50,674 bases of DNA from Candidatus Zambryskiibacteriota bacterium. Lineage in GTDB: Bacteria; Patescibacteriota; Minisyncoccia; Phycocordibacterales; DATDWN01. The notes beneath the pieces were generated by a model. It saw nothing but the letters and a program-made list of their open reading frames with translations. It had not been told where the DNA came from and did not search any database. The stretch is from assembly GCA_023267045.1 (NCBI GenBank), contig JAHFOB010000005.1, forward strand, positions 1 to 50,674, written 5' to 3'. The position numbers and the translations under genes were made by a program. Positions within the stretch are counted from its first letter, which is position 1; every line of letters begins with the position of its first letter. This document shows, piece after piece, positions 1 through 50,674 of this stretch.

Positions 1-591
1 CTCAAATGGCGCTATCAACACCGGCACCATTGAAGCTCAAGGGAATGTAATAGTTGGAGCAAGTGCGCAGGGTGGGAATGGCACTATTTCATTTTTAGTG
101 GCAGGAGACCAAACAATCACCAGTAGTGGTGGCAGCACAGCTAAATTAAATATTAACAAGGCATCTGGCACAGTGAATGTCACAGGTGATTTGGGTATTA
201 CCGGTTTTACGTTAGCAAGTAGTGGGACAGGCGCCTTCACCTCTACCTCCGGCACACTGACAGTGAATGGCAATACTACATGGACCCATACAGCAGGCGG
301 AACCTTCAATCACAATAATGGCACGATTGTTTCCAGCAGCTTTAACGGATCTCTTACCTGGGATGTTGCAACCAACGAAACTTTAAATAACCTAACTATC
401 ACCACCAGTAGTGGTGGCGGCACGACTATTTCTTCCGGCGACACTCTGATCGTTCTAGGAACACTTACCCACTCAAATGGCGCTATCAACACCGGCACCA
501 TTGAAGCTCAAGGGAATGTAATAGTTGGAGCAAGTGCGCAGGGTGGGAATGGCACTATTTCATTTTTAGTGGCAGGAGACCAAACAATCAC
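1..591 (+). repeat. In-frame direct repeat (157-codon period): 1-120 identical to 472-591
   Basis: 'ctcaaatggcgctatcaacaccggcacc...gaccaaacaatcac' occurs at 1 and 472 with no mismatch seen; 471-nt offset. Confidence 0.95.
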
Positions 592-3500
592 ATCTACGAG
601 TGGTACTCTTCCTAATCTAAATATTAATAAACCATCAGGAACAGTAAGTGTTACGGGTGATTTAAGTATAAATGGTTTTACTTTGTCGAGTGGAACATTT
701 ACCTCAACTTCAGGAACTCTAAGTGTTGGGGGTAACTGGACACATACTGCCGGAGGAACATTTAATCATAATAATGGAACAGTTGTTGTATCAGATGGTG
801 GTTCTTCAAATTATCCCACGTATGATTTTGCTAGTTCTGAAACATTTTATAATTTTACCACTAACAGAAATTCTTACGGTGAGACATATATTGCCTCTGG
901 AGATACTCTGATTGTTTTAGGGACTTTCACTCTAAACTACGGATCTGTCTATACGGGGACCATTGAAGTCAGAGGAAATGTAGTAGTTGGTTCGACTGCA
1001 CGTTCTGGCGGCACAGCCGCAATTAACTTCACCGGCTCTAATGCTCAAACTCTCACCTTAACTTCCGGTGGAGTGATGCCCACAGGTCTCATCACCATAA
1101 ACAAAACAAATTCCACAGACACCGTCACACTCGCTTCGAACGTCACTCTTGGTGGAGCGCTGACAGTTACTAAAGGAGTTTTTGATCAGGGCGCAACGTA
1201 CAACTTAACAACCGGCGGAGCAGTTACTGTTTCTGCAAACGGAACATGGAGTAACACTGGAACGGGCGATGTAACACTTGCAGGAAATGTTTCAAACTCT
1301 GGAATAATTATTTTGGATGCAAACGGAAATGGTTGTGGCGGAAATGACGATATTGTTTTGACTTCAACAGCGTCAGCGCAGAGAACGTGGTCAGGTGCCG
1401 GAACATTTATTTTGGAAGACCTTGCCGTTTCGTGGATGGCGGGAACAGAAACAACATACAGTTCGACAAACAGTGGTAACAACAGCAACTGGACTTTTTC
1501 TGCTGGATGTTTGCTCACAGTTTCTGGCACTGTTTATTCTGATGAAGGTTCAACAGCGCTGACCACAACTCCAACAGTTCGTGTAAAAGTAAACGGCAGT
1601 GGAACATATTCTGGCACAGCAAATGTTTCTGGAGTTTACACTGTTCCGGGTGTCACTGTCGCTTCGGCCGGAGATGTTGTGACGACCTATCTCGACGGTG
1701 CCACAGAAAAATCCGTGACAGTCACTCGCGCAGTAGACGCGACGTCAAATATTTCCGGATTAAATTTATATAAAAATTATGTAATCGTTCGTCACGAAGA
1801 TTCTGGACCGACGACAAACACAAATCTCGATCAATATGATTCTGGAAATGACAGTGATATCCAGTTTACTGTGACCTCCGGAGCGTTAACAGTTGCAAGT
1901 GGCAACACACTGTATATTTGGACAGGAAAAACATTTACACCGGGAGGAGACGCTACAACTCCAGGATTAAAAATTTTAGGAACATACAACAACTCGTCAA
2001 GTAATCCGAGCCTTACAATAACAGGCAACCTAGCAATAAATTCTGGCGGAACATTTACAAAAGGAACTGCCACAACGACATTTTACGGTAAGACAACTCA
2101 AAGTTGGACAGACGGAAATGTGACTGCACAGGATTTGGGTCAAGTTCAAGTATCAGGTGGTTTCTCATACTCTCACTCTATAACTCTTGATCATACCAAA
2201 GCAGGAAGTTCAGACTCAACAAACTTTCCTGTATTGATCGATACAACAAATGCTTCAACAGCAGTCAAGAATAGCTTGAAATCAACAGGCAATGGCGGGA
2301 ATGTTCAAAGTGCCAATGGCTATGATATTTATTTTTATTCTGATTCAGCTCTAACCACTAGACTACCAGCCGAACGGGTTACCTATGACGCTACTACAGG
2401 TATCGGCGAATGGTGGGTTAATGTTCCCACAGTTTCTCATACTTCCGACACAGTAATTTATATTGCTTACGGAGATTCAGGTATAAGTTCTGACCCGAAC
2501 TCTGATGGGACGTATGGAACTACGTCTACGTGGGATAGTAATTTTAAATCAGTTTATCATTTACCAAATGGTTCTAGTTTAAGCGTTGCCGACTCCACAG
2601 GTAATGACAACGGCACAAATAATGGAGTAGCGGCAACAACTGGACAAATTGATGGTGGTGGATTGTGGGCGGAGAATGATAGTTTTTCTGGTTCGGTGAC
2701 AAGTAATTCTACAAATACAACTTTGGAAGCATGGGTATATAGAACTGGGGATGGCGGGGCTAGCGTAGGAAGAATATTGCAGGATAATTTTGGCGTAGCA
2801 CTTATTCTTAACAATGGCTCCGATTATATGTTTCGGCGCGCTTGGAGTGGTAGTAATGCTCAATGGGCTGTCGCCAGACCATCAATCAATGTTTGGCACC
2901 ATGTAGTCGTTACTTATAATAGTTCGTCTGCAACCAATGACCCAATAATATATATAGATGGCACTGCACAGAGCTTGACTGTGGATACCAACTCATCTGG
3001 TTCTGTAAATAGTTTTAGTGCAGGATATACTTTTGGGAACAATCTTTCAGGCGGAGGACGTGTTTGGTCAGGGAGTTTGGACGAGTTTAGAATTTCAGAT
3101 AGTATTCGAAGTGCCGACTGGATTCTTACAGAATACAACAATCAACTCATCCCAGATAAAAATGCTGATGCTGGTGGGTTTTATACGATGGGGAGTGAGA
3201 CGAGTGTAAATCCAACCACTCTCAATCTCGGCTCATCCGTCAAAGCCACTTCAGTTCAAATTGATTCATCACAAACTTTGTCGGCAAATGGTTCAAATAC
3301 ATTGTCGCTCACAGGAAACGGTTCGGCGGTTTTTGTAAAAAACGGAACATTCACGCCGTCGACCGGAACAGTGTCTTTTGATTCTTCTGCAACAACTGGT
3401 ACAACAGTTCCAGCGATTACGTATTATAATTTAACTTTGAACAAAGGAAATAATTATTCTTACTCTCGTTCTATCACTATTAACCACACAAAAGTTCCAA

Positions 3501-6439
3501 ACACAGACCAGACAAACTTTCCTGTGTTAGTTGATTTGACTGACAGTAATCTCCAAGCAAATGCTCTTTCAAATGGTAACGATATTTTGTTTACCTCATC
3601 TGATGGCACGACGAAAATCCCTTACGAAAGAGAAATATACACCACTTCAACAGGAAGATTGACCGCATGGGTCAAAGTACCGACAGTTGCCACAGCTTCA
3701 GATACTGTTATTTATATGTACTACGGTAATGCTGGTGCAAGTGACCAGCAAGATGCAGTGAATACTTGGGATTCTAACTACGTTCTGGTCATGCACGGAA
3801 GTCGAGACAGTTCTACTGTAGATGTTACGGATTCAACAGGAGTTAATAACGGCACAAATACTTCAACTACTGCAGGAGCTGGGCAAATTGGCGGAGCAAT
3901 CGTTTTATCTGGTAGCTCACAATATGTAACCGTGCCTGATTCAGCTAGTCTTCGTGTGACTGGGGCTTTAACTTTACAAGCATGGGTGAAACCTACAGAT
4001 AGAGCAAACTACAACGGGATTATATCGAAGACAGACGGCACAAACCCGACTTTCCCGAACACATGGGATATGTTTTTGTTCGCAGGTGGCGGGGCGTCTA
4101 CAGTACTTCGTGGTAATGGCAGTGGTGGTTCTGGCACAGATTACACCAGTAATGGTCAAGTAACTGGCCCGGCAACTGGTTTGTGGAGTGCTATTACAGC
4201 AACCGTGAGCGGTTCTGCTGGTGGCGGTGTCTCCGCAGACTTTATTATTTACGCAAATGGTTCGAGTATTAGTAATACCAGCCACTCCTATTCTCATACA
4301 GCAGGCACAGGTGGCACTGGAGCAGTAGGTATTGGAACACGTAACGACCACGTTACCATGTTCAAAGGTTCGATGGACGAAGTAAGAATTTCAAATATTG
4401 CTCGTGGTGCTGACTGGATTGCTACAGAATACAACAATCAATCAGCAACAAGCACATTTTACACAATAGGCAGTGAAACTGGGGCAAATAATACTTTCAC
4501 CGCTTCTTCTGGAACTATGACTGTTGGTGGAGCGCTTAATGTTACAAACGGAACTTTTGATTTGAATACAAACGATCCGACAACAGCTGTAACAGGAGCA
4601 GTAACAATCGGCGGAACTTTGCTTGCCTCAAACTCGGCAAACTTTTCTTTCGGTGGAAACTTCACAAACAACGGAACGTTTACACACAACTCTGGCACAG
4701 TTACTTTTTCTCCACCAACTCCGGCAACTGTAACTGTCAGCGGTTCGTCAGTCAGCAATTTCTATAATTTCAGCGCAACGACGCAGGGCAGTGGTTTGAA
4801 GTTTAAAGCTTCGCAAAATACAGGTTTTGCCGGAGCAGTAACTATGACAGGCGCCGATGGAAATCCGATTTACATATCATCCGACACGGCAGGAAATCAG
4901 TGGACACTAAATTTGTCCGGTACAGCAACACTAAGTTATGTCACTGTTCGTGACTCCGGTTGTGCTGGCGGAACTGGAAATGTCACACTGACCGCCACAA
5001 GTTTGAACGAAGGAAATAACGGAACGTGTTGGTTGTTTATTTCGTTCGGCAATTCTGGTAACGGTGCCTCTCTCGGCGGTGGTTCCGGTGGTGGCACTCC
5101 AGTTTCCGGCGGTGGTTCCGGTGGCGGAGGAGTGACAGAAAGTACAGACATAACATTTGATGCAACAGCGAATTCGTTCGGTTCTGGATCAACACGATCT
5201 ATAAATTTTACGACTGGTAGTGGATCAGACAGAATTCTCGTGGTTGGAATTGTTAGTAGAGATGGAACAGATTCTAATCGTCCGATAACATCGGTAACTT
5301 ACAATAATGTGGCATTAACACAAGTTCGTTCGGATAACAATGATTCTTATGATTTGACATCTGATCTTTGGTATCTTGTTAATCCGCCATCAGGCACATA
5401 TTCGCTTGTTGTAAACTGGACCGGCAGTGTCGGGTCATCTCTTATCTCGGCGGTTTCTTACACTGGAGTTGACCAATCCTCACCAATTGGTGCAAGCGCT
5501 GGTACGACAGGGAATTCGGGGACGACACTTGTAGACATTACAACCAATACGGCAAGATCAATGCTTGTTGATACAATCTATCATATTGCTTCAACACTCT
5601 CTCCTGCTAATAGTCAAACGGTACGTGCTAAGCTCAATGGGGGAGATTGTGTAGGAATGAGTGACAAATTGGCTATTGAATCCGGAGCAACAACTATGTC
5701 ATGGAACACTGGCAGTACTGGGGCGGACTATTGGGAGTCATCTGTGGTGGCACTGAATCCAGTCAATACCGACTCGGGCAGTTCTGGCAGTAGTCATCCA
5801 TACGGTATTACCTTTGATGCCGCAACAAATTCAGGGTTTGGTTCCGGAGCTTCACGCTCTATGAACTTCACGGTAGGGACTAACCAAAATCGTATTCTCA
5901 TAGTTGGCGCCGTTAGTAGAAATGGAACAAATTCTAATCGTCCGGTAACATCGGTGACTTATAATAATGTAGCATTGACCAAAATTCGAGCAGACAATAA
6001 TGATTCTACGAGTCTGACTTCAGAATTATGGTATCTGGTCAATCCAGCATCCGGAACTAATTCTATAGTCGTGAACTGGACTGGAAGTGTTGGCTCGTCC
6101 GTGATTATGGCGGTATCTTACAATAATGTAGATCAAACTTCACCGATCGACGCTCAAAATGGTGGCATAACTTCTTCTCTAAGCATTACAACTGTCAATG
6201 GTAATGATCTACTTGTTGATTCACTGTATGATTGGATCACCGGTATTGCCGCTGGTAGTGATCAGGTCACAAGAAATGTGATTAACGGTGGTGATAGTGT
6301 TGGTCAGAGCGATAAAGAGGCAATAAACCCTGGCACGGCGACGATGTATTGGGATGGTGCTCAGAATAGAATTTATTCAGTCATCGCTCTAAAGCAAACA
6401 GCAGCAAGTCAGGGCGGAGGGGGCGGAGCAACTCCATAA
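2..6439 (+). CDS. Giant secreted/surface protein (5'-truncated at window edge) with beta-rich tandem repeats, two DUF2341+LamG-like modules, Gly/Ser-rich linkers and two C-terminal paralogous repeats
   Basis: Frame is open from base 2; the listed start (98) is an internal GTG inside a repeat. Repeated 'F.VLIDTTN...IYIAYGD' (DUF2341-like) followed by LamG-like 'LEAWVYR..GS.DEFRISD' segments; GGGSGGG linkers. Confidence 0.85.
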   Translation, partial: SNGAINTGTIEAQGNVIVGASAQGGNGTISFLVAGDQTITSSGGSTAKLNINKASGTVNVTGDLGITGFTLASSGTGAFTSTSGTLTVNGNTTWTHTAGGTFNHNNGTIVSSSFNGSLTWDVATNETLNNLTITTSSGGGTTISSGDTLIVLGTLTHSNGAINTGTIEAQGNVIVGASAQGGNGTISFLVAGDQTITSTSGTLPNLNINKPSGTVSVTGDLSINGFTLSSGTFTSTSGTLSVGGNWTHTAGGTFNHNNGTVVVSDGGSSNYPTYDFASSETFYNFTTNRNSYGETYIASGDTLIVLGTFTLNYGSVYTGTIEVRGNVVVGSTARSGGTAAINFTGSNAQTLTLTSGGVMPTGLITINKTNSTDTVTLASNVTLGGALTVTKGVFDQGATYNLTTGGAVTVSANGTWSNTGTGDVTLAGNVSNSGIIILDANGNGCGGNDDIVLTSTASAQRTWSGAGTFILEDLAVSWMAGTETTYSSTNSGNNSNWTFSAGCLLTVSGTVYSDEGSTALTTTPTVRVKVNGSGTYSGTANVSGVYTVPGVTVASAGDVVTTYLDGATEKSVTVTRAVDATSNISGLNLYKNYVIVRHEDSGPTTNTNLDQYDSGNDSDIQFTVTSGALTVASGNTLYIWTGKTFTPGGDATTPGLKILGTYNNSSSNPSLTITGNLAINSGGTFTKGTATTTFYGKTTQSWTDGNVTAQDLGQVQVSGGFSYSHSITLDHTKAGSSDSTNFPVLIDTTNASTAVKNSLKSTGNGGNVQSANGYDIYFYSDSALTTRLPAERVTYDATTGIGEWWVNVPTVSHTSDTVIYIAYGDSGISSDPNSDGTYGTTSTWDSNFKSVYHLPNGSSLSVADSTGNDNGTNNGVAATTGQIDGGGLWAENDSFSGSVTSNSTNTTLEAWVYRTGDGGASVGRILQDNFGVALILNNGSDYMFRRAWSGSNAQWAVARPSINVWHHVVVTYNSSSATNDPIIYIDGTAQSLTVDTNSSGSVNSFSAGYTFGNNLSGGGRVWSGSLDEFRISDSIRSADWILTEYNNQLIPDKNADAGGFYTMGSETSVNPTTLNLGSSVKATSVQIDSSQTLSANGSNTLSLTGNGSAVFVKNGTFTPSTGTVSFDSSATTGTTVPAITYYNLTLNKGNNYSYSRSITINHTKVPNTDQTNFPVLVDLTDSNLQANALSNGNDILFTSSDGTTKIPYEREIYTTSTGRLTAWVKVPTVATASDTVIYMYYGNAGASDQQDAVNTWDSNYVLVMHGSRDSSTVDVTDSTGVNNGTNTSTTAGAGQIGGAIVLSGSSQYVTVPDSASLRVTGALTLQAWVKPTDRANYNGIISKTDGTNPTFPNTWDMFLFAGGGASTVLRGNGSGGSGTDYTSNGQVTGPATGLWSAITATVSGSAGGGVSADFIIYANGSSISNTSHSYSHTAGTGGTGAVGIGTRNDHVTMFKGSMDEVRISNIARGADWIATEYNNQSATSTFYTIGSETGANNTFTASSGTMTVGGALNVTNGTFDLNTNDPTTAVTGAVTIGGTLLASNSANFSFGGNFTNNGTFTHNSGTVTFSPPTPATVTVSGSSVSNFYNFSATTQGSGLKFKASQNTGFAGAVTMTGADGNPIYISSDTAGNQWTLNLSGTATLSYVTVRDSGCAGGTGNVTLTATSLNEGNNGTCWLFISFGNSGNGASLGGGSGGGTPVSGGGSGGGGVTESTDITFDATANSFGSGSTRSINFTTGSGSDRILVVGIVSRDGTDSNRPITSVTYNNVALTQVRSDNNDSYDLTSDLWYLVNPPSGTYSLVVNWTGSVGSSLISAVSYTGVDQSSPIGASAGTTGNSGTTLVDITTNTARSMLVDTIYHIASTLSPANSQTVRAKLNGGDCVGMSDKLAIESGATTMSWNTGSTGADYWESSVVALNPVNTDSGSSGSSHPYGITFDAATNSGFGSGASRSMNFTVGTNQNRILIVGAVSRNGTNSNRPVTSVTYNNVALTKIRADNNDSTSLTSELWYLVNPASGTNSIVVNWTGSVGSSVIMAVSYNNVDQTSPIDAQNGGITSSLSITTVNGNDLLVDSLYDWITGIAAGSDQVTRNVINGGDSVGQSDKEAINPGTATMYWDGAQNRIYSVIALKQTAASQGGGGGATP

Positions 6440-6466
6440 TAGTGCTGACTTGTGACAAAACCCACT

Positions 6467-6554
6467 ATGTCAAAGAGACACTTTGACATGATGTTTTCAT
6501 TGGGAAAGTTGATAATAATAGCTCATGTCAAAGTGTCTCTTTGACATGAGCTAT
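6467..6554. repeat. Inverted pair of REP-like palindromes flanking the RAYT gene (3' side)
   Basis: atgtcaaagagacactttgacat (6467-6489) and atgtcaaagtgtctctttgacat (6525-6547); the second extends to a 16-bp stem at 6518-6554. Confidence 0.95.
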
Positions 6555-7163
6555 GGATGACAAGGCTAGGGTTTCTTTTTCAAAATCTTTATCATTCCCA
6601 AACATTGGTTTTATCAGATCGAGGTTTGTTAGTAGAAATTTTCTATTAGACACAAAGTCATTGTAACTACTCCATTTATATTTTTCTGGGCTCCCCACTA
6701 ATTTATCTTTAACAGAGTTCATATGTATGTACGCTGAAGTCCACATTAGTTGAGAATCTGTTTCTATGTTCACAGCTTTGAAACAATCTTGAAAGATATG
6801 GCCAACCCGTTTGTATTTGTTGTTTATATACTTAGAATAACTAGCACAAACTTTAGAAATTAATTTTGAAATTGATATGTCGCCACGTTGTTCTATGAGC
6901 AGATGAAAATGATTTGGCATTAAACAAAAAGAATGAATCTTAAAAAGTTTCTTACCTTCGGTTTCTATTCTTATTCTAGAATAGGGGAGATTGATCATTT
7001 TTTCATTTTTGATTTCTTCCTGTTCGAACCCCATTGCTAGAGCTATTCTAAAAAGAAAAGCTTTGTAGTCTTGTTCCTCGAGAAATACTTTTTGTTTATT
7101 ATTTCCTCTATTGTATATATGAGCGACAGTTCCTTTTGCAAAATTTTTATAGTCTCTGTTCAT
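6528..7163 (-). CDS. REP-associated tyrosine transposase (IS200-like Y1_Tnp/RAYT family)
   Basis: HUH-type 'FCLMPNHFHLLIEQ', 'SYSKYINNKYKRVGHIFQDCFKAV', 'YIHMNSVK...KWSSYNDF'; flanked by REP-like hairpins. Confidence 0.92.
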   Translation of the reverse strand: MNRDYKNFAKGTVAHIYNRGNNKQKVFLEEQDYKAFLFRIALAMGFEQEEIKNEKMINLPYSRIRIETEGKKLFKIHSFCLMPNHFHLLIEQRGDISISKLISKVCASYSKYINNKYKRVGHIFQDCFKAVNIETDSQLMWTSAYIHMNSVKDKLVGSPEKYKWSSYNDFVSNRKFLLTNLDLIKPMFGNDKDFEKETLALSSIAHVKETL

Positions 7164-7176
7164 ACTTCTATACTAC

Positions 7177-7263
7177 ATGTCAAAGAGACACTTTGACAAC
7201 CTTGACTAACTTTCAAAATGTTGGCTGTAAACATATGTCAAAGTGTCTCTTTGACATATGTTT
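7177..7263. repeat. Inverted pair of REP-like palindromes flanking the RAYT gene (5' side)
   Basis: atgtcaaagagacactttgaca (7177-7198) and atgtcaaagtgtctctttgacat (7235-7257); the second lies in a 15-bp stem at 7229-7263. Confidence 0.95.
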
Positions 7264-7386
7264 TTTAATCTGTATTTTATAAGGTGAAGGTCATCAACTT
7301 TATGAGATCGTGATACAATTTATTGGATGAGTAAAATTTCAAGTTTTGAAAATAAAATATCGAGGCGAAACCTTGGTGTTGTAGGT

Positions 7387-7415
7387 TTGCAAATTGTTAG
7401 TTTGTGTTGTATTGT
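7387..7415 (+). promoter_or_regulatory. Probable sigma70-type promoter of rnpB
   Basis: TTGCAA - 17 nt - TATTGT just upstream of the RNase P RNA. Confidence 0.6.
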
Positions 7416-7422
7416 GTAGAAG

Positions 7423-7907
7423 TTATGCTGGATAGTTGCTGGGAGAGACTCTCGAGTCTTTTCTGGAGGAAAGTCCGAACATCAGGCTCGAGGTAACTTG
7501 AGCAAGGGTAGCGGGTAACGCCCGTCGACAGTAATGTTAGAGGTGCGAGCAGTGACGCTTGAGGCGAAAGCTAAAAGTGCCCAGTAAGAATAGAATTCGC
7601 AAGAGATCAATTTTTACGGGGTAAATTCAATAGAAATATTGGAGTGAAACGGCAAAATCCTTACTTTGATGCAAGGCCGTGCTTATGCATCTCACAGAGG
7701 TGAGATGCAGTTATCAAGTTTGAAAGTTTAAAGTTAAAAGTAGATGCGCTAAAAATAAAATTGCGCATTCACTTGATAACTTGATAACTTTTTACTTTTA
7801 ACTGCACTGAACTTCCGTGAGGTGCATAGGAGTGCCGCTTGACCCCGAGAGTAATTTCGGGGCTAGATAAATAACTATCTACAACAGAATTCGGCTTATA
7901 GGCATAA
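7423..7907 (+). ncRNA. rnpB: RNase P RNA
   Basis: Conserved 'GGAGGAAAGTCCGAACATC', 'AGGGTAGCGGGTAACGCCCG', 'GATGCAAGGCCGTG', 'ACTGAACTTCCGTGAGGTGCATAGG', 'ACAACAGAATTCGGCTTATAGGCA'. Confidence 0.93.
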
Positions 7908-7913
7908 TAAAAT

Positions 7914-7950
7914 GAAAATCGTCACCGTAAAAGGTGGCGATTTTCTTTTG
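7914..7950 (+). terminator. Rho-independent terminator after rnpB
   Basis: gaaaatcgtcacc-gtaaa-aggtggcgattttcttttg hairpin followed by T tract. Confidence 0.75.
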
Positions 7951-8015
7951 TGTTGATAGTAACTTCAGATTTCTATATAATGTAAAAACAAATTAACTAA
8001 ACAACTAATAAAAAT

Positions 8016-10406
8016 ATGGAAGAAACACAGATTGGTTTAGGAAGCAAAGTGAAGATGTTTTTTGATAAGTTTTTGTTTTGGATTTTGATTGGTTTGAGTT
8101 TTCTCGTGCCAATATTTTTCTTGCCATTTTCTTTTGTCTCAATTCAGTTCGGCACAAGTTTACTTTTTGCCACTGGAGCGATTATTTCTATTCTTGTTTA
8201 TATTATCTCTGGGCTTTTTTCAGGTTCTGTTGATTTACCAAAACCAGGCAAATATGTTTTGGGGTTTACTCTCCTTGTGCCTGTGGTTTACACTCTAGCT
8301 GGAGTTGCAAACGGATTTTCTAGAATGTCTTTTTTCGGTTACACATTTGATCCAAGTACAGTCGGTTTTGTTTTCCTCTCCTTTGCATATATGTTTTTGA
8401 TTTCAGTTTTGTTCAAAAACAAAAACAGGATTTTATTTTCGTACATGGCTTTTATTCTATCGTCAATAATTTTCGCTGTTTTTCTATTGAGTAGACTGAT
8501 TTTAGGAGCAAAGTTTCTGTCTCTCGGTACTTTTACTGATCTTACAACTACAACCATAGGTAGTTGGAATAATGTCAGTATATTTTTCGGAATAGGACTT
8601 ATTCTGTCACTTCTGACATATCAAATGCTAAATGTTAGTAGATTGATGAAGATTATTCTTACTATAACATCTCTAGTTTCTCTATTTTTCTTAGCTCTTG
8701 TAAATTTCAGTGTTGTTTGGACTACACTCTCTATAACAGCTTTTCTTTTCATACTATATAGTTTATTTAACTCGGGAGGAGCTTCTTTTTCTAGTTTAAC
8801 TTTCAAACAAAAACTTTATCGTATCCCACTTTATCCTTCTATTGTTTTTGTCGTTTCCATCACTTTTATTGTGTTCGGTAGTTCATTCGGAAACTATTTA
8901 TCAAACACTTTAAAAATTTCTAACGTAGAAGTTAGACCGTCGCTTTCTGTGACGATGAATATTGCTCGCAATACAATAAAGTCACAACCGCTTTTTGGTT
9001 CTGGCCCAAACACTTTTGTTAACGAGTGGCTTTTGTACAGACCAGACGAAATTACAACTTCAGCTTTCTGGAATACAGATTTTACAAACGGTATCGGTCT
9101 TATACCGACTTTTGCTGTAACCACTGGTCTTCTAGGGGTTTTGTCTTGGCTTGTTTTTCTAGGGTTCTACGCTTATCTTGGTGTTAAATCGATTTTCACT
9201 AGAATTGAAGATTCTTTCGTCAAATATCTTTTGACCTCGTCATTTTTTGTCTCTCTCTATTTGTGGGTGATGACATTTGTTTATGTTCCTAGCACTGTTA
9301 TATTGATTTTAACTTTCTTTTTTACTGGTCTGTTTTTTGCTTCAGTTTATTCATCTGGAATGATTTCCGTTGTGTCAAAATCTTTTTCTGGAAATCCAAA
9401 ATCAGGATTTGTTTCTTCTCTAATTATGATAGTTTTGCTCGTTTCTGGCGCATGGCTTGCTTACGGTATTTTCCAGAACTCAAAATCTCTATGGTATTTC
9501 CAAAAAAGCTCGTATGCTCTAAATACCGATAAAAATATAACTACATCGGAAAATTATATGGTTCAAGCTCTAAATACCGTGCCAAACGACGTTTATTTCC
9601 GAGCACTTTCACAGATCGAAATTTTGAAACTTAATGCTATTTTGTCACAGGACATAAAACAGATAAAACCAGAAGAAATACAAAAACAGTTTCAAGCAAC
9701 TTTATCTGACGCAATAAAAGCCGGCCTTTCTGCAAAAGAGGCGGACTCTTCAAATTATCTTAACTGGATTTCGTTAGGTGATGTTTATGGGTCTGTTTCT
9801 TTACCACAACTAAAAGTTGATGGTGCTTACGAGAGTGCTCAACTGGCATACTCTGAAGCTCTTCATAGAAATCCAAAAAATCCGGCAATTCTTATGCTTT
9901 TTGCTAGACTCGCCGTCACTCGAGAGGATTTGAAATCAGCCCAGTCTTATGCTGAACAGGCGATTCAAGCTAAAAACAATTATCTCGACGCCTACTTCCT
10001 CTTATCACAAATAGAAGTGGCTGACAAAAATATAAATGGAGCTATCAGTTCTGTCACTTCTGCATCTGTTATTGACCCGACAAACCCAGCCATTTTCTTT
10101 CAGTTAGGACTTTTGAAATACAATATCTCTGATTTCAAAGGCGCGATAGAGGCGCTAGAGAAAGCAACAAACATGACACCAGACTATGCTAACGCAAAAT
10201 ATTTCCTCGGGCTCTCATATGAGGCAACCGGTCAGCATCAAAAAGCTATAAAACAATTTCAAGATTTGAAAGTGACAAATCCAGATAGCACTGAAGTAGA
10301 TGCTATTTTGAATAATCTACTTGCCGGCAAATCTATTTTTGCCAATAGTAGCAATTCAAAACCAGAAAAAGCTGATAAGTTACCAGTCAAAGAAAAAGTT
10401 CAATAA
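8016..10406 (+). CDS. Multi-TM O-antigen ligase/Wzy-like membrane protein with C-terminal TPR repeats
   Basis: About ten hydrophobic segments, 'QPLFGSGPNTF' loop, C-terminal TPRs ('AYESAQLAYSEALHRNPKNP', 'YANAKYFLGLSYEATGQHQKAIKQF'). Confidence 0.8.
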   Translation: MEETQIGLGSKVKMFFDKFLFWILIGLSFLVPIFFLPFSFVSIQFGTSLLFATGAIISILVYIISGLFSGSVDLPKPGKYVLGFTLLVPVVYTLAGVANGFSRMSFFGYTFDPSTVGFVFLSFAYMFLISVLFKNKNRILFSYMAFILSSIIFAVFLLSRLILGAKFLSLGTFTDLTTTTIGSWNNVSIFFGIGLILSLLTYQMLNVSRLMKIILTITSLVSLFFLALVNFSVVWTTLSITAFLFILYSLFNSGGASFSSLTFKQKLYRIPLYPSIVFVVSITFIVFGSSFGNYLSNTLKISNVEVRPSLSVTMNIARNTIKSQPLFGSGPNTFVNEWLLYRPDEITTSAFWNTDFTNGIGLIPTFAVTTGLLGVLSWLVFLGFYAYLGVKSIFTRIEDSFVKYLLTSSFFVSLYLWVMTFVYVPSTVILILTFFFTGLFFASVYSSGMISVVSKSFSGNPKSGFVSSLIMIVLLVSGAWLAYGIFQNSKSLWYFQKSSYALNTDKNITTSENYMVQALNTVPNDVYFRALSQIEILKLNAILSQDIKQIKPEEIQKQFQATLSDAIKAGLSAKEADSSNYLNWISLGDVYGSVSLPQLKVDGAYESAQLAYSEALHRNPKNPAILMLFARLAVTREDLKSAQSYAEQAIQAKNNYLDAYFLLSQIEVADKNINGAISSVTSASVIDPTNPAIFFQLGLLKYNISDFKGAIEALEKATNMTPDYANAKYFLGLSYEATGQHQKAIKQFQDLKVTNPDSTEVDAILNNLLAGKSIFANSSNSKPEKADKLPVKEKVQ

Positions 10407-10415
10407 TACAAAATA

Positions 10416-12092
10416 ATGGTAAAACGTTTTCTTAATCTGATAAACAGAGAAGTAAACGGCCTTCATCAGGCCGCTTATCTTTTGGGATTTTTTGCTATTT
10501 GCTCGCAAGTTTTGGCTTTATTTCGAGATAGGATTTTAGCTTCACAGTTTGGCGCAGGAAACACACTAGACTTATATTATTCAGCGTTTAGGATTCCAGA
10601 TATTTTGTTTGCCACAGTTGCTTCTATCGTTTCTGTTTCTGTTCTCATACCTTTTTTGATTGAGCGATTTGAGAAAAGTGATGAAGATGCCAAAGAGTTT
10701 ATTGATATGATTTTTTCTTTCTTTTTCTGTTTTATGTTGGTGGTTGGAGTTTTGGCTTATATTACAGCACCATATTTCATGAAACTACTTTTCCCAGTTT
10801 TTGCTAAATCCACATCATTTCCAGATCTTATTCATCTGACCAGAATTCTTTTATTGTCACCAATTTTTCTTGGCTTCTCAAATCTCTTAGCTAGCATCAC
10901 TCAAATAAACAGACGTTTTTTGGTCTACGCCGTTTCTCCCGTTGTTTACAACGTTGGCATTATAATAGGGATCACCTTACTATATCCAGTTTTTGGCCTT
11001 TCTGGTCTCGGTATGGGTGTTGTTTTGGGGGCGTTCCTTCATTTTGCTATCCAGATTCCGTTCATCGTTTCTGTTGGAATGTTTCCAAAACTTCGCTTTC
11101 CAATAAAATTTAGTTTTATAAAAAAAGTCATTTACACATCCCTTCCTCGCACTATCACCGTTTCTTCAAACGAAATTGCTGAATTATTTCTCATTTCTTT
11201 CGCTTCTTTTTTCGCTCCTGGTTCTGTTGCCGTCTTCAACTTTTCTTTTAACCTGCAAGCCGTACCTTTTAGTATTATCGGTGTTAGCTACTCTCTGGCC
11301 GCTTTTCCAACTTTGACAAAACTTTTCGGAAATAATAAGGACGAGTTTATCGAGCAAATGATAAATTCCGCTCGACATGTTATTTTCTGGTCAGTGCCAG
11401 TGACAGTTTTGTTTATCGTTTTACGTGCTCAGATTGTCAGAACTATTTTAGGAACAGGGAGGTTTAATTGGGATGATACACGACTAACGGCTGCTGCACT
11501 GGCTTTATTTACTATCTCTCTTGTTGCTCAAAACTTAGTTTCTCTCTTTGTCCGTTCATACTATTCTCAAGGCAAAACCAAAACTCCGCTTTTTATGAAC
11601 ATATTTTCCGCTTTAATTATTATTTTTGGCAGTTATTATTTGGCTCAACTTTTCCAAGCAAATTTATTTTTCAGAAACTTTATGGAGTCGATCTTGAAGG
11701 TTTCTGGTATAAACGGCACAGTTGTTCTAATGCTTCCTCTGGGTTTCTCTATTGGGGTTATTATAAATCTTATTATTCACTGGGTCGGTTTCAATAAACA
11801 TTTCCCGACATTTTCCTCTCGAGTGTTGCGAACTTTGTTTCAGGTAACTGGGGCATCTGTTATTATGGGTTATGTTACGTATATTTGTCTAAATATTTTT
11901 TCCACGGTCTTTAACCTCAATACTTTATCTGGAGTATTTCTGCAAGGATTTGTCTCGGGGGTTGTAGGTATTATTTTTGCTATGGTCATATTATTTTTAC
12001 TAAAAAGCAAAGAGTTGCAGGAAGTTTGGGCTACGCTTCACAAGAAGATTTGGAAATCAGACATCGTTGGGCCAGACCCAGAACTGCAATAA
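10416..12092 (+). CDS. murJ: Lipid II flippase MurJ (MviN family)
   Basis: 'FFAICSQVLALFRDRILASQFGAGNTLDLYYSAFRIPDILF' and overall TM pattern. Confidence 0.9.
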   Translation: MVKRFLNLINREVNGLHQAAYLLGFFAICSQVLALFRDRILASQFGAGNTLDLYYSAFRIPDILFATVASIVSVSVLIPFLIERFEKSDEDAKEFIDMIFSFFFCFMLVVGVLAYITAPYFMKLLFPVFAKSTSFPDLIHLTRILLLSPIFLGFSNLLASITQINRRFLVYAVSPVVYNVGIIIGITLLYPVFGLSGLGMGVVLGAFLHFAIQIPFIVSVGMFPKLRFPIKFSFIKKVIYTSLPRTITVSSNEIAELFLISFASFFAPGSVAVFNFSFNLQAVPFSIIGVSYSLAAFPTLTKLFGNNKDEFIEQMINSARHVIFWSVPVTVLFIVLRAQIVRTILGTGRFNWDDTRLTAAALALFTISLVAQNLVSLFVRSYYSQGKTKTPLFMNIFSALIIIFGSYYLAQLFQANLFFRNFMESILKVSGINGTVVLMLPLGFSIGVIINLIIHWVGFNKHFPTFSSRVLRTLFQVTGASVIMGYVTYICLNIFSTVFNLNTLSGVFLQGFVSGVVGIIFAMVILFLLKSKELQEVWATLHKKIWKSDIVGPDPELQ

Positions 12093-12129
12093 TTTTTGAA
12101 ATAGTCACTTTTGTGCTTTAATGTAGCCC

Positions 12130-14472
12130 ATGGATAATATTAGAAATTTCAGCATCATTGCTCATATTGATCACGGTAAATCTACCTTGGCTGACAGAAT
12201 GCTTGAGATCACAGGCACAATAGAAGCCCGTAAAATGCAGGATCAAGTACTGGACTCAATGGAACTTGAGCGTGAGAGGGGTATTACCATAAAAATGCAA
12301 CCAGTTAGGATGGTTTACCATCCTCGCAGACTAGATTCAGACTTAACGCAGACTGACTCAGACACCGGGCAAAATGACTTTCTATATAAAGATTTAACTT
12401 ATAAAATACGAGGTGCTTGTTTTGCTGTCAGAAAATCATTAGGGTTAGGTCACAAAGAAATAGTGTATCAAAAAGCTTTGGAAATTGAGTTTAAAAATAT
12501 TGGCTTGAATTTTGAGAGTCAAAAAATTTTGAATGTTCTTTATCAAGATCAAAAAGTAGGAATATATACTCCCGATTTTATTATTGAAGATAAAATTATA
12601 ATTGAACTTAAATCTTTGCCTGAAATTGGCAAACCACAAGAAGAACAGTTGTGGAGCTATATTAAAGGATCTAAATATAAACTTGCACTTCTAATCAATT
12701 TTGGGAGTAAGGATGTAGAATTTAAGAGAATTGTTTATGATAGTCTGCGTCAGTCTGCGTCTAGTCTGCGACAGTCAGCGCAGATTCAGGATGAATACAT
12801 CCTGAATCTGATTGACACTCCTGGGCATATAGACTTTTCCTATGAAGTTTCTCGCGCACTCAAAGCCGTTGAGGGTTCTATTTTGCTCGTTGACTCAACA
12901 CAAGGTGTGCAAGCACAAACTCTAACAACTCTCGGAATGGCTCGCGAGTCAGGGCTGACGATTATTCCCGTGCTTTCGAAAATAGATTCGAGCTTGGCAC
13001 GTGTCTCTGAAGTTAAGCAGGAAGTCATCAAACTTTTAGGATGCAAAGAAGAAGATATCATGGAAACTTCTGGCAGAACTGGAAAAGGTGTTGAGGCACT
13101 TTTAAATGCAATTATTGAAAAAGTACCTCCGCCGACCAGCATAGACTTAACACAGACTCACGCAGAATTAAATTCAGCGAAGTCTGCGTCTAGTCTGCCT
13201 CTGTCTGCGAGTGCCTTCAGGGCACTAGTTTTTGATTTCAAATACTCAACTCATCGTGGAGTTATCGTTTTCGTGCGGGTAATGTCCGGAGAAGTAAAAA
13301 GAAACACACCTTTGGTTTTTAAAATTGCTAAAGAAACTTTCACCTCCATCGAAGTTGGAATTTTTTCACCGGGCGAAGTGGCGGTGGATAAACTTTCTGC
13401 AGGAGAAATTGGCTATATTGTAACGGGCATAAAACAACCCGGAATCGCTTCTGTTGGAGACACGGTAGCAACTATAGAAGACAAGCTCTCGCCACTTGCT
13501 GGGTATATGTCTCCCAGACCTGTTGTCTGGGCGTCGATTTATCCTGAAAGTCAGGATGATTTCACTGTTTTAAAGCAGGCACTTGGCAAACTAAAACTTT
13601 CTGACTCTTCATACACATTTGAGGAAGAATCTTCGGGCTCTTTGGGGAGGGGATTTCGCTGTGGTTTTCTCGGTATGCTCCACTTGGAAATTATTTCAGA
13701 GCGTTTACACAGAGAATTTAACTTGGAGTTGGTGGTGACCATGCCGACGATTACATATGAAGTGACCCCGAAGGAAAGTCGAGCACAACTTCCTACGGGG
13801 CAGGCTTATAAAAATAAATCATATATGGTGTATTCTCCTGCAAATTTTCCTGACGAAGGAACTTATTCTGAAATTCGTGAGCCGTGGGCAAATGTGGTTA
13901 TTATTACACCTGTAAAATATCTCTCAAATCTCATGCCACTTTTGTATGATCACGAAGCAGAAATAGGGGATTCAGAAAACTTTGGAGAAGACAGAACTAG
14001 ACTGACCATGAAAATGCCTCTTCGAGAGCTGATGCGAAACTTTTTTGATAAATTAAAAAGTGTCACCAGTGGTTTCGGTTCCATTTCATATGAAATAGAA
14101 GGAATGAGAAAAGCTGACGTTGTTCGGCTAGATATTTTAGTCGCCGACGAAATATTGCCAGCTTTTTCTCGAGTTGTTTCTCGTCGTGTGGTTGAGCAAG
14201 AAGCAGAGCAAGCTGTGGAAAAGCTTCACGCTATTTTGCCTCGCCAAATGTTTGTGATGAAAATCCAAGGCAAAGCTCTTGGCAGAATAATCTCAAGTCG
14301 AACAGTTTCAGCTTTTAGTAAAGATGTGACGCAACACATGTATGGTGGAGATATTACTCGCAAAATGAAGTTGCGCGAAAAGCAAAAGAAAGGAAAAAAG
14401 AAAATGAAAGAGAGAGGAATGGGGAAGGTTAATATTCCACAGGACGTCTTTCTAAAGATGATGAGAAGTTAA
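12130..14472 (+). CDS. lepA: Elongation factor 4 (LepA) with three extra in-frame insertions, one carrying a GxxExxY domain
   Basis: 'IAHIDHGKSTLADRMLE', 'ERERGITIKMQ', 'NLIDTPGHIDFSYEVSRAL', 'SYEIEGMRKADVVRLDILV...' LepA C-terminal domain; about 780 aa versus about 600 typical. Confidence 0.95.
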   Translation: MDNIRNFSIIAHIDHGKSTLADRMLEITGTIEARKMQDQVLDSMELERERGITIKMQPVRMVYHPRRLDSDLTQTDSDTGQNDFLYKDLTYKIRGACFAVRKSLGLGHKEIVYQKALEIEFKNIGLNFESQKILNVLYQDQKVGIYTPDFIIEDKIIIELKSLPEIGKPQEEQLWSYIKGSKYKLALLINFGSKDVEFKRIVYDSLRQSASSLRQSAQIQDEYILNLIDTPGHIDFSYEVSRALKAVEGSILLVDSTQGVQAQTLTTLGMARESGLTIIPVLSKIDSSLARVSEVKQEVIKLLGCKEEDIMETSGRTGKGVEALLNAIIEKVPPPTSIDLTQTHAELNSAKSASSLPLSASAFRALVFDFKYSTHRGVIVFVRVMSGEVKRNTPLVFKIAKETFTSIEVGIFSPGEVAVDKLSAGEIGYIVTGIKQPGIASVGDTVATIEDKLSPLAGYMSPRPVVWASIYPESQDDFTVLKQALGKLKLSDSSYTFEEESSGSLGRGFRCGFLGMLHLEIISERLHREFNLELVVTMPTITYEVTPKESRAQLPTGQAYKNKSYMVYSPANFPDEGTYSEIREPWANVVIITPVKYLSNLMPLLYDHEAEIGDSENFGEDRTRLTMKMPLRELMRNFFDKLKSVTSGFGSISYEIEGMRKADVVRLDILVADEILPAFSRVVSRRVVEQEAEQAVEKLHAILPRQMFVMKIQGKALGRIISSRTVSAFSKDVTQHMYGGDITRKMKLREKQKKGKKKMKERGMGKVNIPQDVFLKMMRS
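12327..12810 (+). mobile_element. Candidate intragenic element in lepA: GxxExxY/PD-(D/E)XK-like ORF between inverted repeats
   Basis: Insert lies between G2 (RGITI) and G3 (DTPGH) motifs. Contains 'GLGHKEIVYQKAL' and 'PDFIIEDKIIIELKS'. Left end 'gcagactagattcagacttaacgcagactgactcagac' is inverted relative to right end 'gtctgcgtcagtctgcgtctagtctgcgac'. Confidence 0.75.
13143..13210 (+). repeat. ORF-less in-frame copy of the lepA element ends (MITE-like)
   Basis: 'agacttaacacagactcacgcag...' resembles the left end and '...agtctgcgtctagtctgc' the right end of the 12327-12810 element; encodes extra 'DLTQTHAELNSAKSASSLPLSASA'. Confidence 0.75.
13765..13800 (+). repeat. Third in-frame palindromic insertion in lepA (ACCCC...ACGGGG type)
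   Basis: accccgaaggaaagtcgagcacaacttcctacgggg, an imperfect palindrome encoding extra 'TPKESRAQLPTGQ' in the LepA C-terminal half. Confidence 0.6.
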
Positions 14473-14594
14473 AACTTCCAAATTTAGCGATCTCCTCGTT
14501 TCGAAATTGAAAATTCTCGTCACCTTACGACGAGTAAGGCTCCTCGCATTTCCAATTCCTCAACATCGGATCTCATCTAAATTATGAAAGTTTT

Positions 14595-14753
14595 AAAAAT
14601 CTCGTCGAGCATACTTTTTCGCAAGACCTCGCAGACCTGAAGCTTGGTTCCGTCAAGGCACCCCGTTCTTGACGGATTCAGGTCGAGAACAAAGTGAGCG
14701 TAGCGCTGGCGGAGCGAGCGGTCTGGAGAAAAAGTGTGCGAGTAAGAGATTTT
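14595..14753. repeat. Large imperfect foldback between convergent lepA and ruvC
   Basis: 'aaaatctcgtcgagcatactttttcgc' versus 'gagaaaaagtgtgcgagtaagagatttt'; inner gacctgaa/ttcaggtc and ccgtcaag/cttgacgg stems. Confidence 0.75.
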
Positions 14754-14754
14754 G

Positions 14755-15228
14755 TTAACGATTTATAGCAAAATGGGTCAGTCCAATAGCAATTGCATCA
14801 AACTCATCGTCACTATTAGTCTTTGAAGTGACCACGATTAGTTTTTTTACCATATCTATCATTTGTCTTTTCTCACTTCTGCCATATCCAGTTATGGCGA
14901 TTTTCACGTTGTTTGGTGTGTATTCAAAAACTTCTAGTCCCATTGAGCTTCCGGTATATAGAATTACTCCGCGAGCTTCTGCCACGAGCATTGCAGTTTT
15001 TTGATTTCCGCTAAAGAAAAGTTTCTCTGTTGCTAGTTGTTCTGGTTTATATTTTTTTATTACCTCTTTAATTCTATTTCCAATAAGTCGGAGACGCTCA
15101 TAGTGGGGAAGTTTACTAGACGTTTTAAAACATTCAGAAAAAATAAGCACTTCTTTTTTACCTTTTTCTTTTTCCAATATTGCTAATCCAAGTCGTTCGT
15201 ATCCCGGATCAATAGAAATAAGTTTCAT
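14755..15228 (-). CDS. ruvC: Holliday junction resolvase RuvC
   Basis: 'MKLISIDPGYERLGLAILE', 'LATEKLFFSGNQKTAMLVAEARGVIL', 'DEFDAIAIGLTH'. Confidence 0.93.
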   Translation of the reverse strand: MKLISIDPGYERLGLAILEKEKGKKEVLIFSECFKTSSKLPHYERLRLIGNRIKEVIKKYKPEQLATEKLFFSGNQKTAMLVAEARGVILYTGSSMGLEVFEYTPNNVKIAITGYGRSEKRQMIDMVKKLIVVTSKTNSDDEFDAIAIGLTHFAINR

Positions 15229-15339
15229 GAATTTTATAATTTTTGAATTTTTAATTTTATAAATAAATCTAAATTTCTAATTTTTAAAAATTAATTCATT
15301 AAAACATTATTTAAAAATTACAAAATTAAAAATTGTTTA

Positions 15340-15867
15340 TTATTCTGCATTTGTATGAACATCCTGCACTTCATCTGATTCCTCTAATTCTTCTATTAGA
15401 TTACCAAGTTTTTCCCCATCTTCATCCGAAAGGGGAATTGTTGAAGTTGGTGTCCATTCTCCACCAGGACTGTGACTAAATGCCCAGCTCGCTGCTCCAA
15501 CACCCGCCATAGCAAAACCATGTTTTGCTAAAATAGTTTTTATTTCTTGATTCGCACGATTTTTACTGTCCGTTAGTGCTTCAATAACCATCGCACATCC
15601 GCCCGGCCCATATGCCTCGTAAATAATCATCTCCATATCACCAGACTCACTAGATTTTTTAATCGCTCTCTCAATATTATCGTTCGGTACATTCATTGAC
15701 TTGGCTTTTTCTATCGCCGATTTAAGTCCCAGGGAACTTACATTCCCCCCAGACTTTTTCGCTTCAACCGTGATCAGCTTTATCATTTTGCCAAAAATCT
15801 TTGATTTTTGTGAATCAGTTTTTTCTTTCTTGTGTTTTATTTTTGACCATTTATTATGTCCACTCAT
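15340..15867 (-). CDS. yebC: YebC/PmpR-family protein, internally shortened
   Basis: 'MSGHNKWSKIKHKKEKTDSQKSKIFGKMIKLITVEAKKSGG', 'NVPNDNIERAIKK', 'YEAYGPGGCAMVIEALTDSKNRANQEIK', C-term 'LIEELEESDEVQDVHTN'; only 175 aa. Confidence 0.92.
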   Translation of the reverse strand: MSGHNKWSKIKHKKEKTDSQKSKIFGKMIKLITVEAKKSGGNVSSLGLKSAIEKAKSMNVPNDNIERAIKKSSESGDMEMIIYEAYGPGGCAMVIEALTDSKNRANQEIKTILAKHGFAMAGVGAASWAFSHSPGGEWTPTSTIPLSDEDGEKLGNLIEELEESDEVQDVHTNAE

Positions 15868-15968
15868 TGGAATGTGTGATGTATAAGGTATAACGTATTA
15901 TGTATAAATAAGAATTCAAGTCCATACATTATACTTTATACACTATACGTTATACACCTAAAACTTTG

Positions 15969-16982
15969 TTACAACAAAGTCTTAGGTGTTAATCCCAAAT
16001 GCTCATAGCCTGAAGCAGTTACCGTTCTTCCGCGCGGAGTACGATCAAGAAATCCAAGTTGTAATAAATATGGTTCGTTGAACTCCTCAATTGTTGCTTG
16101 TTCCTCTGATATTGCTGCGGCCAAGGTATTTAATCCAACAGGTCCACCACCAAATTTATTTATTATCGTATGCAAAATATCTCTATCTGCAGGTGTTAGT
16201 CCTTGTTCGTCAATACCGAGAAGTTTTAAAGCTTCTGCCACAGAGTTTTTGGTCATCTCTGTTTTGTGAACCTGGGCATAGTCACGACAACGTTTCAAAA
16301 AGTAGTTTGCTGTACGCGGAGTAAAGCGAGATCTTTTTGAAATCTCCTGACCTGCACTTTTTTCTAGATCGATTCCTAAAATTTTAGCAGATCGAGTAAT
16401 TATTTTTTGTATTTCGTCGTTGGTATAAAACTCCAGTTTGAAAATTCCTCCAGAAAAGCGTGAGCGGAGAGGGGATGAAATCATGGCGATTCGTGTCGTT
16501 GCGCCGATCAGTGTAAATGGTGGAAGTTCGAGTTGTATTGTTCGAGCACTCGGTCCTTTTCCGATAATAATATCGAGTGAGCCAGATTCCATGGCGGGAT
16601 ATAAAACTTCCTCAATAGTTTTATTAAGGCGATGAATTTCATCAATAAAAAGTATGTCTCCTGGTGAGAGATTTGTCAGTATTGACGCTAAATCACCAAT
16701 TTTCTCTATTGCAGGACCAGAAGTCACCTTCATTTGGGCTTTTATTTCTTTGGCAATGAGATGAGCAAGGGTCGTTTTTCCAAGTCCAGGCGGACCGTAG
16801 AAAAGTATGTGCTCTGGTGGGTGATTTCGCTCTTTTGCCGCGGTAAGTAGGATCTGCAAGTTCTTTTTTACCATGTTTTGACCTATATAATCCTCCCATT
16901 TTGAAGGTCGCAAAGTGGTGTCCAAGAATAATTCTTCTTTTTCCGATACCCCATTGTCTTTGTTAGCCTGTTTTTTCTTCAT
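15969..16982 (-). CDS. ruvB: Holliday junction branch migration helicase RuvB
   Basis: 'LRPSKWEDYIGQ', 'HILFYGPPGLGKTTLAHLIAKE', 'DILFIDEIHRLNKTIEEVLYPAMES', 'LIGATTRIAMISSPLRSRF'. Confidence 0.97.
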   Translation of the reverse strand: MKKKQANKDNGVSEKEELFLDTTLRPSKWEDYIGQNMVKKNLQILLTAAKERNHPPEHILFYGPPGLGKTTLAHLIAKEIKAQMKVTSGPAIEKIGDLASILTNLSPGDILFIDEIHRLNKTIEEVLYPAMESGSLDIIIGKGPSARTIQLELPPFTLIGATTRIAMISSPLRSRFSGGIFKLEFYTNDEIQKIITRSAKILGIDLEKSAGQEISKRSRFTPRTANYFLKRCRDYAQVHKTEMTKNSVAEALKLLGIDEQGLTPADRDILHTIINKFGGGPVGLNTLAAAISEEQATIEEFNEPYLLQLGFLDRTPRGRTVTASGYEHLGLTPKTLL

Positions 16983-17012
16983 ACTATTTACATTATATCA
17001 AATCATTGCTTG

Positions 17013-17112
17013 ACCCCAGTAGTAGAGCCGCGGTACTAGAGCAAAGCTCAGTACACGGTAAACAGCTCACTACGGGGTCTAACAGGTAGTGAGCTCTGCT
17101 CTACTACCTGTT
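17013..17112. repeat. Intergenic palindromic repeat cluster (ACCCCAGTAGTAGAGC...GCTCACTACGGGGT plus AACAGGTAGTGAGC/GCTCTACTACCTGTT)
   Basis: Two adjacent palindromes, 17013-17078 and 17081-17112, sharing the GTAGTRGAGC/GCTCACTAC core. Confidence 0.85.
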
Positions 17113-17191
17113 GACATGAAAAGTTTTTTATGCTAGACTCCTTTTCTACATTACTCGATGGTTATTTGACTGCATTTGGCCGCTCCAAAAT

Positions 17192-17338
17192 ATAAATCTC
17201 TAAGCAACTAAGCATTTATGTTTAAGAGTCTTTCTACGAGGACATTCTGGATATTACCTTGTGTAATATTCTGGAGTTATCCTTTGTGAAATACTTAGCT
17301 TTTTGTATCTTTACTTTAAGTGTTGCTTAGAGATTTAT
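17192..17338. repeat. 17-bp perfect inverted repeat with 113-nt spacer (MITE-like foldback)
   Basis: ataaatctctaagcaac (17192-17208) and gttgcttagagatttat (17322-17338). Confidence 0.9.
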
Positions 17339-17451
17339 GCTTTGGAACTTTTTTGAAATTTCGACTGACCTCTGCATTAAGTATAAGTAGCAAACTATCC
17401 TTGGCAAGTCTGTTTAACATTAGAGCTTGCAAGAAATCCCGTGTCCAGTTT

Positions 17452-19128
17452 CTATTGTCTCTCAACATCCACAACTCTGCGTAATTCTTCCAAAGTTGTT
17501 ATACCCTGAAGCACTTTTATTACCCCATCTTGATTTAAGTTTAGCAAATTTTGCTTACTTGCCACTTTTTCTATCTCTCTTTCGCTCGGGTTTTCAATAA
17601 CTATCTTTTCAATATCTGAATCCATTACAATAGCTTCGTGTATTCCAGTCCGACCTTTATAGCCGATGTTGTGGCACTTATCACAACCGACGGCTTGGAA
17701 AATATGTGAGCGATCTAGTCCTTCTAGATAGCTTTTATCTTTTATTGTATCCAAAATATCTAGGATAGTTTTTTTATCATCACCTGCAAGATCGATTTGT
17801 TTTTTGCATGCTGGACATAGTTTTCGGACGAGACGTTGAGCCATAACCATATTTATTGCTGACGACAAAACTTTTGGATTTGCTCCAAGGTCTATCAGTC
17901 GTGGAAATGTTCCAGCAGCGTTGTTAGTGTGAAGTGTAGAAAAAACTAAGTGTCCAGTTAGTGACGAGTTAATAGCTATTTCTGCTGTTTCTCTGTCTCG
18001 TATTTCACCGACCATGATTACGTCCGGGTCTTGACGCAGAGCACTTCGCAGACCTTCAGCAAACGTATAGTCTTTCTTTTCGTCAGTTTGAGTCTGGACA
18101 ATACCCGGTAAATGGTATTCTATTGGATCTTCGATAGTAATTATTTTTATTTCTGGTGTGTGAATTCTTTTTATAAAGGCATACAAGGTTGTGGTTTTTC
18201 CGGAACCAGTCGGTCCAGTGTTGAGCATCATACCGTTCGGTTTTTTTAGTTGTATATCAATCATCTCCATCAACCTTTTATTTATACCCAAATCTTCTAG
18301 TGGTGTTCCTATTGATTTTGGATTGAGGACTCGGAGAACGATCGACTCGCTATATGCTCCGGGGAGAAGGGAAGTTCGGATTTCTATTTCACTATCTTTT
18401 ATTTTTATACTAAAACGTCCATCTTGTGCACCACCAATATTGAGTTTTAAATTAGAAACAAGTTTCAAACGAGACAAAAGTAGTTTGTATGTATCTAAAT
18501 CAAATTCCAAAATGTCTGTCAGTATTCCATCTAGTCTGTATCGAAGTCGAACATAGCTTTCTTCTGGTTCAAGGTGAACATCGGAAGCGTCAGTTGCAAT
18601 TGCTCCAGCTAGAATTATTTCCATAATTCGAGAAATACGATAACTTTTTTTCATACTCAAAACTTCTTGTATCAGTTTCTGAACATCAGGTATAGTCTGA
18701 ACTTGTGACAAAAACTCTGTGATCTGATCGTTGGAAATATCCAAAGCCCCAGATTTTGTTTCAAAAGAATACGATAAGTCCTTGTATCTAATCCAAACTT
18801 TTTCAAGACTTGCGTGGGAAACCATGAAGAGTTCAACACTGTAGCCCTTTGCTTTTAATTTATTTAACGCCTCAACTGTTTTCGGATTTTCTGGAGACAA
18901 TGCACCAACACTCAAAACTTTATCAACTTCATTGAAAACAGCTACTTGCGCTTCGCGAGCTTCTGTTTCTGTAATAACACGAATAGAATCAATGTTTATT
19001 GGAACGGCAGTTAGATCTAGATAGGGGACACCATATTTAGATGATAGAGTTTGAGTCAGTTCTTCTTCCTCTTGTTTTCGTAAATCGTCTATCCGTTTAT
19101 TTTGTTTATCTTCGTCAAATACAACCAT
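17452..19128 (-). CDS. pilB: Type IV pilus assembly ATPase PilB / GspE family
   Basis: Walker A 'GPTGSGKTTTLYAFIK', 'TIEDPIEYHLPGIVQTQ', 'LRSALRQDPDVIMVGEIRDRETAEIAI', zinc motif CPACKK...CDKC. Confidence 0.93.
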   Translation of the reverse strand: MVVFDEDKQNKRIDDLRKQEEEELTQTLSSKYGVPYLDLTAVPINIDSIRVITETEAREAQVAVFNEVDKVLSVGALSPENPKTVEALNKLKAKGYSVELFMVSHASLEKVWIRYKDLSYSFETKSGALDISNDQITEFLSQVQTIPDVQKLIQEVLSMKKSYRISRIMEIILAGAIATDASDVHLEPEESYVRLRYRLDGILTDILEFDLDTYKLLLSRLKLVSNLKLNIGGAQDGRFSIKIKDSEIEIRTSLLPGAYSESIVLRVLNPKSIGTPLEDLGINKRLMEMIDIQLKKPNGMMLNTGPTGSGKTTTLYAFIKRIHTPEIKIITIEDPIEYHLPGIVQTQTDEKKDYTFAEGLRSALRQDPDVIMVGEIRDRETAEIAINSSLTGHLVFSTLHTNNAAGTFPRLIDLGANPKVLSSAINMVMAQRLVRKLCPACKKQIDLAGDDKKTILDILDTIKDKSYLEGLDRSHIFQAVGCDKCHNIGYKGRTGIHEAIVMDSDIEKIVIENPSEREIEKVASKQNLLNLNQDGVIKVLQGITTLEELRRVVDVERQ

Positions 19129-19189
19129 GCATAAATAATAACATAATTTTCAGTTGAAAATCCTTAATTCTGGCTACTTTTTGAGTATA

Positions 19190-19218
19190 TTGACAAAAAG
19201 ACTAAAGTAGTGTAAGAT
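19190..19218 (+). promoter_or_regulatory. Near-consensus sigma70-type promoter
   Basis: TTGACA - 17 nt - TAAGAT. Confidence 0.8.
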
Positions 19219-19239
19219 GGTAGGCAGAGGGGGTGTCCC

Positions 19240-20028
19240 ATGAGGCACATTGTAAAGGTTCTGGTTCGGGTTTTCGGACCCAAGTGGGTCATCTGGGCGA
19301 TGACTTTTTTGCTCGGAATGGCTCTCGGCTGTGGTGGCAAGAAAACCGTCAACACGCCGTCTCCGTTCCCGGGAGCGCAGACTTCTCACGTGGCTAAACC
19401 ACCTGTTGCAGAAACTGCCGATCAGAGAATCATTCGGGAGATGAGTGAAAACCAGGCGTTTTTGAAACGCTACGACGAAGCTTCGCCCGATGAGAAGAAA
19501 GTTCTCCTCCAGTGGAAGAGGATCCACGATGAGAACGAGGCAAAGGCCGAGGTCAAGTCGCACAAACTTATAGATGACGCCGAGATGAGAAAGGCTCGGA
19601 AGGTCGTCGAGAAGGACGACAAAATCTTGGCCAAGAGAGCCAAGGTTCACGAACAGGCTATGGCTCTGGCGGCAATCTCTGTGTGTGAGGAGTCGTCTGT
19701 TTGGGTCAATCCCAACGCAGAAGACTTCAAGTACAACAGGGATCGGATTTCATTCACGGTCCATAACGAAAGCGGTGGACCGATTGAAATCAGGACTGGT
19801 CTGCGTGGGATTGGGGTTGCAGTGAAGAATCTCTGCGCTCGCGGTTCCATGGCTTTGTATTTTTCCGGTCAGTATACTCTGCAGGGTCAGAGTGAGAATT
19901 TCACTCTGACTGCGGTGAGTAGTACTACTGGCAAGGTTCTCTCGTCGACGTACGGATTTATCCAGAGCTACTCACAGTCTGGGTATCAGTACGTTCGGCG
20001 GGATAGCCAGGATTGGTACATCAGATGA
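19240..20028 (+). CDS. Predicted lipoprotein of unknown function, compositionally GC-rich
   Basis: N-terminal hydrophobic segment with lipobox-like 'MALGCGGKK'; own promoter, RBS-like agggggt and downstream terminators; GC clearly higher than neighbours by eye. Confidence 0.8.
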   Translation: MRHIVKVLVRVFGPKWVIWAMTFLLGMALGCGGKKTVNTPSPFPGAQTSHVAKPPVAETADQRIIREMSENQAFLKRYDEASPDEKKVLLQWKRIHDENEAKAEVKSHKLIDDAEMRKARKVVEKDDKILAKRAKVHEQAMALAAISVCEESSVWVNPNAEDFKYNRDRISFTVHNESGGPIEIRTGLRGIGVAVKNLCARGSMALYFSGQYTLQGQSENFTLTAVSSTTGKVLSSTYGFIQSYSQSGYQYVRRDSQDWYIR

Positions 20029-20040
20029 AGTTCTTTGTTC

Positions 20041-20102
20041 CGCGGTAGCACACTATATAGCAGTGCTACCGCGAGGAGTCGCGAAATTCGCGGCTTTTTT
20101 TG
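20041..20102 (+). terminator. Two consecutive hairpins ending in T tract
   Basis: cgcggtagcac...gtgctaccgcg then gtcgcgaaattcgcggcttttttt. Confidence 0.8.
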
Positions 20103-20131
20103 TAGACAAAATATGGTAGTATTTTTTCAAT

Positions 20132-20608
20132 ATGAGATCTGTAAAATATATAGTCGATAACTTAGATCAGTTTCAAAAAGTCGTCAGAGAAATTGCCTCA
20201 AGTACTATAGAAAGTAAGAGAGGGGCAACTGTTATTGGTCTATATGGAAATCTTGGGGCAGGTAAGACAACTTTTGTCCAAACCTTCGCAAAACATTTTG
20301 GTGTTGAAGAAACAGTTATTAGTCCAACTTTTGTTATTGAAAAAATATACCCCATTAGAACTAACGGTCGCAAGCGACCTACTTCTAACGGGGCAAGTGA
20401 ATTTACACATCTTATTCACATAGACGCCTATCGTTTAGAAAAATCAGAGGAGCTTTTGCATCTTGGCTGGAAAGAAATTATTTCTGATCCAAAAAATATT
20501 ATTCTCATCGAGTGGCCAGAGAGAGTCTCTGACATTATGCCAGAGCATATACAGATCAGATTAAAGGTTTTAGATGATGAAAATTCACGTGAAATAGAAG
20601 TGATATAA
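20132..20608 (+). CDS. tsaE: tRNA t6A biosynthesis ATPase TsaE
   Basis: 'VIGLYGNLGAGKTTFVQTFAKHFGV...VISPTFVIEKIY', 'HIDAYRLEKSEEL', 'IILIEWPERV'. Confidence 0.92.
   Translation: MRSVKYIVDNLDQFQKVVREIASSTIESKRGATVIGLYGNLGAGKTTFVQTFAKHFGVEETVISPTFVIEKIYPIRTNGRKRPTSNGASEFTHLIHIDAYRLEKSEELLHLGWKEIISDPKNIILIEWPERVSDIMPEHIQIRLKVLDDENSREIEVI
20349..20393 (+). repeat. In-frame palindromic insertion in tsaE
   Basis: accccattagaactaacggtcgcaagcgacctacttctaacgggg; encodes 'PIRTNGRKRPTSNGA' between the conserved 'SPTFVIEKIY' and 'HIDAYRL' segments. Confidence 0.7.
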
Positions 20609-20615
20609 TTACCAC

Positions 20616-23009
20616 ATGGCTAAATCTAAAGGTAAAAAAACACTGGCACTGCTTGATGTCCATGCCATATTGCACAGGGCATATCACGCTCTGCCAGAAT
20701 TTGAATCAAGTAAAGGCGAACCGACTGGAGCGCTGTACGGTTTGTGTACTATGCTCATAAAACTAGTAAAAGATGTAAAGCCAGACTATATCGTGGCTTG
20801 TTATGATCTGCCCGAGCCAACGATGCGACATGAAGTCTACGCCGACTACAAAGCTGGTCGTAAAAAAATAGATGATGCCCTCATCGCTCAACTTGAACGA
20901 TCAAAAGATGTTTTCAAAGCCTTAAATATTCCGATGTATTCATCTCCAGGTTTTGAAGCGGACGATATGCTCGGCACTATTGTGGAGACGCTGAAAAATA
21001 ATAAAGAGATAGATATCGTAATTGCATCAGGCGATATGGACACCATGCAACTTATTGAAGGTGATAAAGTCCGAGTCTATACTCTCAAAAAAGGAATAAA
21101 AGATACGATTATATATAATGAAAAAGCAGTTTTGGAGAGATTTCATTTTGGTCCGAAACTTTTGCCAGACTATAAAGGGTTGAGAGGGGATCCGTCGGAC
21201 AATATTGTTGGAATCGCAGGAATAGGAGAAAAAACAGCCGAGGAGTTGATTGTTAATTTCGGTTCTATTGAAGATATCTACAAAAAGCTAAAAAAAACAA
21301 CCGGGAATGACCAATTTGAAAAAGCCGGTATAAAGAAAAGAATTGTTGAGTTACTGAAAGCCGGAGAAGAAGAAGCGCTATTTTCAAAAATGTTGGCAAC
21401 AATTCGCAGAGATGTGCCGATTTACTTTAAAATCCCAGAAAAAATCTGGCGGGAAGATATCGACATGAAAAAAGTCCAAGATATTTTCGCCGAGTTTGAG
21501 TTTCGTAGTCTTGGGATAAAAATCGCAGAAGTTTTGTCTCTGGATTTGCCAGAAAGTGTGGGTAAAGAAGAAAGTCCAGAAGATATCGCAGAAGTAGGTC
21601 TAATGCTTTGGGTTGTGGACTCAAATAAAACCAATCCAGATTTGGATGATATTTTGTCATACACTCATAAAAATAGTTTAAAAGAAGCCAGAGAGGTTTT
21701 AGAGAAAATGATAAAAGATCAAAATCTTTCTTTTGTTATGGATGAGATAGAAAGACCACTTATTCCCATAACTGCTAAAATGAAAGAGATCGGAATAAAA
21801 ATAGACGTGGAGCGACTAAAAGTTTTATCAAAAAAATATCATGCGGAACTGGATTTGCTTGAAAAGAAAATTTGGAAAATTGTAGGTGTGGAATTCAATA
21901 TCAGTTCTCCAAAACAACTTGGTGAAATGCTTTTTGTTAAAATGGGACTGAAAACAAAAAATCAGAAAAAGAATGCAAGCGGTGGATTTTCTACCAAAGA
22001 ATCAGAGTTGGAAAAGTTACGCGAAGAGCATCCTATCGCTGGTTTTATACTCGAATATCGCGAGCTATCGAAACTTCTTGGTACATATATTGATACGATT
22101 CCGACTTTAGTTGACGGAAATAACCGTATTCATCCGCAGTTTTTACAAGCGGGCAGTGCTACTGGTAGAATGGCCAGCCAGAATCCAGGTGTTCAAAATA
22201 TTCCCGTCAAAACAGATCTTGGTCGTGAAATTCGCAAGTCGTTTATAGCCGAAAAAGGTTATAAAATCGTCTCGTTCGATTATTCTCAAATGGAGCTTCG
22301 CATCGCCGCCTTTCTCTCTGGCGATAAAAAACTCATAGAAATTTTCAAAAAAGGCCAGGATGTTCACACTGCTGTAGCCTGTGAAGTTTTTGGCGTAAAG
22401 CCTGAAGAAGTGACAAAACAAATGCGTGCCAAAGCAAAAGTTATAAACTTTGGTGTGATGTATGGCATGGGTGTAACGGCGCTTCAGAAAAATATTGGCA
22501 CGAACAGAGAAGAGGCCCAAGAGTTTCTGGACGGATATTTCAACAGATTTGCTGGTTTGGCAGAGTATTTAGAAAAAGTAAAACATGAGACAGCTCAAAA
22601 AGGTTACACAGAGACGTATTTCGGTAGACGCAGATATTTCCCTGATATTCACTCCAAACTTCCTTTTATGAAGGCAAGTGCTGAACGTATGGCTATAAAC
22701 GCTCCGATACAGGGGACAGAAGCTGATATTATAAAAATAGCTATGGTAAAAATAGATAAATTTTTGGCGGGTAGACAACCGCTCCAAGCGAGCAGTGGTC
22801 GTATGACCAATTTGAAAAGTGATGTTCGACTGTTGCTACAAGTTCATGATGAGCTCGTCTATGAAATAAAAGAAAATATAATTTCTTCAGTTTCACCCGA
22901 GATTAAAAAAATGATGGAAGGGGTAATAGATCCAAAGAAAACTCACGGAATAATTTGTGCTACGGATATATCAGTTGGTGACAACTGGGGTGAGCTGCGA
23001 AAGCTGTAA
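20616..23009 (+). CDS. polA: DNA polymerase I
   Basis: 5'-nuclease domain 'LDVHAILHRAYHALP', Pol motifs 'SFDYSQMELRIAAFLSGD', 'RAKAKVINFGVMYGMG', 'LLLQVHDELVYE'. Confidence 0.96.
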   Translation: MAKSKGKKTLALLDVHAILHRAYHALPEFESSKGEPTGALYGLCTMLIKLVKDVKPDYIVACYDLPEPTMRHEVYADYKAGRKKIDDALIAQLERSKDVFKALNIPMYSSPGFEADDMLGTIVETLKNNKEIDIVIASGDMDTMQLIEGDKVRVYTLKKGIKDTIIYNEKAVLERFHFGPKLLPDYKGLRGDPSDNIVGIAGIGEKTAEELIVNFGSIEDIYKKLKKTTGNDQFEKAGIKKRIVELLKAGEEEALFSKMLATIRRDVPIYFKIPEKIWREDIDMKKVQDIFAEFEFRSLGIKIAEVLSLDLPESVGKEESPEDIAEVGLMLWVVDSNKTNPDLDDILSYTHKNSLKEAREVLEKMIKDQNLSFVMDEIERPLIPITAKMKEIGIKIDVERLKVLSKKYHAELDLLEKKIWKIVGVEFNISSPKQLGEMLFVKMGLKTKNQKKNASGGFSTKESELEKLREEHPIAGFILEYRELSKLLGTYIDTIPTLVDGNNRIHPQFLQAGSATGRMASQNPGVQNIPVKTDLGREIRKSFIAEKGYKIVSFDYSQMELRIAAFLSGDKKLIEIFKKGQDVHTAVACEVFGVKPEEVTKQMRAKAKVINFGVMYGMGVTALQKNIGTNREEAQEFLDGYFNRFAGLAEYLEKVKHETAQKGYTETYFGRRRYFPDIHSKLPFMKASAERMAINAPIQGTEADIIKIAMVKIDKFLAGRQPLQASSGRMTNLKSDVRLLLQVHDELVYEIKENIISSVSPEIKKMMEGVIDPKKTHGIICATDISVGDNWGELRKL

Positions 23010-23021
23010 GGAGAGCTGCAA

Positions 23022-23202
23022 AATTCCTAATTGACCTAAGTGCTCTAATTTCTAAACAAATCCCAATGTCCAAACCCCAATTTCCAATGAAATGACCTAA
23101 TGGCCTAATTCCCAATTGGACATTTGAGCATTTGGACTTTCATTGGTCATTGTGTCATTGGGGCTTGGTCATTCTTTAGGTTAATTAGTATAATTAGGAA
23201 TT
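23022..23202. repeat. Complex intergenic palindrome bounded by aattcctaatt/aattaggaatt
   Basis: 11-bp perfect terminal inverted repeats; internal atgtccaa/ttggacat and related segments. Confidence 0.75.
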
Positions 23203-23213
23203 AAATAATTTTC

Positions 23214-23927
23214 ATGCTTTACCTAATCCACGGAACAGATACACACAAAGCTCGCAAGAAACTTCACGAGCTTTTAGATATTGCCCAGAAGAAACGTCCG
23301 GGGGCTGAAATATTCAAAATAACTAGTGAGAACTGGAGCGATGCCCAGTTTGATGAATTATTAGTTGCGAGAGGGCTTTTTGAACAAAAATACACCGTTG
23401 TTTTGGACAACATTTTTGAAAAAAAAGATTACAAAGACTATGTTCTGGAAAGACTTGATGGAATGCAAGAGTCCGAACAGATTTTTTTAATGCTCGAATC
23501 ATCAGTTGATAGTCCCAGCTTGAAAAAAATTGAAAAAAACGCTAAACAAGTTCAGGAGTTTGTAAAAGCAGAAAATAAAAAGTTTTTACCTAGTATTTTC
23601 ACCGTTGCCGACGGACTTTTGCAAAAAGACAAAAAAAGTCTCTGGATTTCATACATTGATTTTATTAACAAAGGCACCGCTCCAGAGGAAATTCACGGAA
23701 TATTTTTCTGGCAGGTAAAAAATATGATTTTAACTTCACGAGCGACAAGTAGCAACGATACAGGACTTTCGCCTTTTGTTTACAAAAATGCATTAACTGG
23801 AGCAAGAAAATATAAAACAGAAGAGCTAACAAAAATGTCAGGAGAGCTTATGGATATGACTCACAGGGTGCGACAAGGTGAAGGGGAGATGGAGGTGATG
23901 TTGGAGAAGTGGGTGCTGGGATTGTAA
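23214..23927 (+). CDS. holA: DNA polymerase III delta-subunit-like protein (HolA family), short
   Basis: 'MLYLIHGTDTHKARKKLHELL', 'LVARGLFEQKYTVVLDNIFE', 'HGIFFWQVKNMIL', position downstream of polA. Confidence 0.6.
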   Translation: MLYLIHGTDTHKARKKLHELLDIAQKKRPGAEIFKITSENWSDAQFDELLVARGLFEQKYTVVLDNIFEKKDYKDYVLERLDGMQESEQIFLMLESSVDSPSLKKIEKNAKQVQEFVKAENKKFLPSIFTVADGLLQKDKKSLWISYIDFINKGTAPEEIHGIFFWQVKNMILTSRATSSNDTGLSPFVYKNALTGARKYKTEELTKMSGELMDMTHRVRQGEGEMEVMLEKWVLGL

Positions 23928-24116
23928 TTGCGCGTGTCCCAAAAGTAATTTTTTGATAAAAATTCTTTTGGGACAGTCTCGCTTTTGGGTCTGCTCAGCA
24001 GACGACGCGCTCCGACTCGCAGTAGTGCACTTCGGATAATTTGATTTTCGTCAAAATCAAATTTCCTTCGGCCCACGACTCGACTGTTTTTGTTGCTACA
24101 AAAACATGTCTCCGCC

Positions 24117-24169
24117 GCGCACTAGTGCGAAAAATCTCCCAACTGAGGGAGATTTTTTGCCTAGTGCGC
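24117..24169. terminator. Long hairpin abutting the 3' end of tRNA-Lys
   Basis: gcgcactag...aaaaatctccc-aactga-gggagatttttt...ctagtgcgc. Confidence 0.6.
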
Positions 24170-24237
24170 CCGGTTGGGATCGAACCAACGACCTTGTCCT
24201 TAAAAGGGACCTGCTCTACCGACTGAGCTACGGGCGC
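24165..24237 (-). tRNA. tRNA-Lys(TTT)
   Basis: RC gcgcccgtagctcagtcggtagagcaggtcccttttaaggacaaggtcgttggttcgatcccaaccgggcgc; anticodon TTT. Confidence 0.93.
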
Positions 24238-24442
24238 GTATGCTTTGAGTAATCAAACTGCTTTGATTACTCAAAGACTTACGCGAGCCGGAAACATGTT
24301 TTTTCAGTAGAAAAAACAGTTGAGGCAGGGTCGTGGAAGTTTTCTTGTGACGACAAGAAAACTATCCCTGACCATATGCACTTTATTATCCCCGACCATG
24401 ATTACACCCTTGAAATATAACAGAAAAACAGAGAAAGTCCAA

Positions 24443-24826
24443 TTACAACCCCAAGTCAAAAGCTAGAAATCCTGGACCAGTAAAAAGTAATGAGAGAAGA
24501 ATTACCACAATCATTCCGTACAAAATAAAATCTTCTTTGGAAACCCCACCAGATTTTTTCTTTGTCCAGAAATCAAACTTTGTTACGACTATTGCTATTA
24601 TTGCTGAAACTTGAGTATAGAGACCTAACACAAGCAATGCTCCAAAAACAACATACAAAATAGAAACCCACTTGTAAGGTTTTTTATATCTCTCATAACC
24701 GAGATAAATAATCGCCATTCCGACAGTCAGTCTTAATATAAACGGAGCAAGTAGTCCATATGTTAGTAAACCAGGAAATGTAGCTAGCGGATGAAAAAAT
24801 GAAGTAAACATATATAAAGTATACAA
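24443..24826 (-). CDS. Small membrane protein, DoxX-like
   Basis: Four hydrophobic segments with 'FILRLTVGMAIIYLGYERYK' pattern. Confidence 0.6.
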   Translation of the reverse strand: MYTLYMFTSFFHPLATFPGLLTYGLLAPFILRLTVGMAIIYLGYERYKKPYKWVSILYVVFGALLVLGLYTQVSAIIAIVVTKFDFWTKKKSGGVSKEDFILYGMIVVILLSLLFTGPGFLAFDLGL

Positions 24827-24875
24827 TTTTTAATTTTTAATTTCAAATTTTTAAACTGGGTGCTATAGTTCAAGA

Positions 24876-25352
24876 ATGAAGAAAAAAGAAGTCGCGGTTT
24901 TACTTCACAATATTCGAAGCACTCATAATGTTGGCTCTATTTTCCGAACAGCTGACGCTTTGGGTGTGTCAAAAATCTATTTGTCTGGGTATACTCCGAC
25001 TCCTGTAGATAAGTTTGGAAAATCGAGAAAAGATATCGCAAAAGTAGCTCTTGGCGCAGAAAAAACTATTTCTTGGGAATATGTTTTGGATCCGCTTAAA
25101 ATAATAAAAAAGCTGAAAAAAGAAAAATATAAAATAGTTTCTCTAGAACAGTCTGACAGGTCAGTGGATTACAAAAAAACCAAAATAAAACCGCCAATAC
25201 TTTTTATTGTTGGCAACGAAGTTGAGGGAATTTCAAAAGAAATATTACAGCAGAGTGATGTTGTGATTGAAATTCCGATGAGAGGAAAGAAGGAATCTCT
25301 CAATGTTTCCGTCGCTTTTGGCGTGGCACTTTTTAGAATTTTAGGAGTTTAG
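24876..25352 (+). CDS. SpoU/TrmH family RNA 2'-O-methyltransferase
   Basis: 'LHNIRSTHNVGSIFRTADALGVSKIYLSGYTP', 'LFIVGNEVEGIS', 'IEIPMRGKKESLNVSVAFGVALF'. Confidence 0.95.
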   Translation: MKKKEVAVLLHNIRSTHNVGSIFRTADALGVSKIYLSGYTPTPVDKFGKSRKDIAKVALGAEKTISWEYVLDPLKIIKKLKKEKYKIVSLEQSDRSVDYKKTKIKPPILFIVGNEVEGISKEILQQSDVVIEIPMRGKKESLNVSVAFGVALFRILGV

Positions 25353-26236
25353 TAACTCAAACTTGCTACAATTTTACCGAGGTTGTCATACAAAACAATA
25401 TTTTCACGTCTATCTTTCCAAATATGATCAGCGTGTCTTAAGTAGACTCTCCATTCTGGCACATAGAAATCTTTATCATTTTTATGCGTATCGATACATG
25501 AGGCATAATTTATTTTTTTATAAATGAAAGTATTACATTCGTAGGACAAATTTGCGGGGAGGGGATCCGTCTGTATTCTACAGTTTGGGAAAGAATCAAT
25601 ATAGTCAAAACAGGCGTCATTATTTGGGCCATTTGGGATTGATGACAAATTTTCGTTTCTAGGAGAAGGGCATGAGCCACCAATATATGGAACAAATGTT
25701 TGGAATTGTCCCAAATAACCGGAGCATTTGTTTGATCTGAAACTCAAACCAATCGGCGACACTCCTGTGACCACGTACATAGTATCTCCTTTATTCAAAT
25801 AAATATTTTCTTCGCTATTTACCTGCCCACTAAAATAAAGATAATTACCTTTTGGTATTTTCACTAAATTTCCGCTACTCGTGCTTTTTAATGTCCAGCC
25901 GGTAATAGGAATAGATGTTGTGGCCGAGTAGTCCACTCGTAAAGCAACGTATTCTTGGTCTGGGGTGGTTGATCTGTTTATGTAGGCAATGCTAACAAGG
26001 CCGTAATATTGTGATCTAGTTTTTTTATCATTTTCCTCCTGGATTTGTTTTTGAAGAGTGTCTATTTGATATTGAGTTGTGTTTATTTGTTGCTGAATAT
26101 TTGTCTGTTTTTGTTCTGGGGTGGCGTTGCCGGATGACAACAGTCCATTGTTTCCGGAGCCTTTTGATCCACCAAAAAGAGCAATAGATATAATGCCAAG
26201 AAGGACAAGTAGGCCTATTCCATGGTCTTTATTCAT
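25349..26236 (-). CDS. Membrane-anchored extracellular protein, lamin-tail-like beta domain
   Basis: N-terminal TM, coiled coil, then 'YVALRVDYSATTSIPITGWTLKSTSSGNLVKIPKG'. Confidence 0.55.
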   Translation of the reverse strand: MNKDHGIGLLVLLGIISIALFGGSKGSGNNGLLSSGNATPEQKQTNIQQQINTTQYQIDTLQKQIQEENDKKTRSQYYGLVSIAYINRSTTPDQEYVALRVDYSATTSIPITGWTLKSTSSGNLVKIPKGNYLYFSGQVNSEENIYLNKGDTMYVVTGVSPIGLSFRSNKCSGYLGQFQTFVPYIGGSCPSPRNENLSSIPNGPNNDACFDYIDSFPNCRIQTDPLPANLSYECNTFIYKKINYASCIDTHKNDKDFYVPEWRVYLRHADHIWKDRRENIVLYDNLGKIVASLSY

Positions 26237-26256
26237 AGATCTATTTTACTACAAAT

Positions 26257-27156
26257 TTATTTTTGGTGCTTACTACAAAAATGCGCGCTTCTACCGCCTA
26301 TAACTTTTCGGAGTATTGTTCCGCCACAGCCTTTTTTTAGGCATTTCTGTTTTGTTCGTCTGTATACTTTGTGTGCATTTTGGAAATTACCTTTTTGTCC
26401 ATAAATATTCCGATAATCTGACATTGAATCTCCCCCCATTTCTATTCCGGACTCAAGTATTTTTTTCATGTTAATCCACATAGTTTTTAGATCTGAGTCA
26501 CTTATTTTTTCAGTTTTTCTTTCAGGATGGATGCTGGATGCCCAAAGTATTTCATCTGAATAAATATTTCCTATTCCCGCTAAAACAGTTTGGTCCATTA
26601 GGACAGTTTTTATTTTCTTACCCTTTTTTGTATTGATTTGTTTTTTGAAAGTATCAAAACTCAAATCTTGCAAGGGTTCTGGACCGAGTGGCTCTAAATC
26701 TACCAAGTCACTTCTTTTTGCTGTTTCAAAAAGTATTACCTTCGCGAATTTACGCATATCTGAAAAGGCCAAGTGTTTTCCGTTTGATAGGGAAAAAGTA
26801 AGATGGATAAACTGATTAAACGGGTCAGATAAAAGTTCCTCGTCACTTTTCCACTTTCCATTTTTAAAGTAATACTTTCCGTACAAGAGGTGGCCAGTCA
26901 TTTTCATATGAATAAGAATAGTTTTTCCTCCTGTGAGATGAATCAGGATATTTTTTCCTCTTCGCTCTGCGCTAAGAAATTTTTCTCCAGAAATTTCTTT
27001 TTTAAAATGATCAAAATACTTTTTGTTTTTAATGCTAATTTTACTTTTACTTGTTGTGCGCAAAAAATAGTCAGACCAAACATTTTTTATAGTTAGTTTT
27101 TGTAAGACTTCGTTCAGTCCTCTTACGGTTGTTGTAACCTCGGGAAGTTCAGGCAT
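26257..27156 (-). CDS. mutM: Formamidopyrimidine-DNA glycosylase (Fpg/MutM)
   Basis: Mature start 'MPELPEVTTTVRGL', 'AGIGNIYSDEILWASSIHPER', zinc finger 'CLKKGCGGTILRKVIGGRSAHFCSKHQK'; start reset from 27165. Confidence 0.95.
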   Translation of the reverse strand: MPELPEVTTTVRGLNEVLQKLTIKNVWSDYFLRTTSKSKISIKNKKYFDHFKKEISGEKFLSAERRGKNILIHLTGGKTILIHMKMTGHLLYGKYYFKNGKWKSDEELLSDPFNQFIHLTFSLSNGKHLAFSDMRKFAKVILFETAKRSDLVDLEPLGPEPLQDLSFDTFKKQINTKKGKKIKTVLMDQTVLAGIGNIYSDEILWASSIHPERKTEKISDSDLKTMWINMKKILESGIEMGGDSMSDYRNIYGQKGNFQNAHKVYRRTKQKCLKKGCGGTILRKVIGGRSAHFCSKHQK

Positions 27157-27175
27157 AAAAGTCAAATAATTTTAC

Positions 27176-27283
27176 AATTTTTAATTTTACAATTTTTAAT
27201 CAATTTGCAATGAATAAATTTTCAAATTGAACCATTGAAAATTCAATGAAAATTGAGAATTGTAAATTGAAAATTTGAAACTA
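27176..27283. repeat. AT-rich intergenic palindromic repeat, copy 1
   Basis: 'caatttttaatcaatttgcaatgaa...cattgaaaattcaatgaaaattgagaattgtaaattgaaaattt'; matches 44652-44751. Confidence 0.85.
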
Positions 27284-27871
27284 CGATAGTAACTTTAGTG
27301 CTTTCTTTATTTTCTCACCAGTGTCTTTGGTATCAGAAACTTTTTTCAAAGCTTCACGAACTTCGCGTTCACCATAACCGAGAGATTTCAAAGCTTCTAG
27401 GGCGTCAACATCCCCAGAAACAGAAGCACTCATATCGACAGATAGTCCAACAAGTTTGTCTTTTAATTCAATAACAATTTTTTCAGCATTTTTCTTGCCG
27501 ATGCCCGAGACTTTTGTCAGATGACTCGTGTCTCCAGTTGAAATAGCGTGCCGGAGATTTCCGAGTGTTGCGATTGAAAGTATTGCCAAAGCGGATTTTG
27601 GCCCTATGCCGGAGACAGAAATAAGAAGTTCAAAGAAGTCCAGTTCTTCTTTTGTACCAAAACCATACAGGTCCAAAGCATTTTCACGGACAGCCAAATA
27701 TGTCCAAAACTCTGTCGTAGTCGACGCCTTATATGATTTATCGCCTGCGCTTCGCTTCGGCAAGGAAGTCGTGTTTGTATAAACTTTGTAGCCGACTCCA
27801 GATACATCTAAAATGACAGATTTGATGTCTTGATGTACCAACGTGCCCTTGAGGTGACCAATCATAGGCAC
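27281..27871 (-). CDS. ruvA: Holliday junction DNA helicase subunit RuvA
   Basis: 'MIGHLKGTLV', 'SGIGPKSALAILS', 'VSGIGKKNAEKIVIELKDKL', C-term 'ALKSLGYGEREVREALKKV'. Confidence 0.93.
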   Translation of the reverse strand: MPMIGHLKGTLVHQDIKSVILDVSGVGYKVYTNTTSLPKRSAGDKSYKASTTTEFWTYLAVRENALDLYGFGTKEELDFFELLISVSGIGPKSALAILSIATLGNLRHAISTGDTSHLTKVSGIGKKNAEKIVIELKDKLVGLSVDMSASVSGDVDALEALKSLGYGEREVREALKKVSDTKDTGEKIKKALKLLS

Positions 27872-28008
27872 AGTGTACCTTAATTTTTAGAAATGAAAAA
27901 GCGCCAATGTAATAATTACAATTTGGCGTTTTTCTATCATGCTATGCATGACGAAATTTATTGTTTTGCTCACTATAGTAGTAAAACAATAAATATAACG
28001 AACAGGTC

Positions 28009-28137
28009 TTACTTTGAGTCGTACTTGCGGAGGAAGTCCAACAGATCTCCGAGAGGAACTTTCACTTCGAGCAGTCTCTCGAGCTCGGATTTCTGCGGGG
28101 TTACAGGGACGATTGCACCGTGACTTCGAAATAACAT
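28009..28137 (-). CDS. Small 42-aa protein of unknown function, GC-rich
   Basis: MLFRSHGAIVPVTPQKSELERLLEVKVPLGDLLDFLRKYDSK*; AGGAGG RBS and TTGACT-17nt-TATGAT promoter upstream; below the cutoff of the supplied ORF track. Confidence 0.7.
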   Translation of the reverse strand: MLFRSHGAIVPVTPQKSELERLLEVKVPLGDLLDFLRKYDSK

Positions 28138-28250
28138 CTGGCCTCCTATTTGAAAGACTCAAAGAACTACCCTGCATCATAGCATGTCTGTAGTATAAAG
28201 TCAAGAAGAAAAAATTGCTAAAAAATGATTTATCTGTTACTATCTTCTTC

Positions 28251-28511
28251 ATGCCGATTACAGCATCAGCCAAAAAGGCTCTCCGATCGTCTGCCAAAAA
28301 GCAGGACTTTAATTCTGTAAAAAAAGATCTCATAAACAAAGTCGTCAAAAAAGTTAAAAAGCTAGTATCTGAAAAGAAAATAAAAGAGGCTATGGCAATG
28401 ATGTCAGAAGTTCAAAAAACTTTTGATAAAGCTGTTAAGACTGGATTATTGAAACTGAACACCGCTTCTCGAAAGAAATCTCGAATTTTCGCCATGATAA
28501 AGAGGGGGTAG
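28251..28511 (+). CDS. rpsT: Ribosomal protein bS20
   Basis: 'MPITASAKKALRSSAKKQDFN...TFDKAVKTGLLKLNTASRKKSRIFAMIKRG'; start reset from 28215. Confidence 0.92.
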   Translation: MPITASAKKALRSSAKKQDFNSVKKDLINKVVKKVKKLVSEKKIKEAMAMMSEVQKTFDKAVKTGLLKLNTASRKKSRIFAMIKRG

Positions 28512-28522
28512 GAAGAGCAAAC

Positions 28523-28558
28523 AAAAACCACCCAGTTACTGACAACTGGGTGGTTTTT
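28523..28558 (+). terminator. Rho-independent terminator after rpsT
   Basis: aaaaaccacccagtt-actgac-aactgggtggtttttt. Confidence 0.92.
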
Positions 28559-28575
28559 TGGTATAATAAAGTGTT

Positions 28576-28983
28576 ATGGCAAAGCTAAAAGATGACAAAT
28601 TAATAAGCGTTGACATCTGGAGACACCTCGTTAACTTTTGGGCTATTGTTCTTTATGTTTTAATACTGGCTGATTTTTTTACACGAAATGGCTTGGTTGA
28701 TTTTCTCGGGCCGATCTCTTCCATATACATCGCAGTTCTAGCCGTGTACTCCACACAAAAAGAATTTGAACGATGGCATGATTATAATATCGGCAGACAC
28801 CCAGGAGAGGTTTACGTTTTTGTCTGGACAGTTTTGATCATCATACTCCTTGCTCTAGAAGTTATATATCGTCATGTCTACAAACTTCCAGGTGAAGTTT
28901 TCATGACATATATTGTTGTTATTGGTATTTTAGCGATTACAAAAAGATCAAAATCCTCCTATCTTTCAAAAAAGAGAAAATAA
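28576..28983 (+). CDS. Small integral membrane protein, unknown function
   Basis: Several hydrophobic segments; plausible start. Confidence 0.7.
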   Translation: MAKLKDDKLISVDIWRHLVNFWAIVLYVLILADFFTRNGLVDFLGPISSIYIAVLAVYSTQKEFERWHDYNIGRHPGEVYVFVWTVLIIILLALEVIYRHVYKLPGEVFMTYIVVIGILAITKRSKSSYLSKKRK

Positions 28984-29042
28984 TATATTTTTTATCTAAC
29001 AATATAGATTTAGCAATGATTTTGTGTTAGTTTTGTTATATT

Positions 29043-29114
29043 GCTCTCGTAGTTTAATGGATAAAATGTTGGCCTGCGAAGCTGGCGATTCCAGTTCGAT
29101 TCTGGACGAGAGCA
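29043..29114 (+). tRNA. tRNA-Arg(GCG)
   Basis: gctctcgtagtttaatggat...gttggcctgcgaagctggc...cgagagca; loop ctGCGaa. Confidence 0.85.
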
Positions 29115-29118
29115 CAAG

Positions 29119-29574
29119 TTAGAAACCAAAGTAGAAAAGAATTTTTTCAAATAAAGGTTCAGTGTGTTCTTCTTCTGGTAAATGTCCAGATAGTTTTGCG
29201 TGGACTTGCTCTACTGTGACATCTTCAATAAAAATAACAATGAAAGGTGAAAAAACTTTTTTTGATTTAAGCAATATTTTCGGATGAATCTCGCGAGTTT
29301 CAATCCAAAACGATTCTATATTTCCATAGACATAGCGTGTTCTACCGACAGTTATCCCAAGATCATCTATAACTATTTCTATAATTATTGGTTTTTTTGA
29401 TGCAAAAAGAGAAAGGGTAAACGAAGAAACCATAATTAAAATAGCAAATATTACATTATTTAGAATTATTGAAATGAGCGCAATAGAAATAGTGACAATA
29501 GCAACTATCCAATACCAATCAGCGGTTTTTTCTCTATGCAAATATTCGACGGTATGCCAGGAAAGTTTTTCCAT
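29119..29574 (-). CDS. Membrane protein with two TM segments, unknown function
   Basis: 'WYWIVAIVTISIALISIILNNVIFAILIMVSSFTLSLFA'. Confidence 0.65.
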   Translation of the reverse strand: MEKLSWHTVEYLHREKTADWYWIVAIVTISIALISIILNNVIFAILIMVSSFTLSLFASKKPIIIEIVIDDLGITVGRTRYVYGNIESFWIETREIHPKILLKSKKVFSPFIVIFIEDVTVEQVHAKLSGHLPEEEHTEPLFEKILFYFGF

Positions 29575-30017
29575 TATTGTGTTAATAGGGGATCAGGGAC
29601 TTTTGATTTGAGTGGAGTTATAGTTGACCAAATAGATAGAGCGCAGGCGATAAGAGCAATATTTTTTATTATGTATTGCCCTTCTAGAGTTGGAACCATA
29701 AAATGTGTCCAAACTTCTGACATCACAAAAATAGGAAGTATTGTTGTGACCATATGAAAAGCAAAAAGACTTAAAGCCCACCTCTCCCATCCTGGGAGTA
29801 TAAATAATAGTCCGATGAGCATCTCAAAAAGTCCGAAGAGAACTATAAAAATTCCGAAAGATATAAAAGGCATCATGTGCGCCATGGTTTTATCAAAAAG
29901 AGTGTGGACCATCGTGCTCGCTGGACTTTGTCCTATAACTTTTAGAAATCCAAACCAAAAGTAAATAATAAACAAAGCGATTCTTGATATAAGAATAGAA
30001 AGGTGTTTTATTTTCAT
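29574..30017 (-). CDS. DoxX/DUF417-like membrane protein
   Basis: 'RIALFIIYFWFGFLKVIGQSPASTMVHTLFDKT'. Confidence 0.6.
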   Translation of the reverse strand: MKIKHLSILISRIALFIIYFWFGFLKVIGQSPASTMVHTLFDKTMAHMMPFISFGIFIVLFGLFEMLIGLLFILPGWERWALSLFAFHMVTTILPIFVMSEVWTHFMVPTLEGQYIIKNIALIACALSIWSTITPLKSKVPDPLLTQ

Positions 30018-30123
30018 GGGTTAATTATACCATTTTTACAACAAGCAAAAAACCCTTTTTGAAAAATTGCGGGAGTGGTTAGATGCGTTTAGAACTGTGG
30101 AGTGGAAGAGTATACAGCAAGAA

Positions 30124-30672
30124 TTACGCCTTATGCCATTCTTTAGCTAACAAGCTATAAACCTCTAAATCTACAAAATGGTCATAAAGCCATTCACCTT
30201 CACGAGCAATACCTTCAAAGATAAAACCAAGTTTTTTGGGAATAGCGGAACTTTTTGTGTTTCCAGTCGCACAAGTGATTTCAATGCGATTTAGTCCCAT
30301 TTCTGTAAATGCATAATCTATCACCGCTTTCAAAGTGTCAGTTACAATACCTTTACCTTGTAACTCTTCTCCAACCCAGTAAGCAATAGAGGTTTTCTTA
30401 TTTGCTGTATCCCAAGGATATAATCCAATTCCTCCAATGTGTTGATTGTTATAGAAAATGCCAAAATCAAGACCTTCTTTGTTGGCAAATCTTTTATTAC
30501 TGTCTATTATGTATTTCTCTGTATCCGCTACACTTTTATCATCATCAAGCCACCCAAGCCATTGTCGTAGATAGGTATCGTTCTTTCTAGTTAACTCAAA
30601 GAAAATTCCCGCATCAGATGGTTCTAGTGTTCGTAGTTCAAGATTTTCTCTAACTGGCAGAGTAAGTTTCAT
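30124..30672 (-). CDS. GNAT acetyltransferase (RimJ/RimL-like)
   Basis: 'RTLEPSDAGIFFELTRKNDTYLRQWLGWLDDD', 'IAYWVGEELQGKGIVTDTLKAVIDYAFTEMGLNRIEITCATGNTKSSAIPKKLGF'. Confidence 0.93.
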   Translation of the reverse strand: MKLTLPVRENLELRTLEPSDAGIFFELTRKNDTYLRQWLGWLDDDKSVADTEKYIIDSNKRFANKEGLDFGIFYNNQHIGGIGLYPWDTANKKTSIAYWVGEELQGKGIVTDTLKAVIDYAFTEMGLNRIEITCATGNTKSSAIPKKLGFIFEGIAREGEWLYDHFVDLEVYSLLAKEWHKA

Positions 30673-30704
30673 AAAATTAGTATATCAAATAAGTTCGTAT
30701 CTTT

Positions 30705-31145
30705 TTATTCCTCAACCTCAATATATTCCAATTTAGCTTGGATAATATCTTTGAAATGAGCTTGTTTCAAAGGATATTCCTTACCATTTGGACAGTAGTA
30801 CTTTTGTTGTTCTTCTTTAGCAGTAAAAACAATGAAGGGCACATACTTTAATGGCTTTTTATCTTTTATATACATTCCAAAAATAATTCTTAATCCTTCG
30901 CTAGGAGACATTCTTGGATTTGTAACAGCACATCTGTCTTTATAAAAAAACACTTTTACATTGTCAGGTAACTCTACTTTATAAAGAAACGCTTGTGCCA
31001 AAGGAACTTGATATTCACTATTTATTCTCTCGTTTATTTTTCCTCTGAAAATCTTATAGTGATTTTCAAGGTCTTTCTCTAAGCTGTGTAATTTCTTCAG
31101 TCTTTTTATGTCTCTTTTGACATAAGGGCCCAGAGAGTATTCCAT
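30705..31145 (-). CDS. Putative toxin partner of the Panacea antitoxin (RelE/ParE-like pattern)
   Basis: 12 nt downstream of the SocA/Panacea gene on the same strand; small basic N-terminus, 'ALFYKVELPDNVKVFFYKDRCAVTNPRM'-like core. Confidence 0.5.
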   Translation of the reverse strand: MEYSLGPYVKRDIKRLKKLHSLEKDLENHYKIFRGKINERINSEYQVPLAQAFLYKVELPDNVKVFFYKDRCAVTNPRMSPSEGLRIIFGMYIKDKKPLKYVPFIVFTAKEEQQKYYCPNGKEYPLKQAHFKDIIQAKLEYIEVEE

Positions 31146-31157
31146 ATCAGTAAAAAG

Positions 31158-31730
31158 CTAGTAGGCCAGTTTTAGTAAATTTTCTTCAGCTTTTTTACTG
31201 AATGAAATAAGTTTTGGGACGGCCTCGTCTTCCTCCTCTTCATCTGAACCATCATCTCTATAAGACACAAAACTAAAGTCTAAAATTTCATTTTGTTTTT
31301 CAGCAGATAGGTATACAGGGTCTCTATGTGCCAAAGTGCAGATTTCTTTTACCGTTAGTTTGTAGTATTTATCACAGGTTGTGTTCACTGCATCAATCTG
31401 TTGGTTGTCTAGATGTTTGAGGTCGTAGTTTTTCAATGCAACATAAGTTCCATTCTCTCCTTTTGTTATGTATCCATCGTCAACAAGCTCTTCTAGAGCT
31501 TGTTTTGCAAGGTTGTATGTAGGAGTTGGGCCTCTTTGGTTTTTTATATAAGGAACTGATGTAAGAGGGATTTGATATTTCTGGAAGTAGTCAGTATCAC
31601 AGAAAAATGTCAGCTTCCATAGTTTTGTCTCAAAAAGCTGGTTATTATAGTTTTCACAGATATACCAGATGAGTTCCTTAAATTTCTCCTTTTTTTGTTG
31701 GGTTTTAGAGCTCATTTTACTATCATACAT
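31158..31730 (-). CDS. SocA/Panacea-domain (DUF4065) antitoxin-like protein
   Basis: 'FKELIWYICENYNNQLFETKLWKLTFFCDTDYFQKYQIPLTSVPYIKNQRGPTPTY'. Confidence 0.8.
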   Translation of the reverse strand: MYDSKMSSKTQQKKEKFKELIWYICENYNNQLFETKLWKLTFFCDTDYFQKYQIPLTSVPYIKNQRGPTPTYNLAKQALEELVDDGYITKGENGTYVALKNYDLKHLDNQQIDAVNTTCDKYYKLTVKEICTLAHRDPVYLSAEKQNEILDFSFVSYRDDGSDEEEEDEAVPKLISFSKKAEENLLKLAY

Positions 31731-31845
31731 ATTATACTTTGTGGTTCCGATGAAGTAAACGAATAGCCCTTGATAATACGGATTTTAGACCTTTCTGCAA
31801 CCTAGTAGCTTGATATTCTTAGCTTTGTAAACTAATGTAAAGAAT

Positions 31846-33225
31846 ATGGAAAGAGCTTTGAAAGGCAACTATTTTGCCGAAGACTTAACACAGAAGAAGC
31901 TGATAGATGACGGCTCCCTGTATGTTTACCAGAGCATACTAGCTGGTCGTTATTCGTTCACAGACCCTATGGGCACTTTTACTGCCTATATTTTGTCCGT
32001 TCCTCTTGAATGGAACAATCTTGATATTGTGAAGTTTATTATCGCAGTAATAAACAAGTATGACTTAAAAATAAGTTATATAAATGTCATATCTAATGCA
32101 ATATCAGATGATTATGTTATAGATATGCCCAAAGAGCTGAAGAAAGCAAAAGAAAGTGGTTCAGAACTGCATACAAATAAGTTTGAGTTCAAGGGAAATA
32201 AAATTGTTACAACCTATCAAGGTGCTTATGCTTGGGCACAAAACTATATTGAAGATAAAAATCCTTTTGACCCTCAACTTCAACGAGTTATAAAAGGTCT
32301 TTTTACAAATACAGCTACAATTGATGACATTTTATTTACCATTGAACATTCAAAGTATTGGGAAGGAAATATCTTAACTCCAAAAAATAAAAATGTAGAT
32401 AAGTATCTATACGCACAGGAGCTATTTAAGAAGTTGCTTGAATTTATATCTATACATATTGACCTTAAGTCAGAAGGTTTAGATAAGATGAAAAAAGATG
32501 TAGAACAGTATATGGAATGGTTTATTCAAGACACCCTTAAAAAAGAGAGTTACAGAAAATCTCTTGGAAATACAAATGTAAAAACCAATCCAAATGTTTT
32601 TACATTTGAAAAGCACAAAGAGATTTTTTTGGAAAAGATGAAGCAAGAGTTTTCAAAGTTTGGAAATGAGTTTGTTATTGAGGATACATTTGACGAACCT
32701 TTTGAGTCAGAACGAATTAGTGAAGAAGAGTTGAGAGCTAGATACAAAAAGAAAGAATTTTTATTCTTTCATACCATATTTGCATTAAACAGACTGAATT
32801 TAATCAAGATATTATCTCTTGGTTCAAATTGGGATTATCACGAAGATTACCCTGTATCTTATGAAGCAAGGATTAGACTCCTTCCGTCTTTACTGACTCA
32901 ATTTGGTTCAAAAAGTGAACAATATGCTATAAGATTTGATACAAACAAATCTCGTTTGTATTTTAAGGATAAAGAAATAAAAATAAAAAAATTTAGCGAC
33001 CAATATCACATATTGAGAATAATGTTTGAAAACCCAAAAGACCTAGCTGATGAATGGTTTTTCTCGCTTGTTGCAGAGAAATACGACTCGTCTGGGCATT
33101 TTTCAGATAAGAAGTTCTACAATGCAATCTACCAGATAAATCTAAAGCTTGGTCGTCTTGGAATAGATGATTTGTTCATTACTACTCGTCAGTCAGTAAA
33201 GATAAACGAGAAGTATATGTCTTAA
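31846..33225 (+). CDS. Element-borne protein of unknown function
   Basis: Long AT-rich ORF divergent from the TA operon; no family recognised. Confidence 0.75.
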   Translation: MERALKGNYFAEDLTQKKLIDDGSLYVYQSILAGRYSFTDPMGTFTAYILSVPLEWNNLDIVKFIIAVINKYDLKISYINVISNAISDDYVIDMPKELKKAKESGSELHTNKFEFKGNKIVTTYQGAYAWAQNYIEDKNPFDPQLQRVIKGLFTNTATIDDILFTIEHSKYWEGNILTPKNKNVDKYLYAQELFKKLLEFISIHIDLKSEGLDKMKKDVEQYMEWFIQDTLKKESYRKSLGNTNVKTNPNVFTFEKHKEIFLEKMKQEFSKFGNEFVIEDTFDEPFESERISEEELRARYKKKEFLFFHTIFALNRLNLIKILSLGSNWDYHEDYPVSYEARIRLLPSLLTQFGSKSEQYAIRFDTNKSRLYFKDKEIKIKKFSDQYHILRIMFENPKDLADEWFFSLVAEKYDSSGHFSDKKFYNAIYQINLKLGRLGIDDLFITTRQSVKINEKYMS

Positions 33226-33247
33226 GATTGTCTTAAGTCGTCTTAAG
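33219..33247 (+). promoter_or_regulatory. Three GTCTTAAG iteron-like repeats upstream of the Rep-like operon
   Basis: GTCTTAAG at 33219, 33230, 33240 (11- and 10-nt spacing). Confidence 0.7.
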
Positions 33248-33288
33248 TAGACATTGCTATACCCTGAAGTGAACCTTCGGGTTATTTT

Positions 33289-33477
33289 ATGTCTGAAGAA
33301 GATAAGAAAAAAGAAATATCCAAAACAGACTGGTCGTTAAAAGACTTACCAGAAGTGGAGCGTAAAAATGTGTTGAATTTTTTCGCTTTGCTTTTGAGGG
33401 TTGATAAAAGAGTAAATCATAAATTGTATGTTGGACACAGTAATCCTAAAGATACCCAGAGGAGCATATCAACTTAA
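33289..33477 (+). CDS. Small protein upstream of and overlapping rep-like ORF
   Basis: 62 aa with plausible start; overlaps next ORF by about 50 nt. Confidence 0.45.
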   Translation: MSEEDKKKEISKTDWSLKDLPEVERKNVLNFFALLLRVDKRVNHKLYVGHSNPKDTQRSIST

Positions 33478-34555
33478 ATCGCATATGTTTACACCCAATG
33501 CGGATATTCTTAAAGGTGCTGGAAACTATCTTGTTAAATGTGTGAGTAACCCAACAGCAAAAGATAAGAGAGAAGGTATTTATAGACCAAGACTTACCCT
33601 CATAAAAAGAATGACAAAAAAGAGAGACGAAATACCGCTCAAAGTTGAGTTTTCAGTTCCAAAGATGCTCTATGGAAATAATGTTGAAGAAGTGGAAGAA
33701 AAAGACTTTGATGCTGTTGTAGAGGCACTACATAGGTCTATGAAAGAAATGGGAGCTCTAGTTTCTGTTGAAGAAATAAAGAAAGCTACAGTATCAGCTT
33801 TTCATCCTTCAAAAAACATTGAGCTTAAGGACGGTTATACTTCGGGTTTTGTTATAACTGAACTAAATAAGGTAAATGCGAGTAAGAAGATGGACTTAAA
33901 CAAAGACAGTTTCAGGAACAACGGGCATTCGCTTCAGTTTTACACAAACTCACATTCACTAGTTGTGTATGATAAAGTTCAAGACTTACGGAAACCAGAC
34001 AAGAGAGCGATAGATAAAGACCAGAACAGCATTCAAGGTTCGTTGTTTGATGTTCTGATTGATAAGAAAAACAAAAGAGAAATCCTGCGAGTTGAAGTTC
34101 GTTTGGCTAAAAAGGTCAAAATGAACTCGGTTATTAAAAGTCTCGGCTTCAAAGAAAGTCCAACTTTTCAAGAAGTATTCAAGAAGGACTTATGTAAAAA
34201 GATAGTTTTGAATTACTGGCAAGAACTCGTTAATTCCAAAGACCTTTTCTTGTTTGATATGGAAAGCAATCCGAAAAAAACATTAGAAAAGGTCTTCAAA
34301 GATAATCCAAAGATAAAACCAAAACAGGCACTATATCTTGTCGGGTTGTGGGCTTTAAGTAAGGAAGGAATAAGGGCTACAAGAGCCATTATAGAGAGAA
34401 GAGCAGACAAAAGAACTTGGTATCGTATAGCAGAAGATTTGCCACTACTCAATGATATTTCGGGAAAGGTATATCACGGCTGGGTTAAGCGAATAAATGA
34501 TGTATTGGCAGATTTTGCTCCATTCAAGTTGTCTACATCTGTAGTTGCAGTGTAA
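33428..34555 (+). CDS. Replication initiator-like protein (phage/plasmid gene II/X, Phage_CRI-like)
   Basis: N-term 'MLDTVILKIPRGAYQL', 'LQFYTNSHSLVVYDKVQDL', 'REILRVEVRLAKK'. Confidence 0.65.
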   Translation: MLDTVILKIPRGAYQLKSHMFTPNADILKGAGNYLVKCVSNPTAKDKREGIYRPRLTLIKRMTKKRDEIPLKVEFSVPKMLYGNNVEEVEEKDFDAVVEALHRSMKEMGALVSVEEIKKATVSAFHPSKNIELKDGYTSGFVITELNKVNASKKMDLNKDSFRNNGHSLQFYTNSHSLVVYDKVQDLRKPDKRAIDKDQNSIQGSLFDVLIDKKNKREILRVEVRLAKKVKMNSVIKSLGFKESPTFQEVFKKDLCKKIVLNYWQELVNSKDLFLFDMESNPKKTLEKVFKDNPKIKPKQALYLVGLWALSKEGIRATRAIIERRADKRTWYRIAEDLPLLNDISGKVYHGWVKRINDVLADFAPFKLSTSVVAV

Positions 34556-34580
34556 AGCATTGTCAAGTATGATTATAAGT

Positions 34581-35285
34581 ATGAAAAACGAAAGACCATA
34601 CACAACTTTGTTCCTTCTTGTTTCTGTAGATGGAAAAATCTCTACAGGAGATACAGATATAATGGATACTGATACAGATTACAAACTTATTAATGGTATT
34701 AAAGAAGGTAACAAACAATACTACGACCTTGAACAACAGACTGACCTACACTCTCTTAACTCTGGAAGAGTGTTTGAGAAAATTGGAATGAATGAAAAGA
34801 CAGATGAGCCAGAAAAGACGCCTGTAAGTTTTATTGTAGTAGACAATAAACCTCATCTAAATAAAAATGGAACTACTTATTTAGCCAAAAAGAGTAAAAC
34901 TCTATACATCATTACAACCAATTCAAATCATCCCGCTTTTGAACTTAAAAAAGATTTTCCAAACATTGAGATACTAAAATACGACAACGAAATTGATTTA
35001 GCTGATGCTCTCAAAAAACTAAAGAAGGATTATGGGGTTGACCGCATTACAATTCAGACAGGAGGCACAATAAATACTTCTTGGGTTCGTGAGGGTTTGA
35101 TTGATAGAGTGTTGCTTGTAGTTGCACCTGCTTTAATTGGAGGTAAGGATACTTCTACACTGATGGACGGTGAGTCGCTACATACACACGAGGAATTATT
35201 CAATATAAAGTCTCTAGAATTAGTCCAAGCAAAACCGCTTGAAAACTCCTATCTACTTCTAGAATATAAAGTAAATAATAACTAA
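34581..35285 (+). CDS. RibD C-terminal/dihydrofolate reductase-like protein
   Basis: 'RPYTTLFLLVSVDGKISTGDTD', 'YGVDRITIQTGGTINTSWVREGLIDRVLLVVAPALIGGKDTSTL'; start reset from 34545. Confidence 0.88.
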   Translation: MKNERPYTTLFLLVSVDGKISTGDTDIMDTDTDYKLINGIKEGNKQYYDLEQQTDLHSLNSGRVFEKIGMNEKTDEPEKTPVSFIVVDNKPHLNKNGTTYLAKKSKTLYIITTNSNHPAFELKKDFPNIEILKYDNEIDLADALKKLKKDYGVDRITIQTGGTINTSWVREGLIDRVLLVVAPALIGGKDTSTLMDGESLHTHEELFNIKSLELVQAKPLENSYLLLEYKVNNN

Positions 35286-35286
35286 T

Positions 35287-35463
35287 ATGACAAATAAAGA
35301 TTTTTACATAGCACAAGAGTTGGCAGATAAGTTAAGAGTCAATGTGATGACGATTTATCGTTATATAAAAGCGAAGAAGTTAAAGGCACATAAAATTGGA
35401 AAAGAGTTTCGCATAGATAAGTCAGAGTTTGAAAGGTTTCTTAATAGCGTAAAAACAAAATAA
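35287..35463 (+). CDS. Excisionase-like HTH (helix-turn-helix domain) protein, 58 aa
   Basis: MTNKDFYIAQELADKLRVNVMTIYRYIKAKKLKAHKIGKEFRIDKSEFERFLNSVKTK; not in supplied ORF list because of length. Confidence 0.9.
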   Translation: MTNKDFYIAQELADKLRVNVMTIYRYIKAKKLKAHKIGKEFRIDKSEFERFLNSVKTK

Positions 35464-35467
35464 ATGT

Positions 35468-35680
35468 ATGAGACCAATTAAATATAAATACGGGATAGTA
35501 ATAAATGAAGTAGACCAAAAATCTGAAGAGAAAAGTTTTTCTGCGGTTGCATTAATAGAAGAAATTGGTGGTGGAAAAGTTGAACACAACCTTCCAATGC
35601 TTTTCGGAAAAGATAGAGTAGAGGCACACGATAAGATGGAAACACTAATTAGGCAGTGGATTCAGGTAAACGAAAAATAA
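35468..35680 (+). CDS. Small hypothetical protein of the element
   Basis: 70 aa, tightly spaced in operon. Confidence 0.55.
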   Translation: MRPIKYKYGIVINEVDQKSEEKSFSAVALIEEIGGGKVEHNLPMLFGKDRVEAHDKMETLIRQWIQVNEK

Positions 35681-35702
35681 AATTAATAATTAGAAAAATA
35701 AT

Positions 35703-36476
35703 ATGCTTAAAAATATAATTATCGCTTGTTTAGTTGCAGTAATAGGGGTTTTAGTCGTATTGCCTTATGTAAAGGGAAATTCAAGTATATCTTCTCTTCA
35801 AGTTGCAAACTCTGGCACGAATGAAGATGTTGAGTTTTTCAGATATATAAATGTATATAAAAGTCTTTTACCAGAAGATAAATTTAAAATTGTTAGCGAA
35901 AGAATAAACAAGGTTTCAGGAGAGGCAGACAAAGAAGACTCAAAGATACAAAATACTTTGATACTTGCTATATCTGATGAGATTAAGCAAGACCCAACAA
36001 CAAAAGATATTCTTTCTCAATTGAAAAAAGATGTAGCTACTCTAGTTAAAAACTCAAAGATTGATAAAGATACTCTGTTTAGTAAAAATACAGAATGTGC
36101 AAAATTGACCAGTAACATTAAAGATGAACTATCTAAAAAATATAAAAATACAACTTATGTAACAGAAAAAGAAGAGTTAAATTTTATTTTCTATAGTCCT
36201 TCATTAAATACTTGTCTCTACACAACTGATTACAGTTATGACTATAGTAATTATACTTTTGGGAAAAGTGAGTCTTATACAAAGAAATCAGATAAAATCT
36301 ATGATGTATCCTCAAACAAACAGTTAGGAGATTATCCTAGTTGGTATTGGGAGTATCCTTCTTTGAGTAAGGAAGAGTCTGATAAAGCAGTTACAGAAGG
36401 ACAAAAAAATTATGCCAAATTTATCTTTGAAAACTCTGGGTATAACGCAAAATTGTTGAAGGATATTTATTATTAA
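35703..36476 (+). CDS. Hypothetical membrane-anchored/secreted protein
   Basis: N-terminal hydrophobic 'NIIIACLVAVIGVLVVLPYV' followed by polar domain. Confidence 0.65.
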   Translation: MLKNIIIACLVAVIGVLVVLPYVKGNSSISSLQVANSGTNEDVEFFRYINVYKSLLPEDKFKIVSERINKVSGEADKEDSKIQNTLILAISDEIKQDPTTKDILSQLKKDVATLVKNSKIDKDTLFSKNTECAKLTSNIKDELSKKYKNTTYVTEKEELNFIFYSPSLNTCLYTTDYSYDYSNYTFGKSESYTKKSDKIYDVSSNKQLGDYPSWYWEYPSLSKEESDKAVTEGQKNYAKFIFENSGYNAKLLKDIYY

Positions 36477-36479
36477 AAT

Positions 36480-38033
36480 ATGAAAGCAATCATACTAGCT
36501 AGAGAGTCTGATAAAAACCAAGACTCTAATGATGCCCAACTTTCCCGCATACTTTTGTATGTCAAAGCAAATGGTCTTGAAGAATGGAAGGTTTTTAAGC
36601 TCAAGGAGTCTTCTACAAAAGGATACAGAAAAAAGTTTCAAGAGATTATTGAAATCATAAAGACTTCCAAAGAGGTTATTGCTGTAGTAGTTGATACGGT
36701 AGATAGACTTCAAAGAAGTTTTCGTGAGTCAGTTGTCTTTGACGAACTTCGTAAAGAAGGAAAAGTAGAACTACATTTCTATCGGGAAAATCTTGTTATA
36801 AATAAGAAATCAAACAGTGCAGACCTTTTGCGATGGGATATGGGAGTAATGTTTGCAAAGAGTTATGTTTTGCAGTTGAGCGATAATGTTAAACGAAAAC
36901 AGGACAAGATGAGAGAAGATAATGAAATAACAGGAGCTCCTCCAATTGGTTACAAAAGCATTTACAATGACAATCCTTTAAGAATAAGACGAATTGATGT
37001 CGTTCCAGATGAAAAAGACCATTTCATCGTAAAAATCTATGAAGAGTATGCTAAAGGAGATGTTTCTGTTCAGACGCTTTCGGACAGAATGTATAAACTT
37101 GGTTTCAGAAGCAAAATAGATGGAAAAGTAAATCACGCTATGATTTTCAAAATCTTGAATGACCCTTTCTATTACGGATATGCATATTCAAGAACACACG
37201 ACTTGCTCTACCCTCACAAATATCAAACTATTATTTCAAAAGAACTATTTGAGAAGTGCCAAGATGTAATGCAAAGACATAATAAAGTTCCTACAAAGTA
37301 TGCTTCAAAACCTTTCGTTTTTAGAGGTCTGATTATCTGTGGCAAATGTGGAGGTGTTGTAGGAGGTCAAATACAGAAAGGTAAATATGCTTATTACAGC
37401 TGTTCAGGTTTCAAAGACTGTAAAAGAGTGTATGTGCCAGAGCAAGAGCTTCTAGGGCAAGTATATGAGGTTCTGGACAGCATTAAGCTCTCTGACGAGC
37501 GTATAGCAGAGATAACAGAAGGTTTGAAGCAGATAGGAGAAAGTGAAAATAAGTTCCATAAGGTCAATGTAAGTGGCTTAAAGGCAGAGTATGACCGATA
37601 TGAGGCAAGAGTAAAGAAAATGTATGAGGATAGACTTGATGGTCGTATTACAGATGAAATGTATGACAACTTATTAAGAGAATACAAATCTAAACAAGCT
37701 GAAATACTAGAACAGATGAAAGACCACTCTGATGCTGATGAACAGTTCTATATCAGCGCAAATGCAGTGTTAAATCTGGCTAAACGAGCAAAGGAAATCT
37801 TTATGAGTTCTGAAGTAGACGAAAAAAGGCAACTTTTGGGATTTCTACTTTCTAACTGCGTATTAAATGAAAAAACGCTAGGTTTTACCTTGCGTTCTCC
37901 ATTCAATCTGATGGCTACTTTATCAGATGATATTACGATGCGGGCATTCACGGTACGCCATTCGAACCGTGAAACGAGTTGCGAACGAATTGTGGAAGTG
38001 GGCGAAAGAGGAAGTGGCACGCCGGAACGATGA
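36480..38033 (+). CDS. Large serine recombinase (Resolvase + Recombinase + zinc ribbon); native C-terminus probably ends near 37935
   Basis: 'MKAIILARESDKNQDSNDAQ', 'VVVDTVDRLQRSFRES', 'GAPPIGYKSIYND', 'VFRGLIICGKCGGVVGGQIQKGKYAYYSCSG'. Confidence 0.95.
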   Translation: MKAIILARESDKNQDSNDAQLSRILLYVKANGLEEWKVFKLKESSTKGYRKKFQEIIEIIKTSKEVIAVVVDTVDRLQRSFRESVVFDELRKEGKVELHFYRENLVINKKSNSADLLRWDMGVMFAKSYVLQLSDNVKRKQDKMREDNEITGAPPIGYKSIYNDNPLRIRRIDVVPDEKDHFIVKIYEEYAKGDVSVQTLSDRMYKLGFRSKIDGKVNHAMIFKILNDPFYYGYAYSRTHDLLYPHKYQTIISKELFEKCQDVMQRHNKVPTKYASKPFVFRGLIICGKCGGVVGGQIQKGKYAYYSCSGFKDCKRVYVPEQELLGQVYEVLDSIKLSDERIAEITEGLKQIGESENKFHKVNVSGLKAEYDRYEARVKKMYEDRLDGRITDEMYDNLLREYKSKQAEILEQMKDHSDADEQFYISANAVLNLAKRAKEIFMSSEVDEKRQLLGFLLSNCVLNEKTLGFTLRSPFNLMATLSDDITMRAFTVRHSNRETSCERIVEVGERGSGTPER

Positions 38034-38118
38034 CGAGAACGGTGTGGAAGATCCGAATTTCACGCCAGCTGAGAAACGACGAACGCGACAATGTCGATCA
38101 TTGCGACACGCCGCCTAA
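37936..38118 (+). pseudogene. 3' fragment of a GC-rich gene abutting the serine recombinase
   Basis: Different frame from recombinase; coding-like 'RYAIRTVKRVANELWKWAKEEVARRNDDENGVEDPNFTPAEKRRTRQCRSLRHAA*' starting at the composition switch. Confidence 0.5.
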
Positions 38119-38205
38119 TGCATTGTCGCGAGGTGCGATGTCACGGCGTCAGCTGCCCAGCAAGCCTACGTTCCGGGGAGCGTCCAGGAGATATCGATCG
38201 AATCC

Positions 38206-38409
38206 CTACGGTCGTCGAAACTTTAGATCGTCCTCAAAAAGAGACAGTTGCTTGCCATCCGCCCTCATGGTCGCCATGGTTCGGTCGGCTGTCTGGACGA
38301 ACAACAGTGCTAATGCCAGACGATCAATTGGAGGTTTTGAGACGGCGTGGCTAGTGACGTATCGACATAAGTCATTGTAGGGCTTATAGTTACAGTCAGT
38401 CGTTCCCAT
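38206..38409 (-). CDS. Small GC-rich protein of unknown function
   Basis: 67 aa '...MRADGKQLSLFEDDLKFRRP*' with GAGGTGG RBS 4 nt before ATG. Confidence 0.55.
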   Translation of the reverse strand: MGTTDCNYKPYNDLCRYVTSHAVSKPPIDRLALALLFVQTADRTMATMRADGKQLSLFEDDLKFRRP

Positions 38410-38479
38410 GAGTCCACCTCATGTGCACGAGCCTGGCCTATTGGCCAGGTGCCTCCGGGGTGCGAACCCGGAGGCCTTT
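38407..38479 (-). promoter_or_regulatory. Hairpin leader copy A (hairpin with GTTCGCACC loop, second hairpin, RBS-containing hairpin)
   Basis: Minus strand ggcctccggGTTCGCACCccggaggc ... acctggccaataggccaggc ... catgaggtggactcatg. Confidence 0.55.
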
Positions 38480-38591
38480 TATATATCACAGAATTGTCGC
38501 TTCTGGGAAGAGCTTGCAACCTTGGGCAATTTTGTGCTTGACGGATTTTTGGTAAAACAGGACAATTGCAGGGTTCTAGGTTAGTCGTATT

Positions 38592-38652
38592 CAAGAGTCC
38601 ACCTCTTGAGTGTGACGAATTGGGCTCCTGGAGGTGCGAACTTCAGGAGCCC
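38592..38652 (-). promoter_or_regulatory. Hairpin leader copy B (diverged duplicate of copy A)
   Basis: Minus strand gggctcctgaaGTTCGCACCtccaggagccc ... caagaggtggactcttg. Confidence 0.55.
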
Positions 38653-38669
38653 TTCCCTTTTGGGCACTA

Positions 38670-38969
38670 TCATCCCGCATTCTTGACGTCTTCCCACACC
38701 GAATCCCGATCAACCGATCCGCTCTCATTTTTCAGTTCTTCTCGCTCCTTCGCAATCCGAATGACGATGCGCAGGTAGTCGTGAAGCCAACGATGGGCTT
38801 CATCGTTTGCCTCGCCAACCAGTTCCGGAAAGAAGTCTGGCAAGCCGGCGCGTCGTCGACGTGGTGCGTCCGTTGTCCACTCATCGGGCGATGAATCCAG
38901 GTGCCGTGCTACCGACCAATTGTTGTCTCGTTCAGATCTCACCGGGTCACAGTACCAAGCGCGGATCAC
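38670..38969 (-). CDS. GC-rich small protein of unknown function
   Basis: Coding-like '...DFFPELVGEANDEAHRWLHDYLRIVIRIAKEREELKNESGSVDRDSVWEDVKNAG*'; start uncertain (GTG). Confidence 0.5.
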   Translation of the reverse strand: MIRAWYCDPVRSERDNNWSVARHLDSSPDEWTTDAPRRRRAGLPDFFPELVGEANDEAHRWLHDYLRIVIRIAKEREELKNESGSVDRDSVWEDVKNAG

Positions 38970-39126
38970 CAGTCAAGGAGCCTGGCCCCTTCTCGCAATT
39001 CGAATCCCTCGGAGGGTCAGCGCCCATCACTTCGTTTCCTGCCCTGCCGCGAACCCGAAGACTCGGGCTCAGTTGAGCCACTTTCTCTGGTTATCCACAG
39101 CCACGACGGTAGATGTTTCCACTTGC

Positions 39127-39210
39127 GGAAGTGGTGAGATTCGAACTCACGGTACCTTGCGGCACTCTCGTTTTCAAGACGAGCGCGTTAGACCTCTCCG
39201 CCACACTTCC
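39127..39210 (-). tRNA. tRNA-Ser(TGA)
   Basis: RC ggaagtgtggcggagaggtctaacgcgctcgtcttgaaaacgag...gagttcgaatctcaccacttcc; variable arm; anticodon TGA. Confidence 0.95.
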
Positions 39211-39227
39211 CTCTGAACTTTAGCATT

Positions 39228-39551
39228 CTATATCTTTTTTCCCTTTATTTCAAATTGATTTTTTATATCTTTGTGTAAATGATGTTCTTCATAATGACAG
39301 TTAGGACAAATAAGTTCTAGGTTATTTAAATCATTATTTAGTCGGTTTCTATCCTTATGGTGTACTTGCAGTATTTCAAGTTTATTGTAGCCGCATCGCT
39401 CACAGATTACACCCCTTTCTTTCATTAGTCTAACCTTCAAAGCTTGTTGAGATTTTACTTTATCTCTTGGACTACCAATTTTATATTTGATACCAGCTCT
39501 ATTTATATTTGCACAAGTTCTACTACAAGTCTTTTTATTTAGTCCTGACAA
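39228..39551 (-). CDS. HNH endonuclease
   Basis: 'CERCGYNKLEILQVHHKDRNRLNNDLNNLELICPNCHYEEHH'. Confidence 0.93.
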   Translation of the reverse strand: MSGLNKKTCSRTCANINRAGIKYKIGSPRDKVKSQQALKVRLMKERGVICERCGYNKLEILQVHHKDRNRLNNDLNNLELICPNCHYEEHHLHKDIKNQFEIKGKKI

Positions 39552-39669
39552 AATAAGTTTTCCACAAACAACACAGGGTATTTCTTTTTTCTGAGAAGTG
39601 CCATAACAATTTATGCTACAAAAATTTGACTTAATGCAATAATGAGGTTTTTACTGTAAACTGGTCTTT

Positions 39670-40059
39670 ATGAAATATTTGGGAATTGATTATGGGACAA
39701 AAAAGGTTGGAATTGCTATATCGGACGATAAACAACAGTTTTCTTTTCCTCTTGTAGTTTTAGACAACACAAAGGAACTTATTTCGGAAATAGAAGAAAT
39801 TTGTAAAGAAAATAATATAGTAAAAATAATAGTTGGGGAGTCAAAAAACTTTGCCCAAAAAGAAAATGAGGTGATGAAAGAGATTTTGCCGTTTGTAGAA
39901 AAATTAAAAAAATTGGGTCTAAAAGTTGTCATGCACCCAGAATTCATGACATCCCAAGAAGCCGAGAGATTACAAGGAAAAAACTTGATGCACGATGCAT
40001 CCGCCGCCGCTCTGATATTAAAAAGCTATTTAGATACAGAAAAAAATCATGGAAAATAA
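39670..40059 (+). CDS. ruvX: Holliday junction resolvase-like RuvX/YqgF
   Basis: 'MKYLGIDYGTKKVGIAISDD', 'IIVGESKNFA', 'HPEFMTSQEAERL', 'HDASAAALILKSYL'. Confidence 0.92.
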   Translation: MKYLGIDYGTKKVGIAISDDKQQFSFPLVVLDNTKELISEIEEICKENNIVKIIVGESKNFAQKENEVMKEILPFVEKLKKLGLKVVMHPEFMTSQEAERLQGKNLMHDASAAALILKSYLDTEKNHGK

Positions 40060-40402
40060 ACCGACTATATCAATAGACGACTTTAAAAAACTAGAAATAA
40101 AAATAGGGGAGATTAAAAGTGCTGAAAAAATAGAAAATGCAGACAAGCTTTTGAAACTGTCGGTAGATTTTGGTGAAGAATCACCGCGTCAGATTGTCTC
40201 TGGTATTTCTACTTTTTTCCCCGATCCACAAACCCTTATTGGTAAAAAATGTGCTTTTGCCACAAATCTTGAACCAAGAACAATACGTGGATTTCTAAGT
40301 CAGGGGATGATACTTGCTGTGAGTGGAGAAAGTGACCAAAATTCATTCTTCTCTCTTCTTGAAACCAATAGTGATATCCTCCCAGGCAGTACAGTCAGAT
40401 AG
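40049..40402 (+). CDS. tRNA-binding-domain protein (MetRS beta/CsaA-like)
   Basis: 'FKKLEIKIGEIKSAEKIENADKLLKLSVDFGEESPRQIVSGI', 'NLEPRTIRGFLSQGMILAVS'. Confidence 0.92.
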   Translation: MENKPTISIDDFKKLEIKIGEIKSAEKIENADKLLKLSVDFGEESPRQIVSGISTFFPDPQTLIGKKCAFATNLEPRTIRGFLSQGMILAVSGESDQNSFFSLLETNSDILPGSTVR

Positions 40403-40446
40403 CCTTTTCCCTAGCTAGTATCTTCATTTTTGTTATAATTAACGGG

Positions 40447-41430
40447 ATGAAGTTCAATAAAATCTTCAACGCTTTTCCTCCACCCAAATTTCTTGACATT
40501 CCTTTTGCTGGCCTGTCGATTTCTGACTCTGCAGTTAGAGTTGTCCAGTTTAGCAAAAAAAGAGGCAAGCTAAGTATTCAAAAACACGGAGAAAAAACTC
40601 TATCTCCAGGAGTCGTTACATCTGGGCAAATAAATAACAAAGACGAACTCGTAAAAGTTATCCAAGATTTAAAAAAAGAACTCAACCTAGATTACGTCAG
40701 AGTTTCTTTACCAGAAGAAAAAGCATATCTTTTTACAGCCAAAATTCCTGTAGTAGGGAAAAAAGAAGTTCGAAGTGCAATTGAGTCAAAAATAGAAGAA
40801 AATGTACCGGTTCCACCAGGAGAACTGACTTTTGACTACAGACTTTTTTATCATAAAGAAAAAGAACACTTGGATGTGGTTGTTTCAAACTTGCCGATAA
40901 GTGTTGTCCAAACTTATGTTGATATAATACAAAATTCAAACTTGTCACTCCTTTCTTTGGAAATAGAATCTCAAGCAATAATTCGTTCTGTTGTTCATAG
41001 CAACAGTCTCGGTACAGTTTTAATTATTAATTTTGGTCCAGAAAAAGTTGGTTTATACGTTGCTAGTTTCGGAGTAGTTCGTTTTACTTCAACTGTTCAA
41101 ATAAAAGGCAATTTTACCAAAGATAATATGGAAAACAATCAAGGTCTTTTACTGCAGGAATTGAAAAAACTAAACATTTATTGGCATACACTAAAAGAAA
41201 ACATAGATAAACCAGACATGCAAATAACTCAAATAATTGTTTGTGGGGAAAACTTTGATGAATCTATTGTCACATATCTGTCATCACACAATTCCACTCC
41301 TGTTGTAATGGGCAATGTCTGGGTGAATGCTTTTGATGTCAATAAAGAAGTCCCAGATATTTCATTTAACGACTCTCTACGTTTTGCTGGGGCGGTTGGG
41401 CTGGCTCTTCCAAATGATATTTTAATTTAA
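40447..41430 (+). CDS. pilM: Type IV pilus assembly protein PilM
   Basis: 'FAGLSISDSAVRVVQFSKKRGKLSIQKHGE', actin-like ATPase pattern, pilMNO order. Confidence 0.9.
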   Translation: MKFNKIFNAFPPPKFLDIPFAGLSISDSAVRVVQFSKKRGKLSIQKHGEKTLSPGVVTSGQINNKDELVKVIQDLKKELNLDYVRVSLPEEKAYLFTAKIPVVGKKEVRSAIESKIEENVPVPPGELTFDYRLFYHKEKEHLDVVVSNLPISVVQTYVDIIQNSNLSLLSLEIESQAIIRSVVHSNSLGTVLIINFGPEKVGLYVASFGVVRFTSTVQIKGNFTKDNMENNQGLLLQELKKLNIYWHTLKENIDKPDMQITQIIVCGENFDESIVTYLSSHNSTPVVMGNVWVNAFDVNKEVPDISFNDSLRFAGAVGLALPNDILI

Positions 41431-41434
41431 AATC

Positions 41435-41974
41435 ATGTTCAATCTTCTCCCAGAAAATTTGAAAGATAAAATAAAATCAGAATACAGGGCTCGCAGATTT
41501 ATTATTATTCTTTTTTTCATAATATCACTGCAGGCTACTTTTTTGGTCTTTCTATTTCCGTCTTGGTTCATATCTTTTTCTCGTGAGAAAACTTCGATCT
41601 CGAGGTCTGATCAGGCTAATGCCTATTTTGCCATTCTGGATTCTACTAACGTTGTTTCTCTAGTCAAAAGCATAAACACCAGACTAAGAATCATCGACAA
41701 TGAATTATCATACGTTAAAGCTACACCGTATATAAATGTTGTTATTTCAGAAAAACCAAGCTCCTTAAAAATAAATAAACTTTCTTTTATTGCTACATCA
41801 GCAACATCAAGCACGCTTTTTATTGGAGGCAACTCTGTTTCTCGAGAATCACTAGTTTTATTTGTTAAAAGTTTGCAGGATTCAAAAATGTTTAATACGG
41901 TCGATTTGCCGATATCAAATCTGGCAAAAGATAAAAATATTGATTTTACAGTTAATTTAAGTTTTCAAATATAA
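41435..41974 (+). CDS. pilN: PilN-like pilus assembly protein
   Basis: 'MFNLLPENLKDKIKSEYRAR' then TM; follows pilM. Confidence 0.8.
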   Translation: MFNLLPENLKDKIKSEYRARRFIIILFFIISLQATFLVFLFPSWFISFSREKTSISRSDQANAYFAILDSTNVVSLVKSINTRLRIIDNELSYVKATPYINVVISEKPSSLKINKLSFIATSATSSTLFIGGNSVSRESLVLFVKSLQDSKMFNTVDLPISNLAKDKNIDFTVNLSFQI

Positions 41975-41978
41975 AGAC

Positions 41979-42542
41979 ATGAGAGGATTAAGATCTTTCA
42001 AAATAATACTGATCGTCATGGCAATATGTTCCTTCTCTATTTTTGTAGCAGACTATTTTCTTTTTCGTGACATTAAAATAAAAAATGAACACATTTCTAG
42101 TCTTGAAAACGATTTATCTTTGCAGGACAAAAGACAAGAATATTTGGTTTCAACCCAAAAACTAGTAAAGAGTGTTGAACAAGATATTGCCAACATAAAC
42201 AATTCGATTATTCCAAAACAAAATGATGTTAAGTTTATTGAAGGTATAGAAACTATGGCAAAAGATAATAATCTTAAAATCGAAATCAATTCTTTGTTTA
42301 CACAAAATGATGAAGTAGCTTCCACCACAGCAACAATTCTTTCTATGAAAGTAAAAACTACTGGTGGTTGGTCAGGTACCTATAAATTTCTTGCTGAAAT
42401 AGAATCTCTTCCTTTCAAAATAAAAATTGGAAATATGACTATGTATAGTAGTAATATAGGTGGTGATGGTGCTGTTGTCGCCAAAAAAACAGCTTCTGTT
42501 TGGGAAGGATCTTTTGATATTAAAGTTTTGGAATACAAATAA
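41979..42542 (+). CDS. pilO: PilO-like pilus assembly protein
   Basis: N-terminal TM plus coiled coil and 'GTYKFLAEIESLPFKIKI'; follows pilN. Confidence 0.75.
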   Translation: MRGLRSFKIILIVMAICSFSIFVADYFLFRDIKIKNEHISSLENDLSLQDKRQEYLVSTQKLVKSVEQDIANINNSIIPKQNDVKFIEGIETMAKDNNLKIEINSLFTQNDEVASTTATILSMKVKTTGGWSGTYKFLAEIESLPFKIKIGNMTMYSSNIGGDGAVVAKKTASVWEGSFDIKVLEYK

Positions 42543-42543
42543 T

Positions 42544-42879
42544 ATGTCAAAAATATTTCAAAAAATAAAATATTTTTACCACAAAATAAGACACAAAAAA
42601 GAGTCTTATGAAAAATCGGGGACAAAACCTTCTCGAGATTGGAAAATGATAATTATACTAGCTCAAACGGCAGTATTTATTTTGGCTGGGGTTGCTTACT
42701 ATTATTACATTCAGATTGAGCAAGGTAAATTATATTTGGTTAAAAAAGGTTTGGGTAAAAATAATATTCAAATAAACTCTATTTTGTTCAAAAAAACAGT
42801 TGATGATTTTAATTCTCGTATGAGCACGTTTTCAGATATAACATCTGGTAAGGGCATACCAAAAGATCCATCGATTTAA
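42544..42879 (+). CDS. Single-TM protein at end of pilMNO operon
   Basis: Same frame as listed ORF 42460; likely start ATG 42544 right after pilO stop. Confidence 0.65.
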   Translation: MSKIFQKIKYFYHKIRHKKESYEKSGTKPSRDWKMIIILAQTAVFILAGVAYYYYIQIEQGKLYLVKKGLGKNNIQINSILFKKTVDDFNSRMSTFSDITSGKGIPKDPSI

Positions 42880-42918
42880 TTTCACAGCTTGTCACTATTG
42901 TGGTAATGTGTTGTCAAT

Positions 42919-42990
42919 GCTCTCGTAGTTCAATGGACAGAACCACGGACTTCTAAGCCGTTGATGCAAGTTCGATTCTTGCCGAGAGCA
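42919..42990 (+). tRNA. tRNA-Arg(TCT)
   Basis: gctctcgtagttcaatggacagaaccacggacttctaagccgttg...cgagagca; anticodon TCT. Confidence 0.93.
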
Positions 42991-43036
42991 CAAAATTCTT
43001 GATTATTAAGTAAATTTACGATAATGTTTACCCGTT

Positions 43037-43109
43037 GCGCGATTAGCTCAGTTGGTAGAGCAATTCATTTACACTGAATAGGTCGCAGGTTCGAGCCCTG
43101 CATCGCGCA
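43037..43109 (+). tRNA. tRNA-Val(TAC)
   Basis: gcgcgattagctcagttggtagagcaattcatttacactgaataggtcgcaggttcgagccctgcatcgcgca. Confidence 0.95.
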
Positions 43110-43140
43110 CACTTTTAAAAGTTCTATAAAATAATATATA

Positions 43141-43845
43141 ATGGACCGAATGAAAATACCGAATTGCGTGGGGATCATTATGGATGGAAATCGTCGCTGG
43201 GCAAAAAATAAAGGGATAGTGGCTCTTAAAGGGCACTCCGCAGGTGGAGAAACTCTAAAGAAAACCGTGACATGGGCTAGAGACCTAGGTGTAAAACACA
43301 TTATTTTCTTTACATTTTCAACAGAAAACTGGAAAAGATCAGAAGAAGAGGTCTCGTATCTCTTAAACCTAATCAGAGAATTTTTGGAGAAAGAATTCGA
43401 ATATTTTAATAAAGAAGGTGGAGTTTTACACTTTGCGGGGGATTTGTCGCGCTTTTCACCAGATTTACAGAAAGTGCTTATGGATGCAAAAGAAAAAACG
43501 TCAAAAAATACTGGAGTCCATGTTTATTTTGCTTTGAACTACGGTGGACGAGCCGAAATACTTTCTGCTGTTAAAAAAATTGTAGAAGAGAATACCCAAA
43601 AAAATATACAGCCAGAAGATGTGACAGAAGAATATTTTGCTAAACATTTACAAACTGAAAACATGCCTGACCCAGATATTATTATCCGTACCTCTGGCGA
43701 GCAGAGACTGTCTGGTTTTTTGCCGTGGCAAGGAGTGTACTCAGAACTTTTTTTTACAAAAACTCTCTGGCCAGATTTTTCAAAAGAAGAGTTCGAGAAG
43801 ATTTTAGAAGAATACTCCAGCCGTGATCGAAGGATTGGTAAGTAA
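43141..43845 (+). CDS. uppS: Undecaprenyl diphosphate synthase
   Basis: 'VGIIMDGNRRWAKNKG', 'FTFSTENWKRSEEEV', 'DIIIRTSGEQRLSGFLPWQGVYSELFFTKTLWPDF'. Confidence 0.97.
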   Translation: MDRMKIPNCVGIIMDGNRRWAKNKGIVALKGHSAGGETLKKTVTWARDLGVKHIIFFTFSTENWKRSEEEVSYLLNLIREFLEKEFEYFNKEGGVLHFAGDLSRFSPDLQKVLMDAKEKTSKNTGVHVYFALNYGGRAEILSAVKKIVEENTQKNIQPEDVTEEYFAKHLQTENMPDPDIIIRTSGEQRLSGFLPWQGVYSELFFTKTLWPDFSKEEFEKILEEYSSRDRRIGK

Positions 43846-43904
43846 ATAAAATTTTATAATTTATAATTTTTAAAAATTAAAAATTCAAAAATTAAAAATT
43901 ATTT

Positions 43905-44660
43905 ATGCAACCCGAAATACTATACGAAGACAAAGATGTATTGGCTATAAACAAGCCGTCTGGACTTGTTGTTCACCTCAGTAGTAGAGCAAAAGCTCAC
44001 TACGGGGCAAGCAGTGACGAAGAGCACACTTTGGTTGATTGGATTATGTCAAAATATCCAGAAATAAAAGAAGTCGGCGAGCCAGGAAAAACCCCAACAG
44101 GACAAATAATTTATCGTCCCGGCATTGTTCACAGACTAGACAGAGAAACTTCCGGAGTGATGTTGGTGGCAAAAAATCAAAAATCTTTTGAAAATTTGAA
44201 AGAGCAATTTCAGAAGCACGAAATAGAAAAAACCTATCATGCTTTTGTTAATGGAGAAATTAAAAATGAAGAGGGTGTGATAGATAGACCGATCGGTCGC
44301 AGTAGTAAAGATTTTCGTATGTGGTCAGCTCAACGTGGTGCTAGGGGAGAGATGCGAGAAGCTGTGACAAACTATAAGGTTATCTCTCGAAAGAAAATAA
44401 ATGCCCAAGGGTATTCCTTTATTGAAGTTCGTCCTAAAACTGGTAGAACACATCAGATACGTGTTCATTTCAAAGCCATTCATCATCCACTTGTTGCTGA
44501 CTCACTCTACGCTCCATCTACAGAAAATAGTCTTGGTTTCAAACGTCTAGCTTTGCATTCCTACATTGTTACTTTCAAAGATACAAAAGACAAAAGTCAT
44601 ACTGTTACAGCGCCATATCCGGAGGATTTTGAGAAAGCGATTAAAATTTTCAATTTTTAA
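43905..44660 (+). CDS. rluD: RluD-like 23S rRNA pseudouridine synthase
   Basis: 'ILYEDKDVLAINKPSGLVVH', 'RPGIVHRLDRETSGVMLVAKN', 'EVRPKTGRTHQIRVHFKAIHHPLVADSLY'. Confidence 0.93.
   Translation: MQPEILYEDKDVLAINKPSGLVVHLSSRAKAHYGASSDEEHTLVDWIMSKYPEIKEVGEPGKTPTGQIIYRPGIVHRLDRETSGVMLVAKNQKSFENLKEQFQKHEIEKTYHAFVNGEIKNEEGVIDRPIGRSSKDFRMWSAQRGARGEMREAVTNYKVISRKKINAQGYSFIEVRPKTGRTHQIRVHFKAIHHPLVADSLYAPSTENSLGFKRLALHSYIVTFKDTKDKSHTVTAPYPEDFEKAIKIFNF
43977..44007 (+). repeat. In-frame palindrome in the rluD-like gene
   Basis: ctcagtagtagagcaaaagctcactacgggg; same core as the intergenic 17013-17078 repeat; encodes 'LSSRAKAHYGA'. Confidence 0.75.
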
Positions 44661-44751
44661 TTTTGCAATTTTCAATCAATTTACAATGACCAAATTTCAC
44701 ACTGAAACATTGAAAATTCAATGAAAATTGATAATTGTAAATTAAAAATTA
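44652..44751. repeat. AT-rich intergenic palindromic repeat, copy 2
   Basis: 'caattttcaatcaatttacaatgacc...cattgaaaattcaatgaaaattgataattgtaaattaaaaatt'. Confidence 0.85.
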
Positions 44752-44807
44752 TTTAGTCAGATTGTAATTTGCAAAGTTAGATTTAATATGTTAGCTTACT
44801 AATCACT

Positions 44808-45218
44808 ATGAAAGTAATAACTAAAGATGTGCAGTCTCCAGTCAAAGTGTCGGACAGAAAATCTTTTGATATTCGCTCGGGCGACACTGTTCGTGTTTGG
44901 CAGAAAATTCAAGAAAAAGATAAGACACGACTTCAGGCCTTTGAAGGCTTGGTTATTGCTGTAAAACATGGCAAGGAAGCAGGAGCGACATTTACTGTAC
45001 GACGTGTGGCATCAGGAGTCGGTGTTGAGAAAATTTTCCCACTTTATTCTCCAAACATTGATTCAATGGAAGTTTTGAAACGATCAAAAGTTAGACGAGC
45101 AAAGCTTTACCACGTTCGTGAAAAAGCAGCTAAAGAAATACGACGTCAGATGAGAAATATCACTGATTTACCAGATAACACTCCGGAAGTTGAGGCAGAA
45201 GCAGAAATTAAAGAATAA
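44808..45218 (+). CDS. rplS: Ribosomal protein bL19
   Basis: '[84 protein letters not shown]'. Confidence 0.98.
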
Positions 45219-45221
45219 ATC

Positions 45222-45248
45222 AAAAAATACCCTCTCGGGTATTTTTTG
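45222..45248 (+). terminator. Terminator after rplS
   Basis: aaaaaataccc-tctc-gggtatttttt. Confidence 0.9.
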
Positions 45249-45256
45249 AATTTTGG

Positions 45257-45338
45257 TGCCCAGGAGAGGACTCGAACCTCCACACCTTACGGCACACCCA
45301 CCTCAAGGGTGCTTGTCTACCAATTTCAACACCTGGGC
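45257..45338 (-). tRNA. tRNA-Leu(GAG)
   Basis: RC gcccaggtgttgaaattggtagacaagcacccttgaggtgggtgtgccgtaaggtgtggaggttcgagtcctctcctgggca. Confidence 0.93.
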
Positions 45339-45449
45339 CTGATACTATCGCAGTATATTCGATTTTTAACTTTATTTCAATAAAAGCTAGATTTTTAGTG
45401 ATTTTTCTGTTATAACTTAGAAATCCTCGGTTAATTTACGAGGCAAAAT

Positions 45450-45521
45450 GGTGGCTATGGTGTAGTGGTAACACAGAAGCTTGTGGAGCTTTTATCTCCG
45501 GTTCAAATCCGGATAGCCACC
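45450..45521 (+). tRNA. tRNA-His(GTG)
   Basis: ggtggctatggtgtagtggtaacacagaagcttgtggagctt...ggttcaaatccggatagccacc; anticodon GTG with G-1. Confidence 0.95.
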
Positions 45522-45686
45522 CAAAAATAATGAATAAAATTCTATATAGTATTTTATGATTATATTTTTGGAGTGTGCTGGGAGGAGTAATCTCCGAGCA
45601 GTGTACCCACGAAATTTTAATAAGCAAAGCGATGATAAAATTTCAGTGTCCCGAGGTAATCCGAGGGGTAAGAAAAATTAAAACAT

Positions 45687-46235
45687 ATGCCTATAAAAAT
45701 AACCTATTTTGTTCACGGGACAACAACAGATAATGAGAAAGAGATTTCATCTGGCTGGAAAGATGTTGAGCTATCTCAACTCGGCATTGAACAATCTATT
45801 GCTTTGAAAGATAAAACAAAAGACTATCACTTTGATGTTGTCTTTTGTTCTGACTTACAAAGAGCTGTGAAGTCAGCAGAATTAGCTTGGGAAGGAATGT
45901 ATCCTATTATTCCTGATAAAAGATTGAGAGAGTGTAATTATGGAAAGCTAAACGGAAGCCCTTCTGCAATTGTTGAACCAATGCAAGAGGAGGAATGTAT
46001 TACGAAACCTTTTCCTGAAGGCGAAAGCTATGAAGATGTAAAGTCCAGAATAGCTGACTTCCTTGAGTTTCTAAAAAGAAACTATGACAGAAAGAGTGTC
46101 GCTATAGTTGGGCACAAAGCACCTCAGCTTTCTTTAGATGTTTTACTGAAAGATAAGACTTGGAAACAAGCTCTGGCAGAAGATTGGAGAAAGACCAGAG
46201 CTTGGAAAGCAGGTTGGGAATATAATATTGAATAA
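45687..46235 (+). CDS. Histidine phosphatase (phosphoglycerate mutase-like) family protein
   Basis: 'YFVHGTTTDNEKEISSGWKDVELSQLGIEQS', 'FDVVFCSDLQRAVKSAEL', 'VAIVGHKAPQLSL'. Confidence 0.85.
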   Translation: MPIKITYFVHGTTTDNEKEISSGWKDVELSQLGIEQSIALKDKTKDYHFDVVFCSDLQRAVKSAELAWEGMYPIIPDKRLRECNYGKLNGSPSAIVEPMQEEECITKPFPEGESYEDVKSRIADFLEFLKRNYDRKSVAIVGHKAPQLSLDVLLKDKTWKQALAEDWRKTRAWKAGWEYNIE

Positions 46236-46237
46236 TT

Positions 46238-46759
46238 ATGAAAAAGATTTTGATTACGGGAATACCGGGTTCGGGAAAATCTACAATAAGCAATGTGTTA
46301 AAAACAAAAAAGTATTATGTCATTGATGGTCTAAGAAAAATAGGACTTGCCTACTGGGCAGATAGGAGGACAGGGAAGAAAACAGTCTATGAATCAAGTG
46401 TCAACTTAGATTGGTTTCGTGAACATGTTTGGACTTGGGATGAATCAGTATTAAATAAATTACTGAAGGAAAACGACAGGGAGTTAGTTTTTGTTTGTGG
46501 TGTTGTTCCGTTGGAACCTAAAATATTCGAATATTTTGATAAGGTATTCTTGTTACGTATAACTACCGTACTTATTCGTCAACGTATTGAACAAAGAACT
46601 GAAAATGAGTTTTCGAAAAACCCCCATTTCGTTGATTGGGTTTTAAGTTGGTATGATGATTTTGAATCTCGTCTACTTAAATACGGGGCGATTCCAATTG
46701 ACGCTACTAAACCAGTTGCCGAGGTTGTTGATGAAATTTTATCTCAAAAGGTCCATTAG
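46238..46759 (+). CDS. P-loop nucleoside/nucleotide kinase-like protein
   Basis: Walker A 'ILITGIPGSGKSTISNVL', 'VFLLRITTVLIRQRIEQRTENEF'. Confidence 0.8.
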   Translation: MKKILITGIPGSGKSTISNVLKTKKYYVIDGLRKIGLAYWADRRTGKKTVYESSVNLDWFREHVWTWDESVLNKLLKENDRELVFVCGVVPLEPKIFEYFDKVFLLRITTVLIRQRIEQRTENEFSKNPHFVDWVLSWYDDFESRLLKYGAIPIDATKPVAEVVDEILSQKVH

Positions 46760-46968
46760 TCCTACTCAAAGATTCAAATATTATAAAAGTTTCCCTGGAT
46801 TATTTTCTATTGATTTAATTAAAATCTTCTCATGTATCGATCTCAATTCTTGGAGTGTGATATCTCTTCCATCTAAGCGGACTAAAAAGTCTCAAACAGG
46901 CTAAAACAAGGGCGAATTACAGCAACTAGATTTCACTCTATCTTTCTAGATATGGAAAGCGTACAATT

Positions 46969-47625
46969 ATGAGCATGTCTTTCATATTTGCATCACGTCG
47001 ATTTTCCACTGAAACAAAACGTGATGCAATTGTGACTCTTTTGGATAATACTGTTCCAGATCGGGATTTCTATCTTCTTGTTATTGGAGCAGTTGCGCTT
47101 GCAATAAGTGCTATATTTACCGATAGTATTGCTGTACTCATTGCCAGTATGATTGTCGCTCCGCTCGCGTATCCTATTTTAGGTTTGGGTCTTGGTATTA
47201 TTATCTCTGACCCACGCCTTGTTTTGCGTTGTGCCTTTATGCTAGGTATTTCTCTTGGAATTGCGATTTTATTTTCATGTATTGCCACATTTTTCTTTGG
47301 CCATGTTCGAGTTGATCCAGTTTTTATTTCTTTTGAATCAAATCTATATTTTGCAACTATCATCGCATTTATATCCGGCTTTATTGCTGCGTATGGACTA
47401 GTTCGCAGTAAAGTAGGTGGTGCAATGACCGGTATCGGCATTGCCGTATCGCTTATGCCACCACTCGTCATGACAGGCATTTCTTTTGCCGATGGAATAT
47501 TTGCATCAGTTTCTCCATGGCACACCTTTCTTGTTTTCCTACTTAACGTTCTTGGAATACTTGTGGGTAGTATGATCACATTTGGGCTCATGAGCTTTCG
47601 TCGTGTATATAAGCAAAAATTATAA
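46969..47625 (+). CDS. DUF389-family membrane protein
   Basis: 'AVALAISAIFTDSIAVLIASMIVAPLAYPILGLGLGIIISD', 'GFIAAYGLVRSKVGGAMTGIGIAVSLMPPLVMTGI'. Confidence 0.85.
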   Translation: MSMSFIFASRRFSTETKRDAIVTLLDNTVPDRDFYLLVIGAVALAISAIFTDSIAVLIASMIVAPLAYPILGLGLGIIISDPRLVLRCAFMLGISLGIAILFSCIATFFFGHVRVDPVFISFESNLYFATIIAFISGFIAAYGLVRSKVGGAMTGIGIAVSLMPPLVMTGISFADGIFASVSPWHTFLVFLLNVLGILVGSMITFGLMSFRRVYKQKL

Positions 47626-47634
47626 TCAAAAATT

Positions 47635-47943
47635 ATGGCGAAAAAATCATTTCTTACTGAGTTTCTTCAGTTTCTCAAAGAATACAGAGTGGTCTCTCTT
47701 ACCGTTGCTTTTATTATGGGGGAAGCAAGTACCAGCCTCGTTTCTTCGCTTGTTAAAGATGTGCTTTTGCCAATCGCTGCTCCGCTTATGTCGGCTGAGA
47801 CATGGAAAGAGGCCGTTTTTCATATAGGCCCTATAACCATTTCATACGGATCGTTTCTAGCTGACATTATAAATTTTCTGATTCTCGCAATAATTATTTT
47901 TGTTGTTGCTAAGAAAATTATTAAATTGGGAGGTAAAAAATAA
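47635..47943 (+). CDS. mscL: Large-conductance mechanosensitive channel (MscL) family
   Basis: 'FLQFLKEYRVVSLTVAFIMGEASTSLVSSLVKDVLLPIAAPLM', 'YGSFLADIINFLILAIIIFVVAKKI'. Confidence 0.88.
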   Translation: MAKKSFLTEFLQFLKEYRVVSLTVAFIMGEASTSLVSSLVKDVLLPIAAPLMSAETWKEAVFHIGPITISYGSFLADIINFLILAIIIFVVAKKIIKLGGKK

Positions 47944-47944
47944 T

Positions 47945-49663
47945 ATGAAAAAATTGTATGTATATGGAGGTATTTCCTTAATTATATTGATGATACTTTT
48001 TTCTGTCAGATATGTTTTTGCACAAACAGTGCCGATGGACATGACGTCAACTGATGCGCCAACTTCAGAAACAGAGGAGACAGTTCCAGCTATGCCGACC
48101 GGACCTTCTGTGTCTAATATATCTGTCACAGATATTACTGATACAAGCGCGCGAGTTGATATCAATTCGGATGAGCTTGTACAGGGATATGTTGAATATG
48201 GCACAAGTGAACAGTATGGTATGTCTACACCACTCACTTCCGAATTCAGCACTTCACCGTCATTTATACTCCAAAATCTTTCTCCCGAAACTCTATATCA
48301 TTATCGAGTTATTGTAATGGACAGTAGTGGTAATGCAGCAATAACGGCAGATGAGACATTTACAACTCTTGCAACCCCCACATCTGAACCATCTTCTCCA
48401 ATTCTTGTAATCTCAAATACCGAAACGGCGGAGATGAGCACCTCAACGGCACGCATCATATGGCAGACAAACAAAAATGCGGATGGGCAAGTACAATACG
48501 GTATTAGTACTTCATACGGCGCCCTTTCACCCTTGGGAGTTATTGGAACTTCTCACGATATTTCTCTTTCGTCTCTTGCCCCAAACACAAAATATTACTA
48601 TCGCGCTATTTCCAAAACATCAGAAGGAGAAATAGCATATGGCACTCCACAAGAATTTACCACGCTTGCTGTGCAAGCAGTCGTGACCTATCCAACCATT
48701 TCCAATGTTACGATAAGTACAACGACTTCATCCGCTATGATATCATGGACGACGTCGAAGCCTACAACATCAAACATCCAATATGGCACGACCACATCAT
48801 ATGGTGCATCGATTGGTAAAGATTTAACACTGACCACTTCTCATAGTCGAACACTGGCAAATCTTCTTTCGGGAACAACATATCATTTCCGTATTATTGC
48901 CACGGATAGCGATGGAAATGCCGCATATGGAAAGGATAGAAATTTTACCACATCTGCATCGTCTCAGACCACTACGGTTACCGCTCCGACAACTCCAAAT
49001 AATTCTGATATTCTTGCAAACATCGCTAGGTCAGAATCAGAAGCAGTCACTTCTTATACTGGTGGCGGATTACCAGTCATCTCTGCCCGACCACTTCCGC
49101 TTAATGTCGTACCGCTTGATGGACAAGTACTGTTTGAATGGAAAAAGGATGCTGGTGCACATAACGGTATCATCCACACTCTCATTGTCAGAAAAGAAGG
49201 TACTGATCCTGTGAGATCGCGCATTGATGGTGATATTGTGTACGACGGTCCTGACACTATTTTTACCGATACAAATGTAGAAAATGGTAAAGAGTATCAC
49301 TATGGATTGTATTCATACGGATCATTCGGGCGTTTCAGCGCATCATCACATTTTAAAGTTGTTCCACGGGCAGACAGAGAAGAAGTGGATGTTCAGGCGA
49401 CAACAATCGCAGAAGAAACAACTCCCACTCCAGCACTTTCACTTACGCGTGATTTGTATCGAGGTCTACAGGGTGACGATATCAAAATGCTGCAAACATT
49501 TCTTTCTACAAATGGTTATTATCCAGAGGGATTGGTCACTGGTTATTTTGGATCACTCACTAAAGCAGCAGTAGTACGCTTTCAACTCCTGAATACTATT
49601 TCTCCTGTAGCAGGATATGTGGGTCCTATAACGAAAGAGGTGATGGGACAGATATATAGATAA
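47945..49663 (+). CDS. Secreted protein with three fibronectin-III-like repeats and C-terminal peptidoglycan-binding domain
   Basis: Signal-like N-term; repeated 'SNISVTDITDTSARVDI...LSPETLYHYRVIVMDSSGN'; C-term 'LYRGLQGDDIKMLQTFLSTNGYYPEGLVTGYFGSLTKAAVVRFQ'; start reset from 47900. Confidence 0.9.
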   Translation: MKKLYVYGGISLIILMILFSVRYVFAQTVPMDMTSTDAPTSETEETVPAMPTGPSVSNISVTDITDTSARVDINSDELVQGYVEYGTSEQYGMSTPLTSEFSTSPSFILQNLSPETLYHYRVIVMDSSGNAAITADETFTTLATPTSEPSSPILVISNTETAEMSTSTARIIWQTNKNADGQVQYGISTSYGALSPLGVIGTSHDISLSSLAPNTKYYYRAISKTSEGEIAYGTPQEFTTLAVQAVVTYPTISNVTISTTTSSAMISWTTSKPTTSNIQYGTTTSYGASIGKDLTLTTSHSRTLANLLSGTTYHFRIIATDSDGNAAYGKDRNFTTSASSQTTTVTAPTTPNNSDILANIARSESEAVTSYTGGGLPVISARPLPLNVVPLDGQVLFEWKKDAGAHNGIIHTLIVRKEGTDPVRSRIDGDIVYDGPDTIFTDTNVENGKEYHYGLYSYGSFGRFSASSHFKVVPRADREEVDVQATTIAEETTPTPALSLTRDLYRGLQGDDIKMLQTFLSTNGYYPEGLVTGYFGSLTKAAVVRFQLLNTISPVAGYVGPITKEVMGQIYR

Positions 49664-49774
49664 ACGAATATATTACAGGATAAATTGAGTGATATTTAAT
49701 TCATTTTCTCTCGGAGAATTTCCATGTAGCATTGATCAAGCAAGGGTGTTAAAATACTGTATCGGTCACGACCC

Positions 49775-50662
49775 ATGAATAATATTTTGATAACTGAAAA
49801 GTCAGCTGACTATGAACTACTAGACAGTGGTAATGGTGAAAAGTTAGAAAGATATGGAAACGTAGTTTTGTCACGTCCAGATCCGCAGGTTTTGTGGCAA
49901 AAATCTCTTGGAAAAGAAGAGTGGGAAAAAGCAGATAGCGTTTTTACTCGAGACGGCACTTCAGGCAAATGGAATATAACAAAAGAACCATGGCAGATTA
50001 GTTTTGAAGATTTAAAGTTTAATCTCAAACTTCTTCCTTCAAAACATCTTGGCATTTTTCCCGAGCAGTCATCGCAGTGGAAGTGGCTCTATGATAAAAT
50101 TTCCCCAAGGGTCACCCTTGGGGGGAAAATTTCTGTTTTAAATCTGTTTGCATACACTGGTGGAGCGACACTTGCTTGTGCAAAAGCCGGTGCAGAGGTC
50201 TGTCATGTTGACGCTTCAAAGTTTGTAGTTGACGCAGCTCACAAAAATTTAGATTTATCTAGTTTAGGAGACAAAAAAGTTAGATTTATCGTTGATGATG
50301 TCCGAAAATTTGTAGAGCGAGAAGTAAAACGTGGAAACAAATATGATGTTATTTTGCTTGACCCACCAGTCTACGGAAAGGGAAGTAACGACGAAGTGTG
50401 GAAGATCGAAGAAGATCTCGCACCACTTCTTTCTCGAATAAAAAGTATACTTTCTCCAGATCCAGTAGCTATTGTGCTCAGCGGATATGCCTCTCTCTAT
50501 TCACACACAACATACGCTCAAATGCTTGCAGATATAACAAAAGATTTGAAAGGAACGATTTCTTCTGGCGAGCTTGCAATACGAGAGTCGTCCGGGGACA
50601 GACTTTTGCCCTGCGGTATTTACGCACGTTTTGAAGGTCAATCATTGAAAATTGTAAATTAA
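49775..50662 (+). CDS. Class I SAM-dependent methyltransferase (RlmI/RlmK-like)
   Basis: 'VLNLFAYTGGATLACAKAGAEVCHVDASKFVVDAAHKNLDLS', 'YDVILLDPPVYGKGSNDEVWKIEEDL'. Confidence 0.92.
   Translation: MNNILITEKSADYELLDSGNGEKLERYGNVVLSRPDPQVLWQKSLGKEEWEKADSVFTRDGTSGKWNITKEPWQISFEDLKFNLKLLPSKHLGIFPEQSSQWKWLYDKISPRVTLGGKISVLNLFAYTGGATLACAKAGAEVCHVDASKFVVDAAHKNLDLSSLGDKKVRFIVDDVRKFVEREVKRGNKYDVILLDPPVYGKGSNDEVWKIEEDLAPLLSRIKSILSPDPVAIVLSGYASLYSHTTYAQMLADITKDLKGTISSGELAIRESSGDRLLPCGIYARFEGQSLKIVN
50096..50132 (+). repeat. In-frame palindrome in the methyltransferase gene
   Basis: aaaatttccccaagggtcacccttggggggaaaattt, encoding 'KISPRVTLGGKIS' just before 'VLNLFAYTGG'. Confidence 0.75.
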
Positions 50663-50674
50663 AAATTAAAAATT

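Follow-up and report, generated by a model that had tools for sequence, protein, structure and literature searches.

A RAYT locus in a Patescibacteria genome and a family of palindromes recurring inside protein-coding genes

Palindromes of the RAYT type normally lie between genes. In the window analyzed here (the whole stretch of 50,674 nucleotides, from a Nomurabacteria-like genome of 750 kb, G000), four palindromes surround a Y1 transposase gene, and the initial annotation had read this layout as a complete, recently mobile module rather than as a domesticated gene accompanied by dispersed REPs. The question raised by the locus is whether transposase and palindromes form such a module, and where else these palindromes are found.

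Layout of the locus and identity of the transposase

The arrangement of four palindromes as an inverted pair on each side of the transposase gene was confirmed (Table 1). Both pairs are inverted, with 58 nt from start to start and 35 nt between the members, and the four near-identical copies share the common core TGTCAAAG-N5-CTTTGACA. In single-stranded form they fold into strong hairpins, and in two of these the stem is lengthened to 15-16 bp by differing flanks; the stem of the inner left palindrome reaches 6518-6554, and that of the outer right palindrome reaches 7229-7263, taking in the start of a T run (7258-7263). The RAYT stop codon (6528-6530) falls within the inner left palindrome, and a palindrome likewise lies over the RAYT 3' end in the related units L071, L148 and L068. 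The inner right palindrome precedes the RAYT start codon by 13 nt. The left and right spacers showed no significant likeness when compared in both orientations, so that the mirror symmetry described earlier is confined to the palindromes; for the same reason, the possibility that the right pair is a copy of the left pair within the window was rejected.

Table 1. Features of the RAYT locus in the window
Feature	Position	Strand	Remark
Outer left palindrome, ATGTCAAAG-AGACA-CTTTGACAT	6467-6489	+	
Left pair spacer, 35 nt	6490-6524	.	
Inner left palindrome, loop TGTCT (AGACA on the - strand)	6525-6547	-	holds the RAYT stop codon
RAYT ORF, Y1 HUH transposase, 211 aa	6528-7163	-	H85/H87, Y145
Inner right palindrome, loop AGACA	7177-7199	+	last base A, not T
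Right pair spacer, 35 nt	7200-7234	.	
Outer right palindrome, loop TGTCT	7235-7257	-	

The RAYT ORF matched Pfam Y1_Tnp (E = 1.5e-11) and the NCBIfam profile REP_Tyr_transpos (E = 1.1e-17), although with a score (64.3 bits) below the curated cut-off of 80, and strict membership of that NCBIfam equivalog is therefore not claimed. The same profile was matched by all 21 relatives (E < 0.001). Moreover, the HUH pair and the tyrosine of the YIHxN motif (Y145) were invariant in the 21-member alignment, so that the catalytic residues whose possible loss had been raised in the initial annotation are present. An AlphaFold2 model of the protein (pLDDT 87.8) had E. coli TnpA-REP (4er8) as its best structural match, and a profile search also led to this structure; a single-sequence search of the PDB returned spurious matches only. 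Based on sequence and predicted structure, the gene is identified as a RAYT, a putative Y1/HUH transposase with intact catalytic residues. With respect to the motifs listed for subclass 2.1 (PMC6006769), NHFH, FQ and WSS are present, and the listed Y motif, Y[IV]HLNP, corresponds to YIHMNS in the window protein and, for the most part, to YIHMNP among close relatives.

No second copy of the whole RAYT unit was found in G000, the other RAYT-like genes of which are 34-39% identical, and because the genome has this single copy, mobility of the whole unit of approximately 800 bp is unproven. The earlier reading is borne out as far as a RAYT-palindrome unit with intact catalytic residues is concerned, close RAYTs having the same ends, but not as regards a self-contained module in place of dispersed REPs.

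An RNase P RNA gene (RF00010) was located at 7420-7914 of the window (495 nt versus a model of 367 nt), and an AT-rich inverted-repeat stretch inside it (approximately 7709-7789) may be an insertion. At the position corresponding to that of the window RAYT, flanked by a large repeat ORF and rnpB, the locus L425 (contig C9 of G004) carries a different RAYT, approximately 41% identical. The search for an empty site at the RNase P locus was abandoned, as the relatives are too distant: G004 holds that different RAYT, and the others have none adjacent or a truncated contig.

Dispersed copies and their position in genes

The exact pattern of the common core occurred 15 times in G000, versus approximately 0.0003 expected, and the reversed control pattern gave 0 matches, an occurrence far above chance. 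Four of these copies are at the RAYT locus. The genome search outside the locus, as proposed by the initial annotation, yielded the 11 others, all of them genic, with the loop AGACA or TGTCT in four and other loops in seven; the opposition of a module to dispersed REPs was thus not upheld. When as many as 3 mismatches were tolerated across the 18 fixed positions of ATGTCAAAG-N5-CTTTGACAT, only two further sites appeared in G000, each with 3 mismatches, and there is therefore no tail of decaying copies in this genome. One of the two is the sister variant TGTCAAGG-N5-CCTTGACA. Sites with 1-2 core mismatches were absent from G000, the one-mismatch rows being exact cores with a changed flanking base. 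Neither a common GT[AG]G flank nor a common CCA tail was found among the 15 sites, and the TGTC of the palindromes is paired with GACA. Named records sharing these palindromes and RAYTs belong mostly to Nomurabacteria-type Patescibacteria, and presence is patchy, ranging from 0 to 15 copies per genome in one genus.

All 11 dispersed copies of G000 lie in frame within long ORFs. Based on Pfam and orthologue alignments, these were assigned to tgt, uvrC, leuS, argS, asnB, truB (two sites), thrS and recG, with one further copy in recJ (assigned from sequence and orthologues) and the remaining one in an unnamed gene. Ten of the sites read [MV]SKxxFD in the direction of the gene, and at the second truB site the palindrome provides the stop codon (VKETL, then stop), as it does for the RAYT itself. 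The frame preference (MSKxxFD at 10/10 internal G000 sites) was rejected as a sign of targeting, because matches that arise by chance in unrelated genomes behave alike (25 of 27 open coding matches had the same preference).

In genome G008, 21/21 dispersed copies (two arm variants together) were genic, and the two genomes together gave 33/33, the G000 part being 12 (the 11 plus one variant copy). Genic and intergenic positions were scored by ORF length rather than by annotation, on MAG assemblies with a moderate number of sites and with different species as nearest relatives. At least two of the three dispersed copies of a third genome, G048, look intergenic. ORFs cover approximately 0.89 of the window, and coding density alone gives p = 0.02 for genic placement; a mere effect of coding density was rejected, as it is contradicted by a second family of the same genus. 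The latter belongs to another RAYT, on contig C24 of G000, with its own palindrome TGTCAACCTG-N-CAGGTTGACA. Among its copies dispersed in G000, G004 and G010 (those near RAYTs and one site left out), only 1/8 fell within a long ORF (at least 200 aa), versus the 33/33 above (p = 4e-7). Both palindromes are open in two of three frames, and coding capacity therefore does not explain the difference between the families. In tgt, the position that holds a copy of the TGTCAAAG family in G000 is occupied by a C24-type palindrome in G010, so site tolerance also matters. Two genomes and a single control family form the main basis of the claim of gene targeting.

Palindromes of related kinds were observed elsewhere. 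Doublets 33 nt apart occur in recJ, rnhB, uvrB and leuS of G008 (L303, L321, L143 and L282), some with mirrored loops, and resemble REPINs in coding sequence. Bacterium UASB270 (L056, L060, L083, L087 and others) has many TGTCAAAG-CTCTG-CTTTGACA copies, often in short ORFs and at times clustered approximately 54 nt apart, and no RAYT relative was found in the stretches examined. A third RAYT is located on contig C16 of G000 (L018), and the adjoining pheT-like gene holds a palindrome of a different type, ACTTGGACATC-g-GATGTCCAAGT, with a TWTSDVQV peptide; similar peptides are found within that third RAYT. The TruB sequences of L208 and L211 (G007) and of L207 (G020) contain other in-frame inserts of approximately 25-45 codons, possibly further palindromic elements.

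Target codons and resident transposases

Net length changes with respect to orthologues were read by eye off the alignments, and are approximate in loops. No change was detected at 10 of 26 sites (uvrC, asnB, thrS twice, recG, recJ, truB twice, holB and uppS), while two sites were one codon shorter (-1) and the rest ranged from +2 to approximately +10 codons, ksgA (+8) being a clean insertion. As far as alignments can tell, this spread fits a joining reaction in which differing numbers of target bases are lost and a filter for reading frame follows. The surplus of sites without length change may reflect either a replacement mechanism or selection acting on structured regions.

The same codon was occupied in different species, with differing loops or arms, in uvrC (five genomes), recG (four), argS (three), and thrS and trxB (two). 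In recG of G010 the peptide is retained and the palindrome has been lost through synonymous changes. A masked multi-gene tree grouped G006 with G008 and placed G000 next to the pair, with weak support (0.58). G006 has no palindrome in uvrC, thrS and argS, where its sequence is ancestral-like, a pattern which suggests repeated gain. The Arg codon just downstream of the uvrC palindrome was AGA/AGG in 5/5 bearers (L002, L248, L251, L070, L138) and CGN in four non-bearers, and some non-bearer orthologues of recG, thrS and asnB already resemble one arm. Recent horizontal transfer of gene segments was provisionally set aside, as flanking identity gives it no clear support.

Palindromes of the form TGTCAA(A/G)G bound close RAYTs of other Patescibacteria; those with the same palindrome as the window RAYT have it at both ends, 639-691 bp apart, and sister RAYTs carry the variant TGTCAAGG arms there. 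Among the RAYT loci of the order, one shared palindrome was found on both sides in 16/29, versus 0/41 control loci. Within genomes, 19 of 39 dispersed copies had the same loop pentamer as the ends of the resident RAYT, versus an average of 6.7 after permutation of the ends among genomes (p = 0.011); in G000 the agreement was partial (4/11). All loops were ACTCC in G006 (5/5) and TTCAA in G048 (5/5), RAYT ends included in both counts; the loop of the TGTCAAAG RAYT of G008 matched 0/9 of its dispersed copies. From the loop matches we infer that the RAYT copies the palindromes and that RAYT variants replace one another over time.

Competing explanations and known systems

The locus is probably a unit of the REPtron/TIRtron type, the palindromes of which form a mobile family copied or moved as single-stranded hairpins by this RAYT or a close relative. 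The RAYT would cut the single-stranded hairpin, probably at the replication fork; its joining into target DNA would remove a variable number of target bases, and selection would then keep the in-frame outcomes. Recognition of the palindrome would differ from that of E. coli TnpA-REP, because no GTAG-type guide tetranucleotide flanks the palindromes. It is doubtful whether the RAYT family rather swaps approximately 21-23 nt of target for a palindrome at preferred codons of conserved genes, often without change of length, by templated or hairpin-for-hairpin replacement instead of insertion, with later loops overwriting earlier ones at the same sites. Against the explanation by a mobile family, seven of the 11 dispersed copies of G000 and the nine copies compared with the TGTCAAAG RAYT of G008 have loops other than those of the RAYT ends, and the exact zero net change at 10/26 sites runs counter to plain insertion; strict length-neutral replacement as a rule was dropped, net insertions up to +8 having been seen.

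The sites without length change, the one-arm resemblance in recG, thrS and asnB of non-bearers and the same codons occupied in several species would also agree with a host-selected motif, that is, binding sites for a host protein, placed like parS or DNA uptake sequences and built within genes by selected point mutations, with the RAYT merely carrying or exploiting them. Yet this explanation is decidedly improbable, given the lack of genome sites with 1-2 core mismatches, the patchy presence in one genus, the net insertions at several sites, loops which track the resident RAYT above expectation, and same-type palindromes flanking RAYTs and not control loci. Shared codons, together with the AGA/AGG codon common to the five uvrC bearers, are likewise what a few old genic palindromes would leave if they had been passed on by descent or through homologous recombination between species, with only loops and arms changed later. 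This is improbable, as the flanking identity of bearers is not clearly higher, G006, the sister of G008, is ancestral-like at three of these genes, and both the paired changes in the arms and the agreement of loops with the local RAYT would in any case require the copies to be rewritten. Hairpins located shortly before the start codon, across the stop codon and beside the T run could be taken as terminator or translation-control hairpins of a domesticated transposase, with an old and inactive dispersal; however, all 15 cores are exact and without decayed copies, the catalytic residues are intact and regulation of the RAYT cannot account for the genic copies, which makes this highly improbable.

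A RAYT flanked by REP pairs on both sides is the described layout of a REPtron; that of E. coli has three REPINs, and REPtrons reportedly do not transpose as a unit (PMC6006769). With the REPtrons of E. coli and Pseudomonas and their REPINs or BIMEs (PMC6006769, PMC3116915), the present locus shares inverted REP pairs flanking the RAYT, genome-wide copies and a RAYT-specific REP family, but it differs in having no GTAG/GT[AG]G tag, no stem bulge, few copies (15), and dispersed copies that were genic in both genomes counted, REPs being extragenic in those systems. TIRtrons are RAYT-like genes with flanking terminal repeats, some self-complementary, mainly of subclass 2.1 (PMC3733652, PMC6006769). 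The likeness to the TIRtron/TIRYT type (TnpA-Y1 subclass 2.1, Bertels group 1) comprises a RAYT-like Y1 transposase which largely shares the motifs listed for the subclass (NH[YF]H, FQ, YIHxN and SS), inverted repeats at each terminus, with possible self-complementarity and overlap with the gene end (each repeat being itself a palindrome here), and repeats that can form a genomic family. In contrast, the ends are TGTC-tipped palindromes rather than GGGGWSAS repeats, the RAYT has 211 aa versus 238 tabulated for subclass 2.1, and the dispersed copies are mainly intragenic.

REPs lying within genes, stop codons supplied by REPs and REPs inserted into uvr, polA, truB and tRNA synthetase genes are known, as are CGTC elements without an associated transposase, and coding palindromes of Rickettsia were previously described (PMC3733652, which cites Ogata 2002). 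The present copies resemble intragenic GTAG and CGTC REPs and the Rickettsia palindromic elements in being in-frame palindromes of housekeeping and repair genes. Likeness also extends to the CGTC elements in their stems of 8-9 bp, loops of 4-5 and a tag that is often TGTC, and to GTAG REPs in that these can supply stop codons (PMC3733652). However, CGTC REPs and RPE-4 and RPE-6 have an unpaired CGTC/TGTC tag and a CCA-like tail, while the tag is paired here and no common CCA tail is present; and whereas CGTC elements have no associated transposase, here the RAYT carries the same palindrome at its ends. No report of such elements in Patescibacteria was found in the open-access literature, to which the search was confined.

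What is new here is a palindrome family with an attached transposase, almost wholly intragenic and recurring at fixed codons. No transposase is associated with CGTC-type elements, which has left the spread of protein-coding palindromes in Rickettsia and elsewhere without an explanation (PMC3733652). In the present case an almost wholly intragenic family is physically tied to a putative transposase, and a sister family of that genus, mostly intergenic, serves as a built-in control; both target choice and the joining mechanism are therefore directly testable. Housekeeping proteins of Patescibacteria thus carry peptides (MSKxxFD, MSRxxLD) of probable mobile-DNA origin, which is relevant to aligning and modelling them.

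Follow-up and report, generated by a model that had tools for sequence, protein, structure and literature searches.

Palindromic DNA elements lying in frame within protein genes are known above all from Rickettsia; elsewhere, isolated cases involve REPs. The Rickettsia elements, or RPEs, which PMC10969869 credits to Ogata and colleagues, are palindromic selfish DNA that interrupts many unrelated protein genes, one for a pseudouridine synthase among them, without breaking the frame, and each genome has multiple families (PMC3733652, PMC10969869), and a review gives their length as about 150 bp (PMC10969869). Intragenic units of the GTAG type of REP have been described in Opitutus terrae, Thauera, S. 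maltophilia and others, and intragenic in-frame REPs are known in uvrD, tRNA synthetase and pseudouridine synthase genes (Di Nocera et al., 2013, PMC3733652).

The hairpin repeat described here, found in a window of 50,674 nucleotides of a Candidatus Zambryskibacteria genome (the whole stretch of DNA analysed), resembles the RPEs in being inserted in frame in unrelated protein genes whose orthologues lack the insert. However, it is about 36 nt long, belongs to an unrelated phylum and forms a hairpin with two bulged As, and we liken the two by behaviour, claiming no homology. With the GTAG-type REPs it shares a palindrome of 20-40 bp in many dispersed copies (here about 25 of some 36 nt in 750 kb), subfamilies with compensatory stem changes, intragenic in-frame units, and frequent inverted dimers, intergenic copies being often paired with an inverted hairpin (PMC3733652). 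In contrast to those REPs, it has no unpaired GTAG tag, the GTAG pairing with CTAC and covarying with it (GTAC...GTAC) in the predicted stem, and no cognate RAYT gene flanked by the repeat, a feature often but not always found in REPs (PMC3733652). Because its GTAG is paired and covarying and no associated transposase was found, we do not class it as a GTAG-REP. No paper linking REP or RAYT to Patescibacteria was found in the literature searched, which consisted mostly of non-subscription papers, and such a repeat is apparently unreported in this group.

Sequence and structure of the hairpin repeat

The copy from which the analysis started lies in the gene of an RluD-like pseudouridine synthase of 251 aa (43905..44660, + strand; PF00849, E 3e-32), where the palindromic element CTCAGTAGTAGAGCAAAAGCTCACTACGGGGCAAGC occupies positions 43977..44012 (+; core 43981-44003) and encodes LSSRAKAHYGAS. 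The sequence-only reading had placed the peptide LSSRAKAHYGASSDEEH directly after the motif NKPSGLVVH, and in-frame reading of the 251-aa ORF confirms that it stands there, immediately C-terminal to the motif and before TLVDW. It had also seen the core shared with an intergenic repeat at 17013-17078; this holds, and the intergenic site proves more elaborate. It lies on the + strand, with ruvB (15969..16982, − strand; identified from ORF and sequence) downstream, and takes a compound form at 17014..17077, in which the loop of an outer element (CCCCaGTAGTAGAGC...GCTCACTACGGGG) contains another complete element (GTACTAGAGC AAA GCTCAGTAC). The nested core, GTACTAGAGCAAAGCTCAGTAC (17033..17054, +), is a compensated G-C to C-G variant, and an inverted partner element, AACAGGTAGTAGAGC/AGA/GCTCACTACCTGTT, follows on the − strand at 17081..17112, with the inverted copy at 17086-17107. 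The related genome G007 has an inverted pair upstream of ruvB as well.

Searching the genome (750,170 bases in 31 contigs, the window being contig 13) returned 12 exact copies and 21 with at most three mismatches, against none for a reversed-pattern control; with nested, long-loop and slightly divergent copies included, there are about 25. In the window the paired motif GTAGTAGAGC-N-GCTCACTAC is present three times; 200 dinucleotide shuffles gave no instance of it. A chance match is ruled out by the shuffles and control patterns, and the possibility attached to the original observation, that the genome holds two copies only and that they match within random expectation, falls with it.

Along the repeat run CCCC, an unpaired A, GTAGT, a second unpaired A, GAGC, a loop of three bases, GCTC, ACTAC, GGGG and a CAAG/CAGG tail (consensus CCCC-a-GTAGT-a-GAGC-nnn-GCTC-ACTAC-GGGG-CAAG; window copy 43977-44012), both unpaired As being on the 5' arm. 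Among 169 copies from the genome itself, the genus and other genomes, the conserved stretch extends from about -6 to +29 around the core. The second unpaired A (core position 5) is invariant in 168 of the 169, while the stem varies with compensation: G-C becomes C-G at the fourth pair (10 of 169 copies) and T-A becomes C-G at the fifth, and the outer stem shows C-G replaced by T-A, G-C and A-T. In 37 distinct copies, both partners had changed in 34 cells, where shuffles gave 7.8 +/- 2.2, and 92.9% of cells were paired, compared with 25-37% when slid. Single-strand folding predicts a bulged hairpin for the RluD copy (z -4.9) and the same structure for the compound intergenic copy (z -5.6). Half-site matches with no standard partner proved to be tRNA-Phe D-arms or variants of the compound or long-loop kind, and none of the half-site matches read held a nuclease or other ORF in the hairpin loop. 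The tRNA-Phe D-arm (GCTCAGTAGTAGAGCA; L308 1469-1543, L311 1456-1530) has 15 nt in common with the RluD copy of the window.

Placement of copies and distribution across genomes

A count of coding against intergenic copies and of their phase, as the sequence-only reading had proposed, gives 13 in-frame copies inside 12 protein genes (the count is by open frame and so misses any stop-frame insertion that has inactivated its gene) and about 12 outside protein genes. One family is indeed both intergenic and present in reading frames, and frame continuity in single-copy core genes makes it very likely that the latter copies are translated.

Intergenic copies often have a second hairpin behind them in inverted orientation, whose upper stem is long and variable (GTAGTGAAGTTGGCAT...ATGCCAACTTCTACTAC); the two form a BIME-like pair. 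One copy lies in an rRNA spacer. The copy at G000:C7:41691 (L004 1501-1522) has 23S rRNA segments on either side; the region includes an intron-like insert and an ORF of about 207 aa that resembles an intron endonuclease gene. Another copy (G000:C11:29297, L005), in a frame that contains a stop, lies at the 5' end of a complete RNHCP-like gene. On its other side is a fragment (MPFTKTTENFVC) that looks like an RNHCP N-terminus and is similar to the N-terminus of the complete gene; the copy is possibly a stop-frame insertion with duplication. The window also contains AT-rich AATTTTTAATTTT-type repeats at gene ends (15230-15291, 27160-27295, 43850-43900, 44644-44770 and 50629-50674).

The repeat is present in most genomes of the genus (Ca. 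Zambryskibacteria) and elsewhere in Patescibacteria, with exact copies in 14 of the 61 genomes searched, including its own; a species-wide collection yields at least 113 stretches that contain one. Among the matches listed, most are from Patescibacteria (Nomurabacteria, Zambryskibacteria, Kazan, Taylorbacteria and others), the remainder being a group of Flavobacteriaceae and single others. The Flavobacteriaceae (Lentiprolixibacter, Robiginitalea, Eudoraea, Ulvibacter) carry a 19-base exact core, often in a repeated agagggggagccaa context (L195, L203, L219, L253, L255 and L259). Viral carriage was looked for, and a single viral contig matches the repeat.

Outside its own genome, exact copies across Patescibacteria are mostly intergenic. 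Together with the many intergenic copies in inverted pairs with a second long-stem hairpin, this would suit a family consisting mainly of intergenic regulatory or terminator hairpins, whose in-gene members would be annotation errors, pseudogenes or assembly artefacts. However, the in-gene copies lie within domains of core genes that appear to be single-copy, and the sequence on either side of them is conserved; in-frame copies also occur in several other, separately assembled genomes of the genus, in topA (at a different site), trigger factor, holB, a ychF-like GTPase and glycosyltransferases (named from sequence). We regard this explanation as largely refuted already and very improbable.

In-frame copies and their host proteins

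The host genes, identified with family models, are argS, tyrS, dnaK, topA, secA (in the C-terminal linker), rplY, typA/bipA, comEC, a pif1-like helicase gene, the RluD-like gene and uvrD/pcrA, the last with in-frame elements at two sites, as well as a 395-aa ORF that has no Pfam match. Leaving out this ORF, orthologues without the insert were found in related genomes for 11 of the 12 host genes, that is for 12 of the 13 insertions. Relative to genus orthologues, the gain at the DNA level is 33 nt in argS and at one uvrD site, 36 nt in dnaK and topA, 60 nt in the pif1-like gene, and 69 nt in tyrS and rplY, where elements are nested; clean inserts thus measure 33-36 nt, or 60-69 nt for nested doubles. 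At the exact site of the 69-nt rplY insert, genome G006 has a simple 36-nt element, so that the longer form is 36 + 33, a second element having been gained in the loop of the first. Both the insertion and the in-frame status of the gene copies are established. No target-site duplication, as would mark a MITE of that type, is evident in the alignments to empty orthologous sites, where one of 1-3 nt could escape notice; this is as expected for Y1-type insertion.

Four of the six frames of the element are stop-free and two have stops. Three of the stop-free frames are in use, two in sense (VVEQSSLR and SSRAKLTTG) and one in antisense (RSELGSTTG), and the fourth, the hydrophobic antisense VVSFALLL, was not seen inside any gene. 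All 13 in-gene copies are a multiple of three in length and stop-free, the chance of avoiding the stop frames being 0.005, a value biased by the ORF criterion. SSRAxLTTG-like peptides in several proteins might suggest a selected protein module whose coding DNA is palindromic by accident, but three different frames of this DNA, from both strands, are in use, and conservation lies in DNA pairing, stem changes on one arm being compensated on the other; the mixed frames refute this reading.

The element is a stable hairpin inside essential genes, where added residues might have a cost, and it could therefore be transcribed yet absent from the protein, through ribosome hopping or RNA processing in the manner of the bypassing elements of certain mitochondria. 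Such elements require neither a stop-free frame nor a length that is a multiple of three, whereas every in-gene copy here has both and the hydrophobic stop-free frame is unused. With bypass unneeded, we give this possibility little credence.

Instead, we consider it highly probable, setting aside for now the question of mobility, that the repeat is a short non-autonomous mobile palindrome tolerated in frame as extra protein loops. REP/MITE-like hairpins of about 33-36 nt would insert genome-wide in this Zambryskibacteria species and its relatives, and insertions in genes may survive as 11-12 extra amino acids, or 20-23 for nested doubles; they can do so because the element adds a whole number of codons and four of the six frames are stop-free. 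The added residues probably sit in surface loops, and the hydrophobic frame seems to be selected out. Since argS, tyrS, topA, secA and dnaK apparently have no second copy in the genome, their insert-bearing proteins must work. We infer that the inserts stay in the mature protein and are neutral (selfish) rather than adaptive.

In RluD orthologues the spacing from VVH to TLVDW is usually eight residues. Most of those in the genus have this normal short loop and none has the hairpin element, and comparison with them indicates that the window's copy is a lineage-specific insertion. The gene shows a net gain of 27 nt versus its orthologues, best read as a 36-nt insert plus the loss of 9 nt from the native loop. 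Its relatives in the PDB, which are solved RluD structures, lack the insert, and AlphaFold run on the single sequence gave a pLDDT of 44 and no usable model. Four genus genomes, including the window's own, have longer RluD loops, each with a different DNA insert; the sister orthologues concerned are at L042 (G003), L044 (G002) and L048 (G001). That of G003, CCTGCCTGCGCAGACAGG, is a member of a different palindrome family, which has dispersed copies in G003, G001 and G006 and none in the other nine genomes. Because relatives' loops hold different inserts, the RluD loop is a repeated landing place, where at least two of the inserts are palindromic repeats. A broader view would be that Patescibacteria have an RPE-like process of their own, in which unrelated palindrome families compete for permissive loops such as that of RluD, nest in one another and feed new loops into core proteins, moved by an undescribed mobiliser; we put this forward as a speculation and rather doubt it.

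In this reduced Patescibacteria genome, about half of the copies are in frame in protein genes, several of which are core genes. Sister species have the empty sites, which makes it possible to trace stepwise how old translated selfish DNA is, how it is tolerated and what becomes of it. Loop insertions in Patescibacteria proteins may be derived from repeats instead of having a function, with consequences for structure prediction, annotation and phylogenies.

Candidate mobilisers

Movement in trans by a Y1/HUH-class transposase acting on single-strand hairpins is our working hypothesis and the weakest step of the proposal, one that we hold tentatively and would not call probable. The window encodes a candidate of this class, an IS200-like (Y1) transposase of RAYT size (6528..7163, − strand; PF01797, E 1.5e-11), and Y1 genes, mostly of RAYT size, were found in 8 of 12 genus genomes. 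Across these 12 genomes the number of elements tracks that of IS200-like genes (Spearman 0.91, and 0.88 when less complete genomes are left out), a correlation that vanishes outside the genus (rho 0.03). At the genus Y1 loci examined, no Y1 gene is flanked by the hairpin repeat, the detectable flanking repeats being the loci's own palindromes. Near some 110 element-bearing loci, a search with about nine RAYT queries found one Y1 gene, about 4.6 kb away.

The same translated palindromes could have been moved by something other than Y1/RAYT, such as a GxxExxY-type PDDEXK nuclease or replication template-switching, an explanation that departs from ours in the mobility step alone. The Y1 genes lacking the repeat at their flanks, the missing correlation outside the genus and the lepA gene of the window, whose inverted-repeat insertion carries an ORF and a PDDEXK nuclease, speak for it, while the strong correlation within the genus, the repeated nesting and the clean boundaries, which fit an enzyme recognising the foot of the hairpin, argue for Y1. 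We take this second route as a serious contender, about as credible as the first and likewise short of probable.

As a RAYT/TIRtron locus, the Y1 gene of the window has palindromes of its own that are unrelated to the hairpin repeat: ATGTCAAAGAGACACTTTGACAT is found at 6467-6489, 6525-6547, 7177-7199 and 7235-7257, and a pair of ATGTCAAAG...CTTTGACAT palindromes stands on each side of the gene (6467-7258). Other RAYTs of the genus likewise have their own distinct flanking palindromes. In lepA (12130-14472), an in-frame insert at about 12340-12790 carries a PDDEXK_3 (GxxExxY-like) nuclease domain within the GTPase domain (aa 87-201; PF13366, E 5e-32), flanked by translated inverted repeats at 12338-12363 and 12743-12768.
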